Shown here: positions 1 to 39,127 of the stretch, in pieces
Layout: each line of letters begins with the position of its first letter
Position numbering within the stretch: position 1 is the stretch's first letter
Origin: an uncultured Lachnospiraceae bacterium
GTDB lineage: Bacteria > Bacillota_A > Clostridia > Lachnospirales > Lachnospiraceae
Direction of reading: 5' to 3'
DNA: 39,127 nt
Assembly: GCA_902801585.1 (NCBI GenBank)
Contig: CADCIU010000027.1
Span: forward strand, 1 to 39,127
Program-made: the position numbers and the translations under genes
Notes under the pieces: model-generated
Told to the model about the DNA's origin: nothing
Database searches by the model: none
Seen by the model: only the letters and a program-made list of their open reading frames with translations

Positions 1-1
1 G

Positions 2-1162
2 GAAGGCGAGTACATCTCCCTTGACGGCTCCACCGGCAAGATCTATCTTGGCGATATCCCGACAGTTGAGGCATCCATTTCCGGCAACTTCGAGAGAATC
101 ATGAACTGGGCAGACCAGTTCAGAAGACTGAAAGTCAGAACCAACGCCGATACACCTGAAGACGCTGCAAACGCAGTGCGTATGGGCGCAGAAGGCATCG
201 GTCTTACAAGAACAGAGCATATGTTCTTCAATCCTGACAGAATTCCGAAGATCCGCAAGATGATCCTTTCCGACACCGTCGAAGAGAGAGAAGCGGCTCT
301 GAACGAGCTGATTCCTTTCCAGAAGGGCGACTTCAAGGGCATCTACAAGGCTATGGAAGGCAGACCGGTCACGATCCGTTTCCTGGATCCGCCGCTTCAT
401 GAGTTCGTTCCCACAACGGAGGAAGACATCGCTGAGCTGGCTCAGGAGATGGGCCTTGCAGTTGATGATGTCAAGGCTCGCTGCGACGCTCTGCATGAGT
501 TCAACCCGATGATGGGCCACCGCGGATGCCGTCTTGCAGTTACTTTCCCTGAGATCGCCAAGATGCAGACCAGAGCTGTCATGGAAGCTGCTATCGAAGT
601 GAACGCAGAAGAAGGCTACGACATGATCCCTGAGATCATGGTCCCTCTGGTAGGCGACAAGAAAGAGCTGGCATTTGTCAAGAAGACCATCGTTGAGACC
701 GCTGAGGAAGTCAAGAAAGAGAAAGGCTCCGATATCAAGTACCACATCGGCACCATGATCGAGATCCCGAGAGCTGCCCTTATGGCTGACGAGATCGCAG
801 AGGAAGCCGAATTCTTCAGCTTTGGTACGAACGACCTGACTCAGATGACCTTCGGCTTCTCCCGTGACGACGCAGGCAAGTTCCTGACTGACTACTACAA
901 GAGCAAGATCTATGAGTCCGATCCTTTCGCACACCTCGACCAGAACGGTGTTGGACAGCTGATCCAGATGGCTGCTGAGAAGGGCCGCAAGGTTCGCCCT
1001 GACATCAAGCTCGGCATCTGCGGTGAGCACGGCGGAGATCCCGCTTCCATCGAGTTCTGCAACAAGGTTGGTCTTACTTATGTATCCTGCTCACCGTTCC
1101 GTGTACCGATCGCAAGACTGGCTGCAGCTCAGGCGGCGATCACCAACGGCGATGTGAAATAA
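2..1162 (+). CDS. ppdK: Pyruvate, phosphate dikinase, C-terminal part (partial at the window edge)
   Basis: The open frame enters from the left edge and is read from base 2; the first Met (base 101) is internal, because the codons before it encode typical PPDK sequence ('EGEYISLDGSTGKIYLGD'). The enzyme interconverts pyruvate + ATP + Pi and PEP + AMP + PPi in the cytosol and is a common glycolytic/gluconeogenic enzyme in anaerobes. The visible 386 residues cover the end of the phosphohistidine swivel domain and the whole PEP/pyruvate-binding TIM barrel. The barrel shows the GAEGIGLTRTEHMF segment, the metal-binding 'EIPRAALMADEIA' region, 'FFSFGTNDLTQMTFGFSRDD', and the C-terminal GICGEHGGD motif with the proton-donor Cys. 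Full-length PPDK is about 875 aa, so roughly 490 residues lie outside the window. A strong terminator follows. Confidence 0.97.
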   Translation, partial: EGEYISLDGSTGKIYLGDIPTVEASISGNFERIMNWADQFRRLKVRTNADTPEDAANAVRMGAEGIGLTRTEHMFFNPDRIPKIRKMILSDTVEEREAALNELIPFQKGDFKGIYKAMEGRPVTIRFLDPPLHEFVPTTEEDIAELAQEMGLAVDDVKARCDALHEFNPMMGHRGCRLAVTFPEIAKMQTRAVMEAAIEVNAEEGYDMIPEIMVPLVGDKKELAFVKKTIVETAEEVKKEKGSDIKYHIGTMIEIPRAALMADEIAEEAEFFSFGTNDLTQMTFGFSRDDAGKFLTDYYKSKIYESDPFAHLDQNGVGQLIQMAAEKGRKVRPDIKLGICGEHGGDPASIEFCNKVGLTYVSCSPFRVPIARLAAAQAAITNGDVK

Positions 1163-1207
1163 ATGATATTTGAGACTGTCTTATATAGATAGGTGATCAA
1201 AATAAGA

Positions 1208-1247
1208 CCGCCGCGCTAAGTGATGAATCTTAGCGCGGCGGTTTTTG
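1208..1247 (+). terminator. Rho-independent terminator of ppdK
   Basis: A perfect 13-bp stem, CCGCCGCGCTAAG (1208-1220) with CTTAGCGCGGCGG (1229-1241), has an 8-nt loop and is followed by TTTTTGT. It lies 46 nt after the ppdK stop codon. Confidence 0.95.
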
Positions 1248-1262
1248 TATTTAAATGATTGT

Positions 1263-1296
1263 TAAAGGGGGTCGCATTCTGTCAAATGCGACCCCC
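1263..1296 (-). terminator. Terminator of the small minus-strand gene
   Basis: A 12-bp perfect inverted repeat, GGGGGTCGCATT (1267-1278) with AATGCGACCCCC (1285-1296), has a 6-nt loop. Read on the minus strand it is followed by TTTAAC, a weak U-tract. It lies 18 nt beyond the stop of the minus-strand ORF, so it most likely ends that transcript. Confidence 0.7.
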
Positions 1297-1314
1297 ATGA
1301 CACCCCTTATAAAA

Positions 1315-1578
1315 TTACGCCAGCCCTCTCCATGTGATCCCGTAGATCTGTTCCATTACTTTGCAGATCTCATCCATCATATGATGGCATGCCTCATTCT
1401 CTGTGGCGAACTGCATGAGGCCGATCTTGTTCTTTTTCTCGCTGAAATACACTTCCCATTTGTCTTCGGAAGATTTGCCGATGCAGATCCTTCCTCCGTG
1501 AGAGCCGCCCTTGAGATTATATAAATGAGAGGGTACCAGATGCTCTTTAAAGAAAACTTTTAATTCTTTTACTGTCAT
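1315..1578 (-). CDS. Small unidentified protein, immunity-protein-like
   Basis: This 87-residue cytosolic protein has no signal peptide or membrane segment. The ATG is preceded by an excellent Shine-Dalgarno (minus strand AAGGAGGTAAGGCATG). The gene has its own promoter, operator-like palindrome and terminator, so it is a real monocistronic gene rather than a shadow ORF. Visible sequence: N-terminal 'MTVKELKVFFKEH', a Gly-rich turn 'NLKGGSHGGRICIGK', then 'KWEVYFSEKKNKIG', 'FATENEACHHMMDEI' and a C-terminal Trp-Arg-Gly. The order GG...CIGK-KWEVYFSE-EACHH resembles, from memory, small immunity proteins of polymorphic toxin systems (Imm59-like). No toxin gene lies nearby, so the resemblance is only suggestive. 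It sits between ppdK and the divergently transcribed groESL operon. Confidence 0.75.
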   Translation of the reverse strand: MTVKELKVFFKEHLVPSHLYNLKGGSHGGRICIGKSSEDKWEVYFSEKKNKIGLMQFATENEACHHMMDEICKVMEQIYGITWRGLA

Positions 1579-1610
1579 GCCTTACCTCCTTGAATTTAAA
1601 AACGTTATAA

Positions 1611-1627
1611 GTAGTTTTTAAAACTAC
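1611..1627 (-). promoter_or_regulatory. Perfect 17-bp palindrome at the start site of the small minus-strand gene
   Basis: GTAGTTTT-T-AAAACTAC is a perfect 8-1-8 inverted repeat. It begins 4 nt downstream of the minus-strand -10 hexamer, so it covers the predicted transcription start. That position suits a repressor operator; a 5'-end RNA hairpin is the alternative. The binding factor is unknown. Confidence 0.55.
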
Positions 1628-1631
1628 ATAT

Positions 1632-1660
1632 ACTATAGCACTGTATCTCATGATATGCAA
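1632..1660 (-). promoter_or_regulatory. SigA-type promoter of the small minus-strand gene
   Basis: On the minus strand: -35 TTGCAT (1660-1655), 17-nt spacer, -10 TATAGT (1637-1632). It lies 54 nt upstream of the start codon and is oriented away from groES. Confidence 0.7.
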
Positions 1661-1776
1661 CACATTCGATCAGATTGCGAAAGATAAAAAAATGATGTGC
1701 ATAAGTAAAATATAGATAAATAAAGATATATCGAGTAAAATAAAGAAATATTGAGTAATACACGCATTTTATCCGG
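1661..1776. other. AT-rich intergenic stretch between the divergent promoters
   Basis: This part of the gap between the small minus-strand gene and groES is strongly AT-rich and carries imperfect short repeats (for example CGAGTAAAATAAAG followed by TTGAGTAATA). It may help the gro promoter as an UP-like element. The only open frame here is a low-complexity minus-strand one, which I do not support as a gene. Confidence 0.4.
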
Positions 1777-1805
1777 TTGCATTCAAAATTAGATATCACT
1801 ATTAT
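1777..1805 (+). promoter_or_regulatory. SigA-type promoter of groESL
   Basis: -35 TTGCAT (1777-1782), 17-nt spacer, -10 TATTAT (1800-1805). The CIRCE operator begins 12 nt after the -10, which places it at the transcription start. Confidence 0.75.
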
Positions 1806-1816
1806 ACCAACTAGAG

Positions 1817-1843
1817 TTAGCACTCAATACATAAGAGTGCTAA
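1817..1843 (+). promoter_or_regulatory. CIRCE operator (HrcA binding site)
   Basis: TTAGCACTC-N9-GAGTGCTAA is an exact match to the CIRCE consensus (arms 1817-1825 and 1835-1843). CIRCE is bound by the heat-shock repressor HrcA, which is activated by GroEL. The position just downstream of the gro promoter predicts HrcA-repressed, heat-inducible groESL. hrcA itself is not in this window. Confidence 0.97.
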
Positions 1844-1904
1844 CAACTGATTTAAGCGAATTAAGCAATTCGATCATTCACGCAGAATAAAGGAGGCGTA
1901 CAAA

Positions 1905-2189
1905 ATGAAGTTAGTACCTTTAGGAGACAGAGTCGTACTCAAGCAGCTCGAAGCTGAGATGACAACCAAATCCGGCATCGTTCTTCCCGGTCAGGAGAAA
2001 GAGAAACCCCAGCAGGCGGAAGTGATCGCAGTCGGCCCCGGCGGCATCATCGACGGCAAAGAGGTCAAGATGGAAGTTAAGGTCGGCGACAAGGTGATCT
2101 ATTCCAAATATGCAGGCACAGAAGTAAAGCTCGAGGACGAGAAATTCATCATCGTCAAGCAGAATGATATTTTGGCCGTGATCGAGTAA
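1905..2189 (+). CDS. groES: Co-chaperonin GroES (Cpn10)
   Basis: 94 residues, the normal length. GroES caps the GroEL ring and forms the closed folding chamber in the cytosol. The sequence opens with 'MKLVPLGDRVVLKQLEAEMTTKSGIVLPG', containing the conserved PLGDRVV strand and the mobile loop (about residues 17-32) that contacts GroEL. It continues with 'VIAVGPGG', 'VKVGDKVIYSKYAGTEVKL' and ends 'ILAVIE'. The start is fixed by AAAGGAGGCGTACAAAATG. It is the first gene of the CIRCE-controlled operon, 94 nt before groEL. Confidence 0.98.
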   Translation: MKLVPLGDRVVLKQLEAEMTTKSGIVLPGQEKEKPQQAEVIAVGPGGIIDGKEVKMEVKVGDKVIYSKYAGTEVKLEDEKFIIVKQNDILAVIE

Positions 2190-2271
2190 GAGACGGTCTT
2201 TGAAACGGATACATATCCGGATCAGTTTAAAACCCGGTCCGGACTTACAGATGCAGTAATGCAGTAAATAA

Positions 2272-3900
<1,629 letters not shown>

Positions 3901-3962
3901 TCTGATTCATGATTCTTTAACTTCATAATTAAAGTATTTGCGAATTATGTAAATATGAACTT

Positions 3963-3996
3963 AAAAAGAGCTGCCCAACTACGGCAGCTCTTTTTT
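3963..3996 (+). terminator. Rho-independent terminator of groESL
   Basis: AAAAGAGCTGCC (3964-3975) pairs with GGCAGCTCTTTT (3983-3994) around a 7-nt loop, and the T-tract runs to 3996. Confidence 0.95.
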
Positions 3997-4041
3997 GACA
4001 GAGTAAAATGTGTAATACCGCCAATTTTCTGACAATCTTAT

Positions 4042-4070
4042 TTGAAAAACTTGACAAAAAATCATATAAT
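4042..4070 (+). promoter_or_regulatory. SigA-type promoter of rel
   Basis: -35 TTGAAA (4042-4047), 17-nt spacer, consensus -10 TATAAT (4065-4070). A consensus TTGACA at 4051-4056 overlaps this spacer but has only a poor -10 (AATACT/TACTTT) at the right distance, so it may be a weak second promoter. The rel start codon is 41 nt downstream. Confidence 0.7.
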
Positions 4071-4111
4071 GACAATACTTTATAAAAAGTTTATAAAAGT
4101 GAAAGGATCAG

Positions 4112-6427
4112 ATGGCGAGTATGACCGACAACATCGGAGAAAAAGCCTTCGAGGAGTTTGACAGAGGCAGGATTGAGGAAATAGGCGAGTATTTAAGTCC
4201 GGAGGAACTGTATTCGGACGTTATTGAGCGTGTCCGCAGATACCACCCTTCCGACGATATATCCCTGATCGAAAAGGGCTATGAGGTGGCGAAAAAGGCC
4301 CATGAGGGCCAGCTGCGCAAATCCGGTGAACCTTACATCATTCATCCGCTGTATGTGGCTCTGATCCTGGCGGATCTCGAGCTCGACAAGGAGACGATCA
4401 CGGCGGGACTTCTTCACGATGTCGTGGAAGACACGATCATGACCAAGGAAGAGATCACACAGCAGTTCGGCTCCGATGTGGCGCTTCTGGTAGACGGTGT
4501 CACAAAACTGGAAAAACTCAAACTTTCCGGCGACTATCACGACAAGACACTGGTCCAGCAGGAAAACCAGGCGAGAAATCTCAGGAAGATGTTCCTGGCC
4601 ATGGCCAAGGATATCCGCGTCATTTTGATCAAACTGGCCGACAGACTCCATAATATGCGCACACTTTCGCATATGCCTCCGGAAAAACAGGTCCGGATCG
4701 CGCAGGAGACGCTCGACATCTATTCTCCCATTGCATCCAGACTCGGTATCTCTATGATCAAAGTCGAGCTGGACGATCTGTCTTTGAAATATCTCAAACC
4801 GGATGTTTATTATGACCTCGTGGAAAAAGTCGCTCAGCGCAAATCCGAGAGGGAAAGATACGTTCACGAGATCGCTGTCGACGTGAAAAAACACATTGCA
4901 CAGGCCGGCATTGAAGGTAAAGTGGACGGCCGTGTCAAGCATTTTTTCAGCATTTATAAAAAAATGGTCAATCAGGGGAAGACCCTGGATCAGATCTATG
5001 ATCTGTTCGCAGTCCGCATCATCGTCAATTCGGTAAAGGACTGTTATGCGGCGCTCGGCATCATTCACGAAATGTACAAGCCAATTCCCGGCCGCTTCAA
5101 GGATTATATAGCCATGCCCAAGCCGAATATGTACCAGTCGCTTCACACGACGCTCATCGGCCCTACGGGACAGCCTTTCGAGATCCAGATCCGCACATTT
5201 GAGATGCACAGAGCTGCCGAATACGGTATCGCGGCACACTGGAAATACAAGGAACAGTCCGACGGCAAGAACCCCGAGAACAAAGAAGAAGAGAAGCTGA
5301 CATGGCTCAGACAGATCCTGGAGTGGCAGAGAGAAATGTCAGACAACAAGGAGTTCATGGACCTCTTAAAGAGCGACCTGGATCTGTTCTCCGACAGCGT
5401 GTACTGTTTCACTCCCAGAGGTGAGGTGAAGAACCTGCCTGCGGGATCTACACCTATCGATTTTGCCTATTCGATCCATTCCGCCGTCGGTAACCGAATG
5501 ATCGGCGCGAGAGTCAACGGGAAGATCGTCAACATTGATTACAGAATCCGCAACGGTGACCGGATCGAGATCATCACATCACAGAATTCCAAAGGCCCCA
5601 GCCCTGACTGGCTCGGCATTGTCAAGAGCGCTTCCACCCGGAACAAGATCAACCAGTGGTTCCGCCGGGAAATGAAAGAAGAGAATATCAACAGCGGCAG
5701 AGAGCTCATGGCCGCATACTGTAAGACTAAGGGCTATGTCCTGTCTGATCTTCTCAAGCCGGAATACAAGGAAGCTGTTCTGAAAAAATACGGTTTTCGC
5801 GAATGGGATGCTGTTCTTGCGGCGATCGGCCACGGCGGCGTCAAGGAAGGCCAGATCGTCAATAAGCTCCATGAGCTCTACGATGAAGACCACAGAAAGC
5901 AGGTCAGCGATGAGGAAGTGCTCCGGGAGATCTCCGAGCACAGGCCCCATATGCACAGCAAGGGACAGAACGCGATCATCGTAAAGGGGATCCACGATGT
6001 GGCCGTACGGTTTTCAAAGTGCTGCAATCCGGTCCCGGGAGATGAGATCGTGGGCTTTGTCACCAGAGGAAGAGGCGTTTCCATTCACAGAGCAGACTGT
6101 GTCAACGTCCTCAATCTCGATGAGGAGAATAAGGCGCGCGTCATAGAAGCAGCCTGGGCTGACGGCGCCAAAAACGAGAAAGAGGCAGGTTTCGTCTCCG
6201 AGATCAATATTTATGCAAATGACAGGGCAGGACTTCTCAATGATGTGGCGAAGAACTTCTCTGAGAGAGATATCAATATTTTGAAGGTCAATACCATGAC
6301 CAGCAAGCAGGGAATCGCAACGCTCACAATCAGCTTTGAGGTAAAGAGCGTAGAGGATCTGCAGGAGATCTGCGGAAAACTCCAGAATATCCGCGGAGTT
6401 CAGGCAGTAAAGAGGACCAACGGATAA
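4112..6427 (+). CDS. rel: Bifunctional (p)ppGpp synthetase/hydrolase Rel
   Basis: 771 residues, the expected size for long RelA/SpoT homologues. It makes (p)ppGpp from ATP and GTP/GDP and degrades it, setting the stringent response at the ribosome. The N-terminal HD hydrolase domain is intact: 'HEGQLRKSGEPYIIHPL', His102-Asp103 in 'LLHDVVEDT', and 'IKLADRLHNMRTL'. The synthetase domain follows ('KHFFSIYKKM', 'YDLFAVRIIV', 'IPGRFKDYIAMPKPNMYQSLHTT'), so both activities should be present. Next come a TGS domain ('CFTPRGEVKNLPAGSTPIDFAYSIHSAVG'), the conserved-Cys region ('FSKCCNPVPGDEIVGFVTRGRGVSIHRADC') and a C-terminal ACT domain from about residue 695. The start ATG follows GAAAGGATCAG. It is the first gene of a block with the MBL hydrolase and hemZ. 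Confidence 0.97.
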   Translation: MASMTDNIGEKAFEEFDRGRIEEIGEYLSPEELYSDVIERVRRYHPSDDISLIEKGYEVAKKAHEGQLRKSGEPYIIHPLYVALILADLELDKETITAGLLHDVVEDTIMTKEEITQQFGSDVALLVDGVTKLEKLKLSGDYHDKTLVQQENQARNLRKMFLAMAKDIRVILIKLADRLHNMRTLSHMPPEKQVRIAQETLDIYSPIASRLGISMIKVELDDLSLKYLKPDVYYDLVEKVAQRKSERERYVHEIAVDVKKHIAQAGIEGKVDGRVKHFFSIYKKMVNQGKTLDQIYDLFAVRIIVNSVKDCYAALGIIHEMYKPIPGRFKDYIAMPKPNMYQSLHTTLIGPTGQPFEIQIRTFEMHRAAEYGIAAHWKYKEQSDGKNPENKEEEKLTWLRQILEWQREMSDNKEFMDLLKSDLDLFSDSVYCFTPRGEVKNLPAGSTPIDFAYSIHSAVGNRMIGARVNGKIVNIDYRIRNGDRIEIITSQNSKGPSPDWLGIVKSASTRNKINQWFRREMKEENINSGRELMAAYCKTKGYVLSDLLKPEYKEAVLKKYGFREWDAVLAAIGHGGVKEGQIVNKLHELYDEDHRKQVSDEEVLREISEHRPHMHSKGQNAIIVKGIHDVAVRFSKCCNPVPGDEIVGFVTRGRGVSIHRADCVNVLNLDEENKARVIEAAWADGAKNEKEAGFVSEINIYANDRAGLLNDVAKNFSERDINILKVNTMTSKQGIATLTISFEVKSVEDLQEICGKLQNIRGVQAVKRTNG

Positions 6428-6472
6428 CGGATGTGCGCACAGCGATGCGCCAACAGAGAGAGGTAGGAGATC

Positions 6473-7117
6473 ATGAAGAAAATCCGGATCGGATGTTATG
6501 TTGTCGGAATGGTACAGACCAACTTTTACTTTCTTCATTTAGAGGGAGAAAAGGAGACGATCGTCTTCGATCCTGCCGATTACGGAAAAGAGATCTATGA
6601 CGAGCTGACCAGACAGGGGCTTGAGATCAAGGCCATTTTTCTGACGCACGGTCACTTTGACCACATTATGGGCGTGAAGGCCCTCAAAGAAGCCTGCGGT
6701 GCGCCGGTCTATGCGAGTGCGCTCGAAAAAGACCTTCTGACGGATCCATATCTCAATACCTCCGCGCAGTACGGAAGATCATGCGTCGTCGAACCGGATC
6801 ACTGGCTGATCGACGGTGAGACGGTGACCGCTGCCGGCATCACATTGCGGATGATCTCCACACCCGGCCACACAGAGGGAAGCTGCTGCTATTACATCGA
6901 AGAGACAGGCGGGGATCCCATCCTTCTGAGCGGTGATACGCTGTTTGAGAACTCTGTGGGAAGGACGGATCTTCCCACCGGTGACATGCACGATATTGTG
7001 GAGTCGATCCGCACGAAACTGTACAAGCTTCCCGATAATACGCAGGTATACACAGGTCACGGGGGAAGCACGACGATCGAACATGAGAAGAAATACAACT
7101 ATTTTGTGACCGTTTAA
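6473..7117 (+). CDS. MBL-fold metallo-hydrolase (glyoxalase II-like)
   Basis: 214 residues of metallo-beta-lactamase fold, cytosolic. The binuclear metal site is complete: 'LTHGHFDHIMG' (HxHxDH), 'STPGHTEGS', 'LSGDTLFENSVGRTDLP' and 'YTGHGGST'. This pattern belongs to the YcbL/glyoxalase II-like group, which hydrolyses thioesters such as S-lactoylglutathione or a related thiol conjugate; the actual substrate cannot be read from sequence. The start is set by GGTAGGAGATCATG. It lies 45 nt after rel and 32 nt before hemZ with no terminator between, so it is probably cotranscribed with them. Confidence 0.92.
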   Translation: MKKIRIGCYVVGMVQTNFYFLHLEGEKETIVFDPADYGKEIYDELTRQGLEIKAIFLTHGHFDHIMGVKALKEACGAPVYASALEKDLLTDPYLNTSAQYGRSCVVEPDHWLIDGETVTAAGITLRMISTPGHTEGSCCYYIEETGGDPILLSGDTLFENSVGRTDLPTGDMHDIVESIRTKLYKLPDNTQVYTGHGGSTTIEHEKKYNYFVTV

Positions 7118-7149
7118 ATAGTATCGCTGAATGAATGTGTAATTGATCA

Positions 7150-8646
7150 ATGATAGCTGTTGAGAATATTGAACTATATAGATATGAAATCCATTCTCTC
7201 CTGAAGGCGTTCTATCCTCAGGAGACGGTGAAGGTATTTGTAGGCGAGCCGGATCTTAGGAAATATCCTGAACCGGCTTTTTTGCGTGCAGAGTTTCATC
7301 CCGAATATATGGAGATGGAGATCCGGGGGAGCAGCACTTCTGCGCCTGAGGAGATCATCTGTCGCAGAGTTGAGGCACCGGAAGGCGTCTCGTTCGCATC
7401 CAAGGGCTCTCTGTGCAAGACCACAGCCAAGCATATGCTGTATGACATGCTGTCGGCCATTACCGGCCTGACTCTTCCCTGGGGCGAACTGATCGGGATC
7501 CGCCCGACAAAGATCGCTATGACAAGACTCAGAGCCGGCGATTCCTGTGAGGAAGCGGCCGCTTTTATGGAGAAGGAGCATCTTGTGAGCCGTGAGAAGG
7601 CAGCCCTTGCGGCGCAGATCGCGGACCGGGAAAGGCAGATCCTGTCCGGGATCCACTATGAAAACGGGTTCAGTCTCTATGTGGGCATACCGTTTTGCCC
7701 CACGACTTGTCTGTACTGCTCGTTCACTTCCTTTCCCCTCACATCCTGGAGATCCCGCGTCGACGAGTATCTCGATACGCTCGAGAGAGAGATGGAGGCA
7801 TCCGCTCCGCTCATGCAGGGGAAGATCCTGGATACGCTGTATATAGGCGGCGGTACACCGACGACGCTCGAGCCCGCGCAGTCTCAGAGACTGATCAGGA
7901 TGATCGGCCAGTATTTTGACCTGAAATCGCTTCAGGAGTTTACGGTAGAGGCGGGGCGTCCTGACAGCATAACGCCCGAAAAGCTCGCTGTACTGAAAGA
8001 AAACGGCGTCAGCAGGATCAGCGTCAATCCGCAGACCATGAGAGACCGCACTTTGAAGCTGATCGGAAGACAGCACAGTTCATCCGACACGGTACGTGCG
8101 TTTCACATGGCCAGAGAGGCGGGATTTGATAATATCAACATGGATATCATCCTCGGCCTGCCCGGAGAAAACGAGGATGACGTCCGCTATACGATCGAAC
8201 AGATCCGCGAACTTACCCCGGACGATCTCACTGTTCATTCGCTCGCGGTAAAGCGGGCATCGAAACTGCAGAAGTGGATCGAAAAGAACGGGTTTTCCTC
8301 GATCCGCAATACGGATGCGAGCATGAAGATCGCGGCAGAGGGCGCTGCGGCGATGGGGATGCATCCCTATTACCTTTACAGACAGAAGAATATGTCCGGC
8401 AACTTCGAAAATGTCGGTTATGCCAAAGAAGGCAAGGCGGGAATCTATAACATATTGATCATGGAAGAAAAGCAGTCGATCCTGGCGCTCGGAGCGGGAA
8501 GTATTTCCAAAGGCGTCTTCGAGGGAGGAAGGATCGAGAGATGCGACGATGCCAAGGAAGTGGAGATCTATATCGATCATATTGAGGAAATGATTGAAAG
8601 AAAAAGAAAGCTATATGATCCAACCTTTGCAATTGTTAAAAAATAG
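7150..8646 (+). CDS. hemZ: Oxygen-independent coproporphyrinogen III dehydrogenase-like radical SAM protein HemZ
   Basis: 498 residues. The radical SAM cluster motif CxxxCxxC is at Cys183, Cys187 and Cys190 ('FCPTTCLYC'), followed by 'YIGGGTPTTLEP', 'FTVEAGRPDSIT' and 'ISVNPQTM', the usual order of the HemN/HemZ family. The roughly 170-residue N-terminal extension before the radical domain is the feature that separates HemZ from HemN/HemW. The family converts coproporphyrinogen III to protoporphyrinogen IX without oxygen, although HemZ activity is less firmly established than HemN. No other heme genes are visible here. The ATG at 7150 has no good Shine-Dalgarno, which suggests a weakly translated or coupled start, so the exact N-terminus is slightly uncertain. 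Confidence 0.9.
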   Translation: MIAVENIELYRYEIHSLLKAFYPQETVKVFVGEPDLRKYPEPAFLRAEFHPEYMEMEIRGSSTSAPEEIICRRVEAPEGVSFASKGSLCKTTAKHMLYDMLSAITGLTLPWGELIGIRPTKIAMTRLRAGDSCEEAAAFMEKEHLVSREKAALAAQIADRERQILSGIHYENGFSLYVGIPFCPTTCLYCSFTSFPLTSWRSRVDEYLDTLEREMEASAPLMQGKILDTLYIGGGTPTTLEPAQSQRLIRMIGQYFDLKSLQEFTVEAGRPDSITPEKLAVLKENGVSRISVNPQTMRDRTLKLIGRQHSSSDTVRAFHMAREAGFDNINMDIILGLPGENEDDVRYTIEQIRELTPDDLTVHSLAVKRASKLQKWIEKNGFSSIRNTDASMKIAAEGAAAMGMHPYYLYRQKNMSGNFENVGYAKEGKAGIYNILIMEEKQSILALGAGSISKGVFEGGRIERCDDAKEVEIYIDHIEEMIERKRKLYDPTFAIVKK

Positions 8647-8648
8647 TC

Positions 8649-8678
8649 TTGCAACAAACTGCACAATTGTGTTATAGT
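8649..8678 (+). promoter_or_regulatory. SigA-type promoter of topA
   Basis: -35 TTGCAA (8649-8654) and -10 TTATAG/TATAGT (8672-8678) with a 17-18 nt spacer. It lies just after the hemZ stop, leaving a 5' untranslated region of roughly 90 nt before topA. Confidence 0.6.
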
Positions 8679-8773
8679 ACCCGAAGTTTGTCCGATTTAT
8701 TGCGGATGTTCTAATCAAAATAAAGATCACGGGCCCAATTATCTGATAATTCGGCCATTGATAAGAGGTAAAA

Positions 8774-10885
8774 ATGGCAGCAGCACGCAGGCGTAAACAT
8801 AATCTTGTAATTGTGGAGTCTCCCGCCAAGGTCAAGACGATCAAGAAATTCCTGGGGAGCAATTACGAAGTGACGGCAAGTTACGGACATGTCAGAGACC
8901 TTCCCAAGAGCAGGATGGGGATCGATGTCGATCATGACTATGAGCCAAAATATATCACCATACGGGGAAAAGGAGAGCTCCTTGCGGACCTTCGCAAGAA
9001 GGTCAAGAAAGCAGACAGGATCTATCTTGCAACGGACCCTGACCGCGAGGGAGAAGCGATCTCATGGCATCTTGTGGCAGCGCTGAAGCTGGACGAAATG
9101 AAGGACAAAGAGGTGTACCGCATCACCTTCAATGAGATCACCAAGAAGGCGGTCACGGAATCACTGAAAAATGCCCGCAGCATCGACATGAATCTTGTCG
9201 ACGCACAGCAGACCAGAAGGATCCTGGACAGGGTCGTGGGATACAGGATCTCGCCCCTTCTGTGGGAGAAGGTCAAAAGAGGGCTCTCCGCAGGAAGAGT
9301 CCAATCCGTCGCACTTCGCATGATCGGCGACAGAGAAGAGGAGATCAGCGCATTTATTCCGCAGGAATACTGGACGCTGGACGCGCTCCTCAAAGCAGAA
9401 GGGATGAAGAAGCCTTTCACTGTGCACTATTACGGAAAAATCTCAGAGTCCGGAAAAGCGGTCAGGCAGGAATTGGAAAAGGAAGAGGACGCAAAGGCTG
9501 TCACCGATGCCCTTGAAGGGGCTTCTTTTAAGGTGACGGAAGTCAAGCGGTCCGAGAGGACCCGCAGACAGCCTCTGCCCTTTACGACATCGACACTGCA
9601 GCAGGAAGCAAGCCGCGCCTTGAATTTCTCCACTCAGAAAACTATGCGCATTGCACAGCAGCTCTATGAAGGCGTCGAGATCAAAGGGAGCGGCACAGCG
9701 GCTCTGATCACCTATCTCAGAACTGACAGCACCCGCATTTCCGATGAGGCGCAGGCATCATCAGCTGCATATATCAGCAGTCATTACGGAGAGGAATATC
9801 TCCTGAAACAGGAGAAGAATTCCAAGGCGGAAGGAAAGATCCAGGACGCCCATGAAGCGATCCGGCCTACCGATCCGGAATTCGTTCCCGCAGCGATCAA
9901 GGAATCGCTCTCAAGAGACCAGTTCAGGCTGTACCAGCTGATCTGGAAGCGCTTTTTGGCCAGCAGAATGAGCCCTGCCCGTTATGAGAACATGCAGGTA
10001 AAGATCACGGCGGCGGACAGCTATGTTTTTACAGCTTCCGCATCCAGGCTGCTCTTCGACGGATATCTGTGTGTCTACAACCAGGAAGAGGAAGAAAAGT
10101 CGGAAAATCTCTCCTTTGATCTCGATCGGGAAAGTGTACTGACGCTTCTTAATTTCGATCCGAAGCAGCACTTCACACAGCCCGCGCCGCATTATACGGA
10201 GGCTTCGCTCGTTAAGGCACTGGAGGAGCAGGGGATCGGGCGTCCCAGTACGTACGCCCCTACGATCACGACGATCCTGGCAAGGCACTACATCGTCAAA
10301 GAGGACAAGAACCTCTATATGACGGAACTTGGAGAAGTCGTCAATTCTATGATGAAGCGGGCATTTCCTTCGATCGTCGATCCGGCTTTTACGGCGCACA
10401 TGGAGGGCCTTCTCGACGGCGTTGCCGACGGAACCGTCAAGTGGAAGACTGTGATCGAGAATTTCTATCCGGATCTGGACGAAGCCGTCAAACAGGCGGA
10501 GATCGATCTTGAGAAGGTTAAGATCGCCGACGAAGTGACGGACGAAGTCTGCGAGAACTGCGGCAGGAATATGGTCATCAAGTACGGTCCTCACGGCAAG
10601 TTCCTTGCATGCCCGGGATTTCCGGACTGCCACAATACCAAGCCCTATTATGAGAAGATCGGTGTGATGTGTCCCAAATGCGGCAAGGATATTGTGGTCA
10701 AAAAGACGAAGAAGGGGCGCAAGTACTACGGATGCATGGGTAATCCTGAATGTGATTTCATGAGCTGGCAGAAGCCGTCCGACAAGAAATGTCCCAAATG
10801 CGGCGGAATGATGCTTGAAAAGGGAAGCAGGCTGGTCTGTGAGAACAGGGACTGCGGATATATGGAGAACCGGTCCGACGAATGA
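8774..10885 (+). CDS. topA: DNA topoisomerase I (type IA)
   Basis: 703 residues. It relaxes negative supercoils by single-strand passage. The Toprim domain is at the N-terminus ('LVIVESPAKVKTIKKFLG', then Asp88-Pro-Asp-Arg-Glu92 in 'ATDPDREGEAISWH'). Domain 'QTRRILDRVVGYRISPLLW' and 'GLSAGRVQSVALRM' follow, and the active-site Tyr is Tyr314 in 'LITYLRTDSTRIS'. The C-terminus carries three four-cysteine topoisomerase zinc fingers ('CENCGRN...CPGFPDC', 'CPKCGKD...CMGNPEC', 'CPKCGGM...CENRDC'). The Shine-Dalgarno is AAGAGGTAAAAATG. codY follows closely downstream, a pairing seen in other clostridia. Confidence 0.98.
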   Translation: MAAARRRKHNLVIVESPAKVKTIKKFLGSNYEVTASYGHVRDLPKSRMGIDVDHDYEPKYITIRGKGELLADLRKKVKKADRIYLATDPDREGEAISWHLVAALKLDEMKDKEVYRITFNEITKKAVTESLKNARSIDMNLVDAQQTRRILDRVVGYRISPLLWEKVKRGLSAGRVQSVALRMIGDREEEISAFIPQEYWTLDALLKAEGMKKPFTVHYYGKISESGKAVRQELEKEEDAKAVTDALEGASFKVTEVKRSERTRRQPLPFTTSTLQQEASRALNFSTQKTMRIAQQLYEGVEIKGSGTAALITYLRTDSTRISDEAQASSAAYISSHYGEEYLLKQEKNSKAEGKIQDAHEAIRPTDPEFVPAAIKESLSRDQFRLYQLIWKRFLASRMSPARYENMQVKITAADSYVFTASASRLLFDGYLCVYNQEEEEKSENLSFDLDRESVLTLLNFDPKQHFTQPAPHYTEASLVKALEEQGIGRPSTYAPTITTILARHYIVKEDKNLYMTELGEVVNSMMKRAFPSIVDPAFTAHMEGLLDGVADGTVKWKTVIENFYPDLDEAVKQAEIDLEKVKIADEVTDEVCENCGRNMVIKYGPHGKFLACPGFPDCHNTKPYYEKIGVMCPKCGKDIVVKKTKKGRKYYGCMGNPECDFMSWQKPSDKKCPKCGGMMLEKGSRLVCENRDCGYMENRSDE

Positions 10886-10930
10886 TCTTCGGACCAATGC
10901 TAATTGTATTGGGAAAGGCCAGGTGTAAAA

Positions 10931-11749
10931 TTGAACAGGTCTCAGACAATCGGAAATGTGAAGCTTTTGGACAATACCAGAAAAATTGAGAGGCTTCTGC
11001 ACAACAACGATACGGGGAAGGTCGTTTTTAATGATATCTGCAGGGTGATGAGCAATGTGCTCAAATCCAATATTCTTGTCATCAGCAAAAAGGGGAAGGT
11101 ACTGGGGTACGGCGAGTACAACGAGATACCGATCCTGAGTGAGCTGATCACGGACCAGGTGGGCACCTTTATCGATCCTGCTTTGAACGAGCGCTTTCTG
11201 GGCGTTCTCTCCACAAACGAGAACGTGAACCTCGGGACTCTCGGTTTTGTGAGAGAAGAGGACTGCAATAACGTGGGGATCATCGCACCCATCGAGATCG
11301 CCGGCGAGAGGCTGGGCACCGTCTTTATTTATAAAGACGGCCCCGGATTCGATATCGATGATATCATCCTGTGCGAGTACGGCACCACTGTTGTCGGATT
11401 GGAAATGCTCCGGGCTGTGACAGAGGAGACTGCGGAAGAGAACCGCAAGATCAATGTCGTGAAGTCGGCGATCAATACACTCAGTTATACCGAGATGCAC
11501 GCGATCGTGCACATATTCGAGGAGCTGAGCGGCATTGAGGGAATCCTGGTCGCGAGCAAGATCGCTGATAAAGCCGGGATCACAAGGAGCGTCGTTGTCA
11601 ATGCTCTCAGAAAATTCGAATCTGCCGGTGTCATCGAGTCGCGCTCCTCAGGCATGAAGGGAACATACATTAAGGTCCTCAATGACGCCATCTACGGCGA
11701 GCTCAAGGAGCTGAAAAAGCAGGTGGATCCCGAAAACCAGGGCATTTAA
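10931..11749 (+). CDS. codY: GTP-sensing global transcriptional regulator CodY
   Basis: 272 residues from a TTG start at 10931. I chose this TTG because CAGGTG lies at a proper distance upstream and because CodY normally starts a few residues before 'LLDNTRKIERLL'; another in-frame TTG at 10904 would add nine residues with no ribosome site. CodY binds GTP and branched-chain amino acids and represses nutrient-acquisition and amino-acid genes in rich conditions. The N-terminal GAF ligand domain spans about residues 1-155 ('VFNDICRVMSNVLKSNILVISKKGKVLGYG', 'NLGTLGF'). The C-terminal winged helix is clear: 'ASKIADKAGITRSVVVNALRKFESAGVIESRSSGMKGTYIKVLN'-type sequence. It lies 45 nt after topA. Confidence 0.96.
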   Translation: MNRSQTIGNVKLLDNTRKIERLLHNNDTGKVVFNDICRVMSNVLKSNILVISKKGKVLGYGEYNEIPILSELITDQVGTFIDPALNERFLGVLSTNENVNLGTLGFVREEDCNNVGIIAPIEIAGERLGTVFIYKDGPGFDIDDIILCEYGTTVVGLEMLRAVTEETAEENRKINVVKSAINTLSYTEMHAIVHIFEELSGIEGILVASKIADKAGITRSVVVNALRKFESAGVIESRSSGMKGTYIKVLNDAIYGELKELKKQVDPENQGI

Positions 11750-11790
11750 GATCATTATACTAATACAAAGAAAACTGCGGTATAAAACAC

Positions 11791-11819
11791 TTGTACATGC
11801 TGTCTAATTGTGATAAAAT
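11791..11819 (+). promoter_or_regulatory. SigA-type promoter of rpsB-tsf
   Basis: -35 TTGTAC (11791-11796), 17-nt spacer, -10 TAAAAT (11814-11819). The start codon of rpsB is about 140 nt downstream, leaving a long leader. Confidence 0.75.
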
Positions 11820-11825
11820 TTAAAT

Positions 11826-11959
11826 GTTGCGTTACAGTAAGCACGTATTTTCGGCAGATACCGGTGCTCTACCCGGGCTCTGACCCGGCAGGGTGGTAGC
11901 AGACCTTCATCACTGCATACGAAAATGCGGAAGAAAAAACCAAACACGGAGGAAAAGAA
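11826..11959 (+). promoter_or_regulatory. Structured 5' leader of rpsB, probable autoregulatory RNA
   Basis: The leader of about 134 nt can form a closing stem CGTATTTTCG (11844-11853) with CGAAAATGCG (11920-11929): nine Watson-Crick pairs and one G-U. It encloses an inner hairpin with CCGGG/CCCGG and flanking GCT..ACCC/GGGT..AGC pairings. Ribosomal protein S2 controls its own operon in several bacteria, so an S2-binding leader is a reasonable inference. I cannot match it to a named RNA family by eye. Confidence 0.5.
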
Positions 11960-12730
11960 ATGAGTGTTGTAACAATGAAACAGCTGCTTGAAGCAGGCGT
12001 ACACTTCGGTCACCAGACAAGACGCTGGAACCCCAAGATGGCTCCCTATATCTTCACTGAGAGAAACGGGATCCACATCATCGATCTTCAGAAGTCTGTC
12101 GTGAAAGTCGACGAGGCTTACAGAGCCGTATTTGAGATCGCTGAGCAGGGTGGTACCATCCTTTTCGTAGGAACCAAGAAGCAGGCACAGGACGCTGTCA
12201 GAACAGAGGCAGAGCGCTGCGGCATGTATTTCGTAAATGAGAGATGGCTGGGCGGCATGCTCACCAACTTCAAGACCATCCAGGGCAGGATCGAGCGCCT
12301 CAAGAAGATCGAGGCTATGTCTCAGGACGGCACATTCGACGTACTTCCCAAGAAGGAAGTTGCCAAGCTGAACAAGGAGTGGGAGAAGCTGGAGAAGAAC
12401 CTCGGCGGAATCAAAGAAATGACCCACATTCCGGATGCCATCTTCGTTATCGACCCCAAGAAGGAGAGAATCTGCGTAGCAGAGGCACATGCTCTGGGCA
12501 TTACCCTGATCGGTATCGGCGATACGAACTGCGATCCCGAAGAGCTTGATTACATCATCCCCGGCAACGACGACGCGATCCGCGCAGTCAAGCTTCTCTG
12601 CAGCAAGATGGCTGACGCTGTCATCGAGGCAAAGCAGGGTGAAGAGAATGTAGATACTTCAGAGCAGGAAGCACTGGCTCAGGAGTCCGCTGCGAGCGAA
12701 GCTGAGCAGGCAGAAGAGGGAACTCTGTAA
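11960..12730 (+). CDS. rpsB: 30S ribosomal protein S2
   Basis: 256 residues. S2 is a late-assembling protein of the small subunit, located between head and body and needed for S1 binding where S1 exists. The sequence begins '[45 protein letters not shown]', the S2 signature, and contains '[16 protein letters not shown]', '[14 protein letters not shown]' and '[24 protein letters not shown]'. The C-terminal 25 residues are an acidic, low-complexity tail. The Shine-Dalgarno is CGGAGGAAAAGAAATG. It is cotranscribed with tsf, 55 nt downstream, the near-universal arrangement. Confidence 0.99.
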
Positions 12731-12785
12731 TTCCCCGTTCGTTTCCACAAAAGATACATATTTGAAGGAATAGAGAGGTAAAGAA

Positions 12786-13742
12786 ATGGCAATTACAGCA
12801 GCACAGGTCAAACAGTTGAGAGAAGTTACAGGCGCAGGAATGATGGACTGCAAGAAGGCCCTCACTGAGACCAACGGCGATATGGACGCAGCAGTTGAGT
12901 TCCTCAGAAAGAAGGGACAGGCTAAGGCTGAAAAGAAAGCCAGCAGGATCGCAGCAGAAGGTATCTGCTACATCGCGCAGGACGGCGACAACAAGGCAGC
13001 AGTCGTTGAAGTAAACTCCGAGACAGACTTCGTTGCACAGAACGAGAAGTTCCGCACATACGTCGCTAAGGTCGCTCAGCAGGCTCTGAATACAGCCGCC
13101 GCGGACATCGACGCATTCATGGGCGAAGCATGGGCTGAGGACACAGCTAAGACCGTTAAGGATTCCCTCATTGATATGATCGCCGTGATCAGCGAGAAGC
13201 TGAGCATCCGCAGATTCAGAAAGATCGAAGAGACGGAAGGCTGCGTGGTCACATATCTCCACGGCCAGGGCAGGATCGGCGTTATCGTCGACGCCAAGAC
13301 AGATGTTGTCAATGCAGATGTTAAGACAGCTCTCACTAACGTAGCAATGCAAATCGCTGCTATGAATCCCAAGTACATCAGCCAGGCGGATATCCCGGAT
13401 GATTACAAAGAGCACGAGAAAGAGATCCTGCTCGCACAGGCGATCGAGGAGAACAACAAGCTTCCTGAGAACAAGAGAAAACCTGAGAACATCATCGAGA
13501 AGATGCTGATCGGCAGACTGAACAAGCAGTTCAAGGAAATCTGCCTGCTCGATCAGGTTTATGTCCGCGCAGAGGACGGCAAGCAGACAGTTGGTCAGTA
13601 TCTTGACCAGGTCAGCAAGGCCAACGGAACCAAGATCATCATCAAAGAGTTCGTACGTTTCGAGACCGGCGAAGGAATCGAGAAGAGACAGGACAACTTT
13701 GCTGAGGAAGTTATGGCTCAGGCCGGTGCCGCCGCGAAATAA
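12786..13742 (+). CDS. tsf: Elongation factor Ts
   Basis: 318 residues. EF-Ts is the nucleotide exchange factor of EF-Tu. It opens with the UBA-like domain 'ITAAQVKQLREVTGAGMMDCKKALTETNGDMDAAVEFLRKKG' and carries the core 'VNSETDFVAQNEKFRTYV' (the TDFV motif that contacts EF-Tu) and 'YLHGQGRIGVIV'. The C-terminal part has the second subdomain with 'LLDQVYVRAEDGKQTVGQYL'. The length is somewhat above the 280-295 aa of many species but the sequence is contiguous. GAGAGGTAAAGAAATG provides the ribosome site. A terminator 35 nt after the stop closes the rpsB-tsf operon. Confidence 0.99.
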   Translation: MAITAAQVKQLREVTGAGMMDCKKALTETNGDMDAAVEFLRKKGQAKAEKKASRIAAEGICYIAQDGDNKAAVVEVNSETDFVAQNEKFRTYVAKVAQQALNTAAADIDAFMGEAWAEDTAKTVKDSLIDMIAVISEKLSIRRFRKIEETEGCVVTYLHGQGRIGVIVDAKTDVVNADVKTALTNVAMQIAAMNPKYISQADIPDDYKEHEKEILLAQAIEENNKLPENKRKPENIIEKMLIGRLNKQFKEICLLDQVYVRAEDGKQTVGQYLDQVSKANGTKIIIKEFVRFETGEGIEKRQDNFAEEVMAQAGAAAK

Positions 13743-13776
13743 TTCCGGGCGTTTACCGATGAAATGAGAACACATG

Positions 13777-13823
13777 GGGGTACTGCAATGCAGATGATAT
13801 TCTGCTGTGCAGTACCTCTTTTT
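13777..13823 (+). terminator. Rho-independent terminator of rpsB-tsf
   Basis: GGTACTGCA (13779-13787) pairs with TGCAGTACC (13808-13816). An inner CAG/CTG pairing extends the stem, and it is followed by TCTTTTT. Confidence 0.9.
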
Positions 13824-13904
13824 ATTGAGCATAAGATCAGGCCGGGAACACAGCTGTCCAAATCCTGCTTTACCGGCCGCCGGTGCCAGGTTTGCGAAAA
13901 CGAG

Positions 13905-13948
13905 AGTTGCAAATTATTGTTTTGATTCGTGCAACTGTGTTGTATAAT
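13905..13948 (+). promoter_or_regulatory. Promoter of the mecA-like gene with a flanking inverted repeat
   Basis: A consensus -10 TATAAT lies at 13943-13948; the -35 is weak (TTGATT 13922-13927, 15-nt spacer, or TTTGAT with 16). The -35 is bracketed by a 7-bp inverted repeat, AGTTGCA (13905-13911) and TGCAACT (13930-13936), with an 18-nt gap. This could be an activator or repressor site. Confidence 0.5.
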
Positions 13949-13966
13949 GATAAATCAGAGGAAATC

Positions 13967-14011
13967 ATGCTTGCGTCATGCCCGTGGACAGGGCAGGAGA
14001 CAAGCGCCTGA
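13967..14011 (+). CDS. Possible leader peptide (14 aa) upstream of the mecA-like gene
   Basis: ATG at 13967 is preceded by AGAGGAAATC, a fair Shine-Dalgarno at normal spacing, and lies about 12 nt after the predicted transcription start. The peptide reads MLASCPWTGQETSA. The same bases can form a hairpin, with GCTTG/CAAGC as outer stem and TGCCC/GGGCA as inner stem, so translation and folding would compete. This is the pattern of an attenuation or translation-control leader. I know no described family for it. The coding call rests on the ribosome site, the position and the overlap with structure, not on conservation. Confidence 0.35.
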   Translation: MLASCPWTGQETSA

Positions 14012-14016
14012 GGAAG

Positions 14017-14052
14017 ATGCGCCCGGCGTGTCTCTATGGAGGAATACATTGA
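14017..14052 (+). CDS. Possible second leader peptide (11 aa) overlapping the mecA-like start
   Basis: ATG at 14017 opens an 11-codon frame (MRPACLYGGIH). Its TGA (14050-14052) overlaps the TTG start of the next gene (14049-14051), a layout typical of translational coupling. Its Shine-Dalgarno (GAGG) is only 3 nt from the ATG, which argues against efficient initiation. It may be chance. Confidence 0.2.
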   Translation: MRPACLYGGIH

Positions 14053-14705
14053 AGATCAGAAAGATCAATGATACGACAGTCAACTGCATTATCACGCAGG
14101 AAGATATGAAAAAGCACGGTATTCATATTGACGATTTCTTTGACCGCAAGAAAAATGCCGTGGAATTTATCAGGGGAATCATTCTCAAAGCGGTAAATTC
14201 AGCGGAACTGAACATCAAAAGCAGCTATACGGCCATGAAGATCTCAGTCCTTCCGGACAAGTCTGTGAGTCTTACGATCTCACAGGATCCGATCGAATCC
14301 GGCAGGATCAGGGAGACCAAAGAAGAGGCCATGCAAAGTGCAGGGATCATGACCGGCAGCCGTAAAAAAGCAGGTGCCGAAAGTTCGGATCCGGGAGTTG
14401 CAGCGGCCGGCATCTATATTTACGAGTTCGGCTCGATCCGGGAAATGCGCGCATGCTGCCGCATGCTCACGGGATGTGCCGGAATCGGGAGTTCGGTATA
14501 TTTTGTAAAAGAGACAGGACTCTACTACCTGATCCTCGAGAGAGAAGCTGAGACGGACGATCAGTATGACAGTTTTGTGCTCAAGGTGAGCGAGTTCGGA
14601 AAAATGGTCACCTGCGACGACAGGACATTTGCGTACCTTAAAGAACACAGCGAATGCATACTCAGAAGCCGCGCTGTACAGCAGATTTATGAGCTGTATA
14701 AGTGA
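14049..14705 (+). CDS. MecA-like adaptor protein (ClpC substrate adaptor family)
   Basis: 218 residues from a TTG start at 14049, chosen because GGAGGA (14038-14043) sits 5 nt upstream. The frame stays open back to 13929, but those codons do not resemble the family. N-terminal domain (1-80): 'KIRKINDTTVNCIITQEDMKKHGIHIDDFF', the substrate-binding part of MecA. A low-complexity linker (about 85-125) follows. The C-terminal domain (about 128-218) has 'YEFGSIREMRACCRMLTG', 'YFVKETGLYYLILER', 'LKVSEFGKMV' and a final aromatic helix, as in the ClpC-binding part. MecA delivers substrates to ClpCP. In clostridia the targets are unknown. It is followed closely by the pseudouridine synthase gene. Confidence 0.82.
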   Translation: MKIRKINDTTVNCIITQEDMKKHGIHIDDFFDRKKNAVEFIRGIILKAVNSAELNIKSSYTAMKISVLPDKSVSLTISQDPIESGRIRETKEEAMQSAGIMTGSRKKAGAESSDPGVAAAGIYIYEFGSIREMRACCRMLTGCAGIGSSVYFVKETGLYYLILEREAETDDQYDSFVLKVSEFGKMVTCDDRTFAYLKEHSECILRSRAVQQIYELYK

Positions 14706-14750
14706 CGGACGGGTTTGGAGATCCGCAGACTGCGGAATAAGAACAGTCAG

Positions 14751-15482
14751 ATGAATGAGAATCAAAAGACGGGAGTTCGTCTTAATCAGTATATAGCATC
14801 CTGCGGGATCTGCTCGCGAAGAGAAGCGGACCGACTGATCGAAGCGGACAGGGTGCGCGTGAACGGGCTGCCGGCGGTTTCCGGCATGCGTATCGAGGGA
14901 ACGGAAGAGGTCACTGTGGACGGCAAGCGTCTGAGGGGCCGTGTCAATCATATTGTGGTCGCGTATTATAAACCTGTCGGAGTGACCTGCACAGCCAGGG
15001 ATCCTCACGCCGGCAGAACGCTCGGTGAAGCCTTTTCCTTTCCTGTCAGATTGACTTATGCAGGCCGTCTGGACAGAGAATCGGAAGGGCTTCTTCTGAT
15101 GACCAATGACGGAGCGCTGATCGATGCGATGATGCGTGGAGCCAATGGTCATGAGAAAGAGTATATTGTGCGCGTAAAGAGCAGGATCTCAGATGCAGAT
15201 CTGGAGAGACTCAGAAAGGGGATCCGCCTGAAGGACCTGAATGTGACGACGCGTCCGTGTGAAGTGGAAAGACTCGGCGATCACACGTTCAGGATCATTC
15301 TGACCCAGGGTCTCAATCGCCAGATCAGAAGGATGTGCAAAGCGATCGGAAACGAAGTGAAGAAGCTTAAGAGGATCCGTGTCCTGAATATTGAGCTGGG
15401 CTCGATGAAGCCCGGGGAACAGAGGATCATCACGGGCGATGAGCTGGCGCAGCTTTACAGCATAGCCGGCAGATCGTCATAA
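14751..15482 (+). CDS. rRNA pseudouridine synthase, RsuA/RluB/RluF family, RluF-like
   Basis: 243 residues from ATG 14751; the frame also has a TTG at 14715, but neither has a strong ribosome site and the S4 domain starts at 'VRLNQYIASCGICSRREADRLIEADRVRVNG', close to the ATG. The catalytic domain shows 'YYKPVGVTCTA' and the signature 'YAGRLDRESEGLLLMTNDG' with the catalytic Asp. The late motif 'LTQGLNRQIRRMCKAIGNEVKKLKRIRV' has the Gly-Leu-Asn-Arg-Gln form typical of RluF rather than the Gly-Arg-Asn-Arg form of RluB. It isomerises uridine to pseudouridine in 23S rRNA. The exact target position is inferred only. Confidence 0.9.
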   Translation: MNENQKTGVRLNQYIASCGICSRREADRLIEADRVRVNGLPAVSGMRIEGTEEVTVDGKRLRGRVNHIVVAYYKPVGVTCTARDPHAGRTLGEAFSFPVRLTYAGRLDRESEGLLLMTNDGALIDAMMRGANGHEKEYIVRVKSRISDADLERLRKGIRLKDLNVTTRPCEVERLGDHTFRIILTQGLNRQIRRMCKAIGNEVKKLKRIRVLNIELGSMKPGEQRIITGDELAQLYSIAGRSS

Positions 15483-15525
15483 GCACACGGGAACGCTATT
15501 TAAGGCGCTTTGACTTGGGGGGAAG

Positions 15526-17583
15526 ATGTTGGAGCCGATGGATAATCTCAATAACACTATAGAGGATACGGCAGGCGCAGACTCCGCGAAAGAGCGGATC
15601 AAGGAACTGACGCTGCTGCTCAACCGAGCCAATGAGAGCTATTACAATCATGATACGGAGATCATGAGCAATTTTGAGTACGACAGATTGTACGATGAGC
15701 TTTCCGCGCTCGAAAAGAGCACCGGCATCGTAATGGCCGGATCTCCGACCATCCATGTCGGCTACGCGGCAGCGCAGGAGCTGCCCAAAGAACGGCATGA
15801 AACCCCTATGCTCTCTTTGGATAAGACAAAAGACCGGGACGCGCTGGCACAGTGGCTCTCCGGGCATGAGGGCCTTCTGTCTCTGAAATTGGACGGTCTG
15901 ACGGTCGTACTCACTTATGAGGGAGGCAGACTGGTCAAGGCAGTGACAAGAGGAAACGGTGAAGTCGGTGAAGTGATCACAGACAACGCGAAGGTCTTTG
16001 TCAACCTTCCCGTTCAGATCCCTTGTACGGATCCCATCCTCATAAGGGGAGAAGCTGTGATCCGCTATTCGGACTTTGCCGCTATCAACGAAGAACTGGA
16101 GGCGGAGGCGCTCACTTCGGGCGATCTGTCTTTTGCCAGATATAAGAATCCGAGAAACCTGTGCAGCGGCAGTGTCAGACAGCTGAACAACGAGGTCACG
16201 GCGAAGCGCAGAGTCCGCTTCTATGCATTCTCCCTTGTGCAGGCCGGCGGAAGAGATTTCGGCAATTCCCGTGAGAATCAGCTTTTGTTTCTGAGGGAAC
16301 AGGGATTTGAGATCGCCGAATATGTTCGGGTAACCCCGGAAAACGTCGCAGATGCCGTCGGCCGGTTCGAAAAAGAGATTGCACATCAGGATCTTCCATC
16401 CGACGGACTTGTGCTGACGCTGGATGACATTGCATACGGGGAATCCCTTGGGACGACCGCGAAGTTCCCGAGAAACAGCATTGCTTTTAAGTGGGCGGAC
16501 GAGATCAGTGAGACAACGCTCACGGATGTCGAGTGGAGCGCGAGCAGGACCGGACTGATCAATCCGGTCGCGGTCTTTGAACCGGTAGAACTGGAAGGGA
16601 CGACCGTAAAGAGAGCTTCCGTGCACAATGTCAGTATTGTCCGCGAGCTGAAACTGGGAATCGGTGACAGGATCACGGTCTATAAAGCCAATATGATCAT
16701 TCCTCAGATCGCCGAGAACCTGACAGGTTCGGGGAACCTCGAGATCCCCTCAAAATGTCCTGTCTGCGGTCATGATACGCTAATTCGCAGGGACAATGAT
16801 ACGGAGGTGCTGATCTGCACAAATCCGGAATGCACAGCCAAAAAGATCAAGGCTTTTTCTCTCTTTGTGAGCCGGAGCGCCATGAATATCGACGGCCTTT
16901 CCGAGATGACGCTGGAGAAACTGATCGCTGCAGGACTGATCCATAGTTTTGCCGATATTTATCATCTTTCAGAGCACCGGGAGACCATCGAGCAAATGGA
17001 TGGATTCGGGGCAAGATCCTGTGACAAGCTGTTCGAAGCCATCGAGAGATCTAAAGAGACGACCCCGGCCAGAGTCCTGTGTGCGGTCGGAATACCCGGG
17101 ATCGGAACTTCGGGTGCCAGAATCCTGTGCACACATTTTCACGATGATCTGGACAGGATCCGAAATGCGGACAGAGAGGAGCTGGCCGGTGTTGACGGGA
17201 TCGGCCCTGTGCTTGCGGACAATATTCGAAACTTTTTCGATGATCCGGCCGCTGCCCGGTCGCTGGATGCACTGGTCCGCGAGCTTCACATCGCCAAAGA
17301 AGAGGGCAGTGAAAAGCCGCAGCTTCTCGCAGGAAAGACGTTTGTGATCACAGGCAAGGTATATCATTTTGAGAACCGGGATGCACTAAAATCCATGATC
17401 ACAGCGCTTGGCGGAAAAGCGGCCGGAAGCGTCTCTTCCAAGACGGATTATCTGATCAACAACGACGTGACATCGAATTCATCAAAGAACAAAAAGGCCA
17501 GAGAATTGGGAATTCCCATCCTCTCCGAAGAGGAATTCCTGAAAATGACCGGTGCGGCTGCAGAGCCGGGAAAGGAATACTAA
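15526..17583 (+). CDS. ligA: NAD-dependent DNA ligase, divergent clostridial form
   Basis: 685 residues. It joins nicks during replication and repair using NAD+. Domain Ia is present ('YYNHDTEIMSNFEYDRLYDEL'). The adenylation motif is Lys121-Leu-Asp-Gly ('LKLDGLTVVLTYEGG'). The OB fold follows, then a four-Cys zinc finger ('CPVCGHD...CTNPEC'), helix-hairpin-helix repeats ('GIPGIGTSGARIL', 'VDGIGPVLADNI') and a C-terminal BRCT domain (about 595-675, 'GKTFVITGKV', 'GGKAAGSVSSKTDYLI'). Oddity: the usual TRGDGxxGEDxT reads 'TRGNGEVGEVIT', so two acidic positions are changed. The start at 15526 follows GGGGGGAAG; ATG 15538 is an alternative. Its TAA overlaps the ATG of metA (TAATG). Confidence 0.95.
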   Translation: MLEPMDNLNNTIEDTAGADSAKERIKELTLLLNRANESYYNHDTEIMSNFEYDRLYDELSALEKSTGIVMAGSPTIHVGYAAAQELPKERHETPMLSLDKTKDRDALAQWLSGHEGLLSLKLDGLTVVLTYEGGRLVKAVTRGNGEVGEVITDNAKVFVNLPVQIPCTDPILIRGEAVIRYSDFAAINEELEAEALTSGDLSFARYKNPRNLCSGSVRQLNNEVTAKRRVRFYAFSLVQAGGRDFGNSRENQLLFLREQGFEIAEYVRVTPENVADAVGRFEKEIAHQDLPSDGLVLTLDDIAYGESLGTTAKFPRNSIAFKWADEISETTLTDVEWSASRTGLINPVAVFEPVELEGTTVKRASVHNVSIVRELKLGIGDRITVYKANMIIPQIAENLTGSGNLEIPSKCPVCGHDTLIRRDNDTEVLICTNPECTAKKIKAFSLFVSRSAMNIDGLSEMTLEKLIAAGLIHSFADIYHLSEHRETIEQMDGFGARSCDKLFEAIERSKETTPARVLCAVGIPGIGTSGARILCTHFHDDLDRIRNADREELAGVDGIGPVLADNIRNFFDDPAAARSLDALVRELHIAKEEGSEKPQLLAGKTFVITGKVYHFENRDALKSMITALGGKAAGSVSSKTDYLINNDVTSNSSKNKKARELGIPILSEEEFLKMTGAAAEPGKEY

Positions 17584-18500
17584 TGCCAATCAAAATACAG
17601 AATGACCTGCCGGTCAAAGAGATACTGGAAAACGAGAACCTTTTCATTGTGGATGAGAACAGGGCGATCCATCAGGACATACGTCCTCTTCAGCTGTGTA
17701 TCCTCAACCTGATGCCCAAAAAGGAAGAGACGGAGCTGCAGCTCCTCAGGATGCTCTCCAACACACCTCTTCAGATCGACATCACTTTCATGAAGATGAG
17801 TTCTCACAGATCACTCAATACGCCCCTCTCTCATCTCAACAAGTTCTACTATACTTTCCAGGAGCTGAGGGATCAGCGCTTCGACGGCCTGATCATCACC
17901 GGCGCACCGGTAGAGAAAATGGAGTATGAAGAGGTGGATTACTGGCCTGAACTCTGTGAGGTATTTGCCTGGAGCAAGACCAACGTCTTCAGTACTTTTC
18001 ATATCTGCTGGGGCGCACAGGCAGCCTTGTATTATCATTACGGACTCAAAAAGAGGCTTCTGCCAAAGAAGCTTTTCGGTGTCTACTCACACAAGGTCCG
18101 CCACAGAAAAGAGCCTCTTGTCCGGGGATTTGACGACTACTTCCTCATTCCGCACAGCAGGTACACGGAAGTCTCTGCCAGATCCATTCATGCCTGCAAA
18201 GATCTCCGTATTCTTGCAGAGTCTGAGGAGGCAGGCGTTCTCCTGTGCATGTCGACGGACGGCAGAAAGATCTTTATCATGGGACATGCGGAATATGACC
18301 GCAACACGCTCCGCGACGAGTACACAAGAGATGCCAGAAAAGGGCTGGGGACAGCGATCCCCGTCAATTATTTCCCGAACGATGATCCTGAAGGAAAACC
18401 GCTTTTGGAGTGGCGCGCACACAGCTATCTTCTTTACAGCAATTGGCTCAACTATTATGTCTACCAGTTGACGCCTTATGATCTCAATGAGATCCACTGA
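17583..18500 (+). CDS. metA: Homoserine O-acetyltransferase, MetA type
   Basis: 305 residues, full length. It acylates homoserine in the first committed step of methionine synthesis. The sequence starts 'MPIKIQNDLPVKEILENENLFIV', the conserved MetA N-terminus. The catalytic Cys is Cys142 in 'HICWGAQAALYYHYG', and His235/Glu237 in 'MGHAEYD' complete the active site. Residue 111 is Glu in 'TGAPVEKMEYEEVDYW'; published work on MetA (Zubieta and colleagues) links Glu111 to acetyl-CoA use and Gly111 to succinyl-CoA use. An acetyltransferase is therefore predicted despite the common label homoserine O-succinyltransferase. It is translationally coupled to ligA. The next gene starts within 30 nt. Confidence 0.95.
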   Translation: MPIKIQNDLPVKEILENENLFIVDENRAIHQDIRPLQLCILNLMPKKEETELQLLRMLSNTPLQIDITFMKMSSHRSLNTPLSHLNKFYYTFQELRDQRFDGLIITGAPVEKMEYEEVDYWPELCEVFAWSKTNVFSTFHICWGAQAALYYHYGLKKRLLPKKLFGVYSHKVRHRKEPLVRGFDDYFLIPHSRYTEVSARSIHACKDLRILAESEEAGVLLCMSTDGRKIFIMGHAEYDRNTLRDEYTRDARKGLGTAIPVNYFPNDDPEGKPLLEWRAHSYLLYSNWLNYYVYQLTPYDLNEIH

Positions 18501-18526
18501 ACATCACCGATCGTATGGGGAACAGA

Positions 18527-21142
18527 ATGGACGATCTGCATTTGAAAAATACGGAGAAACGGTGTTTCGCAGTTCTCTCCGGAACGGCAAAAAACAGTGA
18601 AGAGTTTATGGATTCTCCGACCTTTTTCCTGAGCAGGGCGCCGATGAGGGACAGGCTTTGGCTTCTGATCTTTCTTGAGGCGCTCATAGCCATTGAAAAC
18701 GGGTCGGAGGAATACTTCGAGACAGATTACATCATGGCGGTCAACGAATACCTTGTCCGCCGGTCTGATCTGTCTGTTCGTATGCTCAATACATGGATCT
18801 CGGGGCAGAATTTCAGATCCATGCAGGAAGTGACGGATTTTTTCAACGACCGATACCGCGTGACAGGCCAGTTCTTTAAGGACAATCAGCTGCTGTGCCG
18901 CAGGGAGTGGCAGGAATCCGCCTCTTTGTACAGAGCTTTCTGGATCTCCGCTGTCAGGGCACAGGAGGAGATACCGGAAGAGACAGCGGTTTACGATGTC
19001 AATCTGGGAGACCGGAAATTCCGCGAGAACCCGGTCGGTTACCTGCTCTCGGTCAGAGAGGAGGAACGGCTTCGCTATATTGTTCTTTTGGCAGGCACGA
19101 TCTACGAGTATGAGCATGCGGCAGGTACCACAGTCGCAGTGCGGTCCGAAAAGACCTGCAGAGAATTTGTCAGAGACTTCGGGAACCTGCTCAATAAATA
19201 TATCAAATATCCGGAAGATCCCGAGATACAGACACTGACGCTGATGGTCCATATGGATATGGACGGCAGGGATTTCAGGGATGACGTCAAGCGCAGAGCC
19301 TATTTCAACGAGTATCTGAGACGGGCCGCCTACAAGTGGCACACCAATCAGAGTGGCTGCCGCAAAGCAGTGACCGACAAATGGGAGGAATACGGTGTTT
19401 ATTTCCGCCGACTGCCCGAGGACGGACATGAACCGATCGTACCGGATCTTTATCTGGACGAGGCCATTCTCAATATCCCGCAGTTTCAGACAGACCCCTT
19501 GAGTTTCCTGCGCAGTCAGGTCAAAAAAGAGCAGAGCATCCATTTTCTGACTATGCTGCACGCATCCTCTGCCACTCCGGAAAATGCCGCGCTGTCGGCG
19601 TTTCTGATCACAAGATGGCTTAAGGAACCCGACGAGGAATCTGCAGTTGAACTGGATTCCTTCTTCGGATGGACGGACTGCACAGATGAGGAGCGCACAT
19701 ATCTGATCGAGCAGGATATCTGGGATCTGGTCTCTGTCTGGAGATATAACCTAAAAAAGTGCAGGGAACGAGTCAAGACCGGCTGGGCTGCATACGAAGA
19801 ATCCTACGGCCATATGATCGCCGAGAATGTCATTCCCGATGATCTGAAGCGATTCGAAGATATTTTCGAAGATTCCGGATTTATTGACGACCCCATCAGT
19901 GTCATTGCGGACATGGACCGCGGCGAACAGGAAAGATTCGTCGACTTCTGCGCAGCGCTCAACGGCAGGGATGAACATGACGCAGCGGTACTCTCAGAGG
20001 CAGTTCTGGCCTGGCTGGAGAATCCCGCCAACGAAGGGGCCCGTCAGCTTATGCACAGGATCGGCGGATGGTGGGCTGCAGGCGTCTCGGAAGAGATCTC
20101 CTCGATCCGTGACTTTTTTGAAAAGGCAGCCGTATCGTGGAAGTTCAATTACGGCGGGCTGCGAAGCAATGCGGTGCAAAACTACAAATCCTATTTTTCC
20201 AGGCTGACGGACAGGCAGGGCGAGAGCAGGGAAGAGGGATTCGAGCAGGAATTCAGGTCCTTCTACAGGATCATGGAAAACGAAGAATTCATCGAGCATC
20301 CCTCAAGATACCTAAGGCATATGAATCAGCTGCAGTGCGTTCGATTTCTGCTGTATCTGGCAGCAGTGTCGGGGATGGATCCCGAGAATGCGCTGCGGTT
20401 CGCAGTCGTCTTTAAGAACGTGATCTTCTATCCCAATGACGGACTGCGGAAAAGAGTAGATATGATCCTGGGAAGGATCAGCCAGGACGACAGGCAAAGA
20501 AACGGCTATATCGACGAACTGCTGTCGGGGTCTGTCAGGGAGTACGGCAATGATCTTGAGAAGCGCGCCGCAGCTGAAGAGAACTGGGCTTCTTACGCGC
20601 GAATATTCGAGGATCACCAGGAAAAGCAGAAGAAGAATCACTGGGAGCTCACGGACCAGAATGTCAGGAAGCTGTTCCGCTACTGCGCAACGGGAAAAGA
20701 GAGCGCGAGCACTGTCAGGCCTGAAGATCCGGGCGCCGTAGTCGTCAGGATCCTGGGAGATGAAAAACCCGTGAAATTCCGATTCCGGGATGTGGCCCTG
20801 TGCGCCGATCATATATACAGTGAGCAGACGGGAGAGATCCTCCGGTTTATGCTCGGCCAGCTCGAAATGTTCCATCTGAGAGGTCAGAATAAGAATCAGC
20901 GGACGTATCCGGTCACCTATCCGGTGGAGATGGCAAGCACCCGCCGCAACGGATACGGGGAGAAAATACAGTGGACGGATTCGGAGACCGTGATCTTCCA
21001 GCTGCTCTATCTGGCAGTCGGAGCCGAACTGATCCCTCCCCTTCATCAGTCGGTCAATGAGAGGACCGGTGAAATGAAGCTGATCATCAAACTTGACGAG
21101 GGCGGAGCTGATAAGATCGAGACCATCCTCAAAGGCAGCTGA
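18527..21142 (+). CDS. Large unrecognised protein with five internal repeats
   Basis: 871 residues from ATG 18527, preferred over ATG 18515 because GGGGAA sits just before it. No signal peptide or clear membrane span, so probably cytosolic and mostly alpha-helical. I recognise no known domain. Numbering from the first ATG (18515), a module recurs five times at about residues 31-142, 169-298, 324-432, 456-562 and 592-698. Each opens with F-x-x-x-P-x-x-aromatic/aliphatic-L/I (FMDSPTFFL, FRENPVGYL, FQTDPLSFL, FIDDPISVI, FIEHPSRYL). A hydrophobic helix follows, and each closes with an aromatic pattern near W-x-x-Y-x-x-x-F (for example 'WQESASLYRAF', 'WEEYGVYF', 'WAAYEESY', 'WASYARIF'). A different C-terminal domain spans about 735-875. 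The gene follows metA by 26 nt with no promoter, so it is likely cotranscribed with ligA-metA. Confidence 0.9.
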   Translation: MDDLHLKNTEKRCFAVLSGTAKNSEEFMDSPTFFLSRAPMRDRLWLLIFLEALIAIENGSEEYFETDYIMAVNEYLVRRSDLSVRMLNTWISGQNFRSMQEVTDFFNDRYRVTGQFFKDNQLLCRREWQESASLYRAFWISAVRAQEEIPEETAVYDVNLGDRKFRENPVGYLLSVREEERLRYIVLLAGTIYEYEHAAGTTVAVRSEKTCREFVRDFGNLLNKYIKYPEDPEIQTLTLMVHMDMDGRDFRDDVKRRAYFNEYLRRAAYKWHTNQSGCRKAVTDKWEEYGVYFRRLPEDGHEPIVPDLYLDEAILNIPQFQTDPLSFLRSQVKKEQSIHFLTMLHASSATPENAALSAFLITRWLKEPDEESAVELDSFFGWTDCTDEERTYLIEQDIWDLVSVWRYNLKKCRERVKTGWAAYEESYGHMIAENVIPDDLKRFEDIFEDSGFIDDPISVIADMDRGEQERFVDFCAALNGRDEHDAAVLSEAVLAWLENPANEGARQLMHRIGGWWAAGVSEEISSIRDFFEKAAVSWKFNYGGLRSNAVQNYKSYFSRLTDRQGESREEGFEQEFRSFYRIMENEEFIEHPSRYLRHMNQLQCVRFLLYLAAVSGMDPENALRFAVVFKNVIFYPNDGLRKRVDMILGRISQDDRQRNGYIDELLSGSVREYGNDLEKRAAAEENWASYARIFEDHQEKQKKNHWELTDQNVRKLFRYCATGKESASTVRPEDPGAVVVRILGDEKPVKFRFRDVALCADHIYSEQTGEILRFMLGQLEMFHLRGQNKNQRTYPVTYPVEMASTRRNGYGEKIQWTDSETVIFQLLYLAVGAELIPPLHQSVNERTGEMKLIIKLDEGGADKIETILKGS

Positions 21143-21205
21143 ATGCACAGCAGCAGGTAATTGGGCAATCTTTGACCAAACCTATCAAGATTTCATAAGT
21201 TTTTG

Positions 21206-21234
21206 TTTACACATTTTGATTACGAAAATATAAT
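21206..21234 (+). promoter_or_regulatory. SigA-type promoter of the zinc-ribbon protein gene
   Basis: -35 TTTACA (21206-21211), 17-nt spacer, consensus -10 TATAAT (21229-21234). It is one of the best promoters in the window, about 65 nt before the start codon. Confidence 0.8.
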
Positions 21235-21298
21235 AGAAAAGTGGGGGTCCGCTAAATCCGGGCCGACAGAGTATTTTGGTTACAGGAGGTTTTGAAAC

Positions 21299-22114
21299 AT
21301 GTCTGGTAAAGATCCGGAGTTGTCCCGCCTCGGCGAGGCGCTCAGCAGTGCGAGAACTGCTTATGCATCGGCAAAGAAGAATACAGATGAGACCAAGTCG
21401 CGTTTGAACGAGACAGGAAGCAGGATTCAGACATTTAATACGAAGATCGCGGAACTCAAGAAGAGCATCGATGCCGAGTACAATGCGATGAGGAGCGAGC
21501 GTGCTAACGGGGACAGGAATGCAGCGGATGAACACCGCTCAGCCGCTCAGGCCATGCAGGATAAGCTGACAGAGATCTATGATCTCAAGAAGGCCTGCTT
21601 TGCCGAATTGGATGAAGCGCGCGCTGCTTTTAATAAAGCGCTGGATTCACAGAAGACACTCCGTGATGCCGTGCAGCATGCGTGGGACAGTTTCAATGAG
21701 AGACTCGAATTTCTCAAGTCCGAAAATGCGAAAGAACAGGCGAAGTGGAAAGAAAAGCCGTGCAGAATCTGCGGCGTGCCGATCCGCTACAATGTGGAGT
21801 GGAAACATATTCCGAACCTGTGCAAGGACTGCTTCGAAAAAGATAAAGAGAACTGGGAAGACAGAACCTGTGCGAAATGCGGCAGGAATTTCCGTATCAA
21901 CAAGAGCTGGGAGCACATTCCCACGATCTGTCCGGAATGCCGCAAGGTCGTAAAAGCCGAGAAAGCCGCCCGGGAGGCGGAAAAGGCTGCTAAACTGGAA
22001 GCGCAGAGGGAAGAAGCCGAAATGCTCGAGAAAAGCGCAAGACTTGAGAGAGAGGAAGCTGCCTCAGCTCTCGTAGATGTTGCCAACGAGGAAATGCAGG
22101 ATTTAGAGAACTGA
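21299..22114 (+). CDS. Coiled-coil protein with two tandem zinc ribbons, function unknown
   Basis: 271 residues. The start is fixed by ACAGGAGGTTTTGAAACATG. Residues 1-150 form a long charged heptad-rich helix (coiled coil, rich in Ala, Glu, Lys). Two nearly identical four-Cys units follow, 36 residues apart: Cys155-Cys158...Cys175-Cys178 and Cys191-Cys194...Cys211-Cys214, both C-x2-C-x16-C-x2-C. They share the core N-x-x-W-[KE]-H-I-P-x-[LI]-C. The C-terminal 55 residues are again a highly charged Lys/Glu/Ala helix. The zinc units point to nucleic-acid or protein binding, and the helices to oligomerisation; there is no enzymatic motif. It has its own strong promoter. The hydrolase gene downstream starts within about 50 nt, so the two are probably cotranscribed. 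Confidence 0.88.
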   Translation: MSGKDPELSRLGEALSSARTAYASAKKNTDETKSRLNETGSRIQTFNTKIAELKKSIDAEYNAMRSERANGDRNAADEHRSAAQAMQDKLTEIYDLKKACFAELDEARAAFNKALDSQKTLRDAVQHAWDSFNERLEFLKSENAKEQAKWKEKPCRICGVPIRYNVEWKHIPNLCKDCFEKDKENWEDRTCAKCGRNFRINKSWEHIPTICPECRKVVKAEKAAREAEKAAKLEAQREEAEMLEKSARLEREEAASALVDVANEEMQDLEN

Positions 22115-22161
22115 CAGCAGATGATAAGACAGAAGCTGTGATCGCGAAGAAGGGACCGAAA

Positions 22162-23073
22162 GTGAAGAAAGAATTTGAAGTGACGATCCGAAGCGGAGAG
22201 ACCCTCAAAGGATGGCATTGGCCTGCCGACTCTGCCAAGGTGAATCTGACGATCATTACCGGAATGAATGAATATGCTCTTCGCTATGCCGGATTTGCCG
22301 GCTGGATGAATGAGCACGGAGTAAATGTCTGGTGTCTTGATGCTTTCGGACAGGGCAGAAACGCAGCTTCCAAGGACATGCAGTCCCGATGGCCGGAGAG
22401 AGGGTTCGAGAAGAACGTGGACGCGATCTACGAGATGATCCGCATGGCATCTTCGAACAAACTTCCCACCTATCATATGGGCCATTCTATGGGTTCCTTT
22501 ATGACACAGTCTCTTCTGGAGAGATATCCTGAATGTGCGAAAGGCATCATTCTGTGCGGGTCCAACGGAGGGCAGGAAGCGCTCATGAAGAACGGCTTCA
22601 GGCTGTCCAAGCTTCTGGTCAGGGATAAAAACTGGTATGAAGAGAGCCCTCTGCTTCAGAGCATGGGGCTTGGCAGTTTTTCCAAAGCGGTGAAAGACCG
22701 CAAGACGGATTACGACTGGCTCTCATACAATGCGGACAATGTGAGATCTTATATCGAAGACCCCTGGTGCGGACATTGGAATACCGGAGGCTTTTGGAAA
22801 GAATTCATGCGCGGCATGGCAGTGATCTGGGACAGAAAAGAGATGGAGATGATCTCGCGCAAGGAGAAGATCCTGATCATTTCCGGCGAGGATGACCCTG
22901 TAGGACGCATGGGCAAGGGACCGGTGTGGCTTTGGAAGAAATACAGAAGCCTGGGACTTTCGGGGACAGTACTAAAACTCTACCCTCACATGCGGCATGA
23001 GATCCTCAATGAAAACGGGAAAGAGAGAGTCTATAAAGATATTTTGACATTTATTCTTCCCGGATATTACTAA
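22162..23073 (+). CDS. Alpha/beta hydrolase (serine aminopeptidase S33 / lysophospholipase-like)
   Basis: 303 residues from GTG 22162, which has GAAGAAGGGA at good spacing; an upstream GTG at 22138 would add eight residues but lacks a ribosome site. Nucleophile elbow: 'YHMGHSMGSFMTQSLLERYP' (Gly-His-Ser-Met-Gly). The acid residue is in 'ILIISGEDDPVG' and the catalytic His in 'YPHMRHEILNENG'. The oxyanion region is 'IITGMNEYALRYAGFAGWMNEHGVNVWCLDAFGQG', as in monoacylglycerol lipase/lysophospholipase-like hydrolases. No signal peptide. The substrate cannot be told, but a lipid or small ester is likely. It closes the pair begun by the zinc-ribbon gene. Confidence 0.9.
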   Translation: MKKEFEVTIRSGETLKGWHWPADSAKVNLTIITGMNEYALRYAGFAGWMNEHGVNVWCLDAFGQGRNAASKDMQSRWPERGFEKNVDAIYEMIRMASSNKLPTYHMGHSMGSFMTQSLLERYPECAKGIILCGSNGGQEALMKNGFRLSKLLVRDKNWYEESPLLQSMGLGSFSKAVKDRKTDYDWLSYNADNVRSYIEDPWCGHWNTGGFWKEFMRGMAVIWDRKEMEMISRKEKILIISGEDDPVGRMGKGPVWLWKKYRSLGLSGTVLKLYPHMRHEILNENGKERVYKDILTFILPGYY

Positions 23074-23239
23074 ACACACAAATTGGCAATTGAATAATTG
23101 TGAAAAATGACTAAAACCGTCTGTGAAGCGGCTTTCTTTTAGTGGAATCCCACGACTTACAAAAACAGGGTTCGGATGATAAGATTAGCGTGTTAAAAAG
23201 CAACATCCGATTCTTGATGTAAGACTTAGTTAAGGAGGC
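23074..23239 (+). promoter_or_regulatory. Intergenic region upstream of the PurF-like gene
   Basis: 166 nt. Near 23111-23143 a weak hairpin with T-rich 3' side (ACCG...CGG, then TTTCTTTTAG) may end the hydrolase transcript. A 7-bp inverted repeat, TCGGATG (23172-23178) and CATCCGA (23204-23210), with a 25-nt gap, lies before the start codon. Its left arm overlaps GTTCGG, the reverse of the PurBox core CCGAAC, but I do not see the full pair of PurBoxes needed for a PurR call. No convincing promoter hexamers and no purine riboswitch core were found. Confidence 0.35.
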
Positions 23240-24670
23240 TTGTTCATGGGTGGTTTTTTTGGTGCTGCACTTCGCGAAGATGTCGTATTTGATCTGTTCT
23301 ACGGAACGGATTACCATTCTCATCTGGGCACAAGAAGAGCGGGAATGGCGGTATATGATCCCGTGAAAGGATTTGACCGCGCGATCCACAATATAGAGAG
23401 TTCCAATTTCAGGCCGAAATTTGAAAAAGACATCATAAAGATGAAAGGAAATCTCGGGATCGGATGTATAAGTGATTTCGAACCGCAGCCGCTGATCGTT
23501 CGCTCTCATCACGGTACTTATGCGATCACGACGGTAGGAAAGATCAATAATATCCACGAGCTGACAGACAAACTCTTTAGCGGGACCCACTCCCATTTTC
23601 TGGAGATGAGCGGAGGCGATATCAATCCGACCGAGATGGTAGCTTCTCTGATCAACCAGAAGAGCTCTATTGTTGAAGGAATACTCTATGCGCAGGAGAT
23701 GATCAAAGGTTCAATGACTTTTCTGATCATGACTCCCAAGGGGATCTACGCATCAAGAGACCGCTGGGGAAGGACTCCGGCCGTGATCGGCAAAAAAGAT
23801 ACTGGATATTGTGTTTGTTTCGAGAGCTTTTCTTATCTCAATCTCGGATATGAGCCCGAGAAGGAACTTGGGCCGGGAGAGGTCGTGTTCATCACACCTG
23901 ACGGATATGAAGTGATCATCCCTGCCCGCAGCGAGATGCGCATCTGTTCCTTCCTCTGGATCTACTACGGATTTCCGGCATCTTCCTACGAAGGCGTCAA
24001 CGTAGAAGATATGCGCTACGGATGCGGACGAAAACTGGCGGAACGTGACATGCGCAGAGGCAACATTCATCCTGACTGCGTGGCCGGCGTCCCGGACTCC
24101 GGTATTGCACACGCCATCGGTTATGCCAATACATCCGGTGTGCCTTACTCCAGGCCTTTCGTCAAATACACACCCACATGGCCCAGATCATTTATGCCCA
24201 CACATCAGAGCAAAAGGGATCTGATCGCCAAGATGAAACTGATCCCGATCCATAAGCTGATCGGCGGGAAACGCCTGCTCCTGATCGATGATTCGATCGT
24301 TCGCGGCACGCAGCTGAGGGAGACGACGGAATACCTCTACAACAGCGGTGCTGCTGAAGTCCACATCCGTCCCGCATGCCCTCCGCTGGTCTTCGGATGC
24401 AAATACCTCAATTTCTCTAGGTCAGATTCGGAGAAAGAACTGATCACAAGAAGAAAGATGGAACTTTTGGAGGGGACTGCATCCTTTACAGAGGCAACAC
24501 TCGAGAAATACACGGATCCGGATTCCGACCAGTATCACGCAATGCTGGAAGAGATCCGGAAGGAACTCAATTTCACATCTCTCCATTATCATCGTCTCGA
24601 TGATATGATCGATTCGATCGACATCGCTCCGTGCAATCTGTGCACATACTGCTGGAACGGAAGAGAGTAA
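23240..24670 (+). CDS. PurF-like amidophosphoribosyltransferase homologue lacking the catalytic cysteine
   Basis: 476 residues, start set by TTAAGGAGGCTTGTTCATG. PurF makes 5-phosphoribosylamine from PRPP with ammonia released from glutamine by an N-terminal Ntn domain whose catalytic residue is Cys1. Here the N-terminus reads 'MGGFFGAAL', with Gly where Cys is expected from 'CGxFG'. The oxyanion Asn-Gly is also changed ('TTVGKINN' for HNGNL-type sequence). The phosphoribosyltransferase domain is intact ('LLLIDDSIVRGTQLRETTEYL', residues 344-364). The probable [4Fe-4S] ligands of the B. subtilis-type enzyme are kept: Cys234 ('RICSFLWIYYGFP'), Cys385 ('PPLVFGCKY'), Cys466 and Cys469 ('CTYCWNG'). 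The best reading is an ammonia-dependent or non-canonical PurF paralogue. It stands alone, without other pur genes, and is followed by a terminator. Confidence 0.88.
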   Translation: MFMGGFFGAALREDVVFDLFYGTDYHSHLGTRRAGMAVYDPVKGFDRAIHNIESSNFRPKFEKDIIKMKGNLGIGCISDFEPQPLIVRSHHGTYAITTVGKINNIHELTDKLFSGTHSHFLEMSGGDINPTEMVASLINQKSSIVEGILYAQEMIKGSMTFLIMTPKGIYASRDRWGRTPAVIGKKDTGYCVCFESFSYLNLGYEPEKELGPGEVVFITPDGYEVIIPARSEMRICSFLWIYYGFPASSYEGVNVEDMRYGCGRKLAERDMRRGNIHPDCVAGVPDSGIAHAIGYANTSGVPYSRPFVKYTPTWPRSFMPTHQSKRDLIAKMKLIPIHKLIGGKRLLLIDDSIVRGTQLRETTEYLYNSGAAEVHIRPACPPLVFGCKYLNFSRSDSEKELITRRKMELLEGTASFTEATLEKYTDPDSDQYHAMLEEIRKELNFTSLHYHRLDDMIDSIDIAPCNLCTYCWNGRE

Positions 24671-24675
24671 AATAA

Positions 24676-24720
24676 ACCGGCCGCCCGGAGAGATCAACTC
24701 TGCGGGCGGCCGGTTGTTTT
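24676..24720 (+). terminator. Bidirectional terminator between the convergent PurF-like and citrate synthase genes
   Basis: A perfect 11-bp GC-rich stem, CCGGCCGCCCG (24677-24687) with CGGGCGGCCGG (24703-24713), is followed by TTGTTTT. On the minus strand it is followed by TTTATTTTAC, so it can serve both transcripts. Confidence 0.92.
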
Positions 24721-24757
24721 ATGATATTATTCTTATTCTCACAATATTTTGACGCGG

Positions 24758-26113
24758 TCAGCGCAGCTTCATCGGCACATAGTGCTGATGCTCGCCGATA
24801 TATTTGGTCGCAGGCCGCATGATCTTTCCGTCGTACATCTTGTTCTCTACATTATGCGCGACCCATCCGGCGACACGGGCGATCGCGAAAAGGGGCGTAT
24901 ACAGATCCTCAGGAATACCGAGCATCTTGTAGGCAAATCCGGAATAGTAGTCGACGTTAGTGCAGACCGTCTTGCCTTTTCTCTCCATGACGACTTTTTT
25001 GACGACCGATTCGAACGCCTCATAAAAATCATACCTCTCGGGACAGCCCTGCTCCTGAGAAAGTCTGTGACAGAGCCCTCTGAGGAGCTCGCATCTGGGA
25101 TCGCTGAGCGTATAGACGGCGTGGCCGAATCCGTATATGAGCCCGGAATTGTCAAAATAGTCTTTGTCCAGGATCCTCTCGACAATAGTGCGAAGCAGGT
25201 TCTCGTCACAGGAGTAATGCGTGTCCGCAATGATCTGCTGCATCATCTTGGTGACGCTGATATTGGCACCGCCGTGCTTTGGTCCCTTGAGAGAGCCGAT
25301 GGATCCGCACACGGCGGAGTAGAGATCGGTTCCGGTTGATCCCATGACGACATTTGTGAAGGTCGAGTTGTTGCCCCCGCCGTGCTCGGCATGGATCATA
25401 AGGATCGCATCGAGAACGGAAGCCTCCTGATCAGTGAATTTGCCGTCCGTGCGGAGCATATAGAGGATGTTCTCCGCGATGGAATAGTCAGGCCTGGGAT
25501 AGTGAATGATCAGGGAGTTCCTGTAAAAATGGTGCATCTTGGCAAAATAGGAATAGCAGCCGATCGACGGAAACTTTGCGACCAGATCGATCCCCTTGAG
25601 TAATGTCTGATAGGTGTCCTGCGCGTCGGGATCCGGCGCATAGTTGTACAGGGAGATCGTACAGGACTGCAGCTTATTCATCAGGTTTCTGGACGGTGTC
25701 CTGAGGATATCGTTGGTGAGGAAATCGGAAGGGAGATCATAGCGGTCGGACAGACACTTCTTGAAACTCTCGAATTCCGTGCGGTCGGGCAGAAATCCGA
25801 ACAGCAGAAGAAAGACCGTCTCCTCGTAACCATAATGATTCTGCCGGTTCTTGAGCAGTTCCCTTATGCTGTAGCCGCGATAGATCAGGTCACCTTCACA
25901 CGGAATGACATGCCCCTCTTCGTCCATGGTATATCCGATGACGTCGCATACTTTGGTGAGACCGATGCGGACACCGGTGCCGTCGTCGTTTCTAAGTCCC
26001 TTTTTAACATTATATTCTTTGAACAGCGGATTGGGGATATCTGTGAAATTGGAGGATCTCCCGAAAAACCGCGCCAGTATATTATCATCGTGAAAAATGA
26101 GGTTGTTATCCAT
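24758..26113 (-). CDS. gltA: Citrate synthase
   Basis: 451 residues from ATG 26113; AAAGGAGACGATCG before it fixes the start, although the frame is open further upstream. It condenses acetyl-CoA and oxaloacetate to citrate, here probably feeding 2-oxoglutarate/glutamate synthesis in an anaerobe. Catalytic segments: 'ILMIHAEHGGGNNSTFTNVVMGSTGTD' (first His), 'GLIYGFGHAVYTLSDPR' (second His) and 'TNVDYYSGFAYKMLGIPEDLYTPLFAIARVAGWVAH' (Asp). The N-terminal region has 'CEGDLIYRGYSIRELL' with the family's dimer fold. The length and HGGGNNST form match the clostridial branch. It is monocistronic and convergent with the PurF-like gene, and divergent from the hybrid histidine kinase. Confidence 0.96.
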   Translation of the reverse strand: MDNNLIFHDDNILARFFGRSSNFTDIPNPLFKEYNVKKGLRNDDGTGVRIGLTKVCDVIGYTMDEEGHVIPCEGDLIYRGYSIRELLKNRQNHYGYEETVFLLLFGFLPDRTEFESFKKCLSDRYDLPSDFLTNDILRTPSRNLMNKLQSCTISLYNYAPDPDAQDTYQTLLKGIDLVAKFPSIGCYSYFAKMHHFYRNSLIIHYPRPDYSIAENILYMLRTDGKFTDQEASVLDAILMIHAEHGGGNNSTFTNVVMGSTGTDLYSAVCGSIGSLKGPKHGGANISVTKMMQQIIADTHYSCDENLLRTIVERILDKDYFDNSGLIYGFGHAVYTLSDPRCELLRGLCHRLSQEQGCPERYDFYEAFESVVKKVVMERKGKTVCTNVDYYSGFAYKMLGIPEDLYTPLFAIARVAGWVAHNVENKMYDGKIMRPATKYIGEHQHYVPMKLR

Positions 26114-26162
26114 CGATCGTCTCCTTTGGATTATTGTATACAAGAATTCAGCATTTCTGCAT

Positions 26163-26192
26163 ATTATATCATGTTCTTGATATTTTAGAACA
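26163..26192 (-). promoter_or_regulatory. Citrate synthase promoter region with inverted repeat
   Basis: Minus-strand -10 TATAAT (26168-26163). The -35 is poor (TGTTCT or GTTCTA). An inverted repeat TGTTCT (26172-26177) / AGAACA (26187-26192) with 9-nt gap covers the spacer and -35 region. It fits an operator or an activator site compensating for the weak -35. The regulator is unknown. Confidence 0.5.
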
Positions 26193-26209
26193 GTAAATTG
26201 CCGGCAGTG

Positions 26210-26239
26210 TTGAGATTTTTGTATCTTAAATGGTATCAT
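26210..26239 (+). promoter_or_regulatory. Probable promoter of the hybrid histidine kinase
   Basis: -35 TTGAGA (26210-26215) and -10 TATCAT (26234-26239) with an 18-nt spacer. The transcript would carry a leader of about 85 nt containing GC-rich complementary GGCC segments. The citrate synthase promoter lies back to back within 20 nt. Confidence 0.45.
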
Positions 26240-26329
26240 AAGTAGGAGTATTCGGGCCTAAGCCGGTCACGGCCTGTCCGGACGAGTTCAAACACTTTAA
26301 ATGGAACCAATGCAAAAAAGGCGGCATTT

Positions 26330-28072
26330 ATGAGAAAAAAAGAAGTAAAAAGTCCGAAAAGCACGATAGCAGATGCTCCGGAAGGGCTTTCATCTATACA
26401 GAAAACAGTTCTTGAATCACTTTTAAGAGAATATGAGATCGCGATGATGCTCGATCTCCAGGACGACTCCTACGAGATCTTTAAGATGGCAGGCAGATTT
26501 GCCAAATTCCTTTCCGGTATCCTCAGGAAAAAGTTTTCATCGACCATGCTGGAGATCGCGGACGGCTGTATTTATTCTTATGACTACGATCTGTTCATCA
26601 GCGCTGTCAGCCTCGACAGCCTCAGGAACAGGCTGGAGACGGAATCTTACTACAGCTTTGTGTTCAGGGCCATCACCAGCAGAGGACCTGAGTATTTCCG
26701 CATGAGGATCATCAAATCAGAGGAAGGATCCAAAGCTTTCGTCGGCGTCTCCTGCATACAGGATGAGATGAGCAGGGAACTGCAGCAGAGGAGACTTTTT
26801 GAGGGAGCACTTGACAGAGCAAGAAGCGCAGATTCCGCGAAGAGCACATTCCTCACGAATATGTCACATGACATCCGTACACCCATGAACGCGATCATCG
26901 GTTTCACAAACATCGCATCCCTTCATTTGGACGATACGGAAAAGGTCAAGGACGCGCTCGACAAAATCCGTACTTCCAGCAATCATTTGCTCAGCCTGAT
27001 CAATAATGTCCTGGATATGAGCCGCATTGAGAGCGGACGGATCACGATCAATGAGAACCGGTGCAGCCTGAAAAATATCGTGGAGAACATCTGCAATATA
27101 CTGCAGCCGCAGATGCAGGCCAAAAAACTGACTTTTCACGTGGATATGAAAGCCGTCTCTGAGCCTGAGGTATACTGTGACGACACCAGGATCACACAGC
27201 TTCTGCTCAATCTGCTGAGCAATGCAGTGAAATACACAAAGGAAGGCGGAGAGATCCTCCTGAGCATCAGACAGAAAAAGACTGTGCACGGCAGCCGTTA
27301 CAACGGTTATGAGTTTATTGTGCGCGACAACGGGATCGGGATCAGCAAGGAATTCCTCCCCCACGTGTTTGAACCGTTCGAGAGAGAGAGCGGCAGGATC
27401 GAGAACAATTCTTACGGAAGCGGTCTCGGGATGTCCATTGCAAAGGGAATCGTCGATATCATGGGCGGCAGCATACATGTGGAGAGCAAAGTGGATGAAG
27501 GTACGGTATTCATCGTCAGCCTCGAATTCAGGCCCGCCGGGCACAATGAAGATCCCTGCGCGCCGCTCGGCAGTGAAGAGGGTCGGAATTCAGAGGATAC
27601 GGAATACTCTCTTACAGGCGAAGATAATATGGCCGTCTTTCACGGGCGCAGAGCGCAGGACAATTCCGGATCAGCCAATCTTGGCATGGTAGAGGGAAGG
27701 AGACTGCTGCTCGTGGAGGATAACCCTCTCAACCGGGAGATCGCAGAGGAAATGCTGGTTGAAGACGGTTTTAAGGTGGATACCGCAGAAAACGGAAGAA
27801 TAGCATTGCAAAAGATCATGGCATCGGATCCGTGGTACTATTCGGCAATCCTTATGGATATCCAGATGCCGGTCATGGACGGTTATGAGGCGACTGAAAG
27901 GATCCGTCTCCTGCCCGACAGGAGCAGAGCGCAGATCCCTATCATAGCGATGACAGCTAATGCTTTCAGCGAGGACCGCACCAAAGCAGCGGAGTGCGGT
28001 ATGGATGCCTATATCACGAAACCCGTGGATGTCCTTACGCTCCGCTATGTGCTGCGGCGCGTTCTCAGATAA
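26330..28072 (+). CDS. Cytosolic hybrid sensor histidine kinase with C-terminal receiver domain
   Basis: 580 residues with no membrane segment, so a soluble sensor. Residues about 25-150 are a PAS-like input region ('[14 protein letters not shown]', '[22 protein letters not shown]'). A HisKA domain carries His180 in '[16 protein letters not shown]'. The HATPase shows the N box ('[13 protein letters not shown]'), Asp333 in 'VRDNGIGIS' and '[14 protein letters not shown]'. After a variable linker (about 402-455) a receiver domain follows ('[17 protein letters not shown]', Asp510 in '[12 protein letters not shown]', Lys564 in 'YITKPV'). The phosphate probably moves from His180 to Asp510. No Hpt or separate response regulator is nearby, so the output is not visible. 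udp starts only 30 nt after it. Confidence 0.95.
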
Positions 28073-28101
28073 ACATACACTACAGATCAGGAGGAGAGAT
28101 T

Positions 28102-28881
28102 ATGATACCGGCTTATTCAATTGATCCCGCCAGACAATACCATATTCAGGTGGCAAAAGGGGAAGTCGGACGATATGTGCTGCTTCCGGGAGATCCCAAG
28201 AGATGTGCCAAGATCGCGCAGTATTTTGACGATCCGGTTCTGATCGCAGACAGCCGTGAATTTGTGACTTATACAGGAACAGTAGACGGCATCAGGATCA
28301 GCACCGTATCAACCGGGATCGGAGGGCCTTCCGCCGCGATCGCATTGGAAGAACTGGTCAACTGCGGCGCAGACACTTTTATCAGGGTCGGGACCTGCGG
28401 AGGAATGCAGGAAGAGGTTCTGAGCGGTGATCTGGTGATCGCCTCGGGCGCGATCCGCAGGGACGGAACGAGCGCCGAATACACACCGATCGAATACCCG
28501 GCAGTCCCCGATTTTGAAGTGACGTGTGCGCTTCGCGAAGCAGCCGTCCGTTTGAACGAGAGATACCATATCGGTGTCGTGCACTGCAAGGATGCATTCT
28601 ACGGACAGCACAATCCGGAGCTTCTTCCTCAAAGCAGCGTTCTCATGCAGAAATGGGATGCCTATCTGAGGATGGGCTGTCTTGCCTCTGAAATGGAATC
28701 GGCAACGCTGTTCATCGTTGGAGGCTACAGAAAGGTGAGGACGGGAACTGTCCTTCTGACCATGGCCAATCAGACCAGGGCTGCCAAAGGTCTCAGCAAT
28801 CCCATTGTCCACGACACAGACAGCGCGATCAGGACAGCCATCGAAGCGGTGAGGATCCTGGACAGAAAGGATCGGGAGTGA
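28102..28881 (+). CDS. udp: Uridine phosphorylase (PNP/UDP family 1)
   Basis: 259 residues from ATG 28102, preceded by AGGAGGAGAGATT; the frame is open upstream into the kinase gene but those codons are not protein-like. It cleaves uridine with phosphate to uracil and ribose 1-phosphate. Motifs: '[20 protein letters not shown]' (phosphate-binding Gly-Asp), '[20 protein letters not shown]', '[15 protein letters not shown]' and '[24 protein letters not shown]' (the ME-S-A ribose/phosphate site). The nearest neighbours of this pattern act on uridine, but purine specificity cannot be excluded by eye. It overlaps a one-base gap with cdd, so the two form a pyrimidine salvage pair. Confidence 0.9.
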
Positions 28882-28882
28882 C

Positions 28883-29329
28883 ATGGCTGACGATATAAAA
28901 ACAACTAAGGGCAGTGAGAATATGTACGAAACACTGATCCGCACTGCGCTTGAAATGAGAAAGAAAGCGTATTGCCCTTACTCGGGTTTTTCTGTGGGAG
29001 CCGCACTTTTATGCAGTGACGGCACAGTCTATACAGGATGCAATATAGAGAATGCCGCATATTCCGTCTCCATCTGCGCGGAGAGGACGGCCTTTGTCAA
29101 GGCGGTCAGCGACGGAAAGCGGGAATTCACAGCGATTGCTATAGCCGGCGGGAAAGCTGAGCAGCCGGAAAAATACAGCTATCCGTGCGGCACATGCAGA
29201 CAGCTCATGCGGGAGTTCTGCCATCCTAAAGATTTCAAGATCATCACGGCGGTCAGTTTGGATGACTACAGGATCTGCACCTTGAAGGAGCTGCTTCCCG
29301 ATTCCTTCGGACCGGGAAACCTGGTCTGA
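28883..29329 (+). CDS. cdd: Cytidine deaminase
   Basis: 148 residues from ATG 28883, with GGGAG at the end of udp as ribosome site. The typical family N-terminus ('MYETLIRTALEMRKKAYCPYSGFSVGAALL') begins at an internal ATG (28922), so a 135-aa form is possible. It deaminates cytidine and deoxycytidine to uridine and deoxyuridine, the substrates of the enzyme encoded just upstream. Zinc site: 'SICAERTAF' (Cys-Ala-Glu, with the proton-shuttling Glu) and 'YPCGTCRQLMREF' (PCxxC). 'GCNIENAAYS' binds the ribose. Full length for the small tetrameric class. Confidence 0.96.
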   Translation: MADDIKTTKGSENMYETLIRTALEMRKKAYCPYSGFSVGAALLCSDGTVYTGCNIENAAYSVSICAERTAFVKAVSDGKREFTAIAIAGGKAEQPEKYSYPCGTCRQLMREFCHPKDFKIITAVSLDDYRICTLKELLPDSFGPGNLV

Positions 29330-29387
29330 AAGGCGGATCAACAAAACCGCCGCGCAGCAGTGCGGCATATGAAATGGCGGATTAAAA

Positions 29388-29714
29388 ATGGAATGCAAAG
29401 AGTTTACAAGCCTGATTCATGATTTTATACACGACCGGCTCGATGAGATCAAGCTGTCGGAGTTTCTTGAACACGTACAGGAGTGTGATGACTGCAGGGA
29501 CGAGCTCAGGATCCAGTACCTGATCTATGAGGGACTCGAGCGCCTCGAGGCAGGTGATACATTTGATGTGGACAAGGACCTTGCCCACTTGATGGAACAG
29601 CAGAAAACACTCCTCACGATGAGAAGAGGCGTCGAGAAGACGGCGATCGCCTTTGAGATCATAACGACAGCGGCCTTTTTGATCGTTGTGAGCGTCATTT
29701 TGTTTTATCATTGA
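29388..29714 (+). CDS. Small zf-HC2 (anti-sigma-like) single-pass membrane protein
   Basis: 108 residues. The N-terminus has the zinc-finger pattern of zf-HC2 anti-sigma domains: Cys3, then His29-x3-Cys33-x2-Cys36 ('HVQECDDC'). A helical linker follows (about 45-80). One membrane span lies at about 85-106 ('AIAFEIITTAAFLIVVSVILFY'), and the protein ends at once with no extracytoplasmic domain. By family analogy the N-terminal part would face the cytosol and could bind a sigma factor or another regulator. No sigma factor gene is adjacent; the neighbours are cdd and polA, so the partner is unknown. The ribosome site is weak (GGCGGATTAAAAATG). Confidence 0.85.
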   Translation: MECKEFTSLIHDFIHDRLDEIKLSEFLEHVQECDDCRDELRIQYLIYEGLERLEAGDTFDVDKDLAHLMEQQKTLLTMRRGVEKTAIAFEIITTAAFLIVVSVILFYH

Positions 29715-29805
29715 ATAAAAACGGCGGATTTATACGGCGGATACAGATTCAGAAGCGGGCCGTGTCCTGTATCTGCCTGAGCGGCCTGAAGGGAAGGAAT
29801 GACGG

Positions 29806-32601
29806 ATGGATAAAAAAAAGCTGGTACTGGTAGACGGACACAGTATTTTGAACAGGGCATTTTACGGGATGCCCGATCTCACAAATGCGGCCGGCGTTCA
29901 CACGGGTGCAGTATTCGGTTTTCTGAATATCCTGTTTAAGATCCTGGACGAGGAAAAAGCGGATTACCTGTCCGTTGCTTTCGATGTTCACGCGCCGACC
30001 TTCCGCCATGAGAAATACGAGGCTTATAAAGGGACCAGAAAGCCTATGCCCGAAGAGCTTCGCCAGCAGGTTCCGCTGATCAAGAAAGTCCTTGTTTCCA
30101 TGGGCGTTCAGATCCGCGAGCAAGCCGGACTGGAGGCCGACGATATACTGGGGACTCTGGCAAAACGGGGTGAGGCGGAAGGAATGGAGGTCTCTCTGGT
30201 CTCCGGAGACAGAGATCTGCTTCAGATCGCTTCGGACCACATCTGTGTCCGGATCCCCAAGACAAAACAGGGACAGACAGTCATCGAGAATTACTATGCA
30301 GCCGATGTGCTCAATACTTACCGTGTGACTCCCACCGCTTATATTGATGTCAAAGCGCTCATGGGAGACAGTTCGGACAATGTGCCCGGTGTGCCCAAAG
30401 TGGGTGAAAAAACTGCGACACAGCTCATTGTTGATTACGGAAGCGTGGACGGTGTCTATGACCACATCGATGAGATCAAAAAGCCGGCGCTAAGGAAAAC
30501 TCTTTCCGAAAACGAGGACCTGGCAAGACTGAGCCTGTTCCTGGTGACGATCAAGACCGACTGTGATATTATCACGGACTGGGAGGAGGCCGGGATCGGC
30601 AATCTCTATACACCCGAAGCCTTTGCACTGTTTACGGAACTGAATTTCAGGGCATTTCTGCCGAGATTTGATACTGCGGCCGCAGAACAGGGACACAAAG
30701 AGCTGACTATAGAGACGATCTCGGACCTGAACCGCGCCGCTCAGTACATGGGCAGCCTTGCGGACCGGATCCGAAGCGCTTCGAAAGAACAACCTGTCGT
30801 GATCGGTTTTTATCCCGCAGGAGGCACTACCGACTACAGCAGCACTGCGCAAAGCAGTGTAAAGCGTCTGTGCGGCGCAGCATTCTGCGTTGGGATGAAT
30901 TCCGTGTTTGTGGAAACAGAAGCGGAAGATGCCCGGGAGAGGATATCCGAAGAGGCCTTCAAAGACATGCTCAGGGAGCTCCGGCTTGCTGTGCGCAAAA
31001 AGTGCGCAGAAGAATCTGCGGGCGATATCGAAGCGGCATCAGAACCGGCTTCCATCGCAGTCTTCGGCATCAAGAAGCAATACCCGGTCTGGGGGATCGA
31101 CAGCGCAGCCGAGTTCGGGAAGGGGATCCGTCTGGAAGGATTCTCTGACCTCCTTATTGAGTGTTACCTCTGTAATCCCCTGCAAAGCGATTACCAGCCT
31201 GAGATGACGGCTTCGGAATATCTCGAGGAGTCCTATCCCACATGGAAACAGGTCTTTGACAAAAAGTCACCGGAAGAGGCATTTGCCAACCAGAAAGAAG
31301 AACTGATCCGGTATGCGTGCCGGATGGCCTCAGTCTTTGCCCGTGCAGCAGGACCCGTGGAGGAGAGACTGGCGCGGGAGAACATGACAGAGCTCTACAG
31401 AAATATTGAGAGACCGCTCAGCTATATTCTCTACGACATGGAAAGGATCGGGATCCGCATTCAGCCAAAGGAGCTTGAAGAGTACAGCAAACAGCTGGGA
31501 GAACAGGCAGACGCTCTTGCGGCGAGGATCTACGAGGCCTGTGGTGAGGAGTTCAACATTGCCTCCCCCAAACAGCTCGGTGTCATTCTTTTTGAAAAGC
31601 TCGGCATGCCGGGCGGCAAGAAGACGAAGACCGGATATTCCACTGCGGCAGGTGTTCTGGAGAAGCTGGCGCCTGACTACCCTGTGGTGAATGACATTCT
31701 GGAGTACAGAGCAGTCACCAAGCTTAAATCCACTTATGCGGACGGGCTCACCGCATTTGTCGCGCAGGACGGAAGGATCCATACAAGTTTTAACCAGACG
31801 ATCACGGCAACCGGCAGGATCAGTTCCACGGATCCCAACCTCCAGAATATTCCCATGAAGACAGAGATGGGCAAGAAGATCCGCAAGGCTTTCATTCCTT
31901 CCGAAAGCATGCGTTTCGCGGATGCCGATTATTCCCAGATCGAACTCAGGATTCTGGCGCATATGAGCGGCGACAAAGAGCTGATCGAAGCCTACAGGGA
32001 AAACAAGGACATTCACAGGATCACGGCTTCCAAAGTGTTCAATACTCCCTTCGAAGAGGTCACGCCGCTTCAGAGAAGAAATGCGAAGGCAGTGAATTTC
32101 GGGATCGTCTACGGGATCAGCTCCTTCGGCTTAAGCCAGGGACTGAGTATATCGCGAAAGGAAGCGGCAGAATATATCGATGCTTATTTCAAAACTTACC
32201 CGGGCATTAAGGCATTTCTCGACAAACTCGTAAAAGATGCCAAAGAAAACGGGTATGCGGTCACGATGTACGGGCGCCGCAGGCCGGTACCGGAATTAAA
32301 GAGCAGCAACTTTATGCAGAGATCTTTCGGAGAGAGAGTCGCCATGAATTCTCCGATCCAGGGAAGCGCCGCGGACATCATCAAGATCGCGATGATCCGC
32401 GTGTGGGAAGCTCTCCTGAAAGGGAATATGAAGTCAAGACTGATCCTTCAGATCCACGACGAACTTCTGATCGAAGCTTCGCCCGAGGAAGAGAAAGCGG
32501 TCATGGATCTGCTCGCCGCAGAGATGGCGGGTGCCGCCGATATGTCAGTCGCTCTGGAGACGGACGTTCACAGCGGAGATGACTGGTACATGGCAAAATA
32601 G
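29806..32601 (+). CDS. polA: DNA polymerase I
   Basis: 931 residues. The enzyme fills gaps and removes RNA primers. The 5'-nuclease domain (about 1-300) is intact: 'LVLVDGHSILNRAFYG', 'EADDILGTLAKRGE', 'SGDRDLLQIA' and 'MGDSSDNVPGVPKVGEKTA'. The middle region (about 305-520) corresponds to the 3'-5' exonuclease fold but lacks the DxE and other carboxylates ('VIGFYPAGGTTDYSS' in place of an aspartate motif), so proofreading is not expected. The polymerase domain has motif A ('DADYSQIELRILAHMS', Asp706/Asp708), motif B ('RRNAKAVNFGIVYGISSFGLS') and motif C ('QIHDELLIEA', His884-Asp885-Glu886). The start follows GGGAAGGAATGACGG. coaE starts 65 nt downstream. Confidence 0.97.
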   Translation: MDKKKLVLVDGHSILNRAFYGMPDLTNAAGVHTGAVFGFLNILFKILDEEKADYLSVAFDVHAPTFRHEKYEAYKGTRKPMPEELRQQVPLIKKVLVSMGVQIREQAGLEADDILGTLAKRGEAEGMEVSLVSGDRDLLQIASDHICVRIPKTKQGQTVIENYYAADVLNTYRVTPTAYIDVKALMGDSSDNVPGVPKVGEKTATQLIVDYGSVDGVYDHIDEIKKPALRKTLSENEDLARLSLFLVTIKTDCDIITDWEEAGIGNLYTPEAFALFTELNFRAFLPRFDTAAAEQGHKELTIETISDLNRAAQYMGSLADRIRSASKEQPVVIGFYPAGGTTDYSSTAQSSVKRLCGAAFCVGMNSVFVETEAEDARERISEEAFKDMLRELRLAVRKKCAEESAGDIEAASEPASIAVFGIKKQYPVWGIDSAAEFGKGIRLEGFSDLLIECYLCNPLQSDYQPEMTASEYLEESYPTWKQVFDKKSPEEAFANQKEELIRYACRMASVFARAAGPVEERLARENMTELYRNIERPLSYILYDMERIGIRIQPKELEEYSKQLGEQADALAARIYEACGEEFNIASPKQLGVILFEKLGMPGGKKTKTGYSTAAGVLEKLAPDYPVVNDILEYRAVTKLKSTYADGLTAFVAQDGRIHTSFNQTITATGRISSTDPNLQNIPMKTEMGKKIRKAFIPSESMRFADADYSQIELRILAHMSGDKELIEAYRENKDIHRITASKVFNTPFEEVTPLQRRNAKAVNFGIVYGISSFGLSQGLSISRKEAAEYIDAYFKTYPGIKAFLDKLVKDAKENGYAVTMYGRRRPVPELKSSNFMQRSFGERVAMNSPIQGSAADIIKIAMIRVWEALLKGNMKSRLILQIHDELLIEASPEEEKAVMDLLAAEMAGAADMSVALETDVHSGDDWYMAK

Positions 32602-32666
32602 ACAATTCATTGTGTCCGTAACCCGAAGCCTTCCGGATACGTTAGACAGTACAGAAAGAGGGAAAT

Positions 32667-33323
32667 ATGATCACGATCGGAGTGACAGGCGGTGTAGGAT
32701 CGGGAAAAAGCGAGATCCTGAGCTATCTGGAAAAAGAATACAACTGCAGGATCCTCATGTCGGACAATGCTGCCAAGGAACTGGAGAAACCGGGCGGCGT
32801 TCTGTACGGCCCGCTGATCGAACTGCTGGAGCGCTATGCGGAAGGCACAGACTGCGGCCCGATCCTTGAAAAGAACGGTGAGATCGTCAAGACCGAAATG
32901 GCCAGAAGGATCTTTTTGAACCGGGAGCTACTCGAAGAAGTCAATATGCTCGTGCATCCTGCGGTCAATCAGTATATACTGGATGAGATCGACCGGGAGA
33001 GAAAAGCGGGAGAGCGGGAGTTTTTCGTTCTGGAATCCGCTCTTTTGGTCGAGAACGGATATGACCGCATTGTGGATTCCATGTGGTATATCTACTGCAG
33101 TGAAGAGGAGCGGTATAAGAGGCTCAAAGCAAGCAGGGGATACTCTGACGAAAAGATCCGCTCGATCATCGGTCATCAGGTATCCGATGCACAGTTCAGA
33201 GCCTCATGCGACATTGTCATTGACAACACAGGTGAGCTGACGGCGTTTGATGGCGCGCTCAGACAGGTGGACGAGGCCATCCGGCTTCTGAGGGACAAGT
33301 TCGGTGATCGGACCAAAGAATAA
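32667..33323 (+). CDS. coaE: Dephospho-CoA kinase
   Basis: 218 residues. It phosphorylates dephospho-CoA on the 3'-hydroxyl, the last step of CoA synthesis. The P-loop is 'IGVTGGVGSGKSEIL' at residues 4-18. 'MSDNAAKELEKPGG' corresponds to the DxxxxxL region, and 'LVHPAVNQYI' is the conserved 'HP' segment. 'VLESALLVENGYDRIVDSMWYIYCSEEERYKRLKASRGYSDEKI' covers the lid and the family core. The C-terminus has 'CDIVIDNTGEL', the usual closing motif. AAAGAGGGAAATATG gives the start. It is sandwiched between polA and the WalJ-like gene with short gaps, suggesting one transcript. Confidence 0.95.
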   Translation: MITIGVTGGVGSGKSEILSYLEKEYNCRILMSDNAAKELEKPGGVLYGPLIELLERYAEGTDCGPILEKNGEIVKTEMARRIFLNRELLEEVNMLVHPAVNQYILDEIDRERKAGEREFFVLESALLVENGYDRIVDSMWYIYCSEEERYKRLKASRGYSDEKIRSIIGHQVSDAQFRASCDIVIDNTGELTAFDGALRQVDEAIRLLRDKFGDRTKE

Positions 33324-33337
33324 AGAGAACAAAAAAA

Positions 33338-34135
33338 ATGAGATTTGAAAGCATTGCAAGCGGCAGCAGCGGCAACTGTATATACGTGGGGTCAGATACG
33401 ACCCATCTTCTGATGGATGTGGGGATCAGCAGGAAAAGGACGGTGGACGCCTTAAAAGATCTGGATCTGGAGCTTCGCGACATCAGCGGTATTTTTATCA
33501 CGCACGAACACTCAGACCATATTAACGGCCTGCCCATGATCGCCAAAAAATCGGATATGCCGATCTATGCGACAAGAGGGACCATAGAGGCGATCCGCAG
33601 GATGCCGAAGTTTCAGGAGATTGACCCGGAGAGATTTATCGCGGTGAGATCCGATGAGAAGATCACGATCGGGGACATGCAGATCGATCCCATGCGCATC
33701 TCCCATGATGCGGCAGAACCCGTGGGTTACAGAATCTGCTACGGCAGGAAAAAGGCCTGCGTCTGCACGGATCTGGGATGCTATACGGACTATACGGTGG
33801 AATGCCTGAAAAATTCGGACATTCTGCTCCTTGAATCGAATCATGACGTCAACATGCTGCAGGTCGGCAGATATCCCTACCATCTCAAGAGAAGGATCCT
33901 GGGAGACAGAGGACATCTGTCCAATGTCAGCAGCGGACAGCTTCTGTGCCGCATTCTCAATGACCACATGAAGGCGATCTTTCTGGGGCATCTGAGCCAG
34001 GAAAACAATCTGCCTGAACTTGCCTTTGAGACCGTCCGCGTGGAGATCATGAGCTCTGATACGGATTACAGGCCGGAAGATCTGCCGATCTATGTGGCGG
34101 ACCGGAAAAAGCCGTCCGCGGTCATTAATATTTAG
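33338..34135 (+). CDS. MBL-fold hydrolase, WalJ/YycJ-like
   Basis: 265 residues, cytosolic. It opens 'MRFESIASGSSGNCIYVGSD', the characteristic N-terminus of the YycJ/WalJ family, and carries the metal motif His56-x-His58-x-Asp60-His61 ('THEHSDHINGL'). The remaining ligands are in 'ISHDAAEPVGY', 'CVCTDLGCY' and 'IFLGHLSQENN'. WalJ has been described as a 5'-exonuclease-type MBL protein connected with DNA handling and cell-wall signalling in Gram-positive bacteria; the precise role here is inferred. The walRK genes that often accompany it are absent from this window. It follows coaE by 14 nt. Confidence 0.9.
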   Translation: MRFESIASGSSGNCIYVGSDTTHLLMDVGISRKRTVDALKDLDLELRDISGIFITHEHSDHINGLPMIAKKSDMPIYATRGTIEAIRRMPKFQEIDPERFIAVRSDEKITIGDMQIDPMRISHDAAEPVGYRICYGRKKACVCTDLGCYTDYTVECLKNSDILLLESNHDVNMLQVGRYPYHLKRRILGDRGHLSNVSSGQLLCRILNDHMKAIFLGHLSQENNLPELAFETVRVEIMSSDTDYRPEDLPIYVADRKKPSAVINI

Positions 34136-34190
34136 GTTCCTACATTTTATAAATTGCGATAAACGAATGACATGTTATAGGAGGATCGAT

Positions 34191-34466
34191 ATGCAGAGAG
34201 CGATCATTACAGTTGTGGGAAAAGACACGATCGGCATCATCGCCGGCGTGTGCTCTTATCTCGCCGAGAACAGGATCAATATTTTGGACATTTCACAGAC
34301 GATCGTTCAGGGATATTTCAACATGATGATGATCGTCGACGTCACCACACTGGATAAACCGTTCGGGCAGATCAGTGATGAACTGGCGGAACTGGGCAGG
34401 GACAAGATCGGCGTACAGATCAAATGCCAGAAAGAAGAGATCTTTGATCTGATGCACAGAATATGA
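34191..34466 (+). CDS. ACT-domain protein (UPF0237)
   Basis: 91 residues from ATG 34191, preceded by TAGGAGGATCGAT; the frame is open upstream into the previous gene but without a site. The whole protein is one ACT domain: 'RAIITVVGKDTIGIIAGVCSYLAENRINILDISQTIVQGYFNMMMIVD', with the Gly between strand 1 and helix 1 that binds small effectors such as amino acids. It is a probable ligand-sensing partner of the PFL-family protein encoded 84 nt downstream, since the two are encoded together in many bacteria. The ligand is unknown. Confidence 0.93.
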   Translation: MQRAIITVVGKDTIGIIAGVCSYLAENRINILDISQTIVQGYFNMMMIVDVTTLDKPFGQISDELAELGRDKIGVQIKCQKEEIFDLMHRI

Positions 34467-34550
34467 ATATGCGCAAAGCCTGAAAGACGCGCATTCTTAA
34501 TGTCCATGAGTTTTGCAGACAGACATTTATAACCGGCAGCGGGAGGCAGC

Positions 34551-35915
34551 ATGATTAATTTATCAGAGGTCAGAGAGACCAATGCAATGATCGAAAAGGA
34601 GAATCTGGATGTCAGGACGATCACGATGGGGATCAGCCTGCTGGACTGTATAGATTCCGATCTGAAAGTTCTAAGACAAAAGATCTATGACAAGATATAC
34701 CGGAGCGCTTCGGATCTGGTCAGAGTGGGAGAGGAGATCTCCGTCGATTACGGCATACCCATCGTCAACAAGAGAATCTCCGTCACGCCCTGCGCCCTGA
34801 TCGGCGGAAGCGCATGCAAGTCGCCGGAGGACTTCGCTCAGATCGCAATGACGCTCGATCGGGCGGCGCACGATGTGGGAGTGAACTTTCTTGGCGGATA
34901 CAGCGCCCTCGTCTCCAAAGGAATGACCCGGGCGGACCGCATGCTGATCGAGTCGATCCCTTTGGCGCTATCTGAGACGGAGCTGGTGTGTTCATCCGTC
35001 AACGTCGGCTCGACAAAGACCGGCATCGATATGGACGCCGTCCGCCTGATGGGGAGTATCATCAAGAGGACGGCAGAAAAGACGGCTGACAGGGGTTCGA
35101 TCGGCTGTGCAAAGCTGGTCGTCTTTTGCAATGCGCCCGATGACAACCCGTTTATGGCAGGGGCATTCCATGGCGTGACGGAGGCAGACAGGGTCCTCAA
35201 TATCGGTGTCAGCGGACCGGGTGTCGTCAAAAAAGCGCTGGAGGCAGTCCGCGGAAAGGACTTTGAGGTGCTCTGTGAAACCGTCAAGAAGACCGCATTC
35301 AAGGTTACCCGTGTCGGACAGCTGGTCGCGAGAGAAGCCTCTGAGAGACTCGGCGTGCCGTTCGGCATCATTGATCTGTCCCTTGCACCCACACCGGCGA
35401 TCGGCGACAGTGTTGCTGATATCCTCTGTGAGATGGGACTGGAATATGCGGGCGCACCGGGCACAACAGCTGCGCTTGCCCTCTTAAATGACCAGGTCAA
35501 GAAGGGCGGCGTCATGGCCTCCTCTTATGTCGGCGGCCTCAGCGGCGCATTTATCCCGGTCAGTGAAGACCAGGGTATGATCAATGCCGTGAACGCAGGA
35601 TGCCTCACATTGGAGAAACTCGAGGCAATGACCAGCGTCTGCTCAGTCGGACTGGATATGATCGCGATTCCCGGAGATACCAAAGATACGACGATCGCGG
35701 GAATCATCGCGGACGAAATGGCGATCGGCATGATCAACCAGAAGACGACGGCCGTCAGGCTGATCCCGGCGATCGGCAAGAGTGTGGGAGACCAGGTGGA
35801 ATTCGGCGGACTCCTCGGACGCGCTCCGGTCATGCCCGTCAATCCCTGCAGCTGCGACGCCTTTGTGAACCGAAAGGGAAGGATCCCTGCTCCTGTACAC
35901 AGCTTCAAGAACTGA
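34551..35915 (+). CDS. PFL-family protein (UPF0210)
   Basis: 454 residues, cytosolic, with the family's conserved stretches: '[13 protein letters not shown]', '[15 protein letters not shown]', '[18 protein letters not shown]', '[24 protein letters not shown]', '[23 protein letters not shown]', '[22 protein letters not shown]', '[17 protein letters not shown]' and '[26 protein letters not shown]'. The family has structural similarity to pyruvate formate lyase but no glycyl-radical motif here, so no radical chemistry is claimed. The function is not established. The ribosome site is GGGAGGCAGCATG. The constant pairing with an ACT protein suggests amino-acid sensing. Confidence 0.93.
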
Positions 35916-36001
35916 TTCCAATGCATGCCGCCTCCGGTATTTTACCTAAATCTGCAGCATATTAAGGTTTAATTAAGTGGACGGGATCATGCTGTTTAGA
36001 G

Positions 36002-36034
36002 TACAATAATTAATAGCAGTGTTATGATACTGCT
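36002..36034 (+). promoter_or_regulatory. -10 element and palindrome upstream of the sugar kinase
   Basis: A -10-like TACAAT lies at 36002-36007 with only a poor -35. Eight bases later an inverted repeat AGCAGT (36015-36020) / ACTGCT (36029-36034) with an 8-nt gap covers the likely transcription start, the position of a sugar-responsive repressor site. The regulator is not encoded here. Confidence 0.4.
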
Positions 36035-36080
36035 GGGGAAATAACACGGTATAGCCGGCAGGGACCAGAAAGGTGGTAAT

Positions 36081-37067
36081 ATGGGTATTGATAAGAAGAT
36101 TGATGTGACAGCACTCGGTGAACTTCTCATCGATTTTACACAAAACGGAGTCAGTGAACAGGGTAACAATCTCTTTGAGGCGAATCCGGGAGGCGCTCCC
36201 TGCAATGTCCTTGCCATGCTTAACAAAGCAGGAAAAAAGACCGCGTTTATCGGAAAAGTCGGCAATGATATTTTCGGAAGGCTCCTGAAAGCCAAAACAA
36301 CGGAGCAGGGAATCGATATGAGCGGATTGGAGATGGACGAAGAGATCCATACGACACTTGCGTTCGTAGAGAAACTTCCCAACGGCGACAGAGATTTCTC
36401 CTTCTATCGCAACCCCGGTGCGGATGTCATGCTGACCGCTCAGGAAGTGGAGGCGCACAGCGATCTGATCGAGAATGCTAAGATCTTCCACCTCGGCACA
36501 CTCTCCATGACACATGATACCGTCGAGCAGGCGACCAGGAAAGCGCTTGAGATCGCCAAGAATGCGGGCTGCCTGATCTCCTTCGATCCCAATCTGCGTC
36601 CTCCGCTTTGGAGCAGCGAAGAGAAAGCAAAAGAGAAGATCGCATTCGGCCTGTCCCAGTGCGACATTCTCAAGATCTCTGACAATGAGATCACCTTTAT
36701 GACCGGAGAGGAAGATCTGGACAAAGGTATCCATAAGATCATTGACGAATATCATATCCCGCTTGTATTTGCCACTTTCGGCCCTGACGGATCCAAGGCA
36801 TATTGCGGCGGCAAGGAAGTCTATGTGGAAGGATTTATCAATCCCAACACGATCGAGACCACAGGTGCCGGAGATACTTTCTGTGCGAGCGCTCTCTATC
36901 ATGTTCTCAAATACGGCATTGAAGGCCTGAGCGACGAAGCTAATCTGAAAGAACTCCTTACCTTTGCCAATGCCGCAGCTTCTCTTGTGACGACTAAGAA
37001 GGGCGCGCTGTGCGTGATGCCCACAGTCGACGAGGTTAAAGCGTATATCAAAGAATCCGGAAGGTGA
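36081..37067 (+). CDS. PfkB-family carbohydrate kinase, probable fructokinase
   Basis: 328 residues. It phosphorylates a sugar with ATP; the overall pattern is that of ScrK-type fructokinases. N-terminal 'VTALGELLIDFTQNG' and 'ANPGGAPCNVLAMLNKAGKKTAFIGKVGNDIFG' (PfkB signature 1) contact the sugar. The C-terminal signature 2 is 'IETTGAGDTFCASALYHVL', whose Asp is the catalytic base, and 'NAAASLVTTKKGALCVMPT' closes the nucleotide site. AAAGGTGGTAATATG sets the start. No sugar transporter or sucrose hydrolase is adjacent, so the substrate is inferred from family only. A terminator follows. Confidence 0.9.
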   Translation: MGIDKKIDVTALGELLIDFTQNGVSEQGNNLFEANPGGAPCNVLAMLNKAGKKTAFIGKVGNDIFGRLLKAKTTEQGIDMSGLEMDEEIHTTLAFVEKLPNGDRDFSFYRNPGADVMLTAQEVEAHSDLIENAKIFHLGTLSMTHDTVEQATRKALEIAKNAGCLISFDPNLRPPLWSSEEKAKEKIAFGLSQCDILKISDNEITFMTGEEDLDKGIHKIIDEYHIPLVFATFGPDGSKAYCGGKEVYVEGFINPNTIETTGAGDTFCASALYHVLKYGIEGLSDEANLKELLTFANAAASLVTTKKGALCVMPTVDEVKAYIKESGR

Positions 37068-37082
37068 TTCCTCTGTGATATG

Positions 37083-37120
37083 AACGGGCTTTGCGATTTT
37101 GCTTGCAAAGCCCGTTTTTT
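37083..37120 (+). terminator. Rho-independent terminator of the sugar kinase
   Basis: ACGGGCTTTGC (37084-37094) pairs with GCAAAGCCCGT (37105-37115) around a 10-nt loop, followed by a T-tract to 37120. The 3' arm overlaps the -35 of the tRNA promoter. Confidence 0.93.
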
Positions 37121-37130
37121 CTGTTATAAT
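37103..37130 (+). promoter_or_regulatory. Promoter of tRNA-Gly
   Basis: -35 TTGCAA (37103-37108), 16-nt spacer, consensus -10 TATAAT (37125-37130). The tRNA begins 15 nt after the -10. The -35 lies inside the 3' arm of the preceding terminator. Confidence 0.65.
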
Positions 37131-37145
37131 ATAATTCGTTAACAC

Positions 37146-37216
37146 GCAGGTATAGTACATCGGTAGTATGCCAGCTTCCCAAGCTGGAGAGACGGGTTCG
37201 ATTCCCGCTACCTGCT
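37146..37216 (+). tRNA. tRNA-Gly, anticodon CCC
   Basis: A 71-nt cloverleaf: acceptor stem GCAGGTA (37146-37152) with TACCTGC (37209-37215) and discriminator T; D arm around GTAC...GTAT; anticodon stem CCAGC/GCTGG around the loop TTCCCAA, giving anticodon CCC (37178-37180), which reads GGG Gly codons. The T arm is TTCGATT with a stem that has one mismatch (A37192-C37208). The CCA end is not encoded. Confidence 0.93.
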
Positions 37217-37223
37217 CGCAAAG

Positions 37224-37277
37224 AAAATCCCGTAAATATAAGGAAAATGTCGAAAGCCTTATATTTACGGGATTTTT
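37224..37277 (+). terminator. Terminator of tRNA-Gly with a 20-bp perfect stem
   Basis: The bases 37224-37243 and 37257-37276 are exact reverse complements (20 bp; core ATCCCGTAAATATAAGG), with a 13-nt loop and ending in TTTTTC. It starts 8 nt after the tRNA. Confidence 0.93.
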
Positions 37278-37279
37278 CA

Positions 37280-37309
37280 TTGGATTTATCGGGGAAGGAT
37301 GTCTATAAT
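37280..37309 (+). promoter_or_regulatory. Promoter of the phosphoglycerol transferase gene
   Basis: A consensus -10 TATAAT (37304-37309) has TTGGAT (37280-37285, 18-nt spacer) or TGGATT (17-nt spacer) as -35. The start codon is about 84 nt downstream, after the tandem repeat. Confidence 0.6.
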
Positions 37310-37332
37310 AGTTTGGGATATCTAATGCGCCT

Positions 37333-37392
37333 GATTGGAGCTTATTATGATTGGAGCTGATCTGATCGGAGCTGATCCTGTTTGGAGCTTAT
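37333..37392 (+). repeat. Four tandem copies of a ribosome-site-bearing 13-mer
   Basis: The 13-nt core G[AT]T[TC]GGAGCT[TG]AT occurs at 37333-37345, 37349-37361, 37364-37376 and 37380-37392, separated by 2-3 nt. Every copy contains GGAG. The fourth copy ends directly at the ATG (37393) of the phosphoglycerol transferase and provides its Shine-Dalgarno. The first copy is followed by another ATG (37347), which opens a 31-codon frame ending at 37442 in a different frame from the main gene. Confidence 0.85.
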
Positions 37393-37442
37393 ATGGAAAA
37401 GAGTCAGAAAAAGAATTACAGATCAAAAAATACACTAAATAA
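37347..37442 (+). CDS. Possible 31-aa upstream ORF overlapping the phosphoglycerol transferase start
   Basis: ATG 37347 has GGAG six bases upstream, as good as the site of the main gene. The frame (starting MIGADLIGADPVWSLYGKES) is encoded largely by the tandem repeats and runs 50 nt into the main gene in another frame before TAA at 37440. If translated it would compete with or couple to the main start. It may equally be a by-product of the repeat. There is no evidence of conservation from a single sequence. Confidence 0.3.
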   Translation: MIGADLIGADPVWSLYGKESEKELQIKKYTK

Positions 37443-39127
37443 AACAGTAAATAATACATCCCAAAACAGATCAGGCATCTTTGCAGCATGTGCACTGTTC
37501 ACCGTACTTCTTTTGGCATGGGTGCTTGTATTCCTGGCCGTATGGGTCTTCTCCACCTGGCGCGGCCTCAGGATGGATGAGATCATTTTCCAGCTCCGTG
37601 CCCCGCTTGAAGGTACGGGAGACGGCATTATCATTAAAGGAGTGCTGAGCAGCATTCTTCCCGCATCAGCGCTGACCGGATTGACAGCAGGTATATATAT
37701 CAGGCTGAGGAAAACGCATTATGCAAAGGTCATTCTGCAGACGGCAGGAGCCCTCGCCGCAGTACTCATCGTCTGCACCGCCGCTTATACCTGGAAAAGG
37801 CTGGACCTGGGAAATTACTTTGCAAACCAGATGGATGAATCCGATTTTATCGAGAACAATTATGTGGATCCCGCAAAGGTGAAGATCCGGTTTCCCGAGA
37901 AAAAGAGAAATCTGATCTACATTTATCTGGAGTCCATGGAAATGACATATTCCGACCTGGAATCCGGAGGTTCTTTCCTTTATGACAATATTCCCGAACT
38001 GACGGAGCTGTCGGCATCGGGAGAAGACTTCTCGGGAGACTCCGGACTTTTGAACGGAGGATGTGTGCTCCCCGGTACGACCTTTACAATGGGCGGCATG
38101 TTCGCGCAGTCGGCAGGACTCCCCCTGAAAGTCGACCTGGGAGAAGGATTTACGGATACCAGGGGATCTTTTAATAAGATGAACACGCAGAGTTCTTTCT
38201 TTAAGAAGGTCACAAGCCTTGGCGATATTCTCAGGAAAGAGGGTTATACAAACACGCTGATGCTGGGATCCAACGCTACCTTCGGGGGACGCCGCCTGTA
38301 TTTCACCCAGCACGGAGATTATCAGATCGACGATTACAACTGGGCGATCGAGCAGGGGATCATACCTCCGGACTACTACGTGTTCTGGGGCATGGAGGAC
38401 TCCAAGCTTTTTGCAGCCGCAAAGCAGGAACTCATTAAACTGAGCGAGAGCGGCAAGCCCTTCAATCTGACCATGCTGACCGTGGACACTCACTTTGAGG
38501 ACGGATACTTCTGCGATCAGTGCAGGGAGCAGTATCCCGGGAACAACTATGCCAATGTCATGGCCTGTTCGAGCAGGCAGGTCACGGAATTTGTCCGCTG
38601 GATACAGGAGCAGGACTTTTATGAGAATACGACGATCGTCCTCTGCGGCGACCACACGACCATGGACAGCGATTTCTGCATCAGTGTTCCGGACACTTAC
38701 CGGAGAAAGGTATACACGAGTTTTATCAACGCGGCTGCCGTTCCCGAAGAGCCGGACAGGATCCGGTCCTATTCCACGCTGGATCAGTTTCCGACGACAC
38801 TGGCAGCGCTCGGATGCAGCATTCAGGGCAACCGCCTGGGCCTTGGTACCAATCTGTATTCTTCTGAAGATACGCTGATCGAGAAATACGGATTCGAAGA
38901 GACGACAGCGGAAATGGAGAAGCGGTCCAAGTTTATGATCGACCTGGCGGAGATCGATATCTATGACGAGGACCTTTTGAGAGCGCAGGGAAAGCTTCCG
39001 TCTGCGTCCATCACAATGGACGGTTTCGATGAGGAAGGCGGGATCATGCAGTTCTCGGTCTCTGACATAGAGAACATCCACGAAGATTATGACCGGGTGC
39101 AGCTGCAGATCCGTGACGACACCGGAG
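37393..39127 (+). CDS. OpgB/LTA-synthase-like phosphoglycerol transferase (partial, runs off the right edge)
   Basis: At least 578 residues; no stop codon before the window ends. Three N-terminal membrane segments lie at about 29-56 ('IFAACALFTVLLLAWVLVFL'), 83-103 and 113-133, followed by an extracytoplasmic sulfatase-fold domain. Probable metal/catalytic residues: Glu180 ('YIYLESMEMTY'), the Thr in 'GTTFTMGGMFAQSAGLPL' (about 230-232, the nucleophile position of the family) and Asp420-His421 in 'CGDHTTMDSDF'. The 'T-F-T-x-G-G-M' form and 'SAGLPL' are closer to OpgB/MdoB than to LtaS. Such enzymes transfer phosphoglycerol from phosphatidylglycerol to a surface polymer or glycan. The ATG is preceded by TTTGGAGCTTAT, the last unit of the tandem repeat. 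Confidence 0.9.
   Translation, partial: MEKSQKKNYRSKNTLNKTVNNTSQNRSGIFAACALFTVLLLAWVLVFLAVWVFSTWRGLRMDEIIFQLRAPLEGTGDGIIIKGVLSSILPASALTGLTAGIYIRLRKTHYAKVILQTAGALAAVLIVCTAAYTWKRLDLGNYFANQMDESDFIENNYVDPAKVKIRFPEKKRNLIYIYLESMEMTYSDLESGGSFLYDNIPELTELSASGEDFSGDSGLLNGGCVLPGTTFTMGGMFAQSAGLPLKVDLGEGFTDTRGSFNKMNTQSSFFKKVTSLGDILRKEGYTNTLMLGSNATFGGRRLYFTQHGDYQIDDYNWAIEQGIIPPDYYVFWGMEDSKLFAAAKQELIKLSESGKPFNLTMLTVDTHFEDGYFCDQCREQYPGNNYANVMACSSRQVTEFVRWIQEQDFYENTTIVLCGDHTTMDSDFCISVPDTYRRKVYTSFINAAAVPEEPDRIRSYSTLDQFPTTLAALGCSIQGNRLGLGTNLYSSEDTLIEKYGFEETTAEMEKRSKFMIDLAEIDIYDEDLLRAQGKLPSASITMDGFDEEGGIMQFSVSDIENIHEDYDRVQLQIRDDTG

What the first reader, a model, noticed from the sequence alone, without database searches (positions are those of the whole stretch)
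18527..21142. Large protein of five diverged ~135-residue repeats, no recognisable family
Reading the translation shows five copies of a module that starts with F-x3-P-x2-[FYV]-[LI] and ends with a W-x2-Y-x3-F-like pattern, starting at residues 31, 169, 324, 456 and 592 (numbered from ATG 18515). The spacing of 132-155 residues and the order of hydrophobic blocks are regular. A sixth, different domain closes the protein. I do not know a described repeat family with this pattern. A predicted alpha-solenoid or scaffold made of a novel module, encoded directly behind ligA-metA, would be new.
Basis: seen in the sequence. Interest (0 to 1): 0.75.

Follow-up and report, generated by a model that had tools for sequence, protein, structure and literature searches.

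The report
Clade-restricted five-module helical repeat protein
A gene from a bacterium related to rumen Lachnospiraceae encodes a large protein built from five diverged copies of a helical module that matches no described family, plus a different end domain; it is real and under strong selection, but what it does is not known.

Summary

No significant match was found in Pfam, NCBIfam, PADLOC or PDB sequences, nor by Foldseek in PDB or BFVD. As far as sampled, the family is limited to a small group of Lachnospiraceae: 17 of 62 genomes of the centre genome's genus pool, five modules each; in order and phylum samples only the centre genome plus one chance-level hit.

Most likely it is a soluble cytosolic scaffold or adaptor; that is inferred, not shown. 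The place behind ligA-metA is conserved in the main clade but not in the ~30%-identical relatives. Interest is moderate: a new helical tandem-repeat family of unknown role.

The parts
18527..21142 (+). Gene of the five-module protein (871 aa; ATG 18515 would add 4 residues)
   Evidence: Most homologues start at the matching Met; stops two codons upstream in 3 loci; P0002 is a 100% identical 871-aa database protein; GGGG 6 nt before ATG 18527
18599..19012 (+). Module 1 (residues 29-166)
   Evidence: Left-out HMM 14.7-41.4 bits in 13 of 13 homologues
19013..19477 (+). Module 2 (residues 167-321), carries the conserved KYPEDPE stretch
   Evidence: Left-out HMM 31.8-69.4 bits in 13 of 13; invariant residues
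19478..19873 (+). Module 3 (residues 322-453)
   Evidence: Left-out HMM 30.8-70.2 bits in 13 of 13
19874..20281 (+). Module 4 (residues 454-589)
   Evidence: Left-out HMM 21.6-59.7 bits in 13 of 13
20282..20680 (+). Module 5 (residues 590-722)
   Evidence: Left-out HMM 21.6-63.1 bits in 13 of 13; predicted again together with the C-terminal domain
20681..21139 (+). C-terminal alpha/beta domain (residues 723-875), weakly winged-helix-like, net charge -2
15526..17583 (+). ligA, NAD-dependent DNA ligase, upstream neighbour
   Evidence: TIGR00575 531.5 bits, cut-off 444.45; upstream in 14 of 14 loci, cut by the contig end in two
17583..18500 (+). metA, homoserine O-acetyltransferase, directly upstream; 26 bases between its stop and the Met at 18527
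   Evidence: NF047918 481.5 bits, cut-off 460.5; sequence; adjacent in 14 of 14 loci
21206..21234 (+). Promoter-like site (11 of 12) behind the gene; the next gene may be transcribed separately
   Evidence: Consensus match only; the scanned region has 4 such matches against a shuffle mean of 6.8, and no terminator-like site was listed between the two genes
21299..22114 (+). Protein with a long charged N-terminal part (coiled-coil-like by eye) and two CxxC...CxxC zinc-ribbon-like motifs, next gene downstream
   Evidence: Translation read; homologue over residues 1-229 or more next to the gene in 14 main-clade genomes, only partial matches elsewhere among 62

Best explanation
A family-specific tandem-repeat protein. 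SHOWN: five homologous modules of about 132-155 residues made by old internal duplication, and a C-terminal domain unrelated to them; single copy in each of the 14 genomes first checked; purifying selection; seen only in a small group of Lachnospiraceae. PREDICTED: each module is all-helical (two short helices, then medium ones, a long helix of about 20 residues, then one or more), and the C-terminal domain is alpha/beta with a winged-helix-like core. INFERRED: the protein is soluble and cytosolic, has no catalytic role, and works as a scaffold or adaptor. The conserved N-terminal modules 1-2 would hold one partner, the more variable later modules would act as spacers or hold a variable partner, and the neutral-to-acidic C-terminal domain would make a protein contact (as winged-helix subdomains do in PCI proteins) rather than bind DNA. 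In the window it is probably co-transcribed with ligA-metA.
For: Module homology. Helical model. One match in each of 14 genomes. Selection: omega 0.05-0.09 in four pairs. Modules 1-2 are better conserved than 3-5 in the 45-46% relatives P0054, P0056 and P0058 (54-63% against 35-52%). No Pfam family at E<=1 and no NCBIfam family at E<=0.1. Modules 1, 3 and 4 are acidic (net -10, -12, -9) and the C-terminal domain is -2.
Confidence: 0.5

Rival explanations
1. A regulator or nucleoid-type protein that binds DNA or RNA through the C-terminal winged-helix-like domain, with the modules as a sensing or oligomerising body.
For: VIA-align rows for the C-terminal part include MarR, MepR, SarA, TFE-alpha, ScpA and ORC chains, which I recall as winged-helix proteins; neighbours ligA and, further away, topA and polA are DNA enzymes.
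Confidence: 0.15
2. A cytosolic component of a surface-polysaccharide or Ser/Thr-kinase pathway.
For: In the three ~30%-identical relatives (L025, L026, L027) the gene lies behind a Ser/Thr kinase gene and a 371-381-aa gene without a Pfam family, on the same strand; glycosyltransferase and ABC-transporter genes precede these in L025 and L026, while the genes before the kinase in L027 were not typed.
Against: The main clade has metA there instead (14 of 14 loci). The 381-aa protein has one weak partial hit in the 14 main-clade genomes and weaker relatives in 5 genomes without the repeat protein, so it does not track the protein.
Confidence: 0.15
3. A two-part system with the neighbouring zinc-ribbon-like protein (21299-22114).
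For: That gene follows it in 14 of 14 main-clade loci and has only partial zinc-ribbon matches in the other 48 of 62 genomes.
Against: No match in the three distant genomes that do have the repeat protein. One clade, so co-occurrence may be plain inheritance. A promoter-like site lies between the two genes. Metabolic neighbours keep their place too.
Confidence: 0.15
4. A highly diverged member of a known alpha-solenoid family (HEAT, ARM, TPR, PCI) that sequence and fold searches miss.
Against: No Pfam model matches the protein at E up to 1; hits of single homologues or modules are scattered, one member each. Foldseek has no hit at E<=0.001. The repeat unit is about 132-155 residues.
Confidence: 0.25

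Closest known systems
PCI domains (proteasome lid, COP9 signalosome, eIF3)
   Same: General plan of helical repeats closed by a winged-helix-like domain (predicted here; PCI plan from the abstract of PMC9467303)
Cullin-type repeat proteins (recalled, from no call)
   Same: Recalled: long multi-helix repeats with winged-helix domains at the end
   Different: No Pfam match; never directly compared here
HEAT, ARM and TPR alpha-solenoids
   Same: All-helical tandem repeats
   Different: Unit of about 132-155 residues with seven to eight or more predicted helices against two or three helices in about 34-50 residues (recalled); no Pfam match
Lachnospiraceae proteins named 'hypothetical protein' (P0015, P0018, P0025)
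   Same: Full-length homologues at 75% identity
   Different: Same family, no assigned function

Membership tests
The family described here (five-module helical protein) | Five modules found by one module profile, in one gene | tested here: met
   All 17 gene-bearing genomes among 62 searched show five matches at one place
The family described here (five-module helical protein) | C-terminal domain unrelated to the modules | tested here: met
   hhalign 0.1-0.4% against each of the five modules; at most 2.7 bits against the module HMMs in the rows printed
HEAT, ARM or TPR alpha-solenoid | Sequence match to the family's curated models | tested here: not met
   No Pfam family at E<=1 for the protein; among the 13 families hit by any of 22 modules none is a HEAT, ARM or TPR model
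HEAT, ARM or TPR alpha-solenoid | Repeat unit of two or three helices, about 34-50 residues | tested here: inconclusive
   The repeat found is about 132-155 residues, but finer sub-repeats inside a module were not tested
PCI domain | Match to the PCI sequence model | tested here: not met
   No Pfam family at E<=1
PCI domain | HEAT-like helical hairpins running into a C-terminal winged helix | tested here: inconclusive
Winged-helix domain (C-terminal part) | Three helices and a beta wing with a significant structural match | tested here: inconclusive
Known anti-phage defence proteins | Match to a PADLOC model | tested here: not met
   0 families at E<=1
Phage or plasmid protein | Homologue in phage or plasmid records | tested here: not met
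   tblastn: no match in 50,697 phage and 72,556 plasmid records; no pattern match in the viral contig scan, which finds close relatives only; PHROGs best E 0.14

The most novel reading that the evidence does not exclude
The module is a new helical fold, and the protein is a bacterial analogue, reached independently, of the 'long helical repeats plus winged helix' assembly scaffolds known from eukaryotic lid, COP9 and cullin complexes, serving a clade-specific multi-protein complex in rumen Lachnospiraceae.
Probability: 0.15. Interest if true: 0.65.

Novelty: new variant of a known kind. Interest (0 to 1): 0.42.

Why it matters
It is a well-conserved, single-copy gene of 871 codons that none of the family libraries searched names, in Lachnospiraceae from rumen-type samples. 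If the module is a new fold it adds a repeat type to the catalogue of helical tandem-repeat proteins and a candidate design scaffold. Its purifying selection implies a real role in a group of bacteria that matters for ruminant digestion. It does not by itself open a long-standing question.

Tried and rejected
Known family: Pfam, NCBIfam, PHROGs, PADLOC and PDB sequence searches gave nothing significant (best PHROGs E 0.14, best PDB E 0.15-0.96). Pfam scans of 9 homologues and of 22 modules gave only hits of one member each, best E 0.0041 (Retrotrans_gag), which I take as chance.

Positional relatives: in 11 regions around the purF-like gene of genomes that lack the protein (some short pieces of contigs), neither the protein profile nor the module profile matched any ORF of 80 codons or more. 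A purF tree of 31 rows puts the 18 carriers in two clades, needing two changes, with one origin not ruled out.

The first two searches were capped as well (about 8,000 candidates scored each). Three database proteins (P0060, P0062, P0066) start or run like the family and continue as something else; I regard them as probable assembly chimaeras and left them out.

dN/dS: 4 of 10 comparisons failed because the script met an in-frame stop just before the start in L008, L013 or L014. Paper searches showed nothing on this protein; only listings were seen, plus the outline and abstract of PMC9467303.

Full report
1. The gene. The open frame runs from ATG 18515 or ATG 18527 to the stop at 21142. Most aligned homologues start at the Met that corresponds to 18527, and in L008, L013 and L014 a stop lies two codons before it, so the product is most likely 871 residues. 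A database protein of 871 residues is 100% identical (P0002). The metA stop ends at 18500, 26 bases before the start, which leaves little room for a promoter; one transcript with ligA-metA is likely but inferred. Behind the gene lies a promoter-like site at 21206-21234 (11 of 12), though the scanned region has fewer such matches (4) than its shuffles (mean 6.8), and no terminator-like site was listed between 21142 and 21299.

2. The repeats. The start motif F-x3-P-x2-[FYV]-[LI] is found at exactly the five stated places; 20,000 shuffles never gave more than two. Across the 38-row alignment the motif's P is kept in 36-38 of 38 rows at each of the five places. The stated W-x2-Y-x3-F ending is strict in two modules only. 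Single-sequence evidence: self-BLASTP finds no pair; Smith-Waterman separates 7 of 10 pairs from shuffles, but not module 1 from 3, 4 and 5. Profile evidence: hhalign probabilities are 94.7-98.2% among modules 2-5, 92.8% for 1-2, 69.6% for 1-3, 59.4% for 1-5 and 8.0% for 1-4; 36 reversed comparisons reach 5.4% at most. Leave-one-module-out HMMs, trained on the other four positions of 13 homologues, recognise all 65 left-out modules at 14.7-70.2 bits; the best of 1,365 shuffled or reversed controls is 7.9 bits. Module identity inside the protein is 13-22%.

4. Family and distribution. Two protein searches, both with capped candidate lists, returned 61 and 63 largely overlapping proteins. Of the 65 distinct hits 37 went into the 38-row alignment A3; the 28 left out are close relatives, short pieces and three probable chimaeras. 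Three of the 61 hits carry a source name, 'hypothetical protein' of a Lachnospiraceae bacterium. Fourteen named loci were found, all titled Lachnospiraceae, most of them MAGs, including roe deer and reindeer samples and RUG genomes (RUG recalled as rumen genomes); each of their genomes has one match. In samples: 1 of 397 genomes of the centre's family (the centre itself), 17 of 62 of its genus pool, the same 17 of 295 relatives of G414. The module profile finds nothing else: 17 of 62, five modules each; 2 of 392 in the order, one being the centre and the other a 20.5-bit hit with two stops; 1 of 398 in the phylum, the centre itself. The genus pool contains genomes whose LigA is only about 35% identical to the window's, so it is wider than a usual genus. 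No relative was seen in phage or plasmid records or in the viral contig scan.

5. Neighbourhood. In 14 of 14 loci the order ligA - metA - gene - zinc-ribbon-like gene is kept, with the hydrolase, purF-like and citrate-synthase genes following where the contig reaches; the hydrolase was not detected in L010. The zinc-ribbon-like gene has matches over residues 1-229 or more in those 14 genomes; elsewhere among the 62 only short partial matches to its zinc-ribbon part appear, and the three distant carriers have none. In those three (G414, G416, G456; about 30% identical) the gene follows a Ser/Thr kinase gene and a 371-381-aa gene, with polysaccharide-type genes before them in L025 and L026. The purF-like gene still follows in L025 and, behind one acetyltransferase gene, in L026; the L027 contig ends too soon. 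In G414 and G416 ligA lies on the same contig and strand, about 10-12 kb upstream. The common element is thus the position upstream of purF, not metA. A purF tree shows carriers as two clades apart from the non-carriers, some forks open: one gain with a loss, or two gains, are both possible.

6. Mechanism. Shown: homology of the five modules, unrelated C-terminal domain, purifying selection, limits of occurrence in the samples. Inferred: soluble cytosolic scaffold or adaptor, since no enzyme family is seen and modules 1, 3 and 4 are acidic. The highest 19-residue hydropathy mean is 1.59, inside the C-terminal domain, near the usual membrane limit (recalled), so solubility is likely but untested. 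Modules 1-2 are the best conserved in P0054, P0056 and P0058, suggesting a main contact site there; P0057, P0061 and P0065 do not follow this cleanly. Confidence in the scaffold role is about one half. Rivals are a nucleic-acid-binding regulator, a polysaccharide or kinase pathway part, a pair with the zinc-ribbon-like protein, and a diverged known solenoid.

7. Verdict. It is a new family of helical tandem-repeat protein, so a new variant of a known kind; fold novelty is open, and function is unknown beyond inference.

Noticed in passing
window 21299-22114: Protein with a long charged N-terminal part and two CxxC...CxxC zinc-ribbon-like motifs; no Pfam family above its cut-off; near-full-length homologues only in the 14 main-clade carriers among 62 genomes.
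   Followed up: partly
window 23240-24670: PurF-like protein scoring 176.5 bits against a cut-off of 350 for TIGR01134; many genomes show a second match at about 31-40% identity. The N-terminus reads MGGFFG, without the Cys expected of a PurF glutaminase site (recalled).
   Followed up: no
L025:6165-7715, L026:8614-10059, L027:4724-6193: Ser/Thr kinase genes next but one before the repeat protein; ricin-type lectin-like match above cut-off in L025, just below it in L027, none in L026; a hydrophobic stretch follows the kinase domain in the two translations read.
   Followed up: partly
window 13929-14705: MecA-domain protein less conserved (49-58% in the 11 loci where it is seen) than the genes on either side (75-98% there).
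   Followed up: no
P0060, P0062, P0066: Database proteins that hold a stretch of this family and continue as unrelated sequence, two with Pfam domains of other families (PF02518, PF02368); probably assembly chimaeras.
   Followed up: no
window 35973-37280 (-) and 37666-39081 (-): Two ORFs of 435 and 471 codons without a Pfam family at E<=1e-5.
   Followed up: no
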